This document shows, in pieces, positions 1-64,000 of a DNA stretch of 64,000 nt. A program made the translations under genes and the position numbers. Within the stretch, counting starts at the first letter, position 1; every line of letters begins with the position of its first letter. The notes under the pieces were generated by a model. It was not told where the DNA came from and did no database searches. It was given only the letters and a program-made list of their open reading frames with translations. Source of the stretch: Pseudoxanthomonas mexicana (GTDB taxonomy: Bacteria > Pseudomonadota > Gammaproteobacteria > Xanthomonadales > Xanthomonadaceae); assembly GCF_010093385.1 (NCBI RefSeq), contig NZ_PDWV01000010.1, positions 19,806 through 83,805 of the forward strand, read 5' to 3'.

Positions 1-1
1 G

Positions 2-637
2 GCGGGCTTCTTCGCCGGCTACGTGTCGTCCACCGCGGCGACCATCGGCTTCGGCCAGCGGGCGAAGGAAACCCCGTCGCTGCTGCGCTCCGCGGTGGCT
101 GCCGCGCTGCTGTCCAACCTCGCGTCGCTGAGCCTGTGCGTGCCCATCCTGTGGGCCGTGTCGCCGCCGCTGGTGCGCGGCCTGCTGCCGGAGCTGGGCG
201 TCATCGGCGCGGTCCTGCTGGCCGGCGGCCTGCTGGGCCTGCATCGCGGCGAGGACGATGCGGTGAAACCGCCGACGTCGGAGAGCCGCATGTTTCGCTT
301 CGGGCAGGCGCTGGGCTTCGCGTTGCTGGTCGCGGCATTGACCTTCGTCGCCGCCGCACTGGCCGCCTGGATCGGCCCGCGCGGTGCGATGGCTGCCGCC
401 GCGCTGTCGGCCGTGGCCGAACTGCACGCGGCCGTGGCCACGCTGGCCAACCAGTTCGCACGGGGCGGCCTGGAAGCCACCGAGGCGCGCGGGTGGATGC
501 TGGCGCTGCTGGCCGCCAGCCTGATCGCGAAGTCGGTGATCGCCTGGGTCAGCGGCGGGGCGGCCTATGGCTGGCGGGTGTCGGCGGGGCTGATGGCGGC
601 GCTGGCGGCGGGGGCGGCGATGGTGGTGGCGTTCTGA
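2..637 (+). CDS. MgtC/SapB-family DUF4010 membrane protein, C-terminal part (5' truncated by window edge)
   Basis: The reading frame is open to the left edge, so only the C-terminal 211 residues are seen. They form a string of hydrophobic helices (about six) separated by short arginine-rich loops, without soluble domains. The first residues (GFFAGYVSSTAATIGFG) and the following helix pattern resemble the DUF4010 domain found at the C-terminus of MgtC/SapB-family inner-membrane proteins, whose substrate is unknown. The gene ends just before a family A repeat and is convergent with the response-regulator gene. The family call rests on the SSTA motif region and topology, so it is moderate; a different polytopic membrane protein cannot be excluded without the N-terminus. 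Confidence 0.6.
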   Translation, partial: AGFFAGYVSSTAATIGFGQRAKETPSLLRSAVAAALLSNLASLSLCVPILWAVSPPLVRGLLPELGVIGAVLLAGGLLGLHRGEDDAVKPPTSESRMFRFGQALGFALLVAALTFVAAALAAWIGPRGAMAAAALSAVAELHAAVATLANQFARGGLEATEARGWMLALLAASLIAKSVIAWVSGGAAYGWRVSAGLMAALAAGAAMVVAF

Positions 638-647
638 AGCGGCTCTT

Positions 648-782
648 CTGTAGGAGCGACGTGAGTCGCGACCACGGAATCAACATGCCCTTGCGCCTGA
701 AGACTCACGCAGATGGATCACTCGCGTGGCACGGAGTACGTACGGGCGAAGCATGCGGTCGCGACTCACGTCGCTCCTACAG
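648..782. repeat. REP-like inverted pair, family A copy 1
   Basis: Two arms face each other across about 85 bp. The left arm (648-674) carries TAGGAGCGACGTGAGTCGCG and the right arm (757-782) is its reverse complement. Each arm is itself partly palindromic (GCGAC..GTCGC). The pair lies between the convergent ends of the DUF4010 gene and the response-regulator gene. The arrangement matches REPIN-type elements (paired inverted REPs), which in other bacteria are mobilised by RAYT transposases; none is encoded in this window. Confidence 0.85.
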
Positions 783-794
783 AGGGACCCAGAC

Positions 795-1424
795 TCAGAT
801 GATCCGCAGCGTGATCGCCTTCAACACGGCGCGGGTGCGGTCGCGGGTGCCCAGCTTGTCGAGGATGGTGGACACGTAGTTCTTCACCGTGCCCTCGGCG
901 AGGAACAGCGTGCGCGCGATTTCCTTGTTGGAATAGCCGCCGGCCAGCAGGCGCAGGATCGCGACCTCGCGCTCGCTGAAGGTGTCGCTGGGTGGGACCT
1001 CGTCGCGGAAGCGGAAGCGCGCGCGCACCGGATCGGTGCTGACCGGCTGCAGCAGCGTCTCGCCGCCCGCCACGCGGCGGATGGCATCGTGCAGGTCCTC
1101 CGGTGCGGCGTCCTTCAGCAGGAAGCCCTGTGCACCGGCATCGGTCGCGCGCAGCAGCAGGTCGCTGTCGTCGAAGGTGGTGAGCAGCAGCACCGGCGTG
1201 CGGTCGCCGCGTTCGCGCAGCTTGATCAAGGCCTCGATCCCGTCCACGCCCGGCATGCGGATGTCGCTCAGCACCACGTCGACGGGCTGCATTTCCAGCT
1301 TCGCCAGCAGGTCGGCGCCGTCGTCGGCTTCGAACACCACCTCCACCTGCTGCGCCTTCAGCAGGGCGCGCAGCCCGGCGCGCACCAGGGCCTGATCGTC
1401 GGCCAGGGCAACACGCACTGTCAT
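795..1424 (-). CDS. NarL/FixJ-family response regulator
   Basis: This 209-residue regulator has an N-terminal receiver domain (acidic pair D9/D10, phospho-acceptor D54 in VLSDIRMPG, T82/T83 and K104). Its C-terminal LuxR-type helix-turn-helix is at about residues 145-205 (FSEREVAILRLLAGGYSNKEIA, then AEGTVKNYVSTILDKL). The start is set by the overlap with the kinase: the ATG shares bases with the kinase stop codon, so the pair is co-transcribed and probably translationally coupled. The expected job is a DNA-binding output regulator phosphorylated by the adjacent HPK7-type kinase; the signal and target genes are not visible here. A longer upstream open frame exists but would run inside the kinase gene. 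Confidence 0.92.
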   Translation of the reverse strand: MTVRVALADDQALVRAGLRALLKAQQVEVVFEADDGADLLAKLEMQPVDVVLSDIRMPGVDGIEALIKLRERGDRTPVLLLTTFDDSDLLLRATDAGAQGFLLKDAAPEDLHDAIRRVAGGETLLQPVSTDPVRARFRFRDEVPPSDTFSEREVAILRLLAGGYSNKEIARTLFLAEGTVKNYVSTILDKLGTRDRTRAVLKAITLRII

Positions 1425-2527
1425 GCCGGCAGCCTCACGTCCAGGCGCAGGCCACCGCTCGCGCTGCTCCCCAACTGCATCTCGCCGCCGAGTGCGGCGA
1501 CACGCTCGCGGATCCCCGACAGACCGTTGCCCTCGTGGATGCGGCCCTTGAGCCTGCCGTCGTCTTCGATGTGCAGGTGCATGCCCGCGTCCTCGTTCTT
1601 GAGTGAAACCGTCAGCGTGTCCGCGTTCGCGTGGCGGGCGGCATTGGTCAGGCACTCCTGCACGATGCGCAGCAGCGATTCGGCCACCGCGGGGTCGTCG
1701 ACCTTCACGCCGTCGGCGATGGCCAGCCGCAGCGCGGGTCTGGGCAGTGGGGCCGCCAGCGCACGGATCGCCGTCTGCAGGTCCAGCCCGCGCGCATCGC
1801 GCAGGGCCTGCACCACGCTGCGGATGTCGTCCAGCAGTTCGGCGGACAACTGCTGCGCGATGCGGACCTCGTCGCGCGCGGCGAACACAGGGTCGCCGGC
1901 GAGCGCGCGCAGGTTGAGCTTCATCGCGGTGAGTTTGTGGCCGGCGACATCATGCAGCTCACGCGCCACGCGCAGGCGTTCGGCATCGCGCGCGCTGTCG
2001 GCCAGCAGGGCACGCGTGGCCAGCAGGTCCGCATTCACCAACGCCAACTGGTCGCGGGAATCCTCTGCGCGGCGGGCGTAATACACGCACAGGCCGGCGA
2101 GCGCCTGGAAGCCGATGTTGATCAGCGTCATCGTCAGGGGCGCGCCGAACCGGTGATGCACCATCAGCAGGTAGAACGCCACGTTCAACACCAGCGCGGC
2201 GCCCACGACCCCACGTGGCGACAGCACGTTCACCGCGCACGCCACCCAGACCACCAGCAGCACCTGCGCGGTACCCACGCGCGGCGTCAGCCAGGCCAGC
2301 AGCAGCGCCAGGCAGGCCATCGCCACCAGGGCGATCCGACGCGGCCATTCCCAGGTGTCCGGTGCCAGGGCGAACAGGAGGAATCCCAGCGCGTAAGCCG
2401 CCAGCGCGGCGGCCGCGGCTGGCAGCACCTCCGCCGGCAGGAAGCGCAGGCCCAACGACACGGCCGCCAGCGTGAACACGCCGGCCAGGGTCATGGGTTC
2501 GCGAAATCGGGTCAGGGCGGTCCACAT
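1421..2527 (-). CDS. DesK/NarL-type sensor histidine kinase
   Basis: This 368-residue kinase has about five to six transmembrane helices in residues 10-150 with no large periplasmic domain, which suggests that it senses something in or at the membrane. A short coiled linker leads to the HisKA_3 dimerisation helix with the phospho-accepting H192 in RELHDVAGHKL. The HATPase domain follows, with the N-box region (QECLTNAARHA) and the G-box (GNGLSGIRERVAALGG). This domain layout is typical of HPK7 kinases such as DesK and LiaS, which pair with NarL-family regulators. Its cognate regulator follows with a 4-base overlap. No ligand can be inferred. Confidence 0.9.
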   Translation of the reverse strand: MWTALTRFREPMTLAGVFTLAAVSLGLRFLPAEVLPAAAAALAAYALGFLLFALAPDTWEWPRRIALVAMACLALLLAWLTPRVGTAQVLLVVWVACAVNVLSPRGVVGAALVLNVAFYLLMVHHRFGAPLTMTLINIGFQALAGLCVYYARRAEDSRDQLALVNADLLATRALLADSARDAERLRVARELHDVAGHKLTAMKLNLRALAGDPVFAARDEVRIAQQLSAELLDDIRSVVQALRDARGLDLQTAIRALAAPLPRPALRLAIADGVKVDDPAVAESLLRIVQECLTNAARHANADTLTVSLKNEDAGMHLHIEDDGRLKGRIHEGNGLSGIRERVAALGGEMQLGSSASGGLRLDVRLPA

Positions 2528-2550
2528 GCGCCCATGCTGTCGCCTGCCTC

Positions 2551-2574
2551 GCGCCGGGGCAATGGCCCCGGCGC
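2551..2574 (-). terminator. GC-rich hairpin downstream of prpF, terminator-like without T-tract
   Basis: There is a perfect 10-bp inverted repeat (GCGCCGGGGC / GCCCCGGCGC) around a 4-base loop, 35 bp after the prpF stop and just before the kinase start. No run of T follows on either strand, so this is not a canonical intrinsic terminator. It could stabilise the 3' end of the prp transcript or act with Rho. Confidence 0.4.
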
Positions 2575-2608
2575 AAGTGGTGACTTCCGGCAGGTCAGCG
2601 TCGATCCG

Positions 2609-3802
2609 TCAGAACGCGTCGCCCGGCACGCGCACCGCGCCTTCCATCAGCACGCGCGCGCTGCGGCTCATCACCGCCTTCGTCACCACCCAGGCGCCGT
2701 CCACCTGCTTGACGTCGGCACCGACGCGCAGCGTGCCCGACGGATGGCCGAACACCAGCACCTCGCGCGTGCCGCCGCCGGCCGCCGCATTCACCACCGT
2801 GCCCGGCACGGCGGCCGCGGTGGCGATGGCGACCGAGGCCGTGCCCATCATCGCGTGGTGCAGCTTGCCCATGGACATGGCGCGCGCCAGGAGGTCAATG
2901 TCGGCGGCCTTCACCGGCTTGCCGCTGGACGACACGTAGTCCTTCGGCGGTGCGACGAAGGCGACCTTCGGCGTCAGCGGGCGCTTCGCCGCGGCCGCGA
3001 CATCGGCGACCAGCCCCATGCGCACCGCGCCCTGCGCGCGGATCGCCTCGAGCTTCGCCAGGGCGACCTTGTCCTCGTTGATCGCACCCTGCAGTTCGGT
3101 GCCGTCGTAGCCCAGTGCGGCGGCTTCGACGAACACCATCGGCACGCCGGCGTTGATCATGGTGGCCTTGAACATGCCCACGCCGGGCACGTCCAGGTCG
3201 TCGACGAGGTGGCCGGTGGGAAACATCGCGCCACCGCCGTCGCCATCGCCCTCATCCGCGGGGTCGATGAACTCCAATTGCACTTCCGCGGCCGGGAACG
3301 TCACACCATCCAGCTCGAAGTCGCCCGTTTCCTGCACCTCGCCATCCGTCACCTGCACATGCGCCACGATGGTCTTCTGGATGTTGGCCTGCCAGATCCG
3401 CACGGTGCACAGGCCGTCGCGCGGCACGCGTGCCGGGTCGATCATTCCGTTCGCGATGGCGAAGGGTCCCACCGCCGACGACAGGTTGCCGCAGTTGCCG
3501 CTCCAGTCGATGAAGGCGCCTTCGATCGGGACCTGTCCGTACAGGTAATCCACGTCATGCCCGGGCTGCGTGCTCGGCGAAATGATCACCACCTTGCTGG
3601 TGCTCGACGTGGCCCCGCCCATGCCGTCGGTGTGCTTGCCATACGGATCGGGCGAACCGATCACGCGGCACAGCAACGCGTCACGCGCCGGTCCCGGCAC
3701 CTGCGCCCGTTCGGGCAGGTCCTGCAGGCGGAAGAACACGCCTTTCGACGTGCCGCCGCGCATGTAGGTGGCGGGGATGCGGATCTGGGGAACGTGGGCC
3801 AT
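2609..3802 (-). CDS. prpF: 2-methylaconitate cis-trans isomerase PrpF
   Basis: This 397-residue protein matches the family over its whole length. The N-terminal strand reads PATYMRGGTSKGVFF, the central substrate loop carries DWSGNCGNLSSAVGPFAI, and there is a second half with the same two-lobed diaminopimelate-epimerase-like fold. PrpF isomerises the trans-2-methylaconitate made by AcnD to the cis form that aconitase can hydrate, in the 2-methylcitrate cycle for propionyl-CoA disposal. It lies downstream of acnD on the same strand, with one SRPBCC gene between them, and the gap to that gene is only 27 bp, so the three are probably one transcript. The 2-methylcitrate synthase and lyase genes (prpC, prpB) are not in this window. 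Confidence 0.95.
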   Translation of the reverse strand: MAHVPQIRIPATYMRGGTSKGVFFRLQDLPERAQVPGPARDALLCRVIGSPDPYGKHTDGMGGATSSTSKVVIISPSTQPGHDVDYLYGQVPIEGAFIDWSGNCGNLSSAVGPFAIANGMIDPARVPRDGLCTVRIWQANIQKTIVAHVQVTDGEVQETGDFELDGVTFPAAEVQLEFIDPADEGDGDGGGAMFPTGHLVDDLDVPGVGMFKATMINAGVPMVFVEAAALGYDGTELQGAINEDKVALAKLEAIRAQGAVRMGLVADVAAAAKRPLTPKVAFVAPPKDYVSSSGKPVKAADIDLLARAMSMGKLHHAMMGTASVAIATAAAVPGTVVNAAAGGGTREVLVFGHPSGTLRVGADVKQVDGAWVVTKAVMSRSARVLMEGAVRVPGDAF

Positions 3803-3829
3803 GGAAAGGGTATCCGTTATGGTGACGGC

Positions 3830-4294
3830 TCACGCGCCGTCGGGAATCTCGGGTTCGACCAGCTTCGCCAGCATCTCCAGCGATTCCTGCCAGCCCTGGT
3901 AGCAAAAATCGACCGGAATCGCGGCGGGAATGCCTTCCTGCACGACGTTGAGCTCGGTGCCAATGACGCTCTTCTTCAGCGTCACCGTGACCTGCATCTG
4001 GCCCGGCAGGCCGGGGTTGTCGAACTGGTCGGTGTAGCGCAGCAGTTCGCCCTCGACCAGTTCCACATAGGTGCCACCGAAGGAATGACTGGACCCGGTG
4101 CCGAAGTTGGTGAACGACATCGTGTAGCCACCTCCCACGCGGGCGTCCATCGCATGGACCCTGCCGGTGAAACCGTGCGGCGGCAGCCACTTCACCATCG
4201 CGTCCGGATCGAGGAAGGCGCGGTAGACGCGCGACGGCGGCGCGCGCAGTACGCGGTGCAGGCGGACGGTACCGGGGGTGGCGTTGTCGGACAT
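3830..4294 (-). CDS. SRPBCC/AHSA1-family protein
   Basis: This 154-residue single-domain protein carries the AHSA1 signature order. A basic N-terminal strand (VRLHRVLRAPPSRVYRAFLDPDAMVKWLPP) is followed by a beta-rich middle with GGxY and GGTYVELVEGE, and by the C-terminal helix GWQESLEMLAKLVE. The fold forms a hydrophobic ligand-binding cavity; the function of most members is unknown. The ATG used here avoids overlap with acnD; a longer frame starting at 4393 would invade that gene. Its position between acnD and prpF is unusual and suggests co-expression with propionate catabolism, but no functional link is established. Confidence 0.85.
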   Translation of the reverse strand: MSDNATPGTVRLHRVLRAPPSRVYRAFLDPDAMVKWLPPHGFTGRVHAMDARVGGGYTMSFTNFGTGSSHSFGGTYVELVEGELLRYTDQFDNPGLPGQMQVTVTLKKSVIGTELNVVQEGIPAAIPVDFCYQGWQESLEMLAKLVEPEIPDGA

Positions 4295-4337
4295 GATCGG
4301 ACTCCTGTGCGGTGGGTGTACCCATACGACGAACGGG

Positions 4338-6953
4338 TCAGGCCGCTTTCGACGCGTCCAGGAAATCCTGGGCGAACCGCTGCAGCACCCCACCCGCCTC
4401 GTAGATCGAGACTTCCTCGTCCGAGTCCAGTCGGCAGGTCACCGGCACCCGCACGGTCTCGCCGTTCGCGCGGTGGATCACCAGCGTCAACGTCGCGCGC
4501 GGCCGGCGCTCGCCCACCACATCGAACGTTTCAGTGCCGTCGATGCCCCAGGTCTTGCGCGTCTGGCCCGGTTGGAACTCCAGCGGTAGCACGCCCATGC
4601 CGATCAGGTTGGTGCGGTGGATGCGCTCGAAGCCCTCGGCCACGATCGCTTCCACGCCAGCCAGACGCACGCCTTTCGCCGCCCAGTCGCGCGAGCTGCC
4701 CTGGCCGTAGTCGGCGCCGGCAATGATGACCAGCGGCTGCTTGCGGCCCATGTAGGTCTCGATGGCTTCCCACATGCGCACCACCTGCCCGTCCGGTTCG
4801 ATGCGTGCCAGCGAGCCCTTCTTTACCTCGCCATCGACCACCGCCATCTCGTTGACCAGCTGCGGATTGGCGAAGGTCGCGCGCTGCGCGGTGAGGTGGT
4901 CGCCGCGGTGGGTGGCGTAGGAATTGAAGTCCTCTTCCGGCAGGCCCATCTTCGCCAGGTACTCGCCCGCCGCACTCGAGGCGAGGATCGCGTTCGACGG
5001 CGACAGGTGGTCGGTGGTGATGTTGTCGCCCAGCACCGCCAGTGGGCGCATGCCGCGCAGCGTGCGTTCGCCGGCCAAAGCGCCTTCCCAGTAGGGCGGA
5101 CGACGGATGTAGGTGCTCTGCGGGCGCCAGGCGTAGAGCGGCTCGACGCGGCCGCCGTGCTCGACGCGCACGTTGAACATCGGCTCGTAGACCTTGCGGA
5201 ACTGGTCAGGCTTCACGCTGGCCTTCACCACCGCGTCGATCTCCGCATCGCTGGGCCAGATGTCCTTCAACGTAATCGGGTTGCCGTCGGCGTCGAAGCC
5301 CAGCGCGTCCTTCTCGATGTCGAAGCGCACCGTGCCGGCGATGGCATAGGCGATCACCAGCGGCGGCGAGGCGAGGAAGGCCTGCTTGGCGTAGGGATGG
5401 ATGCGCCCGTCGAAATTGCGGTTGCCCGACAGCACGGCGGTGGCGTAGAGGTCGCGGTCGATGATTTCCTGCTGGATCTTCGGATCCAGCGCGCCGCTCA
5501 TGCCATTGCAGGTGGTGCAGGCGAAGGCGACGATGCCGAAGCCGAGTTTCTCGAGGTCGGGCAGCAGGCCGGATTCCTCCAGGTAAAGCTGCACGGCCTT
5601 GGAGCCGGGTGCCAGCGAACTCTTCACCCAGGGCTTGCGCACCAGTCCCTTCGCGTTGGCATTGCGCGCCAGCAGCGCCGCCGCGATGACGTTGCGCGGA
5701 TTGGAGGTATTGGTGCACGAGGTGATGGCGGCGATGATGACCGCGCCATCGGGCATCAGGCCCTGCGCCTCCTCTGCCCTGCCCGCCTGCAGCTTGCCCT
5801 CGTCGGCGATGCCGCGCTCGGCCAGCGCGCTGGTCGGCAGGCGCCTGTGCGGATTGGACGGGCCGGCCATGTTGCGCACGACGGTGGACAGGTCGAAGTG
5901 CAGCGTGCGTTCGTACTGCGCGGTCTTCAGGTCGTCGGCCCACAGGCCTGCCGTCTTCGCGTAGGTCTCGACCAGCGCCACCTGTTCGTCGCTGCGGCCG
6001 GTCAGGCGCAGGTAGTCCAGCGTGTTGTCGTCGATGAAGAACATCGCGGCGGTCGCGCCGTACTCGGGCGCCATGTTGGAAATCGTCGCGCGGTCGCCGA
6101 TGGTCAGCGCCGCGGCGCCTTCGCCCCGGAACTCCAGGTAGGCGCCGACGACCTTTTCCTTGCGCAGGAATTCGGTCAGCGCCAGCACCACGTCGGTCGC
6201 GGTGATGCCGGGCGCCGGCCTGCCCTGCAGTTCGACGCCGACGATGTCCGGCGTGCGCATCCACGAGGCGCGGCCGAGCATGACGTTCTCCGCCTCCAGT
6301 CCGCCCACGCCGACGGCGATCACGCCCAGCGCATCGACGTGCGGGGTGTGGCTGTCGGTGCCCACGCAGGTGTCGGGAAACGCGACGCCGTCCTGGACAT
6401 AGACGACCGGCGACATCTTCTCCAGGTTGATCTGGTGCATGATCCCGTTGCCGGGCGGGATCACGTCGACGTTCTTGAACGCCTGCTTCGTCCAGTCGAT
6501 GAAGTGGAAGCGGTCCTCGTTGCGGCGGTCCTCGATGGACCGGTTCTTCGCGAACGCATCCGGATCGTAGCCGCCGCATTCCACCGCCAGCGAGTGGTCG
6601 ACGATCAGCTGCACCGGCACCACCGGGTTCACCTGCGCCGGGTCGCCGCCCATGTCGGCGATCGCATCGCGCAGCCCGGCCAGGTCCACCAGTGCGGTCT
6701 GGCCCAGGATGTCATGGCAGACCACGCGCACGGGAAACCACGGGAAATCCAGGTCGCGACGGCGTTCGACCAGCTGCCGCAGGTAGTCGTCGCGGCGTGC
6801 GGGATCGGCACGGCGCACGATGTTCTCGGCATGCACGCGCGCGGTGTACGGCAGCGTGGCCCAGGCGCCGGGCTGCAGGGCATCGACCGCGGCGCGCGCG
6901 TCGAAATAGTCGAGCGCGGTGCCCGGGAGCGAGGTGCGGAATTCGGTATTCAT
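4338..6953 (-). CDS. acnD: Fe/S-dependent 2-methylisocitrate dehydratase AcnD
   Basis: This 871-residue aconitase-superfamily enzyme has the [4Fe-4S] ligands visible as SCTNTSNP (near residue 410) and CTTCNG (near 477). The C-terminal swivel domain has ADYGQGSSRDWAAKG. Length and sequence fit AcnD rather than AcnA (about 890-900) or AcnB. The prpF gene nearby supports the assignment, because AcnD and PrpF together replace PrpD in the 2-methylcitrate cycle, where AcnD dehydrates 2-methylcitrate to 2-methylaconitate. A 160-bp gap to the upstream gene should hold the promoter; I saw no convincing sigma-54 or PrpR-type site there. Confidence 0.95.
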   Translation of the reverse strand: MNTEFRTSLPGTALDYFDARAAVDALQPGAWATLPYTARVHAENIVRRADPARRDDYLRQLVERRRDLDFPWFPVRVVCHDILGQTALVDLAGLRDAIADMGGDPAQVNPVVPVQLIVDHSLAVECGGYDPDAFAKNRSIEDRRNEDRFHFIDWTKQAFKNVDVIPPGNGIMHQINLEKMSPVVYVQDGVAFPDTCVGTDSHTPHVDALGVIAVGVGGLEAENVMLGRASWMRTPDIVGVELQGRPAPGITATDVVLALTEFLRKEKVVGAYLEFRGEGAAALTIGDRATISNMAPEYGATAAMFFIDDNTLDYLRLTGRSDEQVALVETYAKTAGLWADDLKTAQYERTLHFDLSTVVRNMAGPSNPHRRLPTSALAERGIADEGKLQAGRAEEAQGLMPDGAVIIAAITSCTNTSNPRNVIAAALLARNANAKGLVRKPWVKSSLAPGSKAVQLYLEESGLLPDLEKLGFGIVAFACTTCNGMSGALDPKIQQEIIDRDLYATAVLSGNRNFDGRIHPYAKQAFLASPPLVIAYAIAGTVRFDIEKDALGFDADGNPITLKDIWPSDAEIDAVVKASVKPDQFRKVYEPMFNVRVEHGGRVEPLYAWRPQSTYIRRPPYWEGALAGERTLRGMRPLAVLGDNITTDHLSPSNAILASSAAGEYLAKMGLPEEDFNSYATHRGDHLTAQRATFANPQLVNEMAVVDGEVKKGSLARIEPDGQVVRMWEAIETYMGRKQPLVIIAGADYGQGSSRDWAAKGVRLAGVEAIVAEGFERIHRTNLIGMGVLPLEFQPGQTRKTWGIDGTETFDVVGERRPRATLTLVIHRANGETVRVPVTCRLDSDEEVSIYEAGGVLQRFAQDFLDASKAA

Positions 6954-7113
6954 GGCGTGCCGTCTGCTGTGAACGAAGCGCGCGCGGCGCAGGCCGGGCG
7001 CGTTTCCCTATGCTACCGGAGGGGCACGTTATCGACGGGAGACGACGGCCTGTCGTCGGAAAGAAACCGGCGATGCGTTGACGGACATCATCAACCTGCG
7101 CCGGCCGTTGCGC

Positions 7114-8697
7114 TCACGGGCTGGCGAACCGCACGCGCGCTTCGCGAAGCACTGGCCTGCCCTCGGCGGTTGCCGTTGCCCGTGCGGCCGCACCGTCTAC
7201 GGCATGGGCCGTGATGTCGCGGATACCGTGGCGTGCCAACGCATCGGCGACCACCTGGGCGCGTGCCTGGGCCAGTTCCGTATCGTTGCCGGCATACCCA
7301 TCCACCTGCACGCGTTCCACGCCCCATCGCTGCAGCGCCCACGCCATGGTCTCCAGGCGGGATGCCTGGTCTTCCGTCAGTGTGGCATCGTCGTCGCCGA
7401 ACGCGATCGCCGGCAAGGCCTGCATGGCCGGTACCACCTGCACCTTCAACCCCTCTCCGTTCGTGGAGAGCGACTGTTCGAGCCGGCGGGCCGCGGCGAT
7501 GTCCAGGCCGGATCGGCCATTGAGCCGCCACCGAGCCTGCTGGCCGCCTTCCAGCATGTCCAGCTGGCCGAAGTGCGCCAGCACACGCTGGTGCAGGGCT
7601 TCCGCGGCCCGGGTGCCGGCGGACCGCGCCTGCGCATCCCGCTCGGCCACGTTCTGCAGGCGCAGCACGCTCTCGCGCAGCTGCGCCAGCGATGCCTGTT
7701 CGCTGGCCTGTGCCTGTTCGTCCGCTGTCAGCAGTTCGCGCAGCGACACCACCACCGGCCGCGACAGCGCCGACTCCAGCCGGTGCTCGATCTCGCGATC
7801 CAGCTGTGGCTTGTGCCGGGGAAGCAGCATCACCGCATCGATGTTCAGCGTGTTGCCGTTGCGGTCCACGCGCAGGGAGGTGACCTGCCCGCCATTGCTG
7901 CGCGCGGTTTCGTCCATCACGTTGCGGATGGTGCGGTCGGCCAAGCCGCGCGCCGCGATATCGCGCAGGGCCAGCCCCAGCGGGATCGACAGCAGCAGGA
8001 ACGTGCCGACAATCATGGTGGCCTGCCAGGCGGTCTGCTTGGGCGTATCGTCCCCGCCGAACTGGTACCAGCGGGCCATGATGGTGACCGACAGTGCGAT
8101 CGCCAGCAGGTTGGTCATGAACAGGAACAGCGCACCGCCGGCGATGCCCGCGTTCAACGTCGCAATGCCGAAGCCCACCACGGCCAGCGGCGGCATCAAG
8201 GCCGTCGCGATGGCGACGCCGACGATGGTCTCGCCCTTGCGGGTAATGGTGGCGTAGGCGCCGGCCAGGCCGGAGAACACGGCCACCAGAAGGTCGAACA
8301 GCGTGGGTTCGGTGCGGGCCAGGATTTCCGGCGTCGCTTCCTGCAGGGGGGAAACCAGGACGATCGCGGTGGCGGTGGTCAGTGCCACCGCGGTACCGAC
8401 CGCCAGTGTCTTGAGCGACTCGCGCAGGCTGCGGAAGTCGAAGGTGGCCAGGGACATGCCCAGTTCGACGATCGGACCCATCAGCGGGGAGATCAGCATC
8501 GCGCCGATGATGACCGCGACCGAATTCTGCAGCAGGCCCAGCGTGGCGATGCCGCAGGCCATCACGGTCATGAAGGCATAGCGCGGCCCCAGCTGTCCAC
8601 CCTCGTCGACGTTGCGCAACACCGCGGCCCGATCGACCTGCAGGTGTTCGCGCCGCCATTGGCGCAGCCAGCGCCACAACGCTTCGGCAGAGGCCAT
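7114..8697 (-). CDS. DUF389 (TIGR00341-type) membrane protein with OmpA-like C-terminus
   Basis: Residues 30-260 of this 527-residue protein hold about six membrane helices with the DUF389 hallmarks: GLLQNSVAVIIGAMLISPLMGP, a TxxGE loop and ALMPPLAVVGFG. A soluble region with a long coiled-coil stretch (about 330-400) follows. The last 90 residues look OmpA-like (IAFGDDDATLTEDQASRLE, then VDGYAGNDTELAQARAQVVADAL), a fold that usually contacts peptidoglycan. The ATG at 8697 is preceded by GGAG at 8 bp, which decides the start over an upstream in-frame ATG. The function of DUF389 proteins is not known. Confidence 0.85.
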   Translation of the reverse strand: MASAEALWRWLRQWRREHLQVDRAAVLRNVDEGGQLGPRYAFMTVMACGIATLGLLQNSVAVIIGAMLISPLMGPIVELGMSLATFDFRSLRESLKTLAVGTAVALTTATAIVLVSPLQEATPEILARTEPTLFDLLVAVFSGLAGAYATITRKGETIVGVAIATALMPPLAVVGFGIATLNAGIAGGALFLFMTNLLAIALSVTIMARWYQFGGDDTPKQTAWQATMIVGTFLLLSIPLGLALRDIAARGLADRTIRNVMDETARSNGGQVTSLRVDRNGNTLNIDAVMLLPRHKPQLDREIEHRLESALSRPVVVSLRELLTADEQAQASEQASLAQLRESVLRLQNVAERDAQARSAGTRAAEALHQRVLAHFGQLDMLEGGQQARWRLNGRSGLDIAAARRLEQSLSTNGEGLKVQVVPAMQALPAIAFGDDDATLTEDQASRLETMAWALQRWGVERVQVDGYAGNDTELAQARAQVVADALARHGIRDITAHAVDGAAARATATAEGRPVLREARVRFASP

Positions 8698-8779
8698 CGT
8701 GAGAACTCCGTCACGGAACCGGCGCGCATCATACCAATGGCGGCGGAGCGGCACGGCGCCCCGAGGCGGCCCGCTTACC

Positions 8780-9235
8780 TCATCCGAAGACCAGCGTGCC
8801 CTTCATCATGTTCCAGTGACCCGGAAACGAGCAGAAGAACGTGTACGCCCCACCCTTGCGCAACCGCGAGGTGGGGAACACCACCTCGGTGGACTGGCCG
8901 CCGCCGATCACCGGCGTATGCGCGATCACCCGCGCATCGTTGCGCGGCAGGTAGTCGTCGGAGAGCTTCATGCGGCCACCCGCCAGGCCCACGTCGCGGT
9001 GGTGGCGCGTCTCGGTCAGCACCCAGTTGTGCCCCATCGCCTGGGCCGGCATGCGGCCCACGTGCTTCAGCGTGACCCGCAGCTGGGCGCAGTCGCCGGG
9101 CACGCGGAGGGTCTTCAGGTTGAAGGTCATCATGTCCGTGGCTTCCACCGTGATCGCGCAGTTGCGGGCGAAGGCGGCGCTGGAGGCGCACCCCAGCGCG
9201 CAGAGGACGATCAGCGGTAACAGGCGTTGCAGCAT
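8780..9235 (-). CDS. azu: Azurin (type I blue copper protein)
   Basis: This 151-residue protein has a Sec signal peptide (cleavage near AFA-RN, residue 24). The mature domain keeps every azurin copper ligand: H69 in MGHNW, C135 and H140 in FFCSFPGH, and M144. The structural cysteine pair C26/C49 is also present. The loop GGRMKLSDDYLPRNDARVIAHTPVIGGG matches the family but is more basic than the Pseudomonas protein. Azurin is a periplasmic one-electron carrier that serves denitrification, cytochrome peroxidase or stress responses. It sits between the phhA and DUF389 genes on the same strand, with only 45 bp to phhA. Confidence 0.95.
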   Translation of the reverse strand: MLQRLLPLIVLCALGCASSAAFARNCAITVEATDMMTFNLKTLRVPGDCAQLRVTLKHVGRMPAQAMGHNWVLTETRHHRDVGLAGGRMKLSDDYLPRNDARVIAHTPVIGGGQSTEVVFPTSRLRKGGAYTFFCSFPGHWNMMKGTLVFG

Positions 9236-9280
9236 GGGGCATCCGGACCGGAGGGGATGCCCGCGATTGTACGGTGCGGG

Positions 9281-10165
9281 TCAGACGTCGCCGCCGTCCG
9301 CCCAGCCCTCGCCCGTGCCGCGGTGGAACACGCGGTCGCCGTCGCGCACATCGCCGGCCGGGATCGCGTCCTGCGCCTCCAGCCGCGCGTAGATTGGGGT
9401 GAAGTCCGGCGCGGTGGCGTCCATCAGCTGCTCGAAGCTGTCGATGACGAAGTAGGTCTTCTGGAACGTATCGATGCGGTAGCGCGTGCGCATGATCCGC
9501 TCCAGGTCGAAGCCGATGCGGTTGGGCGCGTCCGATTCCAGCGAATACAGCGACTCGCCCTTCGACGACACGATGCCCGCGCCGTAGATGCGCAGGCCGT
9601 CCTTCGTGTCGATCAGGCCGAACTCCACCGTGTACCAGTAAAGCCGTGTCAGGTGCTGCAGCGCATCCGGGCCGATCCCATGCGCCTTCACGCCGCCCTT
9701 GCCGTACGCCTCCATGTAGTCGGCGAACACGGGGTTCATGAGTAGCGGCACATGGCCGAACAGGTCGTGGAACAGGTCGGGTTCGGCGATGTAGTCGATC
9801 TGGTCCGGGCGGCGGATCCACCAGGTCACCGGGAAGCGGCGGTTGGCCAGATGGTCGAAGAACTCCAGCTCCGGCAGCAGGCCTTCCACGCCAACCAGCT
9901 GCCAGCCGGTAGTGGCACGCAGGACGTCGTTCAATTCATCGAAGCGCGGGATGCGGTCCGGCGTCATGCCCATGGCGTCCTGGGCCTGCAGGAACTCGTC
10001 GCACGCGCGTCCTACCAGCAGCGCCCGCTGGCGCTCGTACAGCGCGCCCCAGGTGGCATGGTCGTCGGCGGGATAGTCCGCCGGCTGGTCCACGACGGCG
10101 GTCGTGTAGACCGGCACGTAGCCCTTGTCGGTCTGCTGGTGCTCGACGCGGCGCGGCTCGTTCAT
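9281..10165 (-). CDS. phhA: Phenylalanine 4-monooxygenase
   Basis: This 294-residue enzyme has the monomeric bacterial length. The non-haem iron triad is visible as H133 and H138 in LFHDLFGHVPLL and E181 in WYTVEFGL. The pterin/substrate loop GAGIVSSKGESLYSL follows. The enzyme converts L-phenylalanine to tyrosine with tetrahydrobiopterin and O2, in the cytoplasm. It is transcribed divergently from an Lrp/AsnC regulator across a 130-bp region with a candidate operator. No phhB (pterin dehydratase) lies beside it, unlike in Pseudomonas. Confidence 0.96.
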   Translation of the reverse strand: MNEPRRVEHQQTDKGYVPVYTTAVVDQPADYPADDHATWGALYERQRALLVGRACDEFLQAQDAMGMTPDRIPRFDELNDVLRATTGWQLVGVEGLLPELEFFDHLANRRFPVTWWIRRPDQIDYIAEPDLFHDLFGHVPLLMNPVFADYMEAYGKGGVKAHGIGPDALQHLTRLYWYTVEFGLIDTKDGLRIYGAGIVSSKGESLYSLESDAPNRIGFDLERIMRTRYRIDTFQKTYFVIDSFEQLMDATAPDFTPIYARLEAQDAIPAGDVRDGDRVFHRGTGEGWADGGDV

Positions 10166-10215
10166 GGCGATTCCCTTCGATAGGCGGGTGATGGGACGAT
10201 GCTAGCGGCAGAGCC

Positions 10216-10240
10216 GCGCAACAGGCTTGCAAAGTTGCGC
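10216..10240. promoter_or_regulatory. Candidate Lrp-type operator between phhA and its divergent regulator
   Basis: There is a perfect 7-bp inverted repeat GCGCAAC / GTTGCGC with an 11-bp centre, midway in the divergent intergenic region. Lrp/AsnC regulators often bind such dyads to control a divergent catabolic gene and themselves. The binding protein is inferred from position only. Confidence 0.5.
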
Positions 10241-10295
10241 TAGATCCGACCCGCGGCGCAATCATCCAGCGTGAACAGGCTATTCTTTGCATCAA

Positions 10296-10775
10296 ATGAC
10301 CGAATCACCCGTTCTCGACCGTACCGACCTGCGCCTGCTGGCCCTGCTGCAGCGCAACGGCCGGGCGACCAATGCCGACATCGCCGCCCAAGTGAACCTG
10401 TCGCCCTCGGCCTGCCTGCGCCGCATCCAGCGGCTGGAGGCCACCGGGGTGATCGCCGGCTACGCGGCCCGCGTCGACCCCAAGGCAGTGGGGCTGGGCC
10501 TGCAGGCGTTCGTACGCGTACAGCTGGAACGGCATGACCCGGCCAGCGTCCAGCAGTTCGGCGACCGCGTGCAGGCCTGGGACGAGGTGGTCGCCTGCTA
10601 TGCGCTGACCGGCGACATGGATTACCTGCTGCACGTGGTGGTGCAGGACCTGGAGCACTTCTCCCGCTTCCTGCTCGACAACCTGCTCAACGCCAGTGGC
10701 GTGGCCGACGTGAACTCCAGCTTCGTCCTGCGCGCGGTGAAGACCGACGGCGGGCTGCCGCTGCCCGGCGCCTGA
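10296..10775 (+). CDS. Lrp/AsnC-family transcriptional regulator
   Basis: This 159-residue protein has an N-terminal winged helix-turn-helix (LDRTDLRLLALLQRNGR, then DIAAQVNLSPSACLRRIQRLE). A C-terminal RAM/AsnC ligand-binding domain follows, with the GDMDYLLHVVVQDLE motif. A short linker strand (GVIAGYAARVDP) joins the two. Its divergence from phhA suggests it senses phenylalanine or tyrosine and controls phenylalanine hydroxylation. The ATG is preferred on homology grounds; an in-frame TTG nine bases upstream (10287) has a better-spaced AGG and could be the true start. Confidence 0.92.
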   Translation: MTESPVLDRTDLRLLALLQRNGRATNADIAAQVNLSPSACLRRIQRLEATGVIAGYAARVDPKAVGLGLQAFVRVQLERHDPASVQQFGDRVQAWDEVVACYALTGDMDYLLHVVVQDLEHFSRFLLDNLLNASGVADVNSSFVLRAVKTDGGLPLPGA

Positions 10776-10836
10776 CGAGGACATCGCCTGTCCGCGACGC
10801 GTGCTACAACGCGCGCAGTTTCCATGAGGACATGCC

Positions 10837-11139
10837 ATGTACGGACTGATCGGCAAGATGCGCGCCACGCCCGGCCAGCGCGACGCGTTGCTCGCGATCC
10901 TGCTGGAAGGCACCGAGGCCATGCCCGGCTGCCTGAGTTACGTCATCGCGCAGGATCCCGCCGAGGCGGACGCGATCTGGATTACCGAAGTCTGGACCGA
11001 TGCGGCCAGCCACACCGCCTCGCTCTCGCTGCCGGCGGTGCAGCAGGCGATCGCGAAGGCGCGGCCGCTGATCGCGGGATTCGACCACCACATCGAAACG
11101 GTGCCGGTGTGTGGGCAGGGGTTGCTGTCTCCGCGGTGA
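10837..11139 (+). CDS. Antibiotic biosynthesis monooxygenase (ABM) domain protein
   Basis: This 100-residue dimeric alpha-beta barrel type protein begins MYGLIGKMRATPGQRDALLAIL, with the usual GCLSYVIAQDP and WITEVWTDAASHTASL segments of the ABM family. YgiN-like members oxidise quinols; others are haem-degrading or of unknown function. Nothing in the sequence tells which applies. The gene follows the Lrp regulator by about 60 bp, possibly in the same transcript, and is followed by a family A repeat. Confidence 0.85.
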   Translation: MYGLIGKMRATPGQRDALLAILLEGTEAMPGCLSYVIAQDPAEADAIWITEVWTDAASHTASLSLPAVQQAIAKARPLIAGFDHHIETVPVCGQGLLSPR

Positions 11140-11155
11140 GCCATGGAGCACCGAT

Positions 11156-11220
11156 GTGGGAGCGACGTCAGTCGCGATGATGTGCCGCTGATCTGTCATC
11201 GCGACTGACGTCGCTCCCAC
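11156..11220. repeat. REP-like inverted pair, family A copy 2 (shortest)
   Basis: Two perfect 25-bp arms (core GTGGGAGCGACGTCAGTCGC and its reverse complement) are separated by only 15 bp, so the whole element can fold as one long hairpin. Both arms are of the GTCAGT subtype. It lies between two tandem plus-strand genes. Confidence 0.9.
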
Positions 11221-11258
11221 GATCCACTCGAACCGACGCGTTCGATCTAGACTGCCGC

Positions 11259-11873
11259 ATGGACCTGTTCTCCCACTCCTGGCAACGCGCCTGGGCCGGC
11301 ATCGGCGCGGCAGGCGAGGGCGGTGCGCTGTTCGCGCGGCTGATGGCGGCCTACGCCGAACCGCAGCGCCACTACCACACGCAGCAACACCTCGGCGAAT
11401 GTCTGTCGGCATTCGACGGCGCGTGTGCGTTGGCCGAGCACCCCGCCGAAGTCGAAATCGCGCTGTGGTTCCATGACGCGGTCTACGACATCAAGGGCCA
11501 CCACAACGAGCAACGCAGCGCGGACTGGGCACGCGATGCGCTTCGCGATGCGGGCGTCGACACCGGATCGGCGCAGCGCGTGCATGACCTGGTGATGGCG
11601 ACAAGGCATACCGCGGTGCCGTCGGGACAGGACGAACGGCTGCTGGTCGACATCGACCTGTCCATCCTGGGTGCAGAGCGGGCTCGCTTCGGCGAGTACG
11701 AGCAGCAGATCCGCAGGGAATATGCGTACGTGCCCGGCTTCCTGTTCCGCCGCAAGCGCCGCGAGATCCTCAAGGGTTTCCTCGACCGGCCCGCGATCTA
11801 CAGCACGCCGCATTTCCACGACAGGCTGGAGGCGAGGGCGCGCGACAACCTGCGCCGCGTTACCGAAGCGTAG
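11259..11873 (+). CDS. Predicted metal-dependent HD-superfamily phosphohydrolase
   Basis: In this 204-residue protein, the HD-type metal site is seen as RHYHTQQHLGECL, then IALWFHDAVYD and the later VMATRH and DIDLSILG segments, in the order expected for the COG4339 family. Databases often misname this family after an NMDA-receptor subunit. It is probably a cytoplasmic phosphohydrolase of unknown substrate. The next gene is convergent; a short hairpin (GCCGGG-CTTA-CCCGGC) lies just after the stop but lacks a T-run. Confidence 0.87.
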   Translation: MDLFSHSWQRAWAGIGAAGEGGALFARLMAAYAEPQRHYHTQQHLGECLSAFDGACALAEHPAEVEIALWFHDAVYDIKGHHNEQRSADWARDALRDAGVDTGSAQRVHDLVMATRHTAVPSGQDERLLVDIDLSILGAERARFGEYEQQIRREYAYVPGFLFRRKRREILKGFLDRPAIYSTPHFHDRLEARARDNLRRVTEA

Positions 11874-11951
11874 CGCCGGGCTTACCCGGCTCCACCACGA
11901 TGTCAGGCATCGCGAAGTACTGGGGACAGGCGCAGCGGAGCGAGCGCCGCG

Positions 11952-12983
11952 CTACTGTTTCACGGGCTGACCGGCGGCGTCGCATTTCACGTCACGGCCG
12001 AACAGGCGGCCCAGTCGCGAGGGCTCTTCCAGGCAGCGCGGGTCGGGCTTCGGCGGCGCGTGGCGCGCCGCGTGTGCGGCGTTGCGGGTGCGCTGCAGTT
12101 CGGCGAGCTTGGCCTTGATCTGCGGCATCGCCGCCAGCGCGGCACGTTCGCCTTCCAGGATGGCGGTGTTCTTCTGTTCGAAATCGGCCGGGCCGATGTC
12201 GTTGACCTTGGGCCGGATGACGATGTCGGCGCGCGCCAGTTCCTGTTCGCCCAGGCGCTGGCCCATGATGCTGATGGACTGGTTGACGATGCCCAGCATG
12301 CTGCCGGGCTTGGTGCCCGGCGCCTTGGTGGAGATGTCCACGGCGATGACGAAGTCCGCGCCCAGCTGGCGCGCCGCGTCCACAGGCACCGGACTGACCA
12401 CGCCGCCGTCGACGTAGCTGGCCTTGCCGATCACCACCGGTTCGAACACGCCCGGGATACTGCTGGACGCGCGCACCGCCTGGCCCGTGTTGCCGCGCAC
12501 GAACACCGTCCGCTCGCCGTTCTCCAGCTGCGTGGATACGGCCGCGAAGGGCTTCTTCAACTGCTGGATGGTGCGCTTGCCGACCAGATCGTTGACGTAA
12601 TCCTGCAGCTTCTGGCCCTGCACCAGTCCGCCGGAGAACAGGCGCACGTCGCGGATCTTCGCTTCGTCCAGCGCGAACGCCTGGGTCTGCATCCGGAAGG
12701 GGTCCATGCCGCTGGCGTACAGCGCGCCGACCACGCTGCCGGCGCTGGTGCCGGACACGACCTGCGGCTCGATGCCGTTTGCCTCGAGCATCTTGATCAC
12801 GCCGATGTGGGCGAACCCCTTCGCCGCGCCGCCGCCCAGCGCGATGCCCACCTTCACTTTCGGCGCGGCGGGCGTCGGCTTCACCGCCGCCGGCGGTGGC
12901 GTGGGCTTGACGTTGTCGCCGCCGCACGCGGCAAGCAGGGTGACGCAGGCGGCGAGCAGCAGGGGACGCGGGATCAGGTGCAT
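11952..12983 (-). CDS. Patatin-like phospholipase family lipoprotein
   Basis: This 343-residue protein has a lipoprotein signal peptide (lipobox LLAAC at about residue 19). A low-complexity P/K/A linker leads to the patatin domain, with the oxyanion loop GGGAAKGFAHIG, the nucleophile elbow GTSAGS, and the catalytic Asp in VDGGVVSPVPV. The Ser-Asp dyad is intact. RssA-like members are membrane-linked esterases or phospholipases. Here the protein should be anchored to the inner or outer membrane facing the periplasm. The C-terminal tail (about 40 residues) is basic and cysteine-containing and has no known role. Confidence 0.9.
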   Translation of the reverse strand: MHLIPRPLLLAACVTLLAACGGDNVKPTPPPAAVKPTPAAPKVKVGIALGGGAAKGFAHIGVIKMLEANGIEPQVVSGTSAGSVVGALYASGMDPFRMQTQAFALDEAKIRDVRLFSGGLVQGQKLQDYVNDLVGKRTIQQLKKPFAAVSTQLENGERTVFVRGNTGQAVRASSSIPGVFEPVVIGKASYVDGGVVSPVPVDAARQLGADFVIAVDISTKAPGTKPGSMLGIVNQSISIMGQRLGEQELARADIVIRPKVNDIGPADFEQKNTAILEGERAALAAMPQIKAKLAELQRTRNAAHAARHAPPKPDPRCLEEPSRLGRLFGRDVKCDAAGQPVKQ

Positions 12984-13062
12984 GGGGCGGGGCAGGATGG
13001 GGGGCGATCAGCGGCGGAGCATAGCGTGCGCCGCCGCAATGGACGCCAACCGCCTCGCGTCC

Positions 13063-14082
13063 TCAGAAGCTGTTGTCGCCGTCCAGGATGCGGCCCAGGC
13101 CGCCCAGCACCGAACCCTCGCCGCGGGCCTGGCCGCCGCCCTGCGGCGCGGCCTGCAGCATGCGGCCGGCCAGGCGCGAGAACGGCAGCGACTGCAGCCA
13201 CACCTTGCCGGGGCCGGTCAGCGTGGCCAGGAACACGCCTTCGCCGCCGAAGAACATGCTCTTGATGCCGCTGACCGGGCGCACCTCCATGTTGACGCTG
13301 GCGTGGTAGGCCACCACGCAGCCGGTATCCACATCGATGCGCTCGCCGGCCTTGAGTTCGCGCTCGACCACGCAGCCGCCGGCATGCACGAACACCCAGC
13401 CGTCGCCTTCCAGCTTCTGCATGATGAAACCCTCGCCGCCGAACAGGCCGGTCAGGATCTTGCGCTGCAGGTGGATGCCCACGGTCACGCCCCGTGCGCC
13501 GGCCAGGAAGCTGTCCTTCTGGCAGATCAGGCGTCCGCCGTGTTCGTCCAGCTTCATCGCCAGCACGGTACCGGGGTAAGGCGCGGCGAAGGCGACCTTG
13601 GCCTTGCCCTGGCCGGTATGCGTGTACATGGTGGTGAACAGGCTTTCGCCGGTCAGCACGCGCTTGCCGGCCGAGAACAGCTTGTCCATCAGGCCGCCGC
13701 CCTGGCCGCTGTGCGAGCCGTCGCCGAACACCGTATCCATCTGCACGGCGCTGTCCTTGAACATCAGCGCGCCGGCTTCGGCGATGGCGCTCTCGCCGGG
13801 GTCCAGTTCCACTTCGACGAACTGCATTTCGTGGCCGACGATGCGGAAATCGATCTCGTCCGCGCCGCGGCGGCCACCGGCGCCCGGCAGCGGCGGCAGG
13901 TGCGGTGGGGGTGTGGCGGCGCCGGCCAGTTCGGGCAACTCGCGCACGGGCTTCCATTCGCGCATGCCCTCGCGCCAGGCCAGCGCGCCCGGGGTCCGCT
14001 GGGCGAAGGCCTGCGCGGCGGCCTCATCCAGGGGGCCATGGCGCTGGTTGTCGGCAGGGGTATGGAAGAACCATTGGCTCAT
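13063..14082 (-). CDS. TIGR00266/AIM24-family protein with N-terminal GYF_2 domain
   Basis: The first 50 residues of this 339-residue protein (WFFHTPADNQRHGPLDE, then GALAWREGMREWKPV) fit the GYF_2 domain seen in many bacterial membrane-associated proteins. From about residue 80 a beta-rich AIM24 domain follows, with repeated GG(E/D)GF and FxGGEGVFLATLTGPG motifs. The name derives from a yeast mitochondrial protein; the bacterial function is unknown. The gene starts 240 bp from the divergent TonB-dependent receptor gene, so the two may share a regulatory region. Confidence 0.88.
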   Translation of the reverse strand: MSQWFFHTPADNQRHGPLDEAAAQAFAQRTPGALAWREGMREWKPVRELPELAGAATPPPHLPPLPGAGGRRGADEIDFRIVGHEMQFVEVELDPGESAIAEAGALMFKDSAVQMDTVFGDGSHSGQGGGLMDKLFSAGKRVLTGESLFTTMYTHTGQGKAKVAFAAPYPGTVLAMKLDEHGGRLICQKDSFLAGARGVTVGIHLQRKILTGLFGGEGFIMQKLEGDGWVFVHAGGCVVERELKAGERIDVDTGCVVAYHASVNMEVRPVSGIKSMFFGGEGVFLATLTGPGKVWLQSLPFSRLAGRMLQAAPQGGGQARGEGSVLGGLGRILDGDNSF

Positions 14083-14248
14083 GGCGGCGATCCGGCGGCG
14101 GGGAAGGGCGCCGAGTCTAGCCCGCGGACCGGGCGCGCCGTCACCTGCCAGCCGTCACACCGGCAGGCTGAACGTACGGGCGCCGGCGCGGGCGTACGGC
14201 AACGGCGATTACCTTCGCCGGAATGGGACTTCCGGCCATTGCCCCCCT

Positions 14249-14266
14249 TGTTGCTGTAATGCAACA
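14249..14266. promoter_or_regulatory. Inverted repeat in front of the TonB-dependent receptor gene
   Basis: The dyad TGTTGC-TGTAAT-GCAACA has perfect 6-bp arms and lies 57 bp upstream of the receptor ATG. Its size and position suit a LacI/GntR-type repressor site, which commonly controls receptors of this family in xanthomonads. No regulator gene is adjacent, so the binding protein is unknown. Confidence 0.4.
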
Positions 14267-14322
14267 TTCGCGTGCTAGCGCCCCGGCGCGCCCCGCCACC
14301 ACCCACCCGGAAGCCCACCGCC

Positions 14323-16596
14323 ATGTCCCGACTCTGCCCGGCCGTCGTCCGGCCGCATCGCCTTGCCTTTGCCATCGCCGCCCTGCTGCCGTTCGGCACC
14401 GCCTTCGCCCAGGATGCCGCCACGACGACGGCGGAAAAGGAAGCCGCCACCCTCGACACCGTGGAAGTCACGGCGCAGCGCAAGGTGGAGAACATCCAGG
14501 ATGTGCCGGTCTCGATTTCCAGCGTCAGCGCCGAGAAGCTGGACGTACTGGGTTCGGGCGGCAACGACGTGCGCTTCCTCTCCGGCCGCGTGCCGAGCCT
14601 GAACATCGAATCCTCCTATGGCCGCGCCTTCCCGCGTTTCTACATCCGCGGCCTGGGCAATACCGACTTCGACCTCAACGCGTCGCAGCCGGTCTCGCTG
14701 ATCTACGACGAAGTCGTGCAGGAAAGCCCGCTGCTGAAGGGCTTCCCGGTGTTCGACCTGGAACGCATCGAAGTGCTGCGCGGCCCGCAGGGCACCCTGT
14801 TCGGCCGCAACACGCCGGCGGGCGTGGTGAAGTTCGAATCGGCCAAGCCGACCCGTGAACTGAGCGGCTACGCCCAGCTCGCTTACGGCACCGACAACAT
14901 GTGGAACTTCGAGGGCGCGGTCGGCGGCCCGCTGAGCGAGCGCTGGTCGGCCCGCGTGTCCGCGCTGTACCAGCGCAAGGACGACTGGGTGACCAACACC
15001 TACGCCGCCGGCACCAGCGACGGCTTCGAGGGCTACGACGAGTCCGCCGCCCGCGTGCAGTTCCTTTACGAAGGCGAGGCGTTCGAGGGACTGTTCAACC
15101 TGCACAAGCGCCACCTCAACGGCACCGCGCGCCTGTTCCGCGCCAACATCATCGATCCGGGCAGCAACAACTTCGTGCCGGGCTTCGACAAGGACGAGGT
15201 GTCGGTCGACGGCCAGAACTTCTCCTGGCTGGACACCTGGGGCGGCAGCGCGCGCCTGCGCTGGGATTTCGGCGATCTCAGCCTGTACTCGATCACCGGC
15301 TACGAGACCGCCGAGTCGCTCAACCGCGGCGACATCGACGGTGGCTACGGTGCCGTGTTCCTGCCGGATTCCGGCCCGGGCGTGATCCCGTTCGCGTCCG
15401 AGTCGGCCGACGGCCTGCCCGACCACAAGCAGATCACCCAGGAGTTCCGCCTGGAGTCCGACTACGCCGGCAAGTTCAACTGGCAGGCGGGCGTGTTCTA
15501 TTTCAAGGAAGACATCACCATCGACAGCTTCAACTACGACTCGCTGGCGCCGGGCAACCCGCGCGCCGGCCATGCCGTGCAGGAGCAGGAGAACACCGCA
15601 TGGGCCGCGTTCGCGTCGGGCGAGTACGACGTGACCGAACAGCTCAAGCTGCGCGGCGGCGTGCGCTATACGCAGGACAAGAAGGACTTCAGCGCCAGCG
15701 TGCTGGAAGCCGCGCCGTTCGGTGCCCCGGTCGGTGGCCCGTACCGCGTCAGCACCGACGTCAACGACGTCAGCTGGGACCTGAGCGCCGTGTACGCGCT
15801 CAATGACGACGTGAACTTCTACGGCCGCGTGGCCAAGGGTTTCCGCGCGCCGTCGGTGCAGGGTCGCCTGCTGTTCGCCGCACCGACCGCACCCAACGGC
15901 GGCGTGTCCACGGCCGACTCGGAAGAAGTCATCTCCTACGAGATCGGCGTGAAGGCCGACCTGTGGGACAAGCGTGCGCGCCTGGGTTTCAACGTGTTCC
16001 GCTACAACGTGGACAACCAGCAGATCATCGCCGTCGGCGGCGGCTCCAACATCGCGACCCTGCTCAACGCCGACAAGAGCGTGGGCCAGGGTTTCGAGCT
16101 GGACCTGGAGGCCTACCTGACCGACAGCCTGCTGGTCACCCTGGGCAGCAGCTACAACGACACCGAGATCAAGGACGCCAACCTGACCGTGCCGGGATGC
16201 GGCGGCGGCTGCACCGTGACCGATCCGCTCACGCCGACGGGCTACTCGATCGACGGCAATCCGCTGCCGCAGGCGCCGAAGTGGGTGCACAACCTGACCG
16301 CGCGCTACGGCATCGGCATGGGCGAAGGCGCCGAGCTGTACATCTACACCGACTGGGCCTACCGCAGCGAAGTGAACTTCTTCCTGTACGAGTCGCTGGA
16401 GTTCCGCGGCAAGTCGTCGCTGGAAGGCGGCCTGCGCATCGGCTACGCGTGGAACTACGGCGACTACGAAGTGGCGCTGTTCGGCCGCAACATCACCGAC
16501 CAGACGCGCATCGTCGGCGGCATCGACTTCAACAACCTGACCGGCTTCATCAACGAGCCGCGCACGGTGGGCGTGGAATTCAGCGCGAAGTTCTGA
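14323..16596 (+). CDS. TonB-dependent receptor
   Basis: This 757-residue outer-membrane receptor has a signal peptide cleaved after AFA (QDAATTT). A TonB-box-like segment (LDTVEVTAQRK) and the plug domain follow (VPVSISSVSAEKLDVLG, then IEVLRGPQGTLFGRNTPAGVVKF), and then a beta-barrel. It ends with the outer-membrane signature FSAKF (terminal Phe). The in-frame GTG at 14272 is less likely because the signal peptide begins at the ATG. The substrate is not evident: no sugar- or siderophore-utilisation genes lie nearby. Vitamin, iron-chelate or oligosaccharide uptake are all possible. An intrinsic terminator follows the gene. Confidence 0.93.
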   Translation: MSRLCPAVVRPHRLAFAIAALLPFGTAFAQDAATTTAEKEAATLDTVEVTAQRKVENIQDVPVSISSVSAEKLDVLGSGGNDVRFLSGRVPSLNIESSYGRAFPRFYIRGLGNTDFDLNASQPVSLIYDEVVQESPLLKGFPVFDLERIEVLRGPQGTLFGRNTPAGVVKFESAKPTRELSGYAQLAYGTDNMWNFEGAVGGPLSERWSARVSALYQRKDDWVTNTYAAGTSDGFEGYDESAARVQFLYEGEAFEGLFNLHKRHLNGTARLFRANIIDPGSNNFVPGFDKDEVSVDGQNFSWLDTWGGSARLRWDFGDLSLYSITGYETAESLNRGDIDGGYGAVFLPDSGPGVIPFASESADGLPDHKQITQEFRLESDYAGKFNWQAGVFYFKEDITIDSFNYDSLAPGNPRAGHAVQEQENTAWAAFASGEYDVTEQLKLRGGVRYTQDKKDFSASVLEAAPFGAPVGGPYRVSTDVNDVSWDLSAVYALNDDVNFYGRVAKGFRAPSVQGRLLFAAPTAPNGGVSTADSEEVISYEIGVKADLWDKRARLGFNVFRYNVDNQQIIAVGGGSNIATLLNADKSVGQGFELDLEAYLTDSLLVTLGSSYNDTEIKDANLTVPGCGGGCTVTDPLTPTGYSIDGNPLPQAPKWVHNLTARYGIGMGEGAELYIYTDWAYRSEVNFFLYESLEFRGKSSLEGGLRIGYAWNYGDYEVALFGRNITDQTRIVGGIDFNNLTGFINEPRTVGVEFSAKF

Positions 16597-16612
16597 TGCA
16601 CAGGGCGTCCTT

Positions 16613-16746
16613 CGTGGGAGCGACGTGAGTCGCGAAAGGACGCCGAATCCTTGTCCGGAAGAAGGAAAGGCAGACCGGAACGGTCTGCCTTTTTCTTTTC
16701 TGCCGTCGACAACGCAGCTTGGGATCGCGACTCACATCGCTCCCAT
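16613..16746. repeat. REP-like inverted pair, family A copy 3, enclosing a terminator
   Basis: The left arm (16614-16636) and right arm (16724-16744) are of the GTGGGAGCGA(C/T)GTGAGTCGCG type and face each other across about 90 bp between two convergent genes. The spacer holds the intrinsic terminator of the receptor gene, so spacer DNA here appears to be native 3'-end sequence, not repeat-specific filler. Confidence 0.85.
16668..16700 (+). terminator. Intrinsic terminator of the TonB-dependent receptor gene
   Basis: A perfect 10-bp stem AGGCAGACCG / CGGTCTGCCT with a GAA loop is followed directly by TTTTCTTTT on the plus strand. The minus-strand reading has a poorer T-tract, so it mainly serves the receptor gene. 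Confidence 0.9.
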
Positions 16747-16754
16747 AGGCAGCG

Positions 16755-17540
16755 TCAGGACGTCGGCGGCTCCCGGGGCGGGAAACGCAGCACCACCCCA
16801 CGCGGCTCCTCTTCCGGATGCTCCGGGCGCACCCACAGCAGCGGCACCTCGCGGGGAGCCGGCAGTTCGAGCTCGTCGTCGCCACGCGCGGCGGCTTCCT
16901 CTTCCTCGATCTCCCAGCTGTATTTCTTCTTCGGCAGTTCGGGGTCCAGGCGCCGGAACAGGAACGCGGCGACCAGGCCCGCCACTGCGCCGCCCATGTG
17001 CGCCTGCCACGACACGCCGGCCTCGCGCGGCAGCACGGTCAGCACCATGCCGCCGTAGAACAGGAACGCGATCATGCCGGCGGCGATCGCGGCGCGGTCG
17101 CGACGCAGCAGGCCCAGCATGAAGACCATGAACATCAGCCCGTGGGTCAGGCCGCTGGCACCCAGCGTATGCGTGCCGGGATCGGCCAGCAGCCACGGCC
17201 CCAGCCCGGCCCCCAGCCACACCAGTGGGATCGCCCACAGCGTGGCCCGCGGATAGACCGCACCGGCCAGCGTGCCGAGGATCAGCAGTGCCGACGCGTT
17301 GGCGGCGATGTGCTCCAGCGAGCCGTGCAGCAGCGGTGCGGTGAGGATGCCGAGCAGGCCGTCCGCCGACAGCGGCGCGATGGTGAAGGGCCGCACGTCG
17401 AAGCTGCCCTGCGCCGAATACACCATCGCCAGCAGCAGCACGAAGGCCAGGCTCAGATTGAGGGCGCGGAACAGGCGGCGGCGGTCGTGGAGTCGTTGGG
17501 TTTCCGGATCGAAGGCCGGATCGTCGGGATGCAGGTCCAT
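16755..17540 (-). CDS. Rhomboid-family intramembrane serine protease
   Basis: This 261-residue protein has six membrane helices. The catalytic pair is present: the serine in LGASGLTHGLMF and the histidine in SWQAHMGGAVAG. The upstream HGSLEHIAAN loop of the family is also there. A charged C-terminal tail of about 60 residues (acidic EIEEEE, then proline-rich) lies in the cytoplasm. Rhomboids cleave within membrane helices of their substrates; the target here is unknown. The chosen ATG gives a short charged N-terminus before helix 1. It shares strand and probably transcript with terC upstream (90-bp gap containing a hairpin). Confidence 0.92.
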   Translation of the reverse strand: MDLHPDDPAFDPETQRLHDRRRLFRALNLSLAFVLLLAMVYSAQGSFDVRPFTIAPLSADGLLGILTAPLLHGSLEHIAANASALLILGTLAGAVYPRATLWAIPLVWLGAGLGPWLLADPGTHTLGASGLTHGLMFMVFMLGLLRRDRAAIAAGMIAFLFYGGMVLTVLPREAGVSWQAHMGGAVAGLVAAFLFRRLDPELPKKKYSWEIEEEEAAARGDDELELPAPREVPLLWVRPEHPEEEPRGVVLRFPPREPPTS

Positions 17541-17591
17541 GGTCCAGTTCTGGCGACGGGGCAGACGAATGCAAGGCCCGCCCACCCTGGA

Positions 17592-17619
17592 CAGACCATC
17601 CCGCGCACGGGATGGTCTG
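17592..17619. terminator. 12-bp hairpin between terC and the rhomboid gene
   Basis: The stem CAGACCATCCCG / CGGGATGGTCTG is perfect, with a CGCA loop, 13 bp after the terC stop. No T-run follows on either strand. It could be a processing or stability element that uncouples the two genes, or a weak terminator. Confidence 0.45.
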
Positions 17620-17631
17620 CCGGGATCGCCG

Positions 17632-18591
17632 TCAGGCCGCCGTGTCGGCCTTCTGCGGCCGCGCCAGGCTCAGCGCCACGGTCACGGCCAGGATCATCGC
17701 CACCGTGCCCAGCGACCACAGCACCGGGATCTTGTACACATCCACCAGCAGCATCTTGCTGCCGATGAAGGCCAGCACCACGGCCAGGCCGTAGGGCAGC
17801 AGGTGGAAGCGGTCCGCCATGCCGGCCAGCAGGAAGAACATGGCGCGCAGGCCCAGCACCGCGAACACGTTAGAGGTCAGCACGATGAACGGGTCCGAGG
17901 TGATGGCGAAGATCGCCGGGATGCTGTCCACGGCGAAGATCACGTCGGTCACCGCGATCATCACCAGCACCACGAACAGCGGCGTGTAACGACGGCGCTT
18001 GCCGCGGCCCAGCCACAGCGCCGCCCCGTAATAGCGGTTGATCAACGGCAGGTGGCCGGTGATCCAGCGCAGCACCGGATTCTTGTCCAGGTCGGGCTCC
18101 TTGCCGGCGGCGAACCACATCTTGATGCCGGTCAGCAGCAGGAACGCACCGAACAGGTACAGCAGCCAGTGGAACTTGGCCAGCAGCGCGGCGCCCACGA
18201 AGATCAGGATCGCGCGCAGGACGATGGCGCCCAGGATGCCAATCACCAGCACGCGCTGGCGCTGCTCTTCGGGTACGGCGAAGTAGGTGAACAGCATCAG
18301 GAACACGAAGATGTTGTCGACCGCCAGCGCCTTCTCGACCAGGTAGCCGGTCAGGAATTCCAGGCCCACGCGGTTGGCTTCGGCCGCACCCGAGGTCTGG
18401 CCGACATACCACCACAGGGCGCCGTTGAAGATCATCGCCAGGGCGATCCAGCCCAGGCTCCACCAGGCCGCTTCCTTGAACGTCACCTTGTGCGCGCCGC
18501 CGTGGCGCATCAGCACCAGGTCGACCAGCAGCGCGATCACCACCAGGCCGCCGAAGCCGGCCCACAACCAGGGGTTGCCAATCGTTTCCAT
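17632..18591 (-). CDS. alx: TerC-family membrane protein (Alx-type, probable Mn2+ exporter)
   Basis: This 319-residue polytopic protein has about eight helices. It keeps the conserved acidic membrane motifs of TerC/Alx (VEKALAVDNIFVFLM and VIAVTDVIFAVDSIPAIFAIT). The translation start ATG is inside the long leader that carries a yybP-ykoY riboswitch, an RNA that senses Mn2+ and typically controls Mn efflux genes such as mntP and alx. This combination makes manganese export or homeostasis the likely role. Start candidates further upstream lie within the riboswitch and are rejected. Confidence 0.93.
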   Translation of the reverse strand: METIGNPWLWAGFGGLVVIALLVDLVLMRHGGAHKVTFKEAAWWSLGWIALAMIFNGALWWYVGQTSGAAEANRVGLEFLTGYLVEKALAVDNIFVFLMLFTYFAVPEEQRQRVLVIGILGAIVLRAILIFVGAALLAKFHWLLYLFGAFLLLTGIKMWFAAGKEPDLDKNPVLRWITGHLPLINRYYGAALWLGRGKRRRYTPLFVVLVMIAVTDVIFAVDSIPAIFAITSDPFIVLTSNVFAVLGLRAMFFLLAGMADRFHLLPYGLAVVLAFIGSKMLLVDVYKIPVLWSLGTVAMILAVTVALSLARPQKADTAA

Positions 18592-18639
18592 CGAGATTCC
18601 CGAAAAAAGTGGAGGACGGCCGCAGGCGCGGACAACTCG

Positions 18640-18776
18640 GAACCGGGAAACGGGGGATCCGGGGGTGCCTTCGCCATCGCGGCGAAGGTCTCGCTCACAG
18701 CCCGGTGGGCTGCCGTGGGACCGGAGCATCGCTGCTCGAAATGACGGCCGACACGTTGGGAGCTACTCCCCTTCTG
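18640..18776 (-). promoter_or_regulatory. yybP-ykoY manganese riboswitch in front of terC
   Basis: Read on the minus strand, the leader opens with the family hallmark GGGGAGTAGC (18762-18771). It then has the second conserved arm GAGCGAGACCTTCGCC (18681-18696) closed by GGCGAAGGCACCCCC (18661-18675), as in the Rfam RF00080 consensus. The two conserved loops form the Mn2+ pocket between docked helices. The remaining 50 bases up to the terC ATG should hold the expression platform; there is no obvious T-tract, so control may be at translation. Confidence 0.92.
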
Positions 18777-18782
18777 GCGCGG

Positions 18783-18811
18783 ATTGTCCGGATGGCGCCC
18801 GGCCAGGTCAA
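18783..18811 (-). promoter_or_regulatory. Sigma-70-type promoter for the terC riboswitch transcript
   Basis: On the minus strand, TTGACC (18806-18811) and GACAAT (18783-18788) are separated by 17 bp. Transcription would start about 7 bases downstream, right at the 5' edge of the riboswitch. The position, not the strength of the boxes, is what makes it convincing. Confidence 0.6.
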
Positions 18812-18833
18812 CGGGGCAGGTAAAATGCCGTTC

Positions 18834-20003
18834 ATGAATACGCCCAACCCGACCGTACGCCTGAAGAACGCCTGGCGTTCCAGCCACCCGTGGATCTTCC
18901 AGAAGCTGGTCGAGAAGCCCGCCGCCAAGCCCAAGTCCGGCACCCTCGTCGAGGTGGTCGGCGTGGACGGGGAGTGGATCGGCCGCGGCTTCTACAACGG
19001 CCATTCGCGCATCGCCGTGCGCATCCTCGAAACCCACCCCGACATTCCGGTGGATGCCGGCTGGTTCTCGCGCAAGATCGCCGATGCGGTCTCCCTGCGC
19101 CGGGACGTACTGAAGCTGGATGCCGTCAGCGATGCCTGGCGCGTGGTGCACAGCGAGGGCGACGGGCTGTCCGGCCTGGTGGTGGACCGTTACGGCGACC
19201 TGATCGTGGTGGAGTTCTTCGCCGCCGGCATGTTCCGCCACCGCGAATGGATCTACGAGGCCCTGCGCGATCAGTTCCCCGGCTGCCGCTTCCACAGCTT
19301 CGCCGACGAACACGTGCAGAAGCAGGAGAGCTTCGACTTCCACGGCAACACCACCACCGAAGCGGCCGTCATCACCGAGTACGGCGTGAAGTTCCGCGCC
19401 GATCCCGCCGGCGCGCACAAGACCGGCTTCTTCGCCGACCAGCGCGAGAACCGCGAATGGCTCAGCCGCCAGGTGGACGGCAAGACCGTGCTGGACTTGT
19501 GCTGCAACACCGGCGGCTTCGCGGTGTACGCGGCGGCTCGCGGCGCCAGTGAGGTCGTCGGCGTGGACATCGACCAGGACGTCATCCAGATCGCCAAGGG
19601 CAACGCCCGGCTCAACAACGTGCGGCCCAAGTTCGTGCAGGCCGACATCTTCCCGTACCTGCGCGACGCGGCGAACCGCGGCGAACAGTACGACGTGGTG
19701 ATCCTGGACCCGGCCAAGATGACGCGCGACCGCGAGCAGGTGATCGCCGCGCTGAAGAAGTACCTGGACATGAACAAGCTGGCGCTCGGCGTGGTGAAGC
19801 CCGGCGGCCTGTTCGCGACGTTCTCGTGCACCGGCCTGGTCAGCGAGGAGCAGTTCCTCGACATGCTGCGCCGCGCCGCGTATTTCTCAGGCCGCACGAT
19901 CCAGATCCTGAAGGTCGCCGGCGCCGGCCCCGACCATCCCTTCATGGCGCACGTGCAGGAATCGCGCTACCTGAAAGCGGTGTTCTGCCGGGTGGTCGAC
20001 TGA
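18834..20003 (+). CDS. rlmI: Class I SAM-dependent rRNA methyltransferase, RlmI family (23S m5C)
   Basis: This 389-residue protein has an N-terminal PUA RNA-binding domain (NAWRSSHPWIFQKLVEK, then GRGFYNGHSRIAVRIL), an EEHD-like middle and a Rossmann methyltransferase. SAM loop I is LDLCCNTGGFAVYAA, and the catalytic cysteine is in FATFSCTGLVS. Motif IV reads ILDPAKM rather than the usual DPPK/R. RlmI methylates C1962 of 23S rRNA in E. coli. Start: the ATG at 18834 fits family N-termini; an in-frame ATG at 18825 lies closer to the AGG ribosome-binding site. Confidence 0.92.
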   Translation: MNTPNPTVRLKNAWRSSHPWIFQKLVEKPAAKPKSGTLVEVVGVDGEWIGRGFYNGHSRIAVRILETHPDIPVDAGWFSRKIADAVSLRRDVLKLDAVSDAWRVVHSEGDGLSGLVVDRYGDLIVVEFFAAGMFRHREWIYEALRDQFPGCRFHSFADEHVQKQESFDFHGNTTTEAAVITEYGVKFRADPAGAHKTGFFADQRENREWLSRQVDGKTVLDLCCNTGGFAVYAAARGASEVVGVDIDQDVIQIAKGNARLNNVRPKFVQADIFPYLRDAANRGEQYDVVILDPAKMTRDREQVIAALKKYLDMNKLALGVVKPGGLFATFSCTGLVSEEQFLDMLRRAAYFSGRTIQILKVAGAGPDHPFMAHVQESRYLKAVFCRVVD

Positions 20004-20005
20004 GC

Positions 20006-20686
20006 ATGCACGGTGCGCGGATCGTTCCGATCCTGCTCGCCGCACTGGCAGCCGGCTGCGCGTCCACACCGGCCGTACCGTGGCAGTCGCTGGCCGATGT
20101 CGCGCAGTGGCGCAGCGTCGGTGAGTCCGCACTGGATCCGCGCTGGCAGGCCAGCGATGGCGAACTCGCGCTGACGGCTGCGGGGGGTGGCGACATCATC
20201 AGTGTCGCTGCTTATGACGACTTCGAACTCGAATTCGAATGGCGCCTGCCTGCGGGCGGCAACAGCGGTGTGTTCTATCGCGCCGTCGATGCCTCGCCCG
20301 TGTGGGCACGTGCGGCCGAGTACCAGCTGCTGGACGACCGCGAAGCCGAAGACCGCATCGTGCCGAGCCATCGCGCCGGTGCGGTGTACGACCTGATCGC
20401 GCCGGGACAGGACGCGCTTCGTCCCATCGATGCATATAACCACGCGCGCATCGTCGCCTGCGGACCGCACGCGGAGCACTGGCTCAATGGCGTGCGCGTG
20501 GCGACCTACGACCTCGACAGCGATGACTGGAAACGTCGCGTCGCCGCCAGCAAGTTCGCCGGGCAGGCGGACTTCGCGACGGCGCGCCGCGGCCATCTCG
20601 CGCTGCAGGACCATGGCAACGCCGTGTACCTGCGTGGCATGCGGATCCGCGCGCTGCGGAAGGATTGCAAGCCGGCTTCACTGTAG
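20006..20686 (+). CDS. DUF1080 (3-keto-disaccharide hydrolase-like) lipoprotein
   Basis: This 226-residue protein has a lipoprotein signal peptide (LAAGCAS). A concanavalin-like beta-sandwich typical of DUF1080 follows: YDDFELEFEWRLPAGGNSGVFYR, then AAEYQLLDD, HWLNGVRVATYD and GHLALQDHGNAVYLRGMRIR. Some family members hydrolyse 3-keto-glycosides; most are untested. It starts two bases after the rlmI stop, so it is co-transcribed. Its TAG stop is formed by the first bases of a family A repeat (GTAGGAGC), so the repeat arm now defines the protein end. Confidence 0.88.
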   Translation: MHGARIVPILLAALAAGCASTPAVPWQSLADVAQWRSVGESALDPRWQASDGELALTAAGGGDIISVAAYDDFELEFEWRLPAGGNSGVFYRAVDASPVWARAAEYQLLDDREAEDRIVPSHRAGAVYDLIAPGQDALRPIDAYNHARIVACGPHAEHWLNGVRVATYDLDSDDWKRRVAASKFAGQADFATARRGHLALQDHGNAVYLRGMRIRALRKDCKPASL

Positions 20687-20817
20687 GAGCGACGTCAGTC
20701 GCGACCGCGCGCTGACAGATGTCGATGGCGCCGGATGATGCATCCCGGCGAATCTGCGCTTGTTGATGGTGCCGCTGCTGTCCGGCCGTCCGGTCGCGAC
20801 TGACGTCGCTCCTACAG
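20681..20817. repeat. REP-like inverted pair, family A copy 4
   Basis: Both arms (20682-20704 and 20793-20816) are of the GTCAGT subtype and face each other across about 90 bp. The left arm overlaps the stop codon of the DUF1080 gene. The right arm abuts the fabV terminator. The neighbouring genes are convergent. Confidence 0.88.
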
Positions 20818-20820
20818 AAA

Positions 20821-20850
20821 GAACAAAAAAAGGCGGGCTGAAGCCCGCCT
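20821..20850 (-). terminator. Intrinsic terminator of fabV
   Basis: On the minus strand the stem AGGCGGGCT / AGCCCGCCT with a two-base loop is followed by a run of seven T. It lies 23 bp after the fabV stop. Confidence 0.92.
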
Positions 20851-20872
20851 CTTCATGCGCCATGCGCGGCGA

Positions 20873-22090
20873 TCAGCCCTCCGGCGACAGCTCGATGCAG
20901 TCGAACTGCACGTCCGGGTTCACGTCGGCGTCGTAGTCCACGTCGTCGCGCTCGAAGCCGAACAGTTTCAGGAACTCGTGCTTGTAGTTCGCGTAGTCGG
21001 TCAGCTGGAAGAGGTTCTCGCTGGTCACCTGCGGCCACAGCGCCTTGGCCTGCGTCTGTACCTCGGGCTTCAGCTCCCAATCGTCCAGGCGCAGGCGGTT
21101 CTCGTCGTCGGTCGCGGCCGGAGCGCCGTCGGTGCGGTACATGCGGTCGCGGAACAGGCGGTCCAGCTGCTCGATGGTGCCTTCATGCAGGCCCAGTTCC
21201 TTCATCACCTTGAACACGATGCTGATGTACAGCGGCATCACCGGGATGGCCGAACTGGCCTGCGTCACCACCGATTTCAGCACCGCCACATTCGCGGTGC
21301 CGCCTGTCTTCTGCAGGCGCGCGTCCAGGCGCTGCGCGGTCTGGTCCAGGTCCACCTTGGCGCGCCCCAGCGCGCCGTGCCAGTAGATCGGCCAGGTGAT
21401 GTCGGTGCCGATGTAGCTGAACGCCACCGTGCGCGCACCGTCGGCCAGCACGCCGGCCTGGTCCAGCGCATCGATCCACAGCTCCCAGTCCTGCCCGCCC
21501 ATCACGGTGACGGTGTCTTCGATCTCCTGCTCGGTCGCCGGCTCGATGGTGGCCTGGACGATGGCGTCCTTGTTGGTGTCGATCGCGGTGGAGGTGTACG
21601 GCGCGCCGATCGGCTTCAGCGCCGAGCGCTTCACTTCGCCCGTGGTGGGCAGCTTGCGTACCGGCGAGGCCAGCGAATAGACCACCAGGTCCACCTGGCC
21701 GCCCATTTCCGTCTTGATCAGCTCGATCACCTTGGCGCGCGCCTCGTCGGAGAACGCATCGCCGTTGATCGACTTGCTGTACAGGCCGGCTTCCTTCGCG
21801 AACTTGTCGAACGCGGCCGAGTTGTACCAGCCCGCGGTGCCGGCCTTCTTCTCGCTGCCGGGCTTCTCGAAGAACACGCCCAGCGTGTCCGCGCCGAAAC
21901 CGAACGCCGCGCTGATCCGCGCCGCCAGGCCGTAGCCGCTGGATGCACCGATCACCAGCACCTTCTTCGGTCCGTCGTTGCGCACGCCCTGCGCGCGCGT
22001 GGCGGCGATCTGGTCACGCACGTTGAGCTCGCAGCCGAGCGGATGGGTGGTGGTGCAGATGAAGCCGCGGACTTTGGGATGGATGATCAA
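20873..22090 (-). CDS. fabV: Enoyl-ACP reductase / trans-2-enoyl-CoA reductase FabV
   Basis: This 405-residue reductase is a close match to the Xanthomonas FabV family. The N-terminus [19 protein letters not shown] is followed by the NADH-binding loop [13 protein letters not shown], then [13 protein letters not shown] and [18 protein letters not shown] with the active-site Tyr-x8-Lys region. It reduces the enoyl group in the last step of fatty-acid elongation and is naturally insensitive to triclosan in tested relatives. The family start corresponds to a TTG codon here (22090); an in-frame ATG at 22126 would add 12 residues not seen in relatives. Confidence 0.95.
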
Positions 22091-22206
22091 CGTCGTAACC
22101 CGGGGGATGGTGTGCCTGCGCGGCATCTTAGTGCCGCAGGCGCCGGGAATGAAGCGCTGTGCATGCACACGCCGGCGTATGGGATGGCGCCATGGCCGGC
22201 GCGTGG

Positions 22207-22236
22207 ACAAAGAAAAGGCGGGCCGAAGCCCGCCTT
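22207..22236 (-). terminator. Intrinsic terminator of the amino-acid permease gene
   Basis: On the minus strand the stem GGCGGGC / GCCCGCC with a TTCG tetraloop is followed by TTTTCTTT, 25 bp after the permease stop. The TTCG loop makes it very stable. Confidence 0.9.
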
Positions 22237-22260
22237 GTCGTCATGCATGCCGAGCTGCCA

Positions 22261-23696
22261 TCACGCATCGCCGCCTTTCGCCAGCACGCTGTTGCGCCGG
22301 CTGTAGGCCAGGTAGACGACGAAGCCGACAGCGTTCCACACCAGGAACCACAGCTGCGTCCTCTGCGGCAGGCTCCAGAACAGGTACAGACAGCCGAGGA
22401 TGGCGACGGGGCCGACGATCCATGCCAGCGGCGTGCGGAACACGCGCGGGCGCTCCGGTTCGCGGCTGCGCAGCACCAGCAGGCAGACGCCGACCGCGAC
22501 GAAGGCGGCCAGCGTGCCCGCATTCGCCAGGGCGGCAATCTCGTCCAGCCGCGCCACGCCGGCCAGCGCCGCCACCAGGATGGCGGTGAACACGGTGATG
22601 GCCACCGGGGGGCCGGTGCGCGCGTTGACCTTCGAAAGGCCGCGCGGCAGCAGGCCGTCGCGCGACATCACGAAGAAGATGCGGCTTTGTCCGTAGAAGA
22701 ACGCCAGCAGCACGGTGGGCAGGGCGATGATCGCCACGATGCCGATCACCAGCGCGGCGGTGCCGTGGCCCAGTTCGCGCATGATCAGCGCCAGCGGTTC
22801 GGCGCTCTTGCCGAACACCGTGTAGCTCATCGCGCCCACCGCGGCCAGCGCCACCAGCAGGTAGATCAGCGTGCAGCCGATCATCGAGCCGATGAAGCCG
22901 ATCGACAGGTCGCGGCCGGGGTTCTTGGTCTCCTCCGCCGCGGTGGAGATCGCGTCGAAGCCGTAGAAGGCGAAGAAGATGATCGCCGCGGCCGCCATCA
23001 CGCCGCGCTCGACGCCGGCCGCATCCAGCGATTTCGGGAAGCCGAACGGCATGAACGGCTGCAGGTTGTCCGGATTGAACGCCGGCAGCGCGACGGCGAT
23101 GAACACCGCCAGGGCGATCAGCTTGAACACCCCCAGGATCGCGTTGAGCGTGGCGCTCCCGCGCGTGCCGGCCATCAGCAGACCGGCGACCATGAACGTG
23201 ATGACGATGGCCGGGAGATTGATGACGCCGCCGGCGTGCGGACCTGCGGCAAGGGCGGCGGGCAGGGGACGTTCCAGCCGAAGTTCTGCTGCACCCATTG
23301 CAGGAACCCGACGAAGTAGCCGGACCAGCCCACGGCCACGGTGCTGACCACCAGTGAATACTCCAGGATCAGGCTCCAACCGACGATCCAGGCGATGGAC
23401 TCGCCCAGCACGCCGTAGCTGTAGGTGTAGGCGCTGCCGGCGGCCGGCATCATCGTCGAAAGTTCCGCATAGGCCAGTGCTGCGCAGGCGCAGACAACGC
23501 CGGCGATGACGAAGGACAGCAGCACGGCGGGACCGGCCTTGTCCGCGCCCACGCCGATCAGCGTGTAGATGCCCGTGCCCACGATGGCGCCGATGCCCAG
23601 CGCGACCAGGTGCGGCCAGCTCAGCGTGGGCACCAGCCGGCGCCCTTCTTCATGCTGGGTGATCCGGTCGATGGATTTGCGCCGTAGCCAGGTCAT
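22261..23696 (-). pseudogene. APC-superfamily amino-acid permease, broken by a 1-base frameshift
   Basis: The N-terminal half (from MTWLRRKSIDRITQHEEG, with the first-helix motif GIGAIVGTGIYTL) is in one frame. The C-terminal half (from PLPAALAAGPHAGGVINLP, with the ISTAAEETKNPGRDLSIGFIGS loop) is in another. Adding one G to the four-G run at 23265-23268 joins them into a normal 478-residue, roughly 12-helix cationic-amino-acid-type transporter. Everything else is intact, including the terminator. It is either a sequencing or assembly error or a recent loss of function; the apparent family is the YfnA/CAT branch. Confidence 0.88.
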
Positions 23697-23867
23697 GGGA
23701 ACTCCTCGAATGCGTCAATGGGGCGGCATGCCGGCGACAGGTCGGCATGGAAAGGTGAGGGGGCATGACCCGCGGGCGCTCCCCGCCCCGGGGGGCCGCC
23801 AGCAGCCTATGCGCGCGCGGCGCGGCTGGCAATCGGCGGTGCACCACGTCGCACGACGCGGGGTGCT

Positions 23868-24518
23868 TCAGAGATACGAGGGTCGCGCCGGGTCGAACAC
23901 CAGCGGGTAGCGGTGCACGTCCAGCAGGTCGAGGAATACGTCCAGGCCCTCGTCCGAACGCACCAGGTCATATTCGGCATCGGATACCAGGTGCACCGCC
24001 AGTGGCTCCACGCCCTGGCCATGCAGGTGCAGGTTGTCGAACAGGTGGCGGTCGGCCGCCACGACCGGCGGCAGCAGCAGGAAAGTGGAGAACGGCGAGC
24101 CCGCCAGCGGAGGGTCCGGCAGCGGCACGGAGTGGCCGTAGCCCAGCCAGCTGCCTTCGGCGAACGGCAGCTTGGCCAGCCAGCGCAGCCGTTCGATGAA
24201 GGCTGGATGCGGTGCGCGCACGTACCACAGCAGCTCCCGCGCAGCGGACTCGTCGCCGTCGTAACCCTCGGGCATCGCCATCAGCCGGTCGCTCATGCCG
24301 CTGGTGACCAGGACGCAGCCCTCGTCCCGCCCCGAGGCGCGATCCGCGGCGAAATCGCGGGCGTACACGTGCACGTCCACTCGATGGCGCCGGTCGCCGT
24401 CGCGGTCGATGCGCTCGGGTTCGCCCAATGCCGCCAGCAGGGCGGCGTCGCGCGCGGCCGCCAGCGCAGGCGCGGGATCGGGCGCGGCGCCCATCAGTGT
24501 GCGGAGACGTTGCAGCAT
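23868..24518 (-). CDS. Suppressor-of-fused (SUFU) domain protein
   Basis: This 216-residue protein has the bacterial SUFU pattern: an N-terminal helix, DVHVYARD, CVLVTSGMSDRLM, ELLWYVRAPHPAFIERLRWLAKLPF, then GHSVPLPDPPLAGSPFSTFLLLPP and a C-terminal SDAEYDLVRSDEGLDVFLDLL segment. In bacteria this fold often occurs as an immunity protein beside polymorphic toxins, but no toxin gene is adjacent here. A cytoplasmic protein of unknown function is the safe call. It is divergent from rmuC. Confidence 0.87.
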   Translation of the reverse strand: MLQRLRTLMGAAPDPAPALAAARDAALLAALGEPERIDRDGDRRHRVDVHVYARDFAADRASGRDEGCVLVTSGMSDRLMAMPEGYDGDESAARELLWYVRAPHPAFIERLRWLAKLPFAEGSWLGYGHSVPLPDPPLAGSPFSTFLLLPPVVAADRHLFDNLHLHGQGVEPLAVHLVSDAEYDLVRSDEGLDVFLDLLDVHRYPLVFDPARPSYL

Positions 24519-24681
24519 GCCGGCCTTCCCCAAGCGGTCAGTGCGCCGCGACTGTGCGTTGCCGCCCCCCGGGGGTCAAGCCGCGCATCCGCGTCCCGTG
24601 ACGTGGCGCGCGCTTCCCGTGCGAGGCGGTTCGCGCTGCGCCCGGCTCAGGCGCTGAGACGCCAGCGGCTACACTGTCGGC

Positions 24682-26028
24682 ATGGATTCCCAGACCCTGC
24701 TCGTCCTGCTGTTGATTCTCGTCGCCATCGCCGTCGTGCTGCTGGCGGTGCTGGTGCTGCGCCGCCCCGAAGCCCGGATCGGCGACCTGCTGGAGCGCGC
24801 GCTGCGCGATGAACAGCGCGAGGGGCGCAGCGAGCTGCGTGAGCAGCTGGAGGGCCTGTCGCGCGCGCAGGAAGTCCGCATCGACGGCTTCGCGCGCAGC
24901 CTGGCCGACCTGAGCACCCGCACCGACCAGCGCCTGGACGTGCTGCGCGACACGCTCAGCGAAGACGCGCGCAAGGGCCGGTTGGAATCCGCGGAATCGC
25001 AGCAGCGCTTCGCCGATGCGCTCGGCCAACGCCTCAACGAGCTCACCCAGCGCAACGAGCAGCGCATCGGCGAGATGCGCGCCACGCTGGAAGGCCGCCT
25101 GAAGGAACTGCAGGCCGACAACGCGCAGAAGCTGGAGCAGATGCGCGCGACGGTGGACGAGAAGCTGCACACCACGCTGGAAACCCGCCTGACCGAGAGT
25201 TTCGGCAACGTCACGCGCATGCTCGCGCAGGTGCACCAGGGCCTGGGCGACATGAACAAGCTGGCAGCCGATGTCGGGGGCCTGCAGCGCGTGTTGACCA
25301 ACGTGAAGAGCCGGGGCGTATTCGGTGAAGTGCAGTTGGCGGGATTGCTGGAGCAGGTGTTCGCACCCGACCAGTACGCCGGCAACGTGGCCACGGTGCC
25401 GGGCAGTGGCGAGCGTGTGGAGTTTGCGGTGCGCTTCCCCGGCTCCTCCAACGATGCCGTGGTATGGCTGCCGATCGATGCCAAGTTCCCGCGTGAGGAC
25501 TACGAACGCCTGCTCGACGCGCAGGAGCGTGCGGACGCCGAGTCGGTCAAGCAGGCGGGCGATGCATTGGAGCGCGCCGTGCGCAAGCAGGCCCAGGAGA
25601 TCCGCAAGTACATCGCAGTGCCGCACACCACCGAATTCGCGATCATGTTCCTGCCGACCGAGGGCCTGTATGCCGAAGTGCTCCGCCGGCCCGGGTTGTT
25701 CGAAGCGATCCAGCGCGACCAGCGCATCACCATTGCCGGGCCGACCACTCTGCTGGCGCTGCTGACCAGCCTGCAGGTCGGATTCCGCACGGTGGCGATC
25801 GAGAAGCGATCGGCGGAGGTGTGGAACATCCTGGCGAACGCCAAGCGCGAGTTCGGCAAGTTCGGCGACGTGATGGATTCGGTGAAGACCAAGCGCGAGC
25901 AGGCCAGCAAGCAGATCGACCAGACCGGCGTGCGCACGCGCGCCATCGAGCGCAGCCTGCGCGAGGTCGAATCGCTGCCCAGCGGCGGCGAACCCACAAA
26001 GCTGTTGGGCGGCGACGAGGCGGAGTGA
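24682..26028 (+). CDS. rmuC: DNA recombination protein RmuC
   Basis: This 448-residue protein has one N-terminal transmembrane helix (LLVLLLILVAIAVVLLAVLVL). A long coiled-coil of about residues 40-180 follows. The RmuC nuclease-like domain has GVFGEVQLAGLLEQ, the conserved VWLPIDAKFPREDYERL with its acidic-lysine signature, and QVGFRTVAIEKRSAEVW. RmuC limits inversions between short inverted repeats and is thought to be a membrane-tethered nuclease. It is the only one of the two divergent genes here with a clear terminator. Confidence 0.95.
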   Translation: MDSQTLLVLLLILVAIAVVLLAVLVLRRPEARIGDLLERALRDEQREGRSELREQLEGLSRAQEVRIDGFARSLADLSTRTDQRLDVLRDTLSEDARKGRLESAESQQRFADALGQRLNELTQRNEQRIGEMRATLEGRLKELQADNAQKLEQMRATVDEKLHTTLETRLTESFGNVTRMLAQVHQGLGDMNKLAADVGGLQRVLTNVKSRGVFGEVQLAGLLEQVFAPDQYAGNVATVPGSGERVEFAVRFPGSSNDAVVWLPIDAKFPREDYERLLDAQERADAESVKQAGDALERAVRKQAQEIRKYIAVPHTTEFAIMFLPTEGLYAEVLRRPGLFEAIQRDQRITIAGPTTLLALLTSLQVGFRTVAIEKRSAEVWNILANAKREFGKFGDVMDSVKTKREQASKQIDQTGVRTRAIERSLREVESLPSGGEPTKLLGGDEAE

Positions 26029-26047
26029 GCTCGCTTCCGCAGAAAAA

Positions 26048-26075
26048 CGAAACGGCGCCCTGGGGCGCCGTTTCG
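26048..26075. terminator. Bidirectional intrinsic terminator between rmuC and mlaA
   Basis: A perfect 12-bp stem CGAAACGGCGCC / GGCGCCGTTTCG with a CTGG loop is flanked by A-rich sequence on the left and short T-stretches within the right arm. It lies between two convergent 3' ends and can serve both. Confidence 0.8.
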
Positions 26076-26098
26076 CTGTCCGGACCGGGAAGTAATCC

Positions 26099-27112
26099 TC
26101 AACCGCCGCCATTGATCTCCGGCATCGGCATGGCGTCGACCGGCACGGTGGGGTCGGTCTCGTCCTGCATGTACTCCGGCAACTCGCCTTCGGACGGTTG
26201 CTGCGGGGTGCGGTGGCTTTCGATCTGGTAGTTGCGGCGCTGCAGCCACGAGTCGCGGACCAGCGCGTAGTCGTCCACCGCGCCCTCGCGCAGGCTGTCC
26301 AGCGAGAGCAGCTGCGCGCGCGTGTCCACCAGGTTCAGGCCCTGCAGGAAAATGCGGGTCTTGTCGTCCTCGATCTGGCGCACCGGACTGAGCGGCATGT
26401 CGCCGGCCATCCCCAGCACATCGCGGACCGTGCGCGGGCCGAAGAATGGCAGTTCGATGTAGCGCGAACGGCGCCAACCCCACGTGCCCAGCGTCTGCCC
26501 GAAATCCTCGCTGCGGCGCTTCATCTTCAGGTCGCTGGCCGGGTCGAACAGGCCGCCGATGCCCAGCGTGGAATTCACCACGAAGCGCCCGAACGTCTGT
26601 GTGGCATCGCGCGGGCGGCCCTGCAGCAGCTGGTTCACCATGGTCAGCGGCTGGCGCAGGTTGTCGAAGAAGTTGCCCACGCCCAGCCGAACCGGGCGCG
26701 GCACCGCCGCCACGTAGGCACGGGCGAGCGGGCGGGCGACGGTGCGGTCGACGGCGTTGTTGAAGCGGGGGACCTGGCGATTGAACTTCTCCCACGGGTC
26801 GTACGCGACCGGCGCCTGCACCGGCGCGGGCAGGGTGGGATCGGCGACCGGGTCGTAGGTGGCGCTCTGGCCGTAGATGGCGGCGAAATCGTCCTCGCCT
26901 TCAGACGCCGTGGCGTTGTCCGCCATCGGTGCGGGTGCATCGATACTGGCGGGGTCGATCGGCGGCTCGGGGGGCAACGGAGCCGCCGCCGTGGCGGTGC
27001 TGTCGATCACCGTGGCCTCAGCCGGCGCGGCCGCCGACGGCTTGGGTGCCGACGCGCAGGCGCTCGCCAGGGCGGCCAGCAGGACCACGGTACTGAGGCG
27101 GAACAGATTCAT
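26099..27112 (-). CDS. mlaA: MlaA (VacJ) lipoprotein of the phospholipid-retention system
   Basis: This 337-residue protein has a lipobox (LASAC). An alanine/proline-rich linker is followed by the MlaA core: YDPWEKFNRQVPRFNNAVDRTVARPLARAY, then PVRLGVGNFFDNLRQPLTMVNQLLQG, LGIGGLFDPASD and DFGQTLGTWGW. MlaA sits in the outer membrane as a ring that removes misplaced phospholipids and passes them to MlaC. It is the last gene of the operon, 28 bp after mlaB. The core is normal; the N-terminal linker (about 90 residues) is longer than in E. coli. Confidence 0.95.
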   Translation of the reverse strand: MNLFRLSTVVLLAALASACASAPKPSAAAPAEATVIDSTATAAAPLPPEPPIDPASIDAPAPMADNATASEGEDDFAAIYGQSATYDPVADPTLPAPVQAPVAYDPWEKFNRQVPRFNNAVDRTVARPLARAYVAAVPRPVRLGVGNFFDNLRQPLTMVNQLLQGRPRDATQTFGRFVVNSTLGIGGLFDPASDLKMKRRSEDFGQTLGTWGWRRSRYIELPFFGPRTVRDVLGMAGDMPLSPVRQIEDDKTRIFLQGLNLVDTRAQLLSLDSLREGAVDDYALVRDSWLQRRNYQIESHRTPQQPSEGELPEYMQDETDPTVPVDAMPMPEINGGG

Positions 27113-27140
27113 CCTGATTCCTGGAAACTGCGGGTGGGGG

Positions 27141-27449
27141 TTACGCCGGGAAATCCAGCTCCGGCGTGAGGCGGTACGCGGCCTGCAGATCGGCCAGGCC
27201 GGCGGGCTGGCCTTCGACGCGGGGTACCGCGCCGGCGGCGCGCGCGCGCGCGGCCAGTTCCGCCAACAGTGCCAGTCCGGCGCTGGCGACGGTAGTGACG
27301 TTGGTCAGGACGAAGCGTTGCACGCCTGCCAGCTGCGCCGCGGCCTGCACCCACAGCGCCGCGGCCGCGGCGCGGTCCAGCGCGCCGGCGAACACCAGCG
27401 CGTCGCCGTCCCGCCTGATGTGGGCGTCACTTGCCGCTGGCACTGCCAT
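27141..27449 (-). CDS. mlaB: STAS-domain protein MlaB
   Basis: This 102-residue single STAS domain has an N-terminal strand (IRRDGDALVFAGALDRAAAAALW), the central FVLTNVTTVASAGLALLAELAARA helix and a short tail. In the MlaFEDB transporter, MlaB binds the ATPase MlaF and regulates it. Its start lies 23 bp inside the mlaC gene, so its ribosome-binding site is within mlaC coding sequence and its translation is probably coupled. Confidence 0.88.
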   Translation of the reverse strand: MAVPAASDAHIRRDGDALVFAGALDRAAAAALWVQAAAQLAGVQRFVLTNVTTVASAGLALLAELAARARAAGAVPRVEGQPAGLADLQAAYRLTPELDFPA

Positions 27450-28101
27450 TGACCTGCAGCTTGCCGGACTTCAGGTCCGAGGCCACCTGCGCGATGGACT
27501 TCTGGCGCAGCGGGGTGTCGAACTGGGTCTTGAAGGTCTGCACGAAGGACACGCCTTCCGGCAGCACGTCGAACACCTTCCACTGGCCCCCGACGTTGCG
27601 CGCATAGAACGTGATCGGGGTGACCGTCTGGTCGGGCTGCACGAACTCGGTCTCGACCTTCACGCCCTTGCCGCCCGGCAACGGCGACTCGGACTTCACC
27701 CGCACCTTCAGCCGTGCGTTGAAGTCGGCCAGCCGCGCACCGTAGGCCGACAGCAGGCGCTCGGTCAGGGCCTGGCCGAACAGCTTCACGTCGGCGTCGG
27801 AGGCGCCACGGCCATGCACGCCCAGCACCAGACGGGCCGAATAGTCGCCATCGAACAGCGTGTTGAACTCGCTGGTGACGTACTGGCGCAGCGCGGCCGG
27901 GTTCGCCTTGAACTCGGCGCGGCGCTGGTCGAGCGTGGCCAGGATGCGCGTGCTGCTGCCCAGTACCACCTGGCTGGCGCTGTTCTCCTTCGCGGCGGCG
28001 GCCGGGACGGCGCCCTGCGCGGACACGGTGGCCGGCGCGGCCGCCAGCAGGGCCGCCGACAGGGCGATGGACAGAAGGGAATGCTTGGTCAGGGTCTTCA
28101 T
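27427..28101 (-). CDS. mlaC: Periplasmic phospholipid-binding protein MlaC
   Basis: This 224-residue protein has a Sec signal peptide cleaved after VSAQ. The Tol-Tol-Q-type MlaC fold follows: ALRQYVTSEFNTLFDGDYSARLVLG, then FGQALTERLLSAYGARL, VKVETEFVQPDQTVTPITFYARN and GGQWKVFDVLPEGVSFVQTFK. MlaC shuttles phospholipid between MlaA in the outer membrane and MlaD in the inner membrane. The ATG overlaps the mlaD stop (ATGA), typical of tight operons. Confidence 0.95.
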   Translation of the reverse strand: MKTLTKHSLLSIALSAALLAAAPATVSAQGAVPAAAAKENSASQVVLGSSTRILATLDQRRAEFKANPAALRQYVTSEFNTLFDGDYSARLVLGVHGRGASDADVKLFGQALTERLLSAYGARLADFNARLKVRVKSESPLPGGKGVKVETEFVQPDQTVTPITFYARNVGGQWKVFDVLPEGVSFVQTFKTQFDTPLRQKSIAQVASDLKSGKLQVNGSASGK

Positions 28102-28637
28102 GGCGTGGGTTCTTCCGTAACGGGGGGCGCGGTCTCGCCGCTGGCCGGGGTTTCCCCGGAGCCTGCGCCGGCATTGTTGGCGCCGCCGCTGAACATGTAC
28201 TTGCCGGCCAGCTGCAGCAGGTCCACCGCAGGCTGGGTGAAAGCGATCTCGTCGCCGTCCTTCAGCGGCTCGGGATCGCCGCCAGGCGACAGGCCGATGT
28301 AGTTCTCGCCCAGCAGGCCGCTGGTGAAGATGCCCGCCGCGGTATCGGCCGGCAGGTCCTTGTAGCGGCTGTCGATGGACAGGGTGACGATGGAGTCGAA
28401 CTTGACCTGATCCAGCTGAATGTCGGCCACCTGGCCGATCACCACGCCGCCGATCTTCACCGGCGCCTGCTTTCGCAGCTGGCCCAGGTTGGAGAAGCGC
28501 GCGGTCAGCTCGTAGCTGCCGCCGCCCACGCCGAAACGCTTGTTGGTGGAAGCCAGTGCCAGCACCAGCAGCGAGGCCAGGGCCAGCAGCAGGAAGGCGC
28601 CGACGGCGAATTCGAGTCGGGGTCCACGGATGGACAT
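28098..28637 (-). CDS. mlaD: MCE-domain protein MlaD
   Basis: This 179-residue protein has one N-terminal transmembrane helix (EFAVGAFLLLALASLLVLALA). The MCE domain has GSYELTARFSNLGQLRKQAPVKIGGVVIGQV and the hydrophobic pore loop near GLLGENYIGLSPGGD. MlaD forms a hexameric lipid channel on the periplasmic side of MlaE. A glycine/proline-rich tail of about 30 residues is specific to this lineage. It lies three bases from mlaE. Confidence 0.95.
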   Translation of the reverse strand: MSIRGPRLEFAVGAFLLLALASLLVLALASTNKRFGVGGGSYELTARFSNLGQLRKQAPVKIGGVVIGQVADIQLDQVKFDSIVTLSIDSRYKDLPADTAAGIFTSGLLGENYIGLSPGGDPEPLKDGDEIAFTQPAVDLLQLAGKYMFSGGANNAGAGSGETPASGETAPPVTEEPTP

Positions 28638-28640
28638 GGG

Positions 28641-29393
28641 TCAGCTCCTGAACAGCAATGCAGACATGACGAAATTGAACATCAGCACCAGCAGCGAGGC
28701 GTTCACCACCGCACGGGTGGTGGCCACGGAGGTGCCCTCGATGGTCGGCTCGGCGTGGAAGCCCACGTAGGCGGCCACCAGCGCGGCGGTGCCGCCGAAC
28801 ACGGCGGACTTCAGCAGCGCCACGCCGAAGTCGTCCCAGAAATCTACGCTGTTCTGCAGCGCCGACCAGAACGTGCCGTTGTCCAGGCCGAGCACGTGCA
28901 CGGCCTCGAAGTAGCTGGCGCTGATCGCCAGCGAGCAGAAGAAGCCGGTCAGCAGCGGCACCGTCAGCACCGCCGCCCAGAAGCGCGGCGCCACGGCCTT
29001 GGCCACCGGGTCGATCGCCATCAGTTCCAGCGCCTTGATCTGGTCGGTGGCGCGCATCAGGCCCAGTTCGGCGGCGATGGAGCTGCCGGCGCGGCCGATG
29101 AACAGCAACGCGGTCAGCACCGGGCCCAGTTCGCGGTACAGCGACAGGCCCAGCAGCGTGGACAGCGCGTCGCTGGCGCCGAACGTGGTCAGCGTGCGAT
29201 AGCCCTGCAGCGTCAGCACCAGGCCCACGAACGCGCCGCCGACGGCGATGATCGGCAGGGAACGGCCGCCGATCTTGTAGATCTCGCGGGTCAGTTCGGC
29301 CAGGAAGTCGCGGGTCGGCGTGGACGCGCGGAACACCGACAGCGAGAACAGGCCGGCGCGGCCCAGCGACCGGATGGCGGCGGCGAAGGCCAT
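28641..29393 (-). CDS. mlaE: ABC-transporter permease MlaE
   Basis: This 250-residue protein has five to six membrane helices. The MlaE-family signatures are visible: FLAELTREIYKIGGRSLPIIAVGGAFVGLVLTLQGY, then LGPVLTALLFIGRAGSSIAAELGLMR and EQ-loop-like DQIKALELMAIDPVAKAVAPRF. It forms the membrane part of the phospholipid transporter with MlaF and MlaD. Its start shares one base with the mlaF stop (TGATG). Confidence 0.96.
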   Translation of the reverse strand: MAFAAAIRSLGRAGLFSLSVFRASTPTRDFLAELTREIYKIGGRSLPIIAVGGAFVGLVLTLQGYRTLTTFGASDALSTLLGLSLYRELGPVLTALLFIGRAGSSIAAELGLMRATDQIKALELMAIDPVAKAVAPRFWAAVLTVPLLTGFFCSLAISASYFEAVHVLGLDNGTFWSALQNSVDFWDDFGVALLKSAVFGGTAALVAAYVGFHAEPTIEGTSVATTRAVVNASLLVLMFNFVMSALLFRS

Positions 29394-30181
29394 CAGGCGG
29401 CCTCCCCGCGCTTGACCGTGTCGAACGCGATCGGACCGTCCGGCTCGCCACGCAGGAACTGCTTCACCAGCGGGTCCGACGTGGCGTCGAGTTCGGCGGG
29501 GGTGCCCGAGAACACCAGGCCACCATTGGCGATCACCACCGCCTGGTCGGCGATCGGCAGGGTCTCGTGCACGTGGTGGCTGACGATGATGCTGGTCAGG
29601 CCCAACGTGTCGTTGAGGCGCTGGATCAGGCTCATGATCACGCCCGAGGCGATGGGGTCCAGGCCGGTCAGCGGCTCGTCGTAGAGCATCAGCGGCGGGT
29701 CCAGCGCCAGCGCGCGCGCCAGCGCCACACGGCGCGCCATGCCGCCGGACAACTCGCGCGGGTAGGCGTCGGCGGCGGCACGCAGGCCGACCGCGTTCAA
29801 CTTCAGGTCCACCAGCCGGCGGATCAGTGCCTCGGGCAGCTTGGTATGCGTGCGCAGCGGCAGCGCCACGTTCTCCGCCGTGGTCAGGTCCGTCAGCAGG
29901 CCGTTGCCCTGCAGCAGCACGCCGATGCCCTTGCGCATCTCCAGCAGCGCGCGACTGCCGTGCGGCACGGGCTGGCCGAACACCTCCACCGTACCCGCGG
30001 CAGGCGGCAGCTCACCGGTCAGCGCGGCCAGCAGCGTCGATTTGCCGCTGCCGGACGGGCCAAGGACGGCAGTAATGCTGCCGCGCGGCACCGTCAGGTC
30101 GATGCCGCGCAGGATGGTGCGGCCGCCGCGGTCAAGGCGGAGGCCGGACAGGTGCACGGCAGGGGCGTCGGCAGGCGTCAT
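29393..30181 (-). CDS. mlaF: ABC-transporter ATPase MlaF
   Basis: In this 262-residue ATPase, Walker A (LGPSGSGKSTLLAAL), the signature motif (ELSGGMARRVALARALALDP), Walker B (LMLYDEPLTGLDP) and the switch histidine (SHHVHE) are all intact. It powers phospholipid transport across the cell envelope. It is the first gene of the operon mlaFEDCBA and is divergent from recC; the 200-bp AT-richer region between them should carry both promoters. Confidence 0.96.
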   Translation of the reverse strand: MTPADAPAVHLSGLRLDRGGRTILRGIDLTVPRGSITAVLGPSGSGKSTLLAALTGELPPAAGTVEVFGQPVPHGSRALLEMRKGIGVLLQGNGLLTDLTTAENVALPLRTHTKLPEALIRRLVDLKLNAVGLRAAADAYPRELSGGMARRVALARALALDPPLMLYDEPLTGLDPIASGVIMSLIQRLNDTLGLTSIIVSHHVHETLPIADQAVVIANGGLVFSGTPAELDATSDPLVKQFLRGEPDGPIAFDTVKRGEAA

Positions 30182-30387
30182 GGGCGTCGTCGGCGAGCGG
30201 GTCCGTGGACCGGGGTCAACGGGTTAACGGAAAAACAACGGCGTAGCTTCGCGGCCAGCGGCTGAACATAAACCGTACCGCGCAGTTTGATTATTGTGGC
30301 ACCCGGGCAGCGCCCGCGCGCACGGCCGTGCGGGATGCTGTGGCCCAAACCGTCCGGTCTCCGGTGCTGCGACCGCCATCCGGCACA

Positions 30388-33300
30388 ATGACGGTGACGA
30401 TGACCGCCGACGCCGCGCCCGACTTCCGCCTGTATCCCTCCAACGCACTGGAGTTGCTGGCGGCGTTGCTGGCCGAGGAGCTGCGCAATCCGGTGCCGGG
30501 CCAGTCGCCGCTTGCGCCGGATGTCGTGCTGATCCCTCAAGTGGCGATGCGACGTTGGCTGCAGGCCACGCTGGCGACCCGGTACGGTGTGGCCGCCAAC
30601 CTGGAATTTCTCACCCCCGGCGAGTTCGTCGCCCGCGCGCTGGACGCCAATCTCGGTCCGAGCACCGATGACCTGGACATGGCGGCCCTGCAGTGGCGCC
30701 TGTACGGCGCGCTGGGCGATCCGACGCTGCGCGGCACGCCCGCGATGGCATCGATGGATGCCTGGCTGGGCGATGGCGACCCGCTGAAGCCCTGGGCGCT
30801 GGCCGGCGAACTGGCCGGCGTGTACGAGAAGTACCAGGCCTGGCGCCGCGACTGGCTGCTGCGCTGGGAAGCGGGCGCCGACCCGGACGACGCCCAGGCG
30901 CGACTGTGGCGCGCGGTCGCCGCCGGGCGCGACTACCGTGCACGCCGCATCCATGACTACCTCGCGCGCTTCGGCCGCGACGACGGCCCGCTCCCGCAGG
31001 GCCTGCCGAAGCGCCTCCTGGTGTTCGCCACCCTCAACATCTCGCCCGACGTGCTCCGCGTGCTGGCCACCCAGGCGCGCGTGGGCACGCTGCATTTCTA
31101 CCTGCCCACGCCGGCGCGCGGCTACTGGGGAGACCTGCAGACGCTGCGCGAGCGCCGCCGCAGTGGCGACAGCGCGCTGTTCGCCGACGACGTGCAGGAG
31201 AACCCGTTGCTGCAGGCCTGGGGCGCCGCCGGCCGCGACTTCATGGCGCTGCTGGGGGACTACGAAGTGGTGCACCCGCGCGCCGAGATCGACGTCTACG
31301 CCGATCCGCTGTCCACGCAGGGCCCCGACACGCTGCTGCGGCGCCTGCAGTCGGACCTGTTCCACCGTCGCGCGCCGGCCGTGCCGCCGCCGCGCACCGT
31401 GCTCGACCTGGCCGATGCCAGCCTGCAGGTCCACGCCTGTCACACCCGCCTGCGCGAGCTGCAGGTGCTGCACGACCAGCTGCGCGCCCTGCTGGACGAC
31501 CCGCGCTTCGATCCGCCGCTGCAGCCGCGCGAGATCGCGGTGCTGGCGCCGGACATCGATCCGTACGTGCCCTACCTGGATGCGGTGTTCGGCGGCACCG
31601 GCCACGACGATGCGCTGCCCTGGGCGCTGGCCGATACCAGCCCGCTGGCGAGCGAACCGTTGGCCGAGGTGTTCCTGCGCCTGCTGGACCTGCCGGTGTC
31701 GCGCTTCGGCCTGGATGAGGTGCTCGACCTGCTGGCCAGCGCGCCCATGGCCGAAGCCTCCGGGCTGGACAGCGACGCCATCGACCGCCTGCATGCTGGC
31801 TGCGCCAGGCAGGCGCGCGTTGGGGCCTGGATGCCGCGCACCGCGTCGCCTCGGACGCGCCGGCCGACGACGCCTACACCTGGCAGTTCGCGCTGGACCG
31901 TCTGCTGCTGGGCCACGCGAGCGGCAGCGAAGACGAGATCGCCGGTGTCGCGCCCTGGCCGGAGCTGGAAGGCAGCGGCCTGGACGCGCTCGATACGCTG
32001 GTGCGCCTGCTGCGCGAACTTGCCCGCCAGCGGCGCGTGCTCGGCGAAGCACAGACGCCTGCGCGATGGCGCGAGCGCCTGCTGCCCCTGCTCGACGCGT
32101 TGTTGCCGGACCGGCCGGCCGCCCCACGCGCGCACCGCGCGCTGGACCGCCTGCGCACCCTCATCGACCGCTTCGCCCGCGACGCGGAGACCGCCGGCTA
32201 TGGCGGTACCGTGCCGCCGGAGGTGGTGCGTGCGCACTTCGCCGACCTGCTGTCCCAGGCGGACACGCGCGCACCGCTGCTGACCGGCGGCATCAGCGTG
32301 GGCCGCATGGTACCGATGCGCCTGCTGCCATTCCGGGTCATCTGCCTGCTGGGCATGAACGACGGCGACTTCCCCCGGCGTGATCCCGCCGCCGGCCTCA
32401 ACAAGCTGACCGCCGAACTGCATGCGGGACGGCGCCTGCCCGGCGACCGTTCGACGCGGGAGGACGACCGTTTCCTGTTCCTGCAGCTGTTCGCCGCCGC
32501 GCAGGAGGTGTTCTACCTCAGCCACCTCGGCAACGACCCGCGCGACGGCAGCGTGCGCGAGCCGTCGGTGCTGGTCAGCGAACTGCTCGACGTCGCCGCG
32601 CGCTACCACGCCGATCCCGGCGCGAGGACGCGACTGGTCGTGCGCCACACGCTGCAGCCGTTCGCGCCGGAGGCATTCGGCAGCGGCGATGAACCGCGCC
32701 GCTTCAGCTACCGTGCGCGCTGGCGCGAGGCTAGCCAGCGTCTGGGCGAAGCACGACACGCCCTGGCGCCCTGGCTGTTGCAGCCGCTGCCGCCGGAGGA
32801 CGCGGGCACGACCGACCTGTCGCTCGATGCGCTGCGGCGCTTCTTCGCAGATCCCCAGGGACGCTTCCTGCAACAGCGCCTGGGTCTGCGCCTGCCCGAG
32901 CCGGTCGACCAGGGCGAGGATGTCGAGCCGCTGGTCGTCCCCGGTCGCGGGCTTGAACGCGCGCGGCTGCAACAGGCGTTGATCGACGCGATGGATGCCG
33001 GCCAGGAAGCCGGCCTGCGCGAGCGCCTGCGTGCACGCGCGCTGCTGCCATCGGGTGCGCTCGGCACCCGCCAGTTCGAGGCCATGCTGGCGCAGGCGTC
33101 TCCGTTCGCGCGGGCGCGTCGCGCGTGGCTGGCGGGCGAGACGGCGGCCTCTGCGGCCTATGCCATCGAGCTCGATGGCCGCCGCCTGCACGGCCGCGTC
33201 GCCGACGTGACCGCGCGCGGGCTGGTGCGCCTGCGCGCGGACGCACTCAACGGCAGCGCAGCGCTGCGCTGGGGATTGGACTGGCTGCTGGCCAATGCGG

Positions 33301-33698
33301 CGGGTGCGCGCCTGCCACTGGTGCAGTTCCACGACGGCGACCACCCGGGGCCGCACCTGACCGAGGCGCTGGCGCCGGAGCAGGCGCGCACGGCATTGCG
33401 CTGCCTGCTGGCTCTGCACGCGCGAGGCCTGCAGGCGCCACTGCTGTTCGCCCCCTCCACCGGCTGGGATATCTGGAACGCCGAGCCCGGAAAGCGCCGC
33501 GCCGCCGGCTGGAAGCGCTGGCACGGCGATGGCAACGGCGGTTGGGCGGAAGGCGAGGGCGAGGCGATCCGGCTCGCCCTGCGCGGTCGCGATCCCTTTG
33601 CGCGCGACGACGACTATGCCGAACTCGAGCGCACCAGCCTGGACGTCTACGACCTGCTTCGCCACGGCCGTACGCGCCACGCCGGAGGTGCGGCATGA
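30388..33698 (+). pseudogene. recC: Exodeoxyribonuclease V gamma subunit RecC, apparent 1-base frameshift
   Basis: RecC is recognised by its inactive-helicase N-terminus (FRLYPSNALELLAALLAEELR, then IPQVAMRRWLQATLATRYGVAANLEFLTPGEFV) and by the Chi-recognition half (GRMVPMRLLPFRVICLLGMNDGDFPR). The frame breaks after DRLHA near 31796. One extra base in the GC-TGG context restores WLRQAGARWGLDAAHRVAS and gives a 1103-residue protein close to E. coli RecC (1122). The stop overlaps the recB start, so the operon is otherwise normal. Loss of RecC alone would disable RecBCD, which makes a sequencing error likelier than a true pseudogene. The start is uncertain (ATG at 30388 or 30400); neither has a good ribosome-binding site. 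Confidence 0.9.
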
Positions 33699-36600
33699 GT
33701 GCCCCCGACCTGGCGGAGGAGCCTTATCTGGCGCGCGCCCTGGACGGCGTGCAACTGATCGAGGCCAGTGCCGGTACCGGCAAGACCTACACGCTGGCGA
33801 CGCTGTTCACCCGCCTGATCGTCGAACAGCGGCTGCGCATGGGCCAGGTGCTGGCGGTGACCTATACCGAAGCCGCCACCCAGGAGCTGCGCAAGCGCAT
33901 CCGGGAGCGGCTGGCGCTGGCGACGAACGTGATCGGCATGCCGGTGCGAGACGACGAGGACCATGAGATCGCGCTGACGCGCTTCATCCTGGACCGCCAT
34001 CTCGCCGGCGGCACCGAGACGCCGGCGCAGCTGGCGCGCCGCCTGCGCACCGCGGTGGAGGAAACCGACCTCGCCGCCATCTTCACCATCCACGGCTTCT
34101 GCGCTCGCGTGCTGCGCGAACATGCGCTGGAAGCGGGGCAGGGCCTGGCCGCCGTCGAACTGCTCGGCAACGCGCGCGACCTGTATGCCGAGGTCGCCGC
34201 CGACCTCTGGCGCGTGCATGCCGCCGATCCGGAGACCGCCGACGCGCTCATCGGCGTGTGGAAGGATCCCGACACCCTGGCCGAAGACCTGCCCGCACTG
34301 TGCAAGCCATTGCCGTTGTATCCGGTGGCGCCGGCGGAAGGGGACGAGGAACGGCAGGTCGCCGTCGATGCGACGCGGGCGGGACGTGCCGCGCACCTGG
34401 TCGAGGCGATCGGCCTGTACCTGGCGGAGGCGCGCGCCGTGATCGCGACGGCGTTCGACGCCAAGGTGTTCGATGGCCGCCGCGCGCGCCGACCGAGCTT
34501 CGACAAGGCGTTCCACGAACTGCAGGCCGGTGCCGTCCTCGCCGATTGGCCGCGCACCGACAAGACGCACCTGCAGAAGCTGCTGCCGGATGCCCTGCTG
34601 GGCTACTGCAAGGAAGGGCAGGAGGCGCGCGTGCCGGTATCGCCGCTGTTCGACGCCTTGCGCGACTGGTGCGAGGCCGACGATGCCTGGCAGCAGATGC
34701 AACTCGCCCGGCGTGCCGCCCTGCTCCACCGCCTGCGCGACGAAGCGCGCCAGCGCCTGCAGCTGCTCAAGCGCACGCGGCGCGTGCAGACCTACGACGA
34801 CCTGATCGACCGCGTCGCCGACGCCCTGGCTGGCGGTCCGGACACGCTGACGCTGGTGTCCCGCCTGCGCGCGCAGTACCGGATCGCACTGGTCGACGAG
34901 TTCCAGGACACGGACGAGCGCCAGTGGCAGATCTTCGCCCGCGTGTTCGGCGATTCCGACGCCGTCCGTGCGATCGGCGACGTGCCCGCCCTGTTCCTGA
35001 TCGGAGATCCGAAGCAGGCCATCTACGGCTTCCGGGGCGGTGATGTCGCCACGTACCTGTCCGCCAAGCACCATCCCGCCACCGTCCACGCCGATCCGCT
35101 GACCCACAACTTCCGCTCGCGACCTGCCGTGCTGCGCGCGGTGCAGGCGCTGTACACCGGCGCGGCGGCGGCGGGCCAGGAGGCCTTCGCGCATCCCGGC
35201 ATCCACTTCGAGGCGGTCGAGCCCGGGGGGGCGCAGCGCGACGACCATTACCTGCGCGATGGCACGCCCGCACCGGCACTGACGCTGCGGCTGCTGCGCG
35301 GTGATGCTGGACCCCTCGACGCCGACGCCTCGCGGGAAGCCGCCGTCGCCGCCTGCGTGGCGGACATCCACGCCGTCCTCTCCGCGGCCCGCGAGGATCG
35401 CGCCCTGATCAGGGGTCGGCGCGTGCAGCCCGGCGACATCGCCGTGCTGGTGCGCAACCACAAGGACGCCACGCGTGTGCAGCACGCCCTGGCGCGCGCC
35501 GGCGTGCCGGCGGTCGCTGCGGGCAGGCAGAGCCTGTTCGAGACCGCCGAGGCCGGCGAGCTGCGCACCCTGCTGCTCGCTCTGCTGCACCCCTCCGACA
35601 GCGGCCGGCTGCGTGCGGCACTGTCCACGGTGCTGTTCGGCCAGGACGCCGCCGCCATCGCCGCCCTGGAAGACGGAGGCGATGCGCAGCGCGACCACCA
35701 GGCGAAGCTGCTGCACTGGCGCGAACGCTGGCAGCGCAGCGGCCCGTTCGCACTGGTGTCCGAACTGTGCGCCGAACAGGCCACGCGGCTGCTCGGCCTG
35801 CTGGACGGCGAGCGGCGGCTGACGAACTACCTGCAACTGGGCGAGCACCTGCAGGAGGCCGCCTCCCGCACGCTGGGCCTGCAGGGTCTGCTCGACTGGC
35901 TGCAGATGCGCATCGCCCGTGCCGATCCCGGCGATGAAGCGCAGCTGCTGCGGCTGGAAAGCGATGCGCTGCGTGTGCAGATCGTCACTCTGCACAAGAG
36001 CAAGGGCCTGGAATATCCGCTGGTCTACCTGCCGTTCGCCGGGCTGGGCACCCACCGTCCCGACACCAGCCGTCACCGCATCGTGCACGACGACGATGGC
36101 CGCCGCGTGCTGCAGTGGAAGATCGACAAGGAGGATGCCGCATGGAAAGCGGCCGGTGAGGCGGCCAGGCGCGATGCCATCGCCGAGGATGCGCGGCTGC
36201 TCTATGTCGGCCTGACCCGCGCGGCGCATGCGCTGTGGATCGCGGCGGGCGATGTGAAGGATTTCGACAGGAGCCGCCTTGCGCCATTGCTTGCCGGCAT
36301 CGCCGGCCTGCGTGCGCAGGCCGACGTGCGCATCGTCGACGGCCCTGCCGAGCCGCCGCCGCCGCGCTTGGCGCAGGACGGTGCGACCGTCGTCGCGCCG
36401 GCCCGCCCCGCCCGCGGCCGCGCTGCCGCCGACTGGTGGGTCTACAGCTTCACCCAGCTCGCGCATGCCGAAGGCGCCGATCCGCTGGCTGCCGCCACCC
36501 AGGCCGATCCCGGTGGTGAAGACGAAGCGCCCGCGTCCGATGCCGACGTACTGCCCGATGCGGCCGTCACGCCTTTGGTGCAGGCCGATCCGCGTTTCGC

Positions 36601-37339
36601 CGGCAGCCGTTTCGGCGTGGTGATGCACGCCGCACTGGAGAACGCGGACTTCGCTGCATGGCGCGACTGGCAGCCGGGCGATCCCGCGCCCGACGGCCAG
36701 GCCGATGTCATCGTGCGGGCCCTGCGCGAAGGCGGCTACGCCGAGGCCGACGTCGACGACGGCCTCGCGGTGCTGGTGCCGCTGGTGGGACAGACGCTGT
36801 GCACCACGCTGCCGGAAGGCGTGCGCCTGGCCGACGTGCCGGCGGCGTCGCGCCGCGCGGAAATCGAGTTCCACTTCGCCATGCAGCCCACCGCCGTGCC
36901 GGCGCTGCTGGCGCTGCTGCATCGGCACGGCCTGCTGCGCCATCGCAGCGCGTTCGGCACGCGCGCGCGGCTGGAGGGCCTGATGACCGGCCTGATCGAC
37001 CTCACCTACGGCCACGACAGCCGCTGGTACGTGCTCGACTACAAGTCGAACCAGCTGCCCGCCTACGATGCGGCGGCGATGCAGCAGGCGATGGCGCACA
37101 GCGAGTATGACCTGCAGGCGCTGATCTACACGCTGGCGCTGCACCGCTGGCTGCGCTTCCGCCTGGGCGATGCCTATGACTACGCACGCGACTTCGGCGG
37201 TATCCGCTACCTGTTCTGCCGCGGCCTGGATCTGACCCAGCCACGGTCGCCCGGGGTGCATGCGCAGCGCTTTGCGCCCGAGCTGGTGCAGGCGCTGGAC
37301 GCGCTGTTCGCCGGCCATGCGACGGAGGCCGGTGCATGA
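33695..37339 (+). CDS. recB: Exodeoxyribonuclease V beta subunit RecB
   Basis: This 1214-residue protein is a UvrD/Rep-type superfamily 1 helicase. Walker A (EASAGTGKTYTLATLFTRL), motif II (IALVDEFQDTDERQWQIF) and motif III (IGDPKQAIYGFRGGD) are present, as are the late motifs (VTLHKSKGLEYPLVYLPF and YVGLTRA). The C-terminal nuclease domain has its metal site in RWYVLDYKSNQLP and earlier HAALENADF. It unwinds and degrades double-strand ends with RecC and RecD. Its ATG overlaps the recC stop and its end overlaps recD. Its reading frame is intact. Confidence 0.97.
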   Translation: MSAPDLAEEPYLARALDGVQLIEASAGTGKTYTLATLFTRLIVEQRLRMGQVLAVTYTEAATQELRKRIRERLALATNVIGMPVRDDEDHEIALTRFILDRHLAGGTETPAQLARRLRTAVEETDLAAIFTIHGFCARVLREHALEAGQGLAAVELLGNARDLYAEVAADLWRVHAADPETADALIGVWKDPDTLAEDLPALCKPLPLYPVAPAEGDEERQVAVDATRAGRAAHLVEAIGLYLAEARAVIATAFDAKVFDGRRARRPSFDKAFHELQAGAVLADWPRTDKTHLQKLLPDALLGYCKEGQEARVPVSPLFDALRDWCEADDAWQQMQLARRAALLHRLRDEARQRLQLLKRTRRVQTYDDLIDRVADALAGGPDTLTLVSRLRAQYRIALVDEFQDTDERQWQIFARVFGDSDAVRAIGDVPALFLIGDPKQAIYGFRGGDVATYLSAKHHPATVHADPLTHNFRSRPAVLRAVQALYTGAAAAGQEAFAHPGIHFEAVEPGGAQRDDHYLRDGTPAPALTLRLLRGDAGPLDADASREAAVAACVADIHAVLSAAREDRALIRGRRVQPGDIAVLVRNHKDATRVQHALARAGVPAVAAGRQSLFETAEAGELRTLLLALLHPSDSGRLRAALSTVLFGQDAAAIAALEDGGDAQRDHQAKLLHWRERWQRSGPFALVSELCAEQATRLLGLLDGERRLTNYLQLGEHLQEAASRTLGLQGLLDWLQMRIARADPGDEAQLLRLESDALRVQIVTLHKSKGLEYPLVYLPFAGLGTHRPDTSRHRIVHDDDGRRVLQWKIDKEDAAWKAAGEAARRDAIAEDARLLYVGLTRAAHALWIAAGDVKDFDRSRLAPLLAGIAGLRAQADVRIVDGPAEPPPPRLAQDGATVVAPARPARGRAAADWWVYSFTQLAHAEGADPLAAATQADPGGEDEAPASDADVLPDAAVTPLVQADPRFAGSRFGVVMHAALENADFAAWRDWQPGDPAPDGQADVIVRALREGGYAEADVDDGLAVLVPLVGQTLCTTLPEGVRLADVPAASRRAEIEFHFAMQPTAVPALLALLHRHGLLRHRSAFGTRARLEGLMTGLIDLTYGHDSRWYVLDYKSNQLPAYDAAAMQQAMAHSEYDLQALIYTLALHRWLRFRLGDAYDYARDFGGIRYLFCRGLDLTQPRSPGVHAQRFAPELVQALDALFAGHATEAGA

Positions 37340-39189
37340 GCCTGCTCGACGCGCTCCACAAGGGCGGCCACCTGCGCACGCTGGATCATGCGCTGGCGCA
37401 GAGCCTGCGCCGGCTGGACCGCGACACGCCCGATGCCGTGCTCGCCGCGGCGGCGCTGGCGTCGCTGGCGGTGGCCAAGGGTCATGCCGGCGTGCGTCTC
37501 GGTGCGGCGGATGGGCTGGTCGAGGCCGAGATCGCCTGGCCCGATGCCGCCGCGTGGACACGACAGCTCGCGGCCTCGCGCTGGGTCGACACGCCGGACG
37601 ATGCATCTGCTGTTGCCGATCCGCATGCGCCGCTGGTGCTGGAAGGCGGCCTGCTCTATCTGCGTCGCTATCGCGAGTACGAACGCGCGCTGGCGTTGGG
37701 CCTGCAGCGTATCGCCACGCAGCCGGTGCCGGAAGCAGGCATCGAGCCGCCCGCCCTGCTGTTCGCCCGCCTGTTCCCGCAAGCGACTCACGACGACCGC
37801 CAGGCGCGCGCCGCCGCGCTCGCCCTGCGCCATGCGCTGTTGCTGGTCACCGGCGGCCCGGGCACCGGCAAGACCACCACCACCGCGCGCCTGCTGGTGC
37901 TGCTGGTCGCGCAGGCGTTGCACGCAGGTCGCGCGTCGCCACGCATCGCGCTGGCCGCGCCCACCGGCCGTGCCGCCGAGCGCATGGCCGAGAGCGTGCG
38001 CCAGGCGGTACAGGCGTTGGCCGCATCGGGCGTGGACGCGGATCTGCTCGCCGCACTGCCCACCAGCGGCACCACCCTGCATCGCCTGCTCGGCACGATT
38101 CCGGATTCCCCACGCTTCCGCCACGACGGCGACAACCCGCTGCCGTTCGATGTCGTGGTCGTCGACGAGGCGTCGATGATCGACCTGCCGCTGATGGCCA
38201 AACTGGTCGATGCGGTCGCCAGCGGCACGCGGCTGGTGCTGCTCGGCGACCCCGACCAGCTGCCCTCGGTGGAAGCCGGCGACGTGCTGGCCGCCATCCT
38301 CGGTGCCGCGGGCGAAGGCGACGCCATGGGGCGCGGGGATGCCGACGTGCTGCGGCCCCTGCTCGGCGATGCCGACAACACGTCCGTCCTTGCGCAGGAA
38401 GGGGGCGAAGCACGCTTCCCCGGCATCCGCGTGCACCTGCAGCGCGGATGGCGCCAGAGCGAAGCGCTGGATCTCGCGCCGCTGGCGGCCGCCGTGCGCG
38501 AAGGCGACGCCGACGCCGCGCTGGCGCAGTTGCGCGCCGGCACATTGTCCAACGTGCATTTCCACGAAGGACTGGCCGACCCGCTGGAGCCGCAGCGCGA
38601 TGCCCTGTTGGCGCATTTCCGCGCGCTGGGCCACGCCGCGACGCCTGCCGACGCGCTGGCGCAGTCCACGCGACTGCGCTTGCTGACGGCGGTGCGCGAA
38701 GGTCCGCAGGGTGCGCGCACGCTGAATGCGCGGATCGAACGGTTGCTCGCCGAAGGCGGCGGATCGGGACGCGCCCCACAAGGCCACTTCCAGGGCCAGC
38801 TGCTGATCGTCCCCGAGAACAGCTCCCGCCACCGCCTGTTCAATGGCGACATCGGCGTCTGCCTGCGCGATGCGGCGGGTACGTTGGTGGCGTGGTTTCC
38901 CGGTGACGACGCGGGCCACCCACGCGCCTTCCATCCGGCGGCCCTGCCCGCGCACGAATCCGCCTTCGCCATGACCGTGCACAAGGCGCAGGGCTCGGAG
39001 TTCGACACGGTGTGGTTGCTGCTGCCCGCACGCGGCAACCGCGTACTGTCGCGCGAGCTGGTCTACACCGGCATCACCCGCGCACGCCGCGCGTTGCACG
39101 TGGCCGGCAGCGAAGCGGTGATCCGCGAAGCGCTGGCGCGGCATGCGGGCCGGTGGTCGGGCCTGGGGTGGCGGTTGGGCGCACGCTGA
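37336..39189 (+). CDS. recD: Exodeoxyribonuclease V alpha subunit RecD
   Basis: This 617-residue protein, near the E. coli length (608), is a superfamily 1 5'-3' helicase. Walker A (VTGGPGTGKTTTTARLLVLLV), APTGRAAERMAESV, motif II (VVVDEASMIDLPLMAKL) and motif III (LLGDPDQLPSVEAGDVL) are present. The late motif AMTVHKAQGSEFDTVWLLLP and YTGITRARRALHVAG close the domain. The start overlaps recB by four bases (ATGA). No terminator is obvious after the stop. Confidence 0.96.
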   Translation: MSLLDALHKGGHLRTLDHALAQSLRRLDRDTPDAVLAAAALASLAVAKGHAGVRLGAADGLVEAEIAWPDAAAWTRQLAASRWVDTPDDASAVADPHAPLVLEGGLLYLRRYREYERALALGLQRIATQPVPEAGIEPPALLFARLFPQATHDDRQARAAALALRHALLLVTGGPGTGKTTTTARLLVLLVAQALHAGRASPRIALAAPTGRAAERMAESVRQAVQALAASGVDADLLAALPTSGTTLHRLLGTIPDSPRFRHDGDNPLPFDVVVVDEASMIDLPLMAKLVDAVASGTRLVLLGDPDQLPSVEAGDVLAAILGAAGEGDAMGRGDADVLRPLLGDADNTSVLAQEGGEARFPGIRVHLQRGWRQSEALDLAPLAAAVREGDADAALAQLRAGTLSNVHFHEGLADPLEPQRDALLAHFRALGHAATPADALAQSTRLRLLTAVREGPQGARTLNARIERLLAEGGGSGRAPQGHFQGQLLIVPENSSRHRLFNGDIGVCLRDAAGTLVAWFPGDDAGHPRAFHPAALPAHESAFAMTVHKAQGSEFDTVWLLLPARGNRVLSRELVYTGITRARRALHVAGSEAVIREALARHAGRWSGLGWRLGAR

Positions 39190-39236
39190 ACACGCTCCCA
39201 CCCTGCATGCATCGGCTCGCCCGTTCCCCAGGTTGT

Positions 39237-39265
39237 TTGCGATAACCCCCCCAACGGCGTATACC
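39237..39265 (+). promoter_or_regulatory. Candidate promoter for the 39.4-40 kb two-gene cassette
   Basis: TTGCGA (39237-39242) and TATACC (39260-39265) are 17 bp apart, each four of six matches to the sigma-70 consensus. The predicted leader would be about 90 bases to the first GTG start. It lies just after the recD end in a locally less GC-rich stretch. Confidence 0.4.
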
Positions 39266-39362
39266 TGTTCCTGCTGACGGGCAGTCCCTTTCGTCGCATC
39301 CTGCTGCTGGCTATCTCCTCTCGGCCCCTTCCGCGCGATCTGCGCGTGCCGACGAGGTATGT

Positions 39363-39635
39363 GTGGCGAACCATCAGACCCAGGTGTTCATTCTCCATCT
39401 GGGATCCCAGCAATCCATCGGGCCGGGCGATCTACGCGTAATGTGGGCCACGGCCTGCGAATCGCCCGACATCGCCGTATCGCGACGCCCGCCAGGCCAC
39501 GGCAACAGCACGGGCCGGCCCTGCTTCAGCCTGTGGGCGGGCCGCGAGTTCCATCGCGCACCGGCTGAACGGCGCATGCGCGCGCTGCTCGAAGCACGCG
39601 GCTTCCTCTTCACGCTTACACATACCGCCCTGTAG
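39363..39635 (+). CDS. Hypothetical protein, first gene of a two-gene cassette
   Basis: This 90-residue protein is not recognised. The GTG start is supported by GAGG five bases upstream (39354-39357). The sequence begins MANHQTQVFILHLGSQQSIG, has a GRPCFSLWAGREFHR centre and ends RGFLFTLTHTAL. There is no signal peptide, membrane helix or known motif; it may be a small cytoplasmic protein. Its stop lies in the strong ribosome-binding site of the next gene, so the two are translated as a unit. The upper-strand promoter candidate and the lack of shadow genes on the other strand support it being real. Confidence 0.65.
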   Translation: MANHQTQVFILHLGSQQSIGPGDLRVMWATACESPDIAVSRRPPGHGNSTGRPCFSLWAGREFHRAPAERRMRALLEARGFLFTLTHTAL

Positions 39636-39643
39636 GAGGGTGC

Positions 39644-39988
39644 ATGACCTTTGATGTCGGGATCGGCAAGTGCCGGTCGGTGCAATCGGATTCGGTGGAC
39701 GTGTGGGTGGACGGTTCCATCGTCCGGCGCCTAGCCCCGGAAACCAAATGGCAGCGCGACGGCATCAGCGTGCTGCAGGTGCCGTCGAAGCTGTGCAGCA
39801 CGCGCCACCGCGTCGCGGTCGGCGAAGAAGTGTTCCTCGACACGGGCCTCATCAACGCCAACAGCGCCGGCAAGCTGGATGTCGACGGCAGTGGCGAATT
39901 CGCCCGGGCGCGACTGTCCATGCTGGTGCCCGTCATCGACCCCGCGCCCACGCCGCCCCCGCCTTCGCGCAAGGCGAGCTGGCGCTGA
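39644..39988 (+). CDS. Hypothetical protein, second gene of a two-gene cassette
   Basis: This 114-residue protein is not recognised. AGGAGG (39634-39639) sits four bases from the ATG, one of the best ribosome-binding sites in the window. The body is beta-rich: SVDVWVDGSIVRRLAPETKW, then ISVLQVPSKLCSTRHRVAVGEEVFLDTG. The tail is short, proline-rich and basic (PTPPPPSRKASWR). There is no signal peptide or membrane helix. The tail could be a flexible linker or a partner-binding segment. No domain assignment is possible from the sequence alone. Confidence 0.7.
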   Translation: MTFDVGIGKCRSVQSDSVDVWVDGSIVRRLAPETKWQRDGISVLQVPSKLCSTRHRVAVGEEVFLDTGLINANSAGKLDVDGSGEFARARLSMLVPVIDPAPTPPPPSRKASWR

Positions 39989-40196
39989 CATCGCCCCCAT
40001 CGTTGAGGCGCGGTCAGCCGCGTCCGTCTGCCCCATCGCGGATCGCAAAGATTCGCCGCAGGGCACGCTTCGTGAGACAGGGGCGGACGTACTTCCTTGG
40101 TGATCGTGCCGCGCTGCCGCGGCTCTCAAGGATAAGGATGTCGATTCGCCATTGCCGGCTTCGTCGTCCATACGATCCCCGCCTCAAGGAGCGCGC

Positions 40197-40568
40197 ATGA
40201 AATATCTCGGCCTTGCCCATTTCTCCCCGGAGAAACTCGCGGCGATGGCGCCGGACCAAGTCGAGCGCCTGGTGAGCCAGTGTCCTGCGCTGGACGAGCA
40301 GATGCGTGCCACCGGCAAGGTGCTGCTGGCCGCATCGCTGGGCGATGTGGCCGGCTGGACCACGCTGCGCCCCCGCAATGGCCGGACGCAGGTCAGCGAC
40401 GGTCCTTACACGGAGTCGAAGGAAGTGGTGGGCGGCCTGTTCATCATTGAGGCCAACGACCACGACGAGGCGCTGCGCCTCGCCTCCATGCATCCTGCCG
40501 CCACCCTGGGCGAAGAGGGGGGCTGGGCGGTGGAGCTGATCCCTATCGAATTCTTCATGACGCGCTGA
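40197..40568 (+). CDS. YCII-related (DGPF-type) domain protein
   Basis: This 123-residue protein begins MKYLGLAHFSPEKLAAM and carries the family motif SDGPYTESKEVVGGLFIIEANDHDEAL. This type often accompanies ECF sigma factors or acts as a small dimeric ferredoxin-like protein of unknown function. AAGGAG lies 7 bases before the ATG, which decides the start against an upstream in-frame codon. No sigma factor gene is beside it. Confidence 0.87.
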   Translation: MKYLGLAHFSPEKLAAMAPDQVERLVSQCPALDEQMRATGKVLLAASLGDVAGWTTLRPRNGRTQVSDGPYTESKEVVGGLFIIEANDHDEALRLASMHPAATLGEEGGWAVELIPIEFFMTR

Positions 40569-40737
40569 GGCGGGGCGGCGTGCAAGGCGCGCGGCCACTC
40601 TCACGGCAGGGGGTGCATGACTTCGTCGGCCCCGTCCGCGTTTCGTCCCCCGCAGGACCTGTTCCGTCGGCTGCGATTGCCCTCCCCCGAAGCACCCATG
40701 CACCCTCGACGCGGTCCTGTTCTTTGCCGGAGTCCGC

Positions 40738-42228
40738 ATGAACCGTTTCCGCCTCATCCCGTGGGTGCTGGCCGGCCTGGGGCCCGGTGCACTGACAATG
40801 CCCGCGCTGGCATTTGTCGAGTCTGCGGCGGGTTCACCCGAGGCGTGCTTTACCGCGCCGGATGCGCAGGCGCGGCGAGACCGGGTCGCCCAGGGTCTGC
40901 TGCCGCGCGTGATGTTCAGCGGTGAAACGGCGCCGGCATCCGTGCAGGCGCGCATGGCCACGCATCGTGTACCGGCGCTCTCCGTGGCGGTGATCCGGGC
41001 CGGTACGCTGGACTGGAGCGCCGCCTGGGGCCGACAGCAGGCCGCCGGCGCAGCCGCCACCTGCCGCAGCCTGTTCCAGGCCGGGTCGCTGGCCAAGCCC
41101 GCCACGGTCCTGGCCGCATGGCGCATGCAGCAGGCGGGCGCGATCGATCTGGATGCCGATGTCGATGCGTATCTGGCGCCGTGGAAACTGCCGGCCGGTC
41201 GCCAGGATGCCGAACATCCGGTAACGCTGCGCCACCTGTTCGCCCACACCGCGGGCATCACCCCCGGCGGGTACGAGGGATACCCGCGCAACGCCGTCCT
41301 GCCCACCGACCTGCAGACCGCGCCGGGCCTGCCGCCGTCCAACGCGCGCAAGGCGGAAGTGCTGGCGGTGCCGGGCACGACCTTGCGCTATTCCGGCCCC
41401 GGTTACACCGTCGCCGAGATCGCCCTGCAGCAACACCTCAAGCGACCGTTCGAGTCGTTGATGCGCACCTGGCTGACCGGGCCCGTCGGCATGCGCCATG
41501 CCGATTTCAGCCAACCGGCGCCGAGAGAAGGGGAAGAACACGTCGCGCTTGGCCACCAGGCCGATGGCCAGCCGGTACCCGGGGGCTGGCACGCCCATCC
41601 CGAACAGGCGGCGGCGGGCCTATGGGCCACGCCAGCCGATCTGGCCGTCCTGCTGATCGAACTGCGCAAGGGTTGGCTTGGCACCAGCACCGTGTTCGCC
41701 CAGGCCAGCGTCCACGACCTGCTGGCCCGGCCTTTCGAGGAACATGCCTATGGTTTTCGTCTGATCGGCGATGGCGAGCAGGTGTTCCTGACCCACTACG
41801 GCGGCACGGTCGGCTACCGCGCCGGCATGACGCTCAATCTGCGCAGTGGCGACGGGGCGGTGTTCATGGCCAATGCGGACAGCGGCATGGACCTGGGGAT
41901 GGAGTTCTTCGCCGCCGTGTCGGATACCTACGGGTGGTCGAGCTTCGGGCCGACACGGGTGGAAAGGGCGGCAACGCCGCCGGCCGATGTCCTGCAGTCG
42001 CTCACAGGCCGTTATGGCTTCGAGGATGGCCCGGTGGTGGAGGTGGTGACGGAGGCCGGGGTGCTGACACTGGCATTCCCCAACGGCGACCGCTATCCGC
42101 TCAGCCCCATCAAGGGCCTGCCCCGCGCCTTCATCCATGCCGACACCGGCGTGCGCGCAAGTTTCGACGGCGAAGGCGAAGCGACGACGATCCAGTTGTA
42201 CGGCGACACCGGCAGGCGAGTGCGTTAG
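40738..42228 (+). CDS. Serine hydrolase, class C beta-lactamase family, exported
   Basis: This 496-residue protein has a Sec signal peptide cleaved near ALA. The beta-lactamase/esterase fold has the nucleophile in AGSLAKPAT (S-x-x-K), the second motif in RYSGPGYT (Y-S-G), and HYGGTVGYR as the third (H-x-G, in place of KTG). A C-terminal beta-barrel of about 90 residues (DVLQSLTGRYGFEDG) is typical of EstB/D-aminopeptidase-like proteins. It is probably a periplasmic esterase or peptidase rather than a true beta-lactamase. Confidence 0.88.
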   Translation: MNRFRLIPWVLAGLGPGALTMPALAFVESAAGSPEACFTAPDAQARRDRVAQGLLPRVMFSGETAPASVQARMATHRVPALSVAVIRAGTLDWSAAWGRQQAAGAAATCRSLFQAGSLAKPATVLAAWRMQQAGAIDLDADVDAYLAPWKLPAGRQDAEHPVTLRHLFAHTAGITPGGYEGYPRNAVLPTDLQTAPGLPPSNARKAEVLAVPGTTLRYSGPGYTVAEIALQQHLKRPFESLMRTWLTGPVGMRHADFSQPAPREGEEHVALGHQADGQPVPGGWHAHPEQAAAGLWATPADLAVLLIELRKGWLGTSTVFAQASVHDLLARPFEEHAYGFRLIGDGEQVFLTHYGGTVGYRAGMTLNLRSGDGAVFMANADSGMDLGMEFFAAVSDTYGWSSFGPTRVERAATPPADVLQSLTGRYGFEDGPVVEVVTEAGVLTLAFPNGDRYPLSPIKGLPRAFIHADTGVRASFDGEGEATTIQLYGDTGRRVR

Positions 42229-42272
42229 GGAACGTGGCGCCGGGCAACCCGGTGTGCCGGTCGCGTGGAGCT

Positions 42273-42993
42273 TCACCGTGTCGAAGATACGGACGCGTCC
42301 TTCGTTCGCGCGCACCATCCATGGATCATCCCCGCCTGGTGGAAGCGCAATGGCGGCGCGAAGCCGCCGGCTTCCGCCAGCGCGGCCACGCGATCCGGAG
42401 GAAGAATCGCGACATCGCGGGCGTAGTTCGCGCGGATCTGTTCAAGGGCGGCGGCGTCGAGACCGGCGCCGGACATGGTCTCCATCCACAGGCGCAGCAT
42501 CGCCGGGTAGTCGGGCGCCTCCGTATCCCAGGCCAGGTCGGCCCACACCAGCGTGCCGCCAGGCCGGAGCCGGTGCGCGATGGAGGCGAAGAAGGCGGTG
42601 CGCGCGTCCGGATCGAGCAGGAACTGGGAGACCAGCAGGCAGGTGGCCCCGTCGAACGCGGCCTCCTCCGGCAGCGTCTCGACCACGCCGGCATGGAAAC
42701 TGCAGCGATCGGCGAAGCCCTCGCGCAACGCGCGTTCGCGGCAGGCGGCGATCATCTGCGTGGATGGATCCAGGGCGAGGAAGGTCCAGCGCGGGAAGCG
42801 CCGCGCCAGGTGACCGATCTCGGCGCCGGTCCCCCGCGCCGACGCACAGCACATGGGCGTCGTCCGGCAAGGTGGCGAACACGGTGTCGATCAGGAACAG
42901 CAGGCTGTCGCGGATCGGGGCCATGCGCACCCAGCGTGCGTCGTAGCCGGCGGCCTGCTGGTCGAAGAGGGCGTCGAGTTCGTGCTGCTGCAT
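42273..42993 (-). pseudogene. Class I SAM-dependent methyltransferase, broken by a 1-base frameshift
   Basis: The N-terminal part (MQQHELDALFDQQAAGYDARW to VLCVGAG) and the C-terminal part (TGAEIGHLARRFPRWTFLALDPS onward) are in different frames. Deleting one C from the five-C run at 42831-42835 (plus strand) joins them as VGAGTGAEIG, the SAM-binding motif I, giving a 239-residue protein. Motifs ATCLLVSQFLLD and RPGGTLVWADLAWDTE are intact. It resembles small-molecule methyltransferases of the Methyltransf_25 type. The indel in a homopolymer suggests an assembly error. Confidence 0.87.
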
Positions 42994-43087
42994 GGCGGTT
43001 TCCGCGGGGGCCTCATTCCACCCTACACGGGTCGTCAAGTCCCCCGCGGTGCGGCGTCGCCATCAGGGTCCGACGCTGCGCCGACGG

Positions 43088-43636
43088 TCACCACACCAGG
43101 TCGTCGGGCACCTTGAATTGCGCGTAGTACGCATCGTCTTCGGACGTGGCCGCTGCGGGTTCATTGGCCTGGCCATGGTCCAGCACGATCATCGCGGCAT
43201 CGCGTTCGCGCACCTTGTCGGCCGCCACGCGTGGCAGCAGTTCGTAGCGGTCGTCGATGCGCGCGATGACCAGCGCCCCGGTGGACAGCTTCTTCTTCAG
43301 ATCGTCGTTGACCAGCAGGGTGCGGATGGCGCCGTCGGCGGTGAAGCGGTACTCCACTTCGCCGCTGCGCGGCACCTTGCGGTCCTGGACGATCTGGCGC
43401 GCCTGCGCGTGCAGTTCCGCCGCGCGTGCCTGTGCCTTGCGTTCGGCCTCCAGGGCACGGTCGCGTTCGACCTTCTCCGCGCGTGCCCGCTCGGCGTCGC
43501 GCTGGATCTCGCTGGGCGCCGGCGCCCCCTTGCCGTGGCGGACCTTGTGCTGCTCGCGCGCGACCTCGGCCAGCTTGGACTTCTTCACCAGTCCGGCCTT
43601 GAGCAGCTGTTCCTGCAGCGGGTTTCCCTTCGCCAT
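43088..43636 (-). CDS. DUF2058 (YaiL-like) nucleoprotein
   Basis: This 182-residue protein begins MAKGNPLQEQLLKAGLVKKSKLAEV. A highly charged coiled-coil (about 40-90, rich in ERA/KAQA) is followed by the DUF2058 core YRFTADGAIRTLLVNDDLKKKL, then ALVIARIDDRYELLPRVAADKV. E. coli YaiL is a nucleoid- or polysome-associated protein of unknown role. The start is the ATG at 43636, shared by all relatives; the upstream open frame is not coding. Confidence 0.88.
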   Translation of the reverse strand: MAKGNPLQEQLLKAGLVKKSKLAEVAREQHKVRHGKGAPAPSEIQRDAERARAEKVERDRALEAERKAQARAAELHAQARQIVQDRKVPRSGEVEYRFTADGAIRTLLVNDDLKKKLSTGALVIARIDDRYELLPRVAADKVRERDAAMIVLDHGQANEPAAATSEDDAYYAQFKVPDDLVW

Positions 43637-43699
43637 TGCGGGGTTCCTTGGGGATTTGGCGGCATGATACCCGTCCCGCAGCGCCCCCTTCCCCTTCCG

Positions 43700-44206
43700 A
43701 TGCAACCGCTCGTCTACCTCACCGGCTACCCGCAGGACCTGCAGGCCCGCGTGCGTGCGCTGATCGAACAGGGCCGGCTCGGTACGATGCTGGCGGACAA
43801 GTACCCGCAGGCGCACGCGGTGCGCAACGACGGCCAGCTGTACGACTACGTGCAGGCACTGAAGGAACGGCACCTGCGGCGCTCGCTACCGCTGGGCAAG
43901 GTGGCGTACGACAGCACGCTGCAGGTGATGAAGCACGCACTGGGGACCCACACCGCCATCTCGCGCGTGCACGGCGGTCGCTTGAAGGCCAGCCGCGAGA
44001 TCCGCATCGCCACCGTGTTCCGCGACGCACCGGCGGAGTTCTTGAAGATGATCGTGGTGCACGAACTCGCGCACCTGAAGGAAGCCGAACACAACAAGGC
44101 CTTCTACGCCCTGTGCACGCACATGGAACCGGACTATCACCAGCTGGAGTTCGATCTGCGGCTGTACCTGACCCACCAGGAAAGCGTCGGCACGCCTGCG
44201 CGTTGA
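43700..44206 (+). CDS. YgjP-type zinc metalloprotease (M48/DUF45-like)
   Basis: This 168-residue protein has the gluzincin-like zinc motif VVHELAHLKEAEHNKAFYALCTHM (HExxH plus a third His), and SREIRIATVFRDAPAEFLKMI before it, as in the YgjP family. The N-terminus (MQPLVYLTGYPQDLQARVRALIEQG) is shared by the xanthomonad branch. It is a small cytoplasmic metalloprotease of unknown substrate. An ATG twelve codons upstream (43664) would add a proline-rich stretch and is less likely. Confidence 0.87.
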   Translation: MQPLVYLTGYPQDLQARVRALIEQGRLGTMLADKYPQAHAVRNDGQLYDYVQALKERHLRRSLPLGKVAYDSTLQVMKHALGTHTAISRVHGGRLKASREIRIATVFRDAPAEFLKMIVVHELAHLKEAEHNKAFYALCTHMEPDYHQLEFDLRLYLTHQESVGTPAR

Positions 44207-44264
44207 CGGGGCCTGCACGCGCGGGCGCAGATGCTGCAGTCCCCGGGCAACGCGAGGCAGACAC

Positions 44265-44606
44265 ATGAAATGCAGGCACCTGCGCATGGGCATCGGCTTC
44301 CTTCCGCTCTTCCAGGCCCATGGCGTGCAGGCTGCTCAGATGGTGATTCCGCCCGGCGGCCGCGAAGGGGGACCCGACAACCGTCATCGGGGCGCGGACC
44401 AGTGGCTGTTCGTGGCATCCGGCCGCGGCATGGCCATCGTGGAAGGCGCGCGGCGCGCGCTGCGGCCCGGCAGCCTGTTGCTGATCGAACGGGGCGAGCG
44501 GCACGAGATCCGCGCGACGGGCGACGCGCCCTTGAAGACGGTGAACTTCTATTCACCGCCCGCCTATACCGCCACGGGCGGCGAGCGTCCGGCGGGCCGA
44601 TCCTGA
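44265..44606 (+). CDS. Single-domain cupin protein
   Basis: This 113-residue protein has one cupin barrel: motif 1 DNRHRGADQWLFVASGRGMAIVEG and motif 2 LRPGSLLLIERGERHEIRATGD, with two histidines and a glutamate set near the usual metal site. GAGG is 7 bases before the ATG. It could be a small dioxygenase-like or ligand-binding protein; no partner gene gives a clue. It lies 18 bp before the YetF gene, so the two may be co-transcribed. Confidence 0.85.
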   Translation: MKCRHLRMGIGFLPLFQAHGVQAAQMVIPPGGREGGPDNRHRGADQWLFVASGRGMAIVEGARRALRPGSLLLIERGERHEIRATGDAPLKTVNFYSPPAYTATGGERPAGRS

Positions 44607-44624
44607 TGCAGGCGAGGGGATGAC

Positions 44625-45134
44625 ATGGACAGTGTTTTGCGCAGCCTGTTCGAGCTTGGCATGCCGTGGTGGGAGTTCGTGCTGCGGGCGACCGCGGTCT
44701 ACGTGGTGGTGCTGGTGATGGTGCGGCTGAGCGGCAAGCGCACGGTGGGCCAGTTCACCCCGTTCGACCTGCTGGTGGTGGTGCTGCTCGGCACCGCCGT
44801 GCAGAACTCGCTGATCGGGGAAGACACCTCGCTGCTCGGTGGACTGATCCTGGCGGCGACGCTGCTGTCCCTCAACTGGACCGTCGGCAAGCTGTCCTCG
44901 CGCTCGCAGCGCTTCCATCAGATGGTGGAGGGCAAGCCGGTGATCCTGGTGCATCGCGGCCATCTGTTCCGTGACGAGCTGGCGCGGCAGTCGATGAGTG
45001 AGGAGGACTTCGCCATCGCGCGTCGCTCCGCCGGCTACGCCACGGTGGGGGAGATCGCGCTGGCGGTGCTGGAGTCGTCCGGCGAGATCACCTTCGTCCG
45101 CCGCAAGGAACGCGATGCCTCCGACGGTCAGTGA
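44625..45134 (+). CDS. YetF/DUF421 membrane protein
   Basis: This 169-residue protein has three membrane helices (residues 18-85) with TVGQFTPFDLLVVVLLGTAVQNSLIGED between them. The cytoplasmic DUF421 domain follows (GKPVILVHRGHLFRDELARQSMSEEDF, then VGEIALAVLESSGEITFVRR). The function is unknown in most bacteria; a germination or membrane-stress role is reported in Bacillus. Its stop overlaps the 3' end of the convergent unknown gene by seven bases. Confidence 0.9.
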   Translation: MDSVLRSLFELGMPWWEFVLRATAVYVVVLVMVRLSGKRTVGQFTPFDLLVVVLLGTAVQNSLIGEDTSLLGGLILAATLLSLNWTVGKLSSRSQRFHQMVEGKPVILVHRGHLFRDELARQSMSEEDFAIARRSAGYATVGEIALAVLESSGEITFVRRKERDASDGQ

Positions 45135-45556
45135 ACCAGCCGCGCGGCGACGCTCTCCAGATCGTAGGCGAAGCCACCGTCGGAGCGCTGGACGATGTCG
45201 GCGCCCGCGGCCGCCTGCAGGAACGCGGTGGTGATCTGGTAGCCGCCGGCTTGGGCCGGCGCGATGTGGCCGGCGATGCGGCTGTCGTGTTCGGCCTGGC
45301 CCAGCAGCTCGCCGAAGGCGACGACGCGCATGACCAGCGAGGTCTCCTCCTGCGGGCTCAGGCCGTGCCCGCTGATCTGCCGGGTGATGGCGCTCATGCC
45401 CAGGCAGGGCAGGTCGTCGCCGTCGTATTCGTCGACGGGCATGGCTCCGGTCATCACGGCCTGGAACACATCGATGCCGAAGGTCAGCAGCGCCGGATCG
45501 ACCGGGACCGCCTCGTCGAGGCGGCCCCCGGGACCTGCGGCAACATCGCGCGACAT
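45128..45556 (-). CDS. Hypothetical protein downstream of a ferritin-like gene
   Basis: This 142-residue protein is not recognised. It is mostly alpha-helical, with GGRLDEAVPVDPALLTFGIDVFQAVMTGAMPVDEYDGDDLP, then LSPQEETSLVMRVVAFGELLGQAEHDSRIAGHIAP, and a C-terminal FAYDLESVAARLVH. There is no signal peptide. It starts 14 bp after the ferritin-like gene on the same strand, suggesting a shared transcript and a shared role in iron or oxidative-stress handling, but this is inference. Its 3' end overlaps the convergent YetF gene. Confidence 0.75.
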   Translation of the reverse strand: MSRDVAAGPGGRLDEAVPVDPALLTFGIDVFQAVMTGAMPVDEYDGDDLPCLGMSAITRQISGHGLSPQEETSLVMRVVAFGELLGQAEHDSRIAGHIAPAQAGGYQITTAFLQAAAGADIVQRSDGGFAYDLESVAARLVH

Positions 45557-45570
45557 GGAGCGCCCGCGGC

Positions 45571-46191
45571 TCAATGTTTGCGCCCGAGCATCTGCTCGCG
45601 GCTCTGCTCGGCACGCGACGCGCCGATGGCGGTCTCGACGTTCTTGACCTCTTCCGGCGGCGGCAGCACGGCCGGCATGCCCAGCGACTGGATCCACAAT
45701 TCCCGGCCCCATCCCATGGTGTGGTACAGGTGGTGGTCCTCGTCGCTTTCCACCGCCTTGTAGGCCGGCTCCAGCACCTTGGCCAGGGCACCGCCCTGTT
45801 CCACGACCTTGCCGATCAGTTCCCAGTTCTGGTGATCCTTGGTTTCGGCCAGCACCACGCACTCGGCGGCCACCAGCTGGGCGGCTTCCGGGGTGTCGTG
45901 CTTGATCGCCATCTCGATGGCCTTGACCAGCGAAGCGCCCAGATGCGCCACCACCTCGCGACCCGGCGACGCGGCTTCGGTATCCAGCTCCAGCTGCTCG
46001 AACGCGCGCGTGAGCACCTGCTCGTGCGTACGCGTCTCCTCCAGATATTCGCTCCATTCCTTCTTCAGGTCGTCGTTGACGGCGGCCTTGAGGGCGGCAG
46101 TGTAGATCTGGATGCCACCGCGCTCGGTTTCCAGCGCCTGCAGCAACAGTTCATGGACCTGGTCGGTGTTGACACTGGCGGAACGCGCCAT
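45571..46191 (-). CDS. Ferritin-like domain protein
   Basis: This 206-residue four-helix-bundle protein has candidate diiron ligands in LETERGGIQIYTAAL, LEETRTHEQV, AAECVVLAE and ESDEDHHLYHTMG (E/ExxH pattern in two helix pairs). The length and sequence place it with the DUF892/YciE-like or Bfr-related group. It may store iron or oxidise it, or sense oxidants. It begins a two-gene transcript with the following unknown gene. Confidence 0.8.
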   Translation of the reverse strand: MARSASVNTDQVHELLLQALETERGGIQIYTAALKAAVNDDLKKEWSEYLEETRTHEQVLTRAFEQLELDTEAASPGREVVAHLGASLVKAIEMAIKHDTPEAAQLVAAECVVLAETKDHQNWELIGKVVEQGGALAKVLEPAYKAVESDEDHHLYHTMGWGRELWIQSLGMPAVLPPPEEVKNVETAIGASRAEQSREQMLGRKH

Positions 46192-46315
46192 GGCTAGACT
46201 CCGTGAGGGTTGGAAGGAGCCCCTGTTTTAGGCGCCTGTACGCAAACACGAGGTGAGGGCGACGCATGCACGACGTTCACAAGTTCGAACGCGCGCCGGA
46301 ACGTAGGAAGCGCAG

Positions 46316-46876
46316 ATGAGCGACACCGCGTTGCTGGTGCTGGACATGGTGAACCGGTTCGACTTCGAAGGCGGCGACCGTCTGGCGAAGGCGGCGCGAG
46401 CCATCGTGCCGCGCATCGAGACGCTGCGTGCGCGTTTCGACGCGGCGGGCGCGCCCACGATCTACGTGAACGACAATTTCTCGCACTGGCAGGGACAGTT
46501 CGGCGACCTGGTGGCCGCCTGCCGCGACGCCGGAGGTGCGTCCGCTTCGATCGTGCAGCGCCTGGCCCCGCGCCCGCACGACTATCACGTGCTCAAGCCG
46601 AAGCACTCCGGCTTCCTCGCTACGCCGCTGGCCATCCTGCTGGCCAAGCTGGGCGCGCGCCGGCTGGTCCTGACCGGCCTGTCCGCCGATTCCTGCGTAC
46701 TGGCCACCGCGCAGGGCGCCAACATGCGCGAGTACGCGGTCTGGGTGCCACAGGATGCCGTGGCCGCGATCACCCCCGCACGACGCCGCCACGCCCTGCA
46801 GGTGATGGCCGTGGGCCTGGGGGCGCGGGTGGACGCGGTACGCGCGGTGACCGGCCTGTTCCCCGACCCCGCGTGA
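46316..46876 (+). CDS. Isochorismatase-family cysteine hydrolase
   Basis: In this 186-residue protein the catalytic triad can be read: Asp in ALLVLDMVNRFDF, Lys in HVLKPKHSGF and the nucleophile Cys in LTGLSADSCVLATAQGA. The cis-peptide motif and the Rossmann-like alternation are typical. Substrates of such enzymes range from nicotinamide to peroxyureidoacrylate; nothing local identifies it. Confidence 0.9.
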   Translation: MSDTALLVLDMVNRFDFEGGDRLAKAARAIVPRIETLRARFDAAGAPTIYVNDNFSHWQGQFGDLVAACRDAGGASASIVQRLAPRPHDYHVLKPKHSGFLATPLAILLAKLGARRLVLTGLSADSCVLATAQGANMREYAVWVPQDAVAAITPARRRHALQVMAVGLGARVDAVRAVTGLFPDPA

Positions 46877-46920
46877 CGGCCCGCGTCCATGCGCGTCCAC
46901 GCGACCGGTACCATGCGCCC

Positions 46921-47469
46921 ATGACGACCTCCGCCGCGATCCGCTTCTCCGCCACCCTGCAACGTCCGGCCGAGCCGAAAGCGGCGACATGGACCTTCCT
47001 GGTGCTGCCCGCCACGGCCAGCGCGAAGTTGCCCACCCGCAGCCTGGTGACGGTGGAAGGCACGCTGGCGGGCCAGCACTTCCAGGCCACGCTGCAGCCG
47101 GACGGAGCAGGCAGTCATTGGCTGAAAGGGGAGAAGGCGCTGCGGGCATCCGCGGGTGTCGCCGCCGGCGACCGGGTCGATCTGGTGATCGCGCCGGTGA
47201 AGGAAGAACCCGAGCCGGTGGTGCCGGCCGATGTCCGCAAGGCGCTGGCGGCTGCGCCCGAAGCGAAGGCGGTATGGAACAGCCTGACCGCGGTGGCACG
47301 CCGCGACTGGATCCACTGGATCACGTCGGGCAAGAAGGCTGAGACGCGCGTCAAGCGCATCGCCACCGCCTGCGACATGCTGGCGTCCGGCAAGCGGCGT
47401 GCGTGCTGCTTCGATCGTTCGGGGATGTACAGCAGAGGCAACATGGGTGCCCCTGTCGCGGCGGAGTAG
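46921..47469 (+). CDS. YdeI/OmpD-associated family protein with DUF1905
   Basis: In this 182-residue protein, residues 1-95 are the beta-barrel DUF1905 domain ([20 protein letters not shown], then [30 protein letters not shown]). Residues 105-165 form the OmdA/YdeI helical domain ([21 protein letters not shown], then [33 protein letters not shown]). The family is cytoplasmic with stress-related but undefined roles. The start ATG is taken; earlier frames cross the previous gene. Confidence 0.87.
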
Positions 47470-47599
47470 CGAATCTGCCTGCGGCGCTGCATCCGGCGCG
47501 TCGCCTCGCCCGTACCAGCGCAGGCATCGATCACCAGGCCGGTTCGGGTCGCGGGAGGTCCGATGGGTTATCCTCCACGCCCCCGCAGGAGTCCATGCG

Positions 47600-48205
47600 A
47601 TGAGCCATTCCGACGACAATCCCGGCAAGGTGACCCAGGCCCAGGCCGAAGACGCCGTGCGCGTACTGCTGGAGTGGGCGGGCGAGGATCCTACGCGCGA
47701 AGGCCTGCTGGACACGCCCAAGCGGGTGGCCAAGGCCTACCGCGACTGGTTCAGCGGCTACCAGATGGACCCGCGCGAGTACCTGGCGCGCACCTTCGAG
47801 GAAGTCGCCGGCTACGACGAGATGATCGTGCTGCGCGACATCGAGTTCGAAAGCCATTGCGAGCACCACATGGCGCCGATCATCGGCCGCGCGCACGTGG
47901 GCTACCTGCCCGACGGCAAGGTGGTGGGCATCAGCAAGCTGGCGCGCGTGGTGGACGTGTACGCGCGCCGTTTCCAGGTGCAGGAGAAGATGACCGCGCA
48001 GATCGCGCAGTGCATCCAGGACGTGCTGCAGCCCCGCGGCGTGGCCGTGGTGGTCGATGGCGCGCACGAATGCATGACCACCCGCGGCGTGCACAAGCGC
48101 GGCGTCAGCATGGTGACCAGCAAGATGCTGGGGACCTTCCGCGACGACGCGCGCACCCGCGCCGAGTTCCTGCGCTTCATCGAGACGGGCCACGGCAAGC
48201 GTTGA
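47600..48205 (+). CDS. folE: GTP cyclohydrolase I
   Basis: This 201-residue enzyme has the zinc/catalytic set ([22 protein letters not shown] with Cys, His, His; second Cys in [14 protein letters not shown]). The substrate segments [14 protein letters not shown] and [21 protein letters not shown] are also present. It catalyses the first step of folate and tetrahydropterin synthesis. A pterin-dependent phenylalanine hydroxylase (phhA) is in the same window, though not adjacent. AGGAG lies 8 bp before the ATG. Confidence 0.97.
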
Positions 48206-48218
48206 GTGCGTGCCGCTG

Positions 48219-48338
48219 TTGTAGGAGCGACATAAGTCGCGACCGCATGACGTCACTGCCCATTGGCTTGCTCATCTCCAGGATTCCGCTGTCCCGTTGC
48301 CTGAGGGTGCCCGGTCGCGACTCACGTCGCTCCTACAG
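48219..48338. repeat. REP-like inverted pair, family A copy 5
   Basis: The left arm (48221-48243) is a variant with CATAAGTCGC in place of CGTGAGTCGC; the right arm (48313-48337) is the standard GTGAGT subtype. They face each other across about 70 bp between two tandem plus-strand genes (folE and ychJ). Confidence 0.85.
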
Positions 48339-48350
48339 TGAAGCGATGCC

Positions 48351-48734
48351 ATGAACCCCTGCCCCTGCGGCACTGGCCGCGATCTCGCCGTCTGCTGCGG
48401 CCGCTATCACGCCGGTGAAGCCGCCCCCGACGCCGAAGCGCTGATGCGCTCGCGCTATAGCGCCTTCGTCACCGGCAACGCGGACTACCTGCGCGCGACC
48501 TGGCATCCCGACACCCGGCCGGACGAACTCGGCCTGGATGCCCCCGGCGCACAGAAGACCATGTGGCTCGGGCTGACGGTGAAATCGCACCGCGTCACCG
48601 GGCCGGAGACGGCCGAGGTCGAGTTCGTCGCCCGCTACCGCGTCGGTGGCGGCAGCGCGGTGCGCCTGCACGAGCGCAGCCGCTTCGTCCGCGTCGACGG
48701 ACGGTGGCTGTACGTGGATGGCGAGCATCGCTGA
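48351..48734 (+). CDS. ychJ: YchJ-family SEC-C motif protein
   Basis: This 127-residue protein has an N-terminal zinc-binding SEC-C-like motif [17 protein letters not shown]. The YchJ barrel follows: [50 protein letters not shown] and [19 protein letters not shown]. The cellular role is unknown. Only 10 bp separate it from the preceding repeat; a family B repeat follows. Confidence 0.9.
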
Positions 48735-48741
48735 CATTGTT

Positions 48742-48930
48742 TCCCTCTCCCCGCCGCGCGGGGAGAAGGTGGCCGGAGGCCGGATGAGGGGAACGCGCGG
48801 GGGTTGAAGCGCCGATATCGTCTGGAGAGCTCGCCTCTTTTTGGAGCGTGAGCCATTGAGACATCGTGTCTCCGTTCGCCCGTCACCCGCCTTCGGCACC
48901 CTCTCCCGCTCTCGCAGGGAGAGGGAGAAG
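48742..48930. repeat. Family B inverted pair, copy 1
   Basis: The left block (48742-48792) reads CCCTCTCCCCGCC then GCGGGGAGAAGGTGGCC and ends in CGGATGAGGGG. The right block (48873-48930) is its approximate reverse complement (CGTCACCCGCCTTCGGC, CACCCTCTCCC and CAGGGAGAGGG). Each block contains its own G/C hairpin. It lies between convergent genes (ychJ and the M20 gene). A second copy is at 62416-62627. Confidence 0.8.
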
Positions 48931-48936
48931 CCCATC

Positions 48937-50265
48937 TCAACCCTTCGGCTTCTCCAGGTAATCCAGCGTCACCTGCAGCAATGCGCGCAGCCCCACGTCG
49001 AGCGAGGCCTCGTCCAGCATGAACTCGGGCGAGTGGTTGCTGGGCGCGGTGACCGGGTCGATGCCCTTGGCCGTGCTACCGACAAAGAAGAACATCGACG
49101 GCACTTCGCGCGCGTAGAACGAGAAGTCCTCCGCGCCCATCTGCAAGGGCGGGGTGATCACGTTGTCCGCACCCACCGCCGCCTGCAGGCTGGGCAGCAT
49201 GCGCGCGGTGAGGTCCGGATCGTTGACGGTGACCGGATTGCCGTCGTTGTCGGGCACGCTGGCCTCCACCTTCGCGCCGTGCGCGGCGCTCACATGGGTG
49301 GCCACGTTCTTGAGGTCGGCGAAGATCTTCTGCCGCATGCCCTCGTCGAAGGTGCGGATGGTGCCCACCACCTCCACGTCGTCGGGAATGATGTTGTAGC
49401 GGATGCCGCCCTTGATCGCGCCGAAGCTGACCACGGCAGGCAGCCGGGAGATGTCGGTGCGACGGCTGACGATGGTCTGGGTGGTGCCGATCACGTCGGC
49501 CATCGCCACGATCGGGTCCACGCCGCCCCACGGCCGCGAGCCGTGCGTCTGCCGGCCCACGACCTTCAGCGTGAAGCTGTCCGAGGCCGCCATCAGCGGC
49601 CCCTGGCGCACGCCGATTTGGCCGACCGGGATCGACGAGAACACGTGCAGGCCGAACACCGCCTCCGGCTTGAAGTCCCGGAACACGCCGTCCTTCAGCA
49701 TCAGCGCTGCGCCCCCTTCCTCGCCGGCCGGCGCGCCTTCCTCGGCGGGCTGGAAGACCAGCAGTACCTCACCCGGCAGCGTGTCCTGCATGCCGACCAG
49801 CGCCTTCGCCACGCCCAGCAGGATGCCGGTATGCGCGTCATGGCCGCAGGCGTGCATCACGCCGACGGTTTCGCCGCGATACGTCGATGTGGCTTTCGAC
49901 GCGAACGGCAGGCTGCTGCGCTCGGTGACCGGCAGCGCGTCCATGTCGGCACGCAACGCGATGCGCGGGCCGGGTCTGCCGCCCTTGATCACCGCGGTGA
50001 CGCCGTGATGCGCGATGCCCGTACGCGGTTGCAGGCCCAGCTTGCGCAGCTCCTCGGCCACGCGCTTTGACGTCTGTTCCTCGCGGTTGGACAGCTCCGG
50101 GTACTGGTGGAAATGCCGCCGCCAGTCGATAACCTGCTGCTGCATCGCCTTGCCGGCGGCGATGACGTCAGGCCGCTGCGTGGGTGGGGCGTCCTGCGCG
50201 GCGGTCGTGGGGGCAAGCGAGGCGATGGCCAGCGCGATGACGGAAAGCAGCAGAGGGTTGGGCAT
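48937..50265 (-). CDS. M20-family metallopeptidase / amidohydrolase, exported
   Basis: This 442-residue protein has a Sec signal peptide cleaved near TAAQD. The M20D fold shows the metal ligands in VMHACGHDAHTGILLGVAKAL and the glutamate in VFQPAEEGAPAGEEGG, with the dimerisation-domain motif VVGRQTHGSRPWGGVDPI and a final PSNHSPEFMLDEASL. The enzymes hydrolyse N-acyl amino acids or peptides. The ATG at 50265 is used; a TTG five codons upstream also fits. Confidence 0.92.
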   Translation of the reverse strand: MPNPLLLSVIALAIASLAPTTAAQDAPPTQRPDVIAAGKAMQQQVIDWRRHFHQYPELSNREEQTSKRVAEELRKLGLQPRTGIAHHGVTAVIKGGRPGPRIALRADMDALPVTERSSLPFASKATSTYRGETVGVMHACGHDAHTGILLGVAKALVGMQDTLPGEVLLVFQPAEEGAPAGEEGGAALMLKDGVFRDFKPEAVFGLHVFSSIPVGQIGVRQGPLMAASDSFTLKVVGRQTHGSRPWGGVDPIVAMADVIGTTQTIVSRRTDISRLPAVVSFGAIKGGIRYNIIPDDVEVVGTIRTFDEGMRQKIFADLKNVATHVSAAHGAKVEASVPDNDGNPVTVNDPDLTARMLPSLQAAVGADNVITPPLQMGAEDFSFYAREVPSMFFFVGSTAKGIDPVTAPSNHSPEFMLDEASLDVGLRALLQVTLDYLEKPKG

Positions 50266-50307
50266 GGCGATGTCCGGCAAGGAGTCGAGGGATCAGACAG
50301 TAGTCCG

Positions 50308-51195
50308 TTAATTCTTCGGTGTCGCGTACATGTCCTGCATGTTCGCGGTGTACTCGGCCAACGACGGCATGCCCAGGGCGGCGCGGCGCGCCTCCACGTG
50401 CTCCGGATCTTCGATGGGCCGGGGCTGTGGCACGCCTTCCACGCTGTGGAACTGGGTGCCGTAAAGCTGAGGCTTGCCTTGGGCGATCCGAACGCGGTCG
50501 GTCAGATAGGCCAAGTGGATGCCCGAGGCCTGTCCCCGTTCAACCGCATCCTGCAGCATCCCCAGGACCTGCTCCTGGAAGGCGGGTTCGTGATCAGCAT
50601 GCTGGGCGAGCAGGAAGAATCCCATGCTGCCGCTCCGGCCCACCTTGTCGTAGCCGGGCCATCCGTGCGCGTCCAGATAGGACTTCAGCCACGCAGTGTT
50701 GTCGCGATCCACGTCGCCCATCGCGGCGGCGAGCGCCGGATCCGCGGGCGCCAGCATCGCCTGGTTGCGCGCATCCTGGTCCCTGTCGATCCGCCGTTGC
50801 AACTCCTCCAGGAGGGCATCGTCGCGGCGGGACATCTCGGCTGTCATGTCGCGGCGATGGCGCGCAAGCAAGGCTGTCCATCGCGGATCATCGTGCAGGG
50901 ACACCAGATCGGCGTCATCGGCGATATGGCTGCGCAGCTGATCCGAGGGCGTGGCGGCCAATCGGGCCAAGGCCGCTTCCTTGTCGCCCGCCAGGGCCAG
51001 GCAGCACGCCGCATCGTAGGCGGCGCCGCGCACCGGCGGCGGGCGATCCGCTTGTTGACCATACAGGCGCGCGCAGGCGGGATAGTCCTTGGCCTTGTAG
51101 GCGCCGACGGCACTGCGATACTCGGCCGCCTGCGCAACGCCTGCAGCGCAAAGGCATATGCATGCGGTCAGGACCCTTGGCGTGTGCACCGTCAT
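50308..51195 (-). CDS. DUF6624 protein, exported
   Basis: This 295-residue protein has a Sec signal peptide ending near AQA. A TPR-like N-terminal half follows (AVGAYKAKDYPACARLYGQQA, then AAYDAACCLALAGDKEAALARL). The C-terminal DUF6624 domain has YLDAHGWPGYDKVGRSGSMGFFLLAQHAD, then LAYLTDRVRIAQGKPQLYGTQFHS. The function is unknown. It is divergent from the TSUP transporter gene. Confidence 0.85.
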   Translation of the reverse strand: MTVHTPRVLTACICLCAAGVAQAAEYRSAVGAYKAKDYPACARLYGQQADRPPPVRGAAYDAACCLALAGDKEAALARLAATPSDQLRSHIADDADLVSLHDDPRWTALLARHRRDMTAEMSRRDDALLEELQRRIDRDQDARNQAMLAPADPALAAAMGDVDRDNTAWLKSYLDAHGWPGYDKVGRSGSMGFFLLAQHADHEPAFQEQVLGMLQDAVERGQASGIHLAYLTDRVRIAQGKPQLYGTQFHSVEGVPQPRPIEDPEHVEARRAALGMPSLAEYTANMQDMYATPKN

Positions 51196-51286
51196 CATCC
51201 TTGGCGATGGAGGAAGCCCTAGAATACACACGCATCCGCACTGCCGTGTCGTCACGGGCGATGCCATCCTCAACCTCCACCACCCC

Positions 51287-52075
51287 ATGCCCGACCTCGC
51301 CCTGCAGGTGCTCCTGCTGCTGTTCCTCGCCGCGATGCTGGCGGGCTTCATCGATGCCATCGCCGGCGGCGGGGGGATGATCACGATCCCCGCCATGCTG
51401 CTGGCCGGCATCCCGCCGCTGCAGGTGCTGGGCACCAACAAGCTGCAGTCGCTGTTCGGCTCGGGGTCGGCCAGCTGGGCCTATGCGCGCCACGGGCACG
51501 TCGACCTCAAGGGCCAGCTGCCGATGGTGCTGACCGCCGCGCTGGGCGCGACAGGCGGTGCGCTGCTGGCCACGGTCATTCCGGTGGACTGGCTGAAGTG
51601 GGCACTGCCGTTCCTGCTGGTCGGCATCGCCGTGTACTTCGGGCTGAAGCCCGACATCGGCCATGTGGATCGCCACCAGCGCATGCGCCCGCAGGTGTTC
51701 GCGCTGACCTTTGTGCCGGCGATCGGTTTCTACGACGGCGTGTTCGGCCCGGGCACCGGCTCGTTCCTGATGCTGGGGTTCGTCGCGCTGGCGGGCTTCG
51801 GCATCCTCAAGGCGACCGCGCACACCAAGTTCCTCAACTTCGGCTCGAACGTCGGCGCGTTCGCCGTGTTCCTCGTCCATGGTGCCGTGCTGTGGAAAGT
51901 CGGCCTGCTGATGGGAGCGGGCCAGTTCCTCGGCGCGCAGCTCGGTTCACGCTTCGCGATGAAGCAGGGTGCGCGCATCATCAAGCCGCTGCTGGTCACC
52001 GTATCGATCGCGCTGGCGATCCGCCTGCTCGCCGACCCGCAGCACCCGGTGCGGGTGTGGGTGGCGTCCTTCTGA
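51287..52075 (+). CDS. TSUP/TauE-SafE family transporter
   Basis: This 262-residue protein has about eight membrane helices. The family signatures are AAMLAGFIDAIAGGGGMITIPAMLLAGIPP, then VLGTNKLQSLFGSG, and FYDGVFGPGTGSFLMLGF in the second repeat. Members move sulfite, sulfoacetate or related organic anions; the substrate is unknown here. The start follows family N-termini (MPDLALQVLLLL); a longer frame would have to begin inside the upstream divergent gene. Confidence 0.92.
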   Translation: MPDLALQVLLLLFLAAMLAGFIDAIAGGGGMITIPAMLLAGIPPLQVLGTNKLQSLFGSGSASWAYARHGHVDLKGQLPMVLTAALGATGGALLATVIPVDWLKWALPFLLVGIAVYFGLKPDIGHVDRHQRMRPQVFALTFVPAIGFYDGVFGPGTGSFLMLGFVALAGFGILKATAHTKFLNFGSNVGAFAVFLVHGAVLWKVGLLMGAGQFLGAQLGSRFAMKQGARIIKPLLVTVSIALAIRLLADPQHPVRVWVASF

Positions 52076-52085
52076 TCCTTTTTTT

Positions 52086-52203
52086 TAGGAGCGACGTGAG
52101 TCGCGACCGCGGGAATCGATCCGCCGGGATGGGTCATGCATCGCATGATGGATGCAAGCCTGGCGTTGCAGGGAGTGCGGTCGCGACTCACGTCGCTCCT
52201 ACA
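52086..52203. repeat. REP-like inverted pair, family A copy 6
   Basis: Both arms (52086-52108 and 52179-52202) are of the GTGAGT subtype across about 70 bp between convergent genes (TSUP and purU). A run of eight T at 52079-52086 precedes the left arm. Confidence 0.88.
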
Positions 52204-52215
52204 TCAGGCAACGGC

Positions 52216-53067
52216 CTATCGGAATACCACCGTCCGGTGTCCGTTGAGCAGGATGCGGTGTTCCACGTGGCGGCGCACCGCGCGGGCCAGCACCAGCGAT
52301 TCGATGTCGCTGCCCATGCGTACCAGCTCCTTCGGCGTCATCGCGTGGTCCACGCGGGCGACGTCCTGTTCGATGATCGGACCTTCGTCGAGGTCGCGCG
52401 TCACGTAGTGCGCGGTGGCGCCGATGATCTTGACCCCACGCGCATGCGCCTGGTGGTACGGTCTGGCGCCCTTGAAGCTCGGCAGGAAGCTGTGGTGGAT
52501 GTTGATGGCGCGGCCGGCCAGCGCATCGCACAGCGCGGGCGAGAGGATCTGCATGTAGCGCGCCAGCACCACCAGGTCGATCCGCTCGCGTTCGACCAGA
52601 TCGATGATGCGCTGCTCCTGCTCGTCGCGATGGTCGGCAGTGACCGGCAGGTGGTGGAAGGCCACGCCGTACGACTGCGCCAACGGCGCGAAGTCGGCAT
52701 GGTTGGAGACCACGCAGGCGATCTCCACCGGCAACTGCCGGCTGTGCACGCGGAACAGCAGGTCGTTGAGGCAATGTCCCTGCTTGCTCACCAGTACCAT
52801 CAGCCGTGCCTTGCGGCGCGCATCGTGCAGCTGCCAGTCCATCGCGAACGCGTCGGCGAGCGGCTGGAAGCGCGCATGCAGCGATTCGACCGAAACGTCT
52901 TCGGGCAGGTCGAAGTGCACGCGCAGGAAGAAGCGGCCGGACTCCTCGTCGCCGAACTGCTGGGCGTCCAGGATGTTGCAGCCGGCGTCGAACAGCAGCC
53001 CGGTGACGCGGTAGACGATGCCGGTGGTGTCCGGGCACGAGAGCGTGAGGATGTGGTCGCGGCGCAT
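52216..53067 (-). CDS. purU: Formyltetrahydrofolate deformylase
   Basis: This 283-residue enzyme has an N-terminal ACT domain (HILTLSCPDTTGIVYRVTGLLFDAGCNILDAQQF). A formyl-transferase-type domain follows with the catalytic Asn/His in INIHHSFLPSF and Asp in VTRDLDEGPIIEQDV. PurU hydrolyses 10-formyl-THF to formate and THF, buffering one-carbon pools. It begins 10 bp after the I78 inhibitor gene upstream, likely one transcript. Confidence 0.95.
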   Translation of the reverse strand: MRRDHILTLSCPDTTGIVYRVTGLLFDAGCNILDAQQFGDEESGRFFLRVHFDLPEDVSVESLHARFQPLADAFAMDWQLHDARRKARLMVLVSKQGHCLNDLLFRVHSRQLPVEIACVVSNHADFAPLAQSYGVAFHHLPVTADHRDEQEQRIIDLVERERIDLVVLARYMQILSPALCDALAGRAINIHHSFLPSFKGARPYHQAHARGVKIIGATAHYVTRDLDEGPIIEQDVARVDHAMTPKELVRMGSDIESLVLARAVRRHVEHRILLNGHRTVVFR

Positions 53068-53077
53068 AGGAGCGGGC

Positions 53078-53395
53078 TTACTCGCAGCGGGCCGCGGTGA
53101 TGCGGTTGTCGGCGTCGATGTACACGCGCAGGCGGTCGGTGCGCGCATCGTGCTTGACCACGGTGCCGGGGCCGATGGGATTGACCAGGCCGGCGCCGCT
53201 CTCGCTGGACAGGCGGCGCATGTTGGCTTCGTCCGCCGGCTGGCCCACGGCCCAACCCAGCGCGGCGTCGCTGCAGCGGCCGCTGCCGGCCACCTGCGGG
53301 CCGGGCGTGCTGACGCAGGCGGAGAGCGCCAGCATGCCCAGGACCAGGAGCGGCGCGCGGATGGACGAACGGTGCGACAGCAGGGGGATGGCCAT
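53078..53395 (-). CDS. I78-family peptidase inhibitor, exported
   Basis: This 105-residue protein has a lipoprotein-type signal (LSACVST). The small inhibitor domain has the I78 pattern CSDAALGWAVGQPADEANMRRLSSES, then LVNPIGPGTVVKHDARTDRLRVYIDADNRITAARC (two cysteines). The archetype inhibits subtilisin-like serine proteases. Here it may protect the periplasm or envelope. It lies divergent from the Ntn hydrolase gene. Confidence 0.85.
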   Translation of the reverse strand: MAIPLLSHRSSIRAPLLVLGMLALSACVSTPGPQVAGSGRCSDAALGWAVGQPADEANMRRLSSESGAGLVNPIGPGTVVKHDARTDRLRVYIDADNRITAARCE

Positions 53396-53498
53396 GGCAG
53401 CATCTCGGGGGACGGGATCGCTGTTTAACATACCCGCCGGCATAAAGGGCGGGCGCACCCGCCGCGCACCCGACATCAACCCTGCCACGGAGGTCGTC

Positions 53499-54560
53499 AT
53501 GGATCGTCGCTTCGTCTTGCCGCTCGCGCTTGCCGCCACCCTGCTGTCCTCGCTCGCCGCCGCGCCTCCCGCCGACGCCTGTACCCGCCTGGTCTACCTG
53601 GGTGCCCACGACGACGTGATCACCGCCCGTTCGATGGACTGGAAGACCGACGTGGCGACGAACCTGTGGATCTTCCCGCGTGGCATGGCGCGCAACGGAC
53701 AGGCCGGACCGAACTCGGTGACGTGGACGTCGAAGTACGGCAGCGTGATCGCCAGCGGCTACGAGGTCTCCACCACCGACGGCATGAACGAAGCGGGCCT
53801 GGTCGCCAACGTGCTGTGGCTGGTGGAATCCGAATACCCCGCCTACGACGGGCGCGGCCCGGGCCTGAGCATCGCGGCCTGGGCGCAGTACGTGCTGGAC
53901 AACTACGGCACGGTGAAGGAGGCCGTCGAGGCCCTGCGTGCGCAGCCTTTCACCGTGGTGACCGACAAGGTGCCGGGCGAGGACCGCCTGGCCACGCTGC
54001 ACCTGTCGATGTCCGACGCCAGTGGCGACAGCGCCATCATCGAGTACATCGGCGGCAAGCAGGTGATCCACCATAGCCGCGACTACCAGGTGATGACCAA
54101 CTCGCCGGTGTTCGACCAGCAGCTCGCGCTCAATACCTACTGGAAGCAGATCGGCGGCACGGTGATGCTGCCGGGCACCAACCGCGCGGCGGACCGCTTC
54201 GCGCGCGCCTCGTTCTACGTCAACGCGATCCCCAAGAGCGAGGACCCGGTGAAGGCGCTGGCCAGCGTCTTCAGCGTGATCCGCAACGCGTCGGTGCCGT
54301 TCGGCATCAACACACCGGAGGAACCCAACATCTCCTCCACCCGCTGGCGCACGGTCGCGGACCACAAGCGCAAGCTCTATTTCTTCGAGTCCGCGCTGAC
54401 GCCGAACACGTTCTGGGTGGACCTCAAGGACATCGATTTCTCGAAGGAGACCGGCAGGGTGCTGCGGCTGGACCTGGGCCCCGACCAGCGCAACGTATTC
54501 GCCGGCAACACCGTGAAGGACTTCCGACCGGCGGAGCCGTTCGTGTTCCAGGGCCTATAG
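53499..54560 (+). CDS. Choloylglycine-hydrolase/penicillin V acylase-like Ntn hydrolase, exported
   Basis: This 353-residue protein has a signal peptide cleaved at ADA-C, leaving the catalytic Cys28 at the mature N-terminus (CTRLVYLG). The family's Arg/Asp (ITARSMDWK), the Asn in ATNLWIFPRG and the active-site Asn in DQQLALNTYWKQ are visible. Members cleave amide bonds in bile salts, penicillin V or acyl-homoserine lactones; quorum-quenching is possible but untested. AGG in ACGGAGG lies 5-6 bases before the ATG. Its stop overlaps the convergent beta-lactamase gene by six bases. Confidence 0.88.
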   Translation: MDRRFVLPLALAATLLSSLAAAPPADACTRLVYLGAHDDVITARSMDWKTDVATNLWIFPRGMARNGQAGPNSVTWTSKYGSVIASGYEVSTTDGMNEAGLVANVLWLVESEYPAYDGRGPGLSIAAWAQYVLDNYGTVKEAVEALRAQPFTVVTDKVPGEDRLATLHLSMSDASGDSAIIEYIGGKQVIHHSRDYQVMTNSPVFDQQLALNTYWKQIGGTVMLPGTNRAADRFARASFYVNAIPKSEDPVKALASVFSVIRNASVPFGINTPEEPNISSTRWRTVADHKRKLYFFESALTPNTFWVDLKDIDFSKETGRVLRLDLGPDQRNVFAGNTVKDFRPAEPFVFQGL

Positions 54561-55814
54561 GTCGAAGGCCAGCAGGTCGTGCCCGGTGGCCGCGCGCACC
54601 ACGCGGCGGTACAGCACGTTGCCGCTGCCTCCGTTGGTCAGTGCGACCAGCGCGCGCTGGCCGCGGGCGTCGCCCAGGGCGAAGTTATTGAAGATGCCGC
54701 CGTTGCTGCCCGAGTGGTAGAATACCGGGCCGCGCGGGGTGGCTTCCAGATTCCAGCCCAGGCCCTTGTCGGTCCAACGGCCGGGCACGTCGATCTGCTT
54801 CGTCAGCATCGTCGTGCGCGTGGCCTCGCTGATCTGCCAGGATGCGCGCGGCGTGCGCACCATCAGTGCCATGAAGCGCGCGTAGTCGGAAGGCGTGGTG
54901 CGCAGACTGGCGGCCGCGTTGGCCAGTATGTCCCCGGGCCAGTTCACCACGCCTTTCGGCGTGATGGCCTGCACCTCGGGCAGTGCGCGCTGGGCGTCTT
55001 CGTACCGCCATGCCGACAGCGGCTTGCCCCAGCGGTCTGCGACGGTCTGCGCCGCGTTCCATGTCTCGCGCAGCATCTGCGGCGGCATGCCGGCTTCTTC
55101 GTCCTCGACTGCGCGATGGCCGTAGACCGAGCGCGCGGCGAGATCCTTGCTCCACGTATAGCTGCTGTCGCGCATGCCGGCCGGACCGAACAGCAGGCGC
55201 TGCATCGATTCGTCCAGGCTCTCACCGGTGAGCCTCTCCACGACCAACTGCAGCCAGAAGATCGCTTCGCCCGAATAGTCGATGCGCGTGCCGGGCTTCG
55301 CGGCCGGGACGAGCTTCTCGTGGGCCGGATCCTTGCGCCAGTTCGGCATGCCGGTGGAATGGCGCAGCACGTCCCGCGCGGTGACCAGGTCCACCCACGG
55401 ATGGTCGGCCAGGTAGTCCACCCGCCGATAGCGCACCAGCGGCGCGTCCAGGTCGATCACGCCCTGGTCTGCCAGCTGCAGCACCAGGTAGGCGAACACC
55501 GGCTTGCTCAGCGAGGCATCCTCGAACAGCGTGTCGTCCGCCACCGGCGCCCGGGTCTCCGCGTTCGTCACGCCCAGGTTGCGCGCCCATACCACCTCGC
55601 CCCGCTCCACGACGGCCATGCCGATGGCCGGCACGCGCAGGGCCTGCATCAGGCGCGGCAGGTCGGCCAGGAAGGTGTCGGGCGGGATCCAGCCAGCGCC
55701 ATCGTCGCAGGCGGCGGAAGCGGAGTGTGGCCAGGCCATGGCAGCGAGCGGCGTAATGGCGAGGGCGGTCAGCCAGCAGCGGCGCTGGGGGGAAAAAGGA
55801 GGAATCGTCGTCAT
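54555..55814 (-). CDS. Class C beta-lactamase-like serine hydrolase, exported
   Basis: This 419-residue protein begins MTTIPPFSPQRRCWLTALAITPL, a signal peptide with a twin-Arg-like RR, cleaved near SASA. The S-x-x-K nucleophile motif is in FEDASLSKPVFAYL, Y-x-N-like in RIDYSGEAIFWLQL and the third motif in FYHSGSNGG (H-S-G). The family includes esterases, D-amino-acid peptidases and penicillin-binding-type enzymes. True beta-lactamase activity cannot be inferred. Confidence 0.88.
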   Translation of the reverse strand: MTTIPPFSPQRRCWLTALAITPLAAMAWPHSASAACDDGAGWIPPDTFLADLPRLMQALRVPAIGMAVVERGEVVWARNLGVTNAETRAPVADDTLFEDASLSKPVFAYLVLQLADQGVIDLDAPLVRYRRVDYLADHPWVDLVTARDVLRHSTGMPNWRKDPAHEKLVPAAKPGTRIDYSGEAIFWLQLVVERLTGESLDESMQRLLFGPAGMRDSSYTWSKDLAARSVYGHRAVEDEEAGMPPQMLRETWNAAQTVADRWGKPLSAWRYEDAQRALPEVQAITPKGVVNWPGDILANAAASLRTTPSDYARFMALMVRTPRASWQISEATRTTMLTKQIDVPGRWTDKGLGWNLEATPRGPVFYHSGSNGGIFNNFALGDARGQRALVALTNGGSGNVLYRRVVRAATGHDLLAFDL

Positions 55815-55903
55815 GCTTACCTGTCCACGCGCTGGGGCTCCCAGTCAGGAGACGGACAGAAGGGCAAGAGCCCGCACTCCAGGTGCGCGGCCTGATGTCC
55901 TCG

Positions 55904-57577
55904 TCAGCGCTTGGCCGAGCCCTCCTCCAAGGGCTGCTTCAAAAGTTCCAGAACGCGGGTCCATCGTTGGTCACGCGCATAACGCAAGAAGCCTTTGCCT
56001 TGGTCGTCCATATGCCAATCCGAGCCCGACGCGAGCAGCAGCAGGGCGACGTCCTCGTCCTGGGCGCCTCCCAATGCCGGCAGGTCGTATTCGCCCTTGG
56101 TCGAGGGATCCAAGCCTTGTGCGAGCACGAAACGGACGAACGCGATGTCGCTTGCCTCCACCGCGATGTGCAGCAGCGAATCGCCGTTCGCCGCACGGGC
56201 ATCCAGGGGGGCACCCTTGTCGGCCAGCCATTTTGCAATGGCCAGGCCTTCCCACTCGTCATCACCGTAAGGTTTATCCAGCAGCATGACGACCGAGGTG
56301 GCCACGATGCGTCGTGCGTCGTCGTCATCTTCATCCTGATACATAAGTGAGGGCCTGATCGAATCGCTCGCGTTCCAGATCGCCCGCACGGACGCCCGCC
56401 TGCCGCCTTGGATGGCGGCCCGGAATGCGCGATCCAGCTTCCCGCGATCAAGGCGTCCACCCTCGCGCAGCACGCCCTTCGCCATCAAGGGCTGGACCAG
56501 GGCCACGCGTCCGAGCCGCAGCGCGGACACGAACACCTCCATCTCGTCGAGCGCGTGCTCTGGCGTGGGCCTCAACGCCGTCTGGCCGCCGCGCAAGGGG
56601 GAACCCAGTTCAATGGCGCGCAGCATGGCGTGCTCGTCAAAACCCTTACGATTGCCAATGGCCCGGACCAACAGATCCGCCCCGGCCTGGGATCGGAAAT
56701 CGAAGCCTGCCTGTTGCAGATGTTCCATGGCGAATGCCGAAAGCTCGGTCCATTCCCGTGCACGGGAAACCTTGTCCACGGCGTCCTCCACGCGCTGCAC
56801 GGCCCGAGGCATGCCGACCATGCGACCCACGTAGTCGGTAATGACATGGCGTTGGCCGCCAAGTTCGATACTCAGGCAGTAGGTCGGATTGTCGGTGATC
56901 CCCGCCATGTATTCTGCATCCGTCGACCAAAGATCTTCCTGGCGAACCTGGTCGAGCAATGCACGGACGTCGTCGACGGGGATGCGGTACTCGTGCCGAC
57001 CCTCCACATCGACATGCCCTTCGCCCGTATAGACGACGCGGCCATCTCCGTGGATTTCTACCGAATAGATCGGGCACCATCCGAAACACCCACTGCGCGA
57101 CAACATGATGCGAAAGCTGTCCAACGGGGCTTCAGGCAGGGGTCGATGCACTGAAGGCGCCCGTTCCTCCCATACCTCCTCCCTGACGATAGCTGGCACC
57201 CGCTTGCCCTCCCGCGAGAACGGTGCGTAACGCCGTTGCGCGATGTCTGCCAGCAAGGCCTGACGTTGTGGAGTGGTCGCTATCGGGGTCCCGAAATCAT
57301 CCGTGGTTTCGTGGCACACGATGCGGCCTTCAGCATCCACTCGCAGCAGCAATCTGTAGCCCCACGTTTTGGGGTACTCGTTTGCTGCATATGTCGGCGT
57401 GGGAAAGTCGAAACGTCGGTGACGCTGAACTTCTTCGTACGTCGGCCTTACTCCGGCCAGTTGCGCGGGCTGACAGGCTGGCAGTGATGCTGTTGCCGTA
57501 GCGTGGGGCGCCTCTTCGCCAGAACAGCCCACGATCAACAGCACGCCAAAACTAACCCCTACGCAAAACCACTTCAT
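55904..57577 (-). CDS. DUF6438/ankyrin-repeat lipoprotein
   Basis: This 557-residue protein has a lipoprotein signal (LLIVGCSG). An N-terminal DUF6438 domain (SFRIMLSRSGCFGWCPIYSVEIHGDGRVVYTGEGHV) is followed by a helical region and three to four ankyrin-like repeats (MAKGVLREGGRLD, then GAPLDARAANGDSLLHIAVEASDIAFVRFVLAQGLDP). It is less GC-rich than its neighbours and uses more TTG and AAT codons, which could indicate recent acquisition. The function is unknown; ankyrin repeats suggest protein binding at the envelope. Confidence 0.85.
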   Translation of the reverse strand: MKWFCVGVSFGVLLIVGCSGEEAPHATATASLPACQPAQLAGVRPTYEEVQRHRRFDFPTPTYAANEYPKTWGYRLLLRVDAEGRIVCHETTDDFGTPIATTPQRQALLADIAQRRYAPFSREGKRVPAIVREEVWEERAPSVHRPLPEAPLDSFRIMLSRSGCFGWCPIYSVEIHGDGRVVYTGEGHVDVEGRHEYRIPVDDVRALLDQVRQEDLWSTDAEYMAGITDNPTYCLSIELGGQRHVITDYVGRMVGMPRAVQRVEDAVDKVSRAREWTELSAFAMEHLQQAGFDFRSQAGADLLVRAIGNRKGFDEHAMLRAIELGSPLRGGQTALRPTPEHALDEMEVFVSALRLGRVALVQPLMAKGVLREGGRLDRGKLDRAFRAAIQGGRRASVRAIWNASDSIRPSLMYQDEDDDDARRIVATSVVMLLDKPYGDDEWEGLAIAKWLADKGAPLDARAANGDSLLHIAVEASDIAFVRFVLAQGLDPSTKGEYDLPALGGAQDEDVALLLLASGSDWHMDDQGKGFLRYARDQRWTRVLELLKQPLEEGSAKR

Positions 57578-57732
57578 GTGCTATTCCTTGACGTGGGTGG
57601 CAGCATACTCGCCACGTGACGGGCCTTCGTTGTGCGTGAACGAAGCGTGCCATCACGTCTCCGGGACGAACGCCAGTATCCCCATTCCAACATCAGCGCG
57701 CCGACCGCGAGCCCAACAAGCGAATCCAACCG

Positions 57733-58149
57733 TCAATCCTGCGCGATCGCCGGCGGCAACGGCGGCGCCGGCGTCGGCCGGCCGAGCGGGTCGAGCGCGA
57801 TCATCACGAAATGCCCGCGCGTGCACAGCTTGCGCTCGCCGGTCAGCAGGTTCTCGGTGATGACTTCCACGTCGACGTTCATCGAACTGCGGCCCACCTT
57901 CACCACGCGCGCCACCACTTCGACAAGATCGCCCTTGTGGATGGGCTGGTTGAAATCCACCTGCTCCGAGCGCGCGGTGACCACGGTGGTGCGAGCATAG
58001 CGGGAGGCGACGATGAAGGCGGACATGTCCATCCACGCCAGCGCCTGCCCGCCGAACAGCGTGCCCAGGTGGTTGGTGTGGTCGGGGAAGACCATGTGCA
58101 GCAGGCGCGCCTCGGTCGGGCGCGCTTCGGCGTTGGCCAGTTCGGTCAT
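57733..58149 (-). CDS. Acyl-CoA thioesterase (hotdog fold)
   Basis: This 138-residue protein has the YciA/BFIT-type hotdog pattern: LLHMVFPDHTNHLGTLFGGQALAWMDMSAFIVASRYART with the catalytic Asn/Asp-Gly loop, then SEQVDFNQPIHKGDLVEVVARVVKVGRSSMNVDVEV. It hydrolyses acyl-CoA esters in the cytoplasm; chain-length preference cannot be seen. The start ATG lies past a longer frame that crosses the adjacent repeat. Confidence 0.9.
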   Translation of the reverse strand: MTELANAEARPTEARLLHMVFPDHTNHLGTLFGGQALAWMDMSAFIVASRYARTTVVTARSEQVDFNQPIHKGDLVEVVARVVKVGRSSMNVDVEVITENLLTGERKLCTRGHFVMIALDPLGRPTPAPPLPPAIAQD

Positions 58150-58209
58150 GGTGGTGCTCCGGTTAGCGTGCTCCCGGCGTGAGCATAGCGCGCCGGATGT
58201 TGTGCTGGT

Positions 58210-58358
58210 GTAGGAGCGACGTGAGTCGCGACCGCATGAACGAATGCCCGGAATACCCGATGGGTCACCTGTGACGTAGTGCTTGGTGCCGACATTCGAG
58301 GGGTGGCGCAGCGACATGAGGTTCCATTGCCGCGGTCGCGACTGACGTCGCTCCTACA
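58210..58358. repeat. REP-like inverted pair, family A copy 7
   Basis: The left arm (58211-58233) is of the GTGAGT subtype and the right arm (58334-58357) of the GTCAGT subtype, the only pair in the window that mixes the two standard subtypes. The spacer is about 100 bp. It lies between two tandem minus-strand genes. Confidence 0.88.
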
Positions 58359-58369
58359 GAGAGCGCATG

Positions 58370-59389
58370 CTAGAACGCGTGGTCGAAGCCGACTTCGCCC
58401 TGCACGCCCAGCTGGTAGGCCGAGACCCGGCGCTCGAAGAAGTTGGTCAGCTCCTGCACGTCCTGCAGCTCCATGAAGGGCAGCGGGTTGCGCACGTCGT
58501 AGCGCTTGGGCATGCCGAGCTTGGCGAAGTGCTGGTCCGCGCAGTGCTGCAGGTACTGGCGCATGTCGCGCGTGGAGATCCCCGCCACGCCGCCGGACAG
58601 CACGTCCTCGGCGAACTGAACCTCGCACTCGATGGCTTCTTCCAGCATGTCGTAGACCTGCTGCTGCATGACGTCGTCGAACAGGTCCGGCTCTTCCTCG
58701 CGCACCGTGCGCACGCACTCGAACGCGAACTCCATGTGGCAGCTCTCGTCGCGGAACACCCAGTTGGTGCCGCTGGCCAGGCCCGGGAGCAGTCCGCGCG
58801 AGCGGAAGTAGTACACGTAGGCGAACGCGGCGAAGAAGAACAGGCCCTCGATGCAGGCGGCGAAGCAGATCTGGTTGAGCAGGAATTGTCGGCGGTGGTC
58901 GCGCGTCTCGATCCGCTTCAGGTCCTGAATACTGTCGATCCACTTGAAGCAGAAGTCGGCCTTCTTCTTGATCGCCGGGATGTTCTCCACCGCCGCGAAC
59001 GCCTTGAAGCGCTCCGCCGGGTCGGGCAGGTAGTTGTCCAGCAGCGTCAGGTAGAACTGCACGTGCAGCGCTTCTTCGTAGAGTTGCCGCGACAGGTACA
59101 TGCGCGCCTCGGGCGCGTTGAGGTGCTGGTACAGGTTCAGCACCAGGTTGTTCGACACGATGGAATCGCCGGTGGCGAAGAACGCGACCAGCCGGTGGAT
59201 CAGGTGGCGGTCGGCCGGCGTCATCTTCGCATGCAGGTCGGTGATGTCGATCTGGAAGTTGATCTCCTCCACCGTCCATGTGTTCTTGATCGCGTCGCGG
59301 TACATGTCATAGAACTGCGGATAGCGCATCGGGCGCAGCGTCAGTTCGAAACCGGGGTCTAGCAGCATCTGCTTGGGTTGGGCGGACAT
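58370..59389 (-). CDS. nrdB: Class Ia ribonucleotide-diphosphate reductase, beta subunit
   Basis: This 339-residue protein has the diiron-site ligands in FFATGDSIV (Asp), YEEALHVQFY (Glu and His), CIEGLFFFAAF (Glu) and RDESCHMEF (Glu, His). The radical Tyr is at His+4 in EALHVQFY, the same spacing as E. coli Y122. It supplies the tyrosyl radical to NrdA. AGGA precedes the ATG by about seven bases. It is the second gene of the operon, 120 bp after nrdA, which carries the riboswitch-controlled leader. Confidence 0.95.
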   Translation of the reverse strand: MSAQPKQMLLDPGFELTLRPMRYPQFYDMYRDAIKNTWTVEEINFQIDITDLHAKMTPADRHLIHRLVAFFATGDSIVSNNLVLNLYQHLNAPEARMYLSRQLYEEALHVQFYLTLLDNYLPDPAERFKAFAAVENIPAIKKKADFCFKWIDSIQDLKRIETRDHRRQFLLNQICFAACIEGLFFFAAFAYVYYFRSRGLLPGLASGTNWVFRDESCHMEFAFECVRTVREEEPDLFDDVMQQQVYDMLEEAIECEVQFAEDVLSGGVAGISTRDMRQYLQHCADQHFAKLGMPKRYDVRNPLPFMELQDVQELTNFFERRVSAYQLGVQGEVGFDHAF

Positions 59390-59509
59390 GGTGTTTCCTG
59401 TGCGGCACGCCGTCGGCGACGGCGCGCCATGAGTGAGGGAGTGGCGCATCCGTGCGCCCGGCACGTCCCTGTGCCGTGATCCGTCGGGGATACCGACGTG
59501 GGAGAGGCC

Positions 59510-61936
59510 TTACTGGCAGGCCTCGCAGGCTTCCGGGTTCTCCAGCGAGCAGGCGATGGCTTCGGTCGACGTGTATTCGCGCTTGGGCGAGGCTGCGGCC
59601 GTGCTGACCGTGGTCTTCGCGATCTTCGTCGCCGGGCGCGAGCGCAGGTAGTAGGTGGTCTTGATGCCCCGCTTCCAGGCGTACATGTACATGGACGACA
59701 TCGCACCGATGTTCGGGCTTTCCATGAACAGGTTGAGCGAGGCCGACTGGTCGATGAAGGCGCCACGGTCGGCGGCCATGTCGATCAGCGAGCGCATCGG
59801 CAGTTCCCACGCCGTGCGGTAGACCTGCTGCAGCGTGTACGGGATCTGGGGGATGCCCTGGATGGAGCCTTCCGCCAGTTTGATCGCGTCGCGGATTTCG
59901 GGCGTCCACAGGCCGAGCTTCTTCAGCTCGTCCACCAGGTAGCGGTTGACCTGCAGGAAGTCGCCCGACAGCGTCTCGCGCTTGAACAGGTTGGACACCT
60001 GCGGTTCCACGCACTCGTAGCAGCCGGCGATCGAGGCGATGGTGGCAGTCGGTGCGATGGCGATCAGCAGCGAGTTGCGCAGGCCGTGTTCCCTGATCCG
60101 CGCGCGCAACGCGTCCCAGCGCTCGGTATCCTCCGGCGTGATGTTCCAGGCGTCGAACTGCAGTTCGCCGTTGGCGGCGCGGGTGTCGGCGAAGGACGGG
60201 TGCCGGCCGCGTTCCTGCGCCAGTTCCACCGAGGTATCCAGCGCGTGGAAGTAGATGGTCTCGGCGATCTTCGCCGACAGCGTGCGTGCCTCGGTGCTGT
60301 CGAACGGCAGGCGGAGCTTGAAGAACCCGTCCTGCAGGCCCATGCAGCCCAGGCCGACCGGGCGCCAGCGCAGGTTGCCGCGGCGGGCGGTTTCGATGGG
60401 ATAGAAGTTCAGGTCGATCACGCGGTCCAGCTGGCGCACGGCCAGGCGGACGGTTTCGGCGAGCTTGTCGAAATCGAAGTATCCGTCCTCGTCGAAATGG
60501 CGGGCCAGGTTGATCGAGCCCAGGTTGCACACCGCCGTTTCCTCGGCCGAGGTGACCTCGAGGATCTCGGTGCACAGGTTGGACAGGTGGATGACATTGC
60601 CCGCGCGCAGCGTCTGGTTGCTGGCCGCGTTGCACTTGTCCTTGAACGTCATCCAGCCGTTGCCGGTCTCGGCCAGCGTGCGCATCATCCGGCCGTACAG
60701 CTTGCGGGCCGGGATGGTCTTGACGGCCTTGCCCTGCAGTTCCGCCTGCGTGTACGCCAGCTCGAACGCGGCACCGTACAGGTCGGTCAGTTCCGGCACC
60801 ACGCGCGGATCGAACAGCGACCAGTCCTGGTCGGCCTCGACGCGCTTCATGAACAGGTCCGGCACCCAGTTGGCCAGGTTGAGGTTGTGCGTGCGGCGCG
60901 CTTCGTCGCCGGTGTTGTCGCGCAGCTCCAGGAAGTCCTCGATGTCGGCATGCCAGGTTTCCAGGTACACGCAGGCCGCGCCCTTGCGCTTGCCGCCCTG
61001 GTTGACCGCCGCGACCGAGGAATCCAGCGTCTTCAGCCACGGCACGATGCCGTTGCTGTGGCCGTTGGTGGACTTGATCAGCGAGCCGCGCGAACGCACG
61101 CGGGTGTAGCTCACGCCGATGCCGCCGCTGAACTTGCTCAGCTGGGCGATGTCGCCGTACTTGGCATAGATGGATTCCAGCGTGTCCTGCGGCGAGTCCA
61201 GCAGGAAGCACGACGACAACTGCTCGTGCGTGGTGCCGCTGTTGAACAGCGTCGGCGAGCTGGGCAGGTAGTCCAGGTGGCCCATGCGGCGGTACAGCGC
61301 CAGCGCTTCCGGCACGTCTTCGCTCAGCGCGCAGGCGATGCGCAGGAAGAACTGCTGCGGCGTCTCGATCACCTTGCGGGTGTGCGGATGGCGCAGCAGG
61401 TAGCGGTCGTACAGCGTGCGCAGACCGAAGTAGTCGAAGTGCAGGTCGAGCGAGGCATCCAGCGCATCGTTGAGCTTGCGCGCATTGGTCTGCACGAAGT
61501 TCAGCAGGCGGTCGTTGATCAGGCCGACCTCGTGGCCGCGGGTGACCGACTGCGAGAACGCGTGGATCTCCTGGCCGGTGACCTCCTTGGTGATGTAGGC
61601 GGCCAGCAGGCGCGCGGCCAGGCGGCTGTACTCGGGTTCTTCACCGGTCAGCAGCGCGGCGGTGCGGATGGAGAGCTCGTCCAGTTCGCGCGTGCTGGCG
61701 CCGTCGTACAGGCCGGAGATGGTGCGGGTGGCCACGCGCATCGGGTCGATGGCGTGCAGGCCTTCGCAGTTGCGCTGCACCGCGCGCACGATCTTGTTGA
61801 GGTCCACCGGCTCGCGGCTGCCGTTGCGCTTGGTCACGCTCATCGCGGTGGCGGTGGGCGGCGGCGTCAGCGAGAACGCGTCTTTCTGGGACGGAGCGGT
61901 GCCGGCGTCGGCGACGGCGCTGTCGATCTGGGTCAC
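59510..61936 (-). CDS. nrdA: Class Ia ribonucleotide-diphosphate reductase, alpha subunit
   Basis: This 808-residue protein has an N-terminal ATP-cone (VTKRNGSREPVDLNKIVRAVQRN). The catalytic barrel shows the redox Cys in LSSCFLLD, the active-site Cys in HLSNLCTEIL with Glu, and the partner Cys in AVCNLGSINLA. The C-terminal CxxC (EACEACQ) accepts electrons from thioredoxin. The GTG start is preceded by GGAGG at a good spacing (61943-61947); earlier codons lie in the riboswitch. The enzyme makes deoxynucleotides aerobically without B12. Its leader contains a cobalamin riboswitch. Confidence 0.96.
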   Translation of the reverse strand: MTQIDSAVADAGTAPSQKDAFSLTPPPTATAMSVTKRNGSREPVDLNKIVRAVQRNCEGLHAIDPMRVATRTISGLYDGASTRELDELSIRTAALLTGEEPEYSRLAARLLAAYITKEVTGQEIHAFSQSVTRGHEVGLINDRLLNFVQTNARKLNDALDASLDLHFDYFGLRTLYDRYLLRHPHTRKVIETPQQFFLRIACALSEDVPEALALYRRMGHLDYLPSSPTLFNSGTTHEQLSSCFLLDSPQDTLESIYAKYGDIAQLSKFSGGIGVSYTRVRSRGSLIKSTNGHSNGIVPWLKTLDSSVAAVNQGGKRKGAACVYLETWHADIEDFLELRDNTGDEARRTHNLNLANWVPDLFMKRVEADQDWSLFDPRVVPELTDLYGAAFELAYTQAELQGKAVKTIPARKLYGRMMRTLAETGNGWMTFKDKCNAASNQTLRAGNVIHLSNLCTEILEVTSAEETAVCNLGSINLARHFDEDGYFDFDKLAETVRLAVRQLDRVIDLNFYPIETARRGNLRWRPVGLGCMGLQDGFFKLRLPFDSTEARTLSAKIAETIYFHALDTSVELAQERGRHPSFADTRAANGELQFDAWNITPEDTERWDALRARIREHGLRNSLLIAIAPTATIASIAGCYECVEPQVSNLFKRETLSGDFLQVNRYLVDELKKLGLWTPEIRDAIKLAEGSIQGIPQIPYTLQQVYRTAWELPMRSLIDMAADRGAFIDQSASLNLFMESPNIGAMSSMYMYAWKRGIKTTYYLRSRPATKIAKTTVSTAAASPKREYTSTEAIACSLENPEACEACQ

Positions 61937-61942
61937 GAGAAT

Positions 61943-62004
61943 CCTCCATGCGTGGTGCACGCGGCGGCCCGTCCCTCGCGGGGCTGCGCAAGGCCGGATG
62001 GAGG
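61943..62004 (-). promoter_or_regulatory. Possible anti-Shine-Dalgarno pairing in the nrdA leader
   Basis: The nrdA ribosome-binding site ATGGAGG (61943-61949, read on the minus strand) is exactly complementary to CCTCCAT 48 bases upstream (61998-62004). A 7-bp pair could hide the site in the repressed state of the riboswitch. This is predicted from sequence only. Confidence 0.4.
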
Positions 62005-62129
62005 TCAACAGTGGGGAAGCGGCGTCGCAGGAGACGCGACCGCGCAGACGGACTGCGGGCGCCCTGCTTCGCCAGCCCTCTCCCCCCGGAGATTCCGCGG
62101 CCGGCACCGCGCGGTGTGCATCGCGCGGC

Positions 62130-62322
62130 TGTCGGCAGGTCTTCGGACTCATGGGCGCGAAGGGCGAGCCTTCTTCCTACATCCGCCGCTTCCCAAGGCA
62201 TGGCGCCTCAGTGCTGGTGGCGGGTTCGTTCCCAATTACCGCTGCGGGGCAGTGCCGGAGTGGCGCGAACGCGTCACCGGCTTCCCGTTTTAATCCCGTG
62301 GCTTGCGACCACCGGAACCGAC
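62130..62322 (-). promoter_or_regulatory. Cobalamin (B12) riboswitch in front of nrdA
   Basis: On the minus strand the leader shows the conserved order of the aptamer: GGGAAGCCGGTG (62275-62286), then CTCCGGCACTGCCCCGCAGCGGTAA, then CACTG with GGGAAGcgg, and the 3' B12 box ATGAGTCCGAAGACCTGCC (62134-62152). These match the family in both sequence and spacing. A perfect hairpin (CCGCGCG / CGCGCGG) follows directly at 62107-62128 and may be part of the expression platform. High B12 is expected to lower nrdAB expression. Confidence 0.93.
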
Positions 62323-62324
62323 GG

Positions 62325-62372
62325 CCACAACATAGTGGGGCAAGCAGGAAGCGTCAACACGAAATGTTGTGT
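62325..62372 (-). promoter_or_regulatory. nrdA promoter overlapped by two NrdR-box-like sites
   Basis: On the minus strand TTGACG (62352-62357) and TATGTT (62329-62334) are 17 bp apart; transcription would start near 62322, just before the riboswitch. A 16-bp site ACACAACATTTCGTGT (62357-62372) matches the NrdR consensus ACACWATATATWGTGT at 13 of 16 positions. A second, weaker site CCCCACTATGTTGTGG (62325-62340) matches at 11 of 16. They start exactly 32 bp apart, the spacing typical of paired NrdR boxes, and cover the -35 and -10 regions. Confidence 0.75.
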
Positions 62373-62415
62373 GGAACAGCGGCAGTCGGTGCCATGCGGG
62401 TTTCACGGTTTGGAT

Positions 62416-62627
62416 CCTTCTCCCCGCTGGGCGGGGAGAAGGTGCCCGAAGAGCCTGCCCCGTACTGGATACGGGGGCGGATGAGGGGCAGGCGCGGTGA
62501 CGATGCGTGCGTGAAGCGCTTTGGTATCAAGAATGCTGTTCCGATCCGACGCATTGGGTGCCCGGACTCCGTTCGCCCTCACCCGCCTTCGGCACCCTCT
62601 CCCCGCTGCGCAGGGAGAGGGGAAGGA
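62416..62627. repeat. Family B inverted pair, copy 2
   Basis: The left block (62416-62490) has CCTTCTCCCCGC, GCGGGGAGAAGGTGCCCG and CGGATGAGGGG. The right block (62571-62627) is its approximate reverse complement with CCCTCACCCGCCTTCGGC and CTGCGCAGGGAGAGGGG. It ends four bases before the hglS stop and begins upstream of the nrdA promoter. Its layout equals that of copy 1, which is 13.5 kb away. Confidence 0.8.
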
Positions 62628-62630
62628 GCA

Positions 62631-63995
62631 TCAGGCCCGCAGCGCCGCGATCGATGCGTCCTGCGCCTGCTGATACAGGGCGAACGGGTCGTGGATCTTC
62701 GCGCCGAGGGCGGCCTCGAATGCGTCCTGATTGGCATGCGCGTCATACGCGCGCTGTTCGCCGCCGCCCAGGTTGGACTGGAAGATGCCCGCTGCGCTGA
62801 CCGGCAGGAAGTCCTCGTAGACGATGGGGTCCACGACGGCGTAGCCGGCGTCGACCATCGCGTCGGGCGTCATCGCCGCACGGTCGGCGGCCGGCATGGC
62901 GGCGCCGGCATCGGTCAGCCGGTAGCGGAAGTAGCCCAGGCCTTCGCGGCGCAGCGTGGTCTCGTCATCCGGGAATCCCGCGAACGCCGCCGCCAGCCGC
63001 TGCGGATAGTCGGCCGACGTGTTGCCGGCACCGCCGGCCTGACGCACCTGCGCGAGCAGGCGGTCATAGAGTTCGCGCCCGGCCGGCGTCAGCGCCAGGC
63101 CGCGCTGCTCGATCTCGCCGAAGCGCGCGCTGTGGCTGCCGGGTACCAGCGTGCCGGTCGCGTCAGGGAAGGCGACTTCCTCTTCCAGCGCCTTGAAGCT
63201 GGTCTGGCGCAGGAGGATGGGCACGGCGCGGCGCGGCGGGCCCTCGATCAGCGCCTTGGCCTGGAGGCCGCGTTCGAGCATCGCGGCCTGCGCGGCGTCG
63301 ATGTCCAGCGTGCGCGGGGTGAGGTGATTGATGTGCGGGCCGCGGAAGCTGACCACGTCGGCCACCAGACGGTGCAGGCCGTGCAGCGCGCGGTAGGTCT
63401 CCAGCGTGACGGTCGCATCGCCGTGCCAGCGGAAGGTTTCCAGCACTTCGGCGACGAAGCGCTGCGCATCGGCCTCGCCCAGTCCGCCGTCCCGTTCGGC
63501 CTGCGCCAGCAGCGCGCGCGCGTCAGCGGTGAAGATGTCGCGCTTGGCCAGGATCGCCTCGGCCTTGGCACGCAGCGCCGCGTCGGCAATCAGCTCCAGC
63601 CGCAGCAGCGAGGTGAAGATGCGGAACGGATTCGCCGCCAGCGCCTCTTCGGTCAGCGGCCGGAACGCGGTGGCATGCACCGGCACGCCGGCCACCGTCA
63701 GGTCGTAGTAGCCGACCGGATGCATGCCCATCACCGCGAACACGCGGCCCAGCATCGCCAGTTCCGCCGGCGTGCCCACGCGGATCGCGCCATGGCGCTC
63801 CAGGTCCAGGCGCTCGGTCTCGCCGGTACGCTGCAGGCGCTCGGCCAGGGCCGCGTCGCGCTGCAGCGTGGCGTTGTTGATGTCGCCGACCAGCGTGATC
63901 AGGTCGCCGTACAGCGGCACCTCGGCGCGGTACATGTCGGACATGGCTTGGGCGAACAGGCCGCGGATGCGGTCGGGCGAAACGAAGGTGGTCAT
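62631..63995 (-). CDS. hglS: 2-oxoadipate dioxygenase/decarboxylase (HglS, DUF1338)
   Basis: This 454-residue protein has the DUF1338/HglS pattern with a non-haem iron centre: the first His in LDLERHGAIRVGTP, the second in FRGPHINHLTPRTLDID, and Glu in SARFGEIEQRG. The substrate-binding Arg is in RAVPILLRQTSFKALEEEV. HglS converts 2-oxoadipate to D-2-hydroxyglutarate in bacterial lysine catabolism. The partner genes of that pathway are not in the window. The start ATG is 5 bases from the window edge, so the upstream region cannot be seen. Confidence 0.93.
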   Translation of the reverse strand: MTTFVSPDRIRGLFAQAMSDMYRAEVPLYGDLITLVGDINNATLQRDAALAERLQRTGETERLDLERHGAIRVGTPAELAMLGRVFAVMGMHPVGYYDLTVAGVPVHATAFRPLTEEALAANPFRIFTSLLRLELIADAALRAKAEAILAKRDIFTADARALLAQAERDGGLGEADAQRFVAEVLETFRWHGDATVTLETYRALHGLHRLVADVVSFRGPHINHLTPRTLDIDAAQAAMLERGLQAKALIEGPPRRAVPILLRQTSFKALEEEVAFPDATGTLVPGSHSARFGEIEQRGLALTPAGRELYDRLLAQVRQAGGAGNTSADYPQRLAAAFAGFPDDETTLRREGLGYFRYRLTDAGAAMPAADRAAMTPDAMVDAGYAVVDPIVYEDFLPVSAAGIFQSNLGGGEQRAYDAHANQDAFEAALGAKIHDPFALYQQAQDASIAALRA

Positions 63996-64000
63996 GGGGC

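Follow-up and report, generated by a model that had tools for sequence, protein, structure and literature searches.

The nrdAB locus and its leader

The window, a 64,000-nucleotide stretch of Pseudoxanthomonas mexicana DNA, carries on its minus strand the genes of a class I ribonucleotide reductase, nrdA and nrdB, behind a leader with two NrdR-box-like 16-mers, a promoter-like site and a cobalamin riboswitch aptamer (Table 1). NrdA scores 728 with TIGR02506 (cut-off 341), and its GTG start has a Shine-Dalgarno match 6 nt upstream. The best NCBIfam match of NrdB, NF005550, reaches 251.8 bits and lies under its cut-off of 309; the remaining matches are mostly to nrdB/nrdF models. The coordinates of nrdB use an ATG start picked in this analysis.

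Table 1. Features of the nrdAB locus, with positions in the window
Feature	Positions	Strand	Evidence or remark
nrdB, class I ribonucleotide reductase beta subunit	about 58370..59389	-	best NCBIfam match NF005550
nrdA, class I ribonucleotide reductase alpha subunit, 808 aa, N-terminal ATP cone	59510..61936	-	TIGR02506, PF02867, PF00317, PF03477
GUGC just 5' of the Shine-Dalgarno match, complementary to hairpin A loop GCAC	61957..61960	-	suggestive only
Post-aptamer module (model R1): P1 3' strand, hairpin A, hairpin B	62063..62136	-	R1 89.8 bits, not independent (see text)
Hairpin B UCUCC-GGGG-GGAGA	62078..62093	-	both-sided changes in 5/6 pairs
CGGC, potential partner of GCCG 62133-62136 (P1 3' strand)	62100..62103	-	RNAalifold
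Hairpin A CCGCGCG-AUGCACAC-CGCGCGG	62107..62128	-	near-invariant in 43 aligned leaders
Cobalamin riboswitch aptamer RF00174	62117..62337	-	covariance match 107 bits, E 8.3e-26
NrdR box 2 CCCCACTATGTTGTGG	62325..62340	-	11/16 positions of NrdR consensus
Promoter-like site TTGACG-N17-TATGTT	62329..62357	-	sigma-70-like, 9/12 matches
NrdR box 1 ACACAACATTTCGTGT	62357..62372	-	13/16 positions of NrdR consensus

The aptamer match covers all 189 model positions at full length, far above the gathering score of 31.5, and other known RNA families give only sub-threshold chance matches in the nrdA leader. The promoter-like site is the sole sigma-70-like site found within 61800-62420, where shuffles give a mean of 0.1; from it, transcription is predicted to begin near 62322. 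Box 1 and box 2 are 32 bp apart from start to start. The -10 hexamer lies inside box 2, which also shares 13 bases with the 5' end of the RF00174 match; operator, -10 hexamer and the edge of the aptamer are thus merged into one stretch. The architecture described in the earlier note (a box pair 32 bp apart, a TTGACG/TATGTT promoter, a full cobalamin aptamer and a GTG-started nrdA downstream) is thus recovered in every element.

NrdR-like boxes at nrdA and nrdJ

In the excerpted text of PMC9110341, NrdR operators are paired boxes about three helical turns apart, with a C and a G nine bases apart highly conserved. The leader has this form: two 16-bp boxes at about this distance lie over a promoter-like site, and C4 and G13 are retained in both. 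The 64-kb window contains no other pair scoring at least 21 at a spacing of 31-32, save the mirror image of this pair on the opposite strand. The genome encodes an NrdR of 178 aa (TIGR00244 199.5, cut-off 124.65), for which the earlier note had advised a search. Among relatives, the nrdA box pair at 31-32 bp exceeds shuffles in 68 of 80, including 24 of the 29 named loci without a riboswitch; these predicted boxes hence seem mostly to persist where riboswitch and nrdJ are both lost. That the boxes are chance matches or remnants, and B12 alone controls nrdAB, could be argued from the agreement of box 2 with the consensus at just 11 of 16 positions, from the predicted nature of both boxes and from the 12 of 80 relatives that have no such pair above shuffles. 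Given the three-turn spacing, the recurrence of the pair in relatives and the presence of nrdR, this reading is very improbable.

A class II reductase gene, nrdJ, predicted by the earlier note, is present elsewhere in the genome (716 aa, TIGR02504 583 bits, cut-off 400), apart from nrdR. It is preceded by an NrdR-like box pair of its own; when whole upstream regions are scored, such a pair beats the maximum of 60 shuffles in 20 of 21 nrdJ upstream regions. No RF00174 match occurs in the 10 kb around nrdJ (L007). A second RF00174 match in the genome precedes btuB (BtuB TIGR01779 617 bits, cut-off 600). The corrin-ring marker CbiC (PF02570) has no match in this genome, which is rated 100% complete, and the genome seems unable to make B12.

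Riboswitch and nrdJ across the family

The arrangement appears in many members of the family, among them Pseudoxanthomonas, Lysobacter and some Stenotrophomonas; P. japonensis DSM 17109, for example, has both the riboswitch (L070) and nrdJ (G133). Of 89 near-complete family genomes, 73 have an assigned nrdA and the other 16 have nrdJ without an assigned nrdA. Among the 73, riboswitch and nrdJ occur together in 63 (one of them, G066, relying on gene fragments), the riboswitch without nrdJ in none, nrdJ without the riboswitch in one and neither in nine. The riboswitch is therefore present at nrdA in 63 of 64 genomes with nrdJ and in 0 of 9 without it (Fisher value 1e-10, which ignores shared ancestry). 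For the 49 named genomes counted, with 30 further named genomes left out, nrdJ is present in 21/21 with a riboswitch versus 1/28 without. Riboswitches at named loci were called with an oriented profile and a 60-bit threshold set in this analysis; absence was confirmed by covariance search, and presence in the 51 named loci was so confirmed for L111 and L113 only. Both data sets bear out the isoenzyme logic of the earlier note, in which a B12 riboswitch represses the B12-independent enzyme where a B12-dependent one exists.

The co-occurrence has exceptions. Stenotrophomonas sp. ISL-67 (L086/G110) has nrdJ and no RF00174 match at nrdA, and G034 combines nrdJ with a divergent NrdA (453 bits) and no riboswitch. 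G004 and G082, classed as carrying nrdJ alone, each contain another PF02867 match (371 and 50 bits) that has no assignment and that, if a class I nrdA, would be one more exception. In three genomes of lower completeness (72, 83 and 87%), the riboswitch occurs without an nrdJ match.

Common descent alone might produce the co-occurrence if a few clades had lost both elements independently, the riboswitch having no part in the choice of enzyme. The losses are indeed clustered by genus (three genomes in g17, two each in g44 and g29), and among the 29 named loci that lack the riboswitch, 24 are Stenotrophomonas by record title. They are nevertheless spread over five genera (g17, g18, g29, g44 and g53), and within g29 one genome (G029) retains both elements and two (G071, G098) have neither, so that loss is visible inside a single genus. 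In some lineages without nrdJ, decayed aptamers are still legible by eye where RF00174 finds no match. Descent alone is accordingly an improbable account.

Proposed control of nrdAB

The nrdAB leader is most probably a dual control region, in which NrdR-type boxes over a promoter-like site are fused to a riboswitch that likely lowers nrdAB expression with B12, so that NrdJ would take over. We infer repression of nrdAB by B12, binding of NrdR to the boxes and switching between the enzymes. NrdR, reading ATP and dATP, would set the transcription level of either reductase class; the riboswitch, reading salvaged cobalamin, would pick the class. With B12 bound, helix P1 would form and hold the GCCG strand; without B12, a CGGC some 30 nt further 3' could capture GCCG, closing hairpin A. 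Moving from one of these folds to the other would in turn switch hairpin B, together with the structures that follow it.

Within 61800-62420 no site resembling an intrinsic terminator, with a G+C-rich hairpin and a U run after it, was found, and the nrdA leader has no four-T run. The leader therefore does not fit an intrinsic-terminator riboswitch, and output is proposed to drop through blocked translation or Rho-dependent termination. Against the switch model, the expression platform is long (180 nt), and in Pseudomonas aeruginosa, according to the excerpted text of PMC5962746, B12 reduces nrd expression just slightly, with no riboswitch present. A small ORF in the leader was rejected as a candidate, its start after GGGGGGAG not being conserved among leaders compared by eye. 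A CGAGGGA hairpin precedes the nrdA ribosome site, for which RsmA/CsrA control is a candidate idea.

A 74-nt module behind the aptamer

The aptamer is followed by a 74-nt module found in 69 of 71 nrdA riboswitch leaders. Its model R1 was built from 43 leaders, the window sequence among them, so that the 89.8 bits obtained here are not independent. In the alignment of these leaders, both-sided changes occur in 6 of 18 pairs of the module fold; the CGGC/GCCG pairs predicted by RNAalifold are nearly invariant. Hairpin B may kiss a C-rich aptamer loop, presumably L5. Behind 20 non-nrdA cobalamin riboswitch loci R1 is absent, bar a weak match at L038 (18.7 bits, E 0.72), and inspection by eye revealed no hairpin A downstream of those non-nrdA riboswitches that were compared. 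The btuB riboswitch of the same genome and the other non-nrdA cobalamin riboswitches of the family have the same RF00174 aptamer and a different 3' platform.

Translation might instead be set directly by a long-range contact between the hairpin A loop (GCAC) and the GUGC immediately ahead of the ribosome site of nrdA, with B12 doing no more than freeing or blocking hairpin A. Loop and GUGC are present in most of 59 scored leaders, counts that include L106, L113, L125, L126 and L131, whose start codons seem misassigned. Variants stay complementary (GUAC/GUAC in L090 and L092; by eye, GUGC/GCAC in L086), and 4.49 matched bases are observed versus 3.32 with letter-shuffled ribosome-site regions. 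When partners are exchanged between loci, however, the mean is 4.32 +/- 0.09 and 80 of 2000 permutations are as high, a weak excess; the GUGC/GCAC core is nearly invariant and hence offers little covariation, and GUGC can also pair locally. We regard this contact as a tentative proposal, rather unlikely on present numbers.

Some relatives with a decayed aptamer retain the module, compensatory changes included; the leader of the environmental isolate Stenotrophomonas bentonitica VV6 (L090), for instance, has the module and no riboswitch. When six decayed leaders are set against nine riboswitch leaders, five of the six keep the module better than any other part (identity 0.60-0.73), and in the sixth, L086, module (0.65) and aptamer remnant (0.66) are about equally similar. 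Among the riboswitch leaders themselves identity is 0.86 for the module, 0.71 for the aptamer and 0.61 for the remainder, so that the module has drifted after aptamer loss, and more than the remainder of the leader. This drift would count against the module as a surviving independent control. The module could function as a regulatory RNA by itself, working alongside the B12 aptamer in nrdA leaders of this family; where nrdJ and then the aptamer had been lost, it would survive as a further control of class I ribonucleotide reductase that does not depend on B12 (a riboswitch minus its sensor, with the actuator kept). We consider this doubtful, if conceivable. Module and persistence alike go beyond what the earlier note described.

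Comparison with known systems

The combination of B12 and NrdR control is not new, being in print for Propionibacterium acnes, and both controls are known from Streptomyces coelicolor. The nrdABS operon of S. coelicolor has a B12 riboswitch on the class I reductase, with class II nrdJ in the genome (Borovok et al. 2006 as cited in PMC3293853 and PMC5962746, both excerpted), and NrdR binds the nrdAB and nrdRJ promoters (excerpt of PMC9110341). The present locus shares the riboswitch, nrdJ and, as predicted, NrdR control. It differs in belonging to a gammaproteobacterium, with nrdR apart from nrdJ, whereas S. coelicolor is an actinobacterium with nrdR beside nrdJ (nrdRJ). Among the leaders compared, which came from this family, a conserved module usually lies 3' of the aptamer.

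In P. acnes, by the excerpted text of PMC3848588, nrdAB has an NrdR box and a cobalamin riboswitch, nrdJ has no riboswitch, and B12 is already proposed to shift reductase production to NrdJ. The present genome likewise has NrdR-like boxes and a riboswitch on nrdAB and a riboswitch-free nrdJ, as in the dual-controlled systems with class II backup of the S. coelicolor and P. acnes kind. P. acnes nrdAB has a single nrd-box, in contrast to the pair here, and its nrdDG is also under a riboswitch (same excerpt). Bacillus methanolicus, of another phylum, shares a cobalamin riboswitch on nrdAB, named (AdoCbl)-nrdAB in PMC4342826, whose excerpted account includes no NrdR. The gammaproteobacterial form and the 74-nt module were not found in open-licence literature (main texts without supplements). 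Rodionov 2003 and Vitreschak 2003 may already include nrdAB leaders of this group.

Ribonucleotide reductase supplies all DNA synthesis, and many members of this family appear to choose between two of its classes by a vitamin, one that the window's genome seems unable to make; a single leader with fused operator and aptamer would encode both the class chosen and the amount of enzyme. Lineages in several genera that have naturally lost nrdJ offer a ready comparison, in which the B12 response should be gone, and the module behind decayed aptamers allows study of how an expression platform behaves without its sensor.

The nrdAB leader

The genome that contains the window (G000) measures 3.97 Mb in 115 contigs, with a completeness rating of 100%, and the closest relatives of its nrdA are from Pseudoxanthomonas. 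The two NrdR-like boxes at 32-bp spacing that an earlier note had described upstream of nrdA were confirmed in place. The pair scores 24, its plus-strand match is the mirror image of the same pair, and no other pair at spacing 31-32 scores at least 21 within the 64-kb window. If the promoter is TTGACG-N17-TATGTT, transcription would start near 62322, i.e. at a strand of the aptamer helix P1; operator, promoter and aptamer are thus fused end to end. A hairpin with a CGAGGGA-type loop lies 5' of the nrdA ribosome site in the window (61967-61984) and in many relatives' leaders; its loop is similar to an RsmA/CsrA site.

Features of the nrdAB leader in the window
Feature	Position	Strand	Remarks
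NrdR-like box 1	62372-62357	minus	
TTGACG hexamer	62357-62352	minus	
NrdR-like box 2	62340-62325	minus	contains TATGTT (62334-62329)
Cobalamin aptamer RF00174	62337-62117	minus	
Leader remainder after aptamer		minus	180 nt, then Shine-Dalgarno GGAGG
nrdA	61936-59510	minus	GTG start; nrdB next

Class II reductase, NrdR and B12 uptake

Both nrdJ and nrdR, which the earlier note expected elsewhere in the genome, are present. Besides NrdA, a PF02867 search of G000 yields one further large subunit, at C52:25805-27445, which is nrdJ (TIGR02504 583 bits, cut-off 400). The ATP cone is detected in NrdA and in NrdR (178 aa; TIGR00244 199.5, cut-off 124.65), the latter encoded behind an ORF that is glyA-like by eye; an FMN riboswitch (100.9 bits, L009 453-651, minus strand) lies downstream of nrdR. 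A second RF00174 match (92.5 bits) lies 5' of a gene for a TonB receptor, which scores as a B12 receptor (TIGR01779 617, cut-off 600). The corrin-ring enzyme family PF02570 has no match in G000, the same search being positive in 7 of 14 control genomes, which makes salvage of B12 probable.

No RF00174 match occurs within the 10 kb surrounding nrdJ in G000. An NrdR-like pair at 31-32 bp spacing exceeds the maximum of 60 shuffles in 20 of 21 nrdJ upstream regions (G000 and 20 relatives), the exception being L164. The nrdJ leader is also long (L148-L167, L007), with about 250-300 nt from boxes to ATG where the ATG was located, and has no Rfam match in L007.

Co-occurrence of riboswitch and nrdJ

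The family sample comprises 99 genomes (G000-G098), 89 of them at least 90% complete. With nrdJ and nrdA told apart by PF02867 score and span at the author's judgement, 63 of these 89 carry both nrdJ and the riboswitch at nrdA (one, G066, on gene fragments), none has the riboswitch without nrdJ, nine have nrdA with neither, one has nrdA and nrdJ without riboswitch (G034, whose NrdA is divergent, 453 bits), and 16 have nrdJ with nrdA unassigned, including G004 and G082, in each of which a further PF02867 match (371 and 50 bits) has no assignment. Fisher's p for the association is 1e-10, not a true probability, the genomes being related. Among the 10 less complete genomes, three show a riboswitch without nrdJ match (G007, G024, G030), three both, one nrdJ only and three no assignable gene.

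Among 80 named nrdA loci, profile search detects the aptamer in 51; the other 29 have no RF00174 match by covariance search at gathering score. In the 49 genomes searched for nrdJ out of these 80 loci, it is over cut-off in 21 of 21 with riboswitch and in 1 of 28 without (L086, Stenotrophomonas sp. ISL-67). The S. maltophilia-titled records searched lack both, and S. nitritireducens (L127) retains both. Remnants of decayed aptamers are recognisable: some 100 nt of the core survive in L103 and L104 (38 and 36 bits by profile search), and P1 ends are still present, by eye, in L090, L092 and L086.

The best box pair lies at spacing 31-32 in 71 of the 80 loci (46/51 riboswitch-bearing, 25/29 riboswitch-less); in 68 (44/51 and 24/29) the pair at that spacing scores higher than any of 30 shuffles. 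Twelve fall below this control: L074, L103 and L104, whose box 1 may fall outside the scanned stretch, and L092, L107, L115, L118, L121, L124, L131, L145 and L147. In nrdJ-less family genomes, scored without shuffle control, spacing-32 pairs reach 20-23 (L171-L175, L179), and L176 only 18, at spacing 31. The NrdR boxes mostly persist after riboswitch loss.

Further peculiarities were encountered at these loci. The nrdJ-less Stenotrophomonas maltophilia SJTL3 has a second class I nrdAB (L168 642-4315; NF006665 1464.8, cut-off 1057; NF007184 498.5, cut-off 310) with an NrdR-like box pair of its own, and similar extra matches occur in many nrdJ-less Stenotrophomonas genomes of the named set. L143, a contig recorded as belonging to the cyanobacterium Tolypothrix campylonemoides, encodes an nrdA that resembles those of Lysobacter and shares their leader; it is probably contamination. 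Lysobacter loci L132 (6114-6276) and L138 (6222-6383) possess a second riboswitch-like match 3' of the nrdA match. In L177 (G088:C12:19500-27500) nrdJ shares its strand with riboswitch and nrdA and immediately precedes them. An intein-like in-frame insert of about 370 codons splits nrdJ in G020, G027, G031, G036, G047, G056, G059, G065, G076 and G085 of the family sample and in the named genomes G110 and G144.

The post-aptamer module

Most aptamer-bearing nrdA leaders share a stretch that runs from the P1 3' strand through hairpin A (CCGCGCG-nnGCACnn-CGCGCGG) to hairpin B. Its alignment holds 43 of 48 motif-found sequences, leaving out four near-duplicates and the divergent L116; the motif search missed L111, L123, L132 and L144. 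RNAalifold gives 18 pairs, six with both-sided changes, five of these in hairpin B, and also pairs GCCG of the P1 3' strand with a downstream CGGC. P1 and this pairing are mutually exclusive folds, and we propose them as a switch; the GCCG/CGGC pairs hardly vary, hence the alignment leaves them unproven.

Of 71 riboswitch loci linked to nrdA, 69 have a sense-strand match to a covariance model of the module (R1), namely 51/51 named loci, 42 of which went into building the model, and 18/20 of the family sample. Matches are weak (35-39 bits) in L116, L013 and L017 and absent from L019 (G073) and L030 (G024), where a different platform follows the riboswitch; G024, 83% complete, has no nrdJ match. 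Across the class, R1 occurs in 3 of 274 genomes, all of the own family and at nrdA, in a search with few genomes of that family and stricter filters that may miss weak matches. Behind 20 non-nrdA riboswitches it is found weakly in L038 only (18.7 bits, E 0.72); at other places, chance-level matches score up to 25.8 bits (window 5038-5112, E 0.037). R1 also occurs (80 bits) in a second NrdA lineage (L014/L178 of G087, PF02867 about 535 bits) behind a like leader with boxes and aptamer; this looks like a swap of the coding region downstream of a retained leader, or like a copying of the leader.

Riboswitch-less nrdA leaders give 11 R1 matches at E 0.001 or better, from sources preselected by an earlier R1 match and with L169 (the L086 locus) omitted; the carriers are nrdJ-less genomes, save L086. 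In eight distinct aptamer-less sequences, under a model-fitted alignment biased towards R1, paired cells amount to 94.1% (hairpin A 96.8%, hairpin B 95.1%, P1 competitor helix 87.5%), and 9 of 18 pairs show both-sided changes, versus 3.9 +/- 1.1 in shuffles and 0-4 in slid versions. Hairpins A and B therefore seem, on this comparative evidence, still under selection where the aptamer is lost. Against this, however, R1 is weak in L079 (31 bits) and L084 (28 bits), at chance level in L171 (18.9 bits, E 0.67) and, over positions 3-35 only, in L176 (22.4 bits, E 0.15), and without match at E<=1 in riboswitch-less L077, L078, L080-L083, L085, L087, L088, L095-L097, L100, L107, L119, L120, L134, L172, L173, L174 and L179; module identity to intact leaders drops from 0.86 to 0.60-0.73 without aptamer.

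Mechanism and precedents

NrdR, which binds DNA as dATP rises (PMC9110341), would act to damp both classes of reductase. With B12 present, the riboswitch would take away nrdAB alone, perhaps by way of translation or Rho. RNA-seq indicates at least one transcription-acting cobalamin riboswitch in 10 of 15 Gram-negative taxa (PMC12121620). Published work describes in P. acnes an NrdR box and a cobalamin riboswitch at nrdAB and a B12-using NrdJ, with the same conclusion (PMC3848588), likewise a riboswitch (PMC3293853) and NrdR binding (PMC9110341) at S. coelicolor nrdABS, and lists isozymes of B12-dependent enzymes as one cobalamin-regulon class (PMC3766115); the regulatory principle is therefore already known. 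The open-licence literature searched yielded no description of its fused form in gammaproteobacteria, of the matched losses of riboswitch and nrdJ, or of the post-aptamer module.
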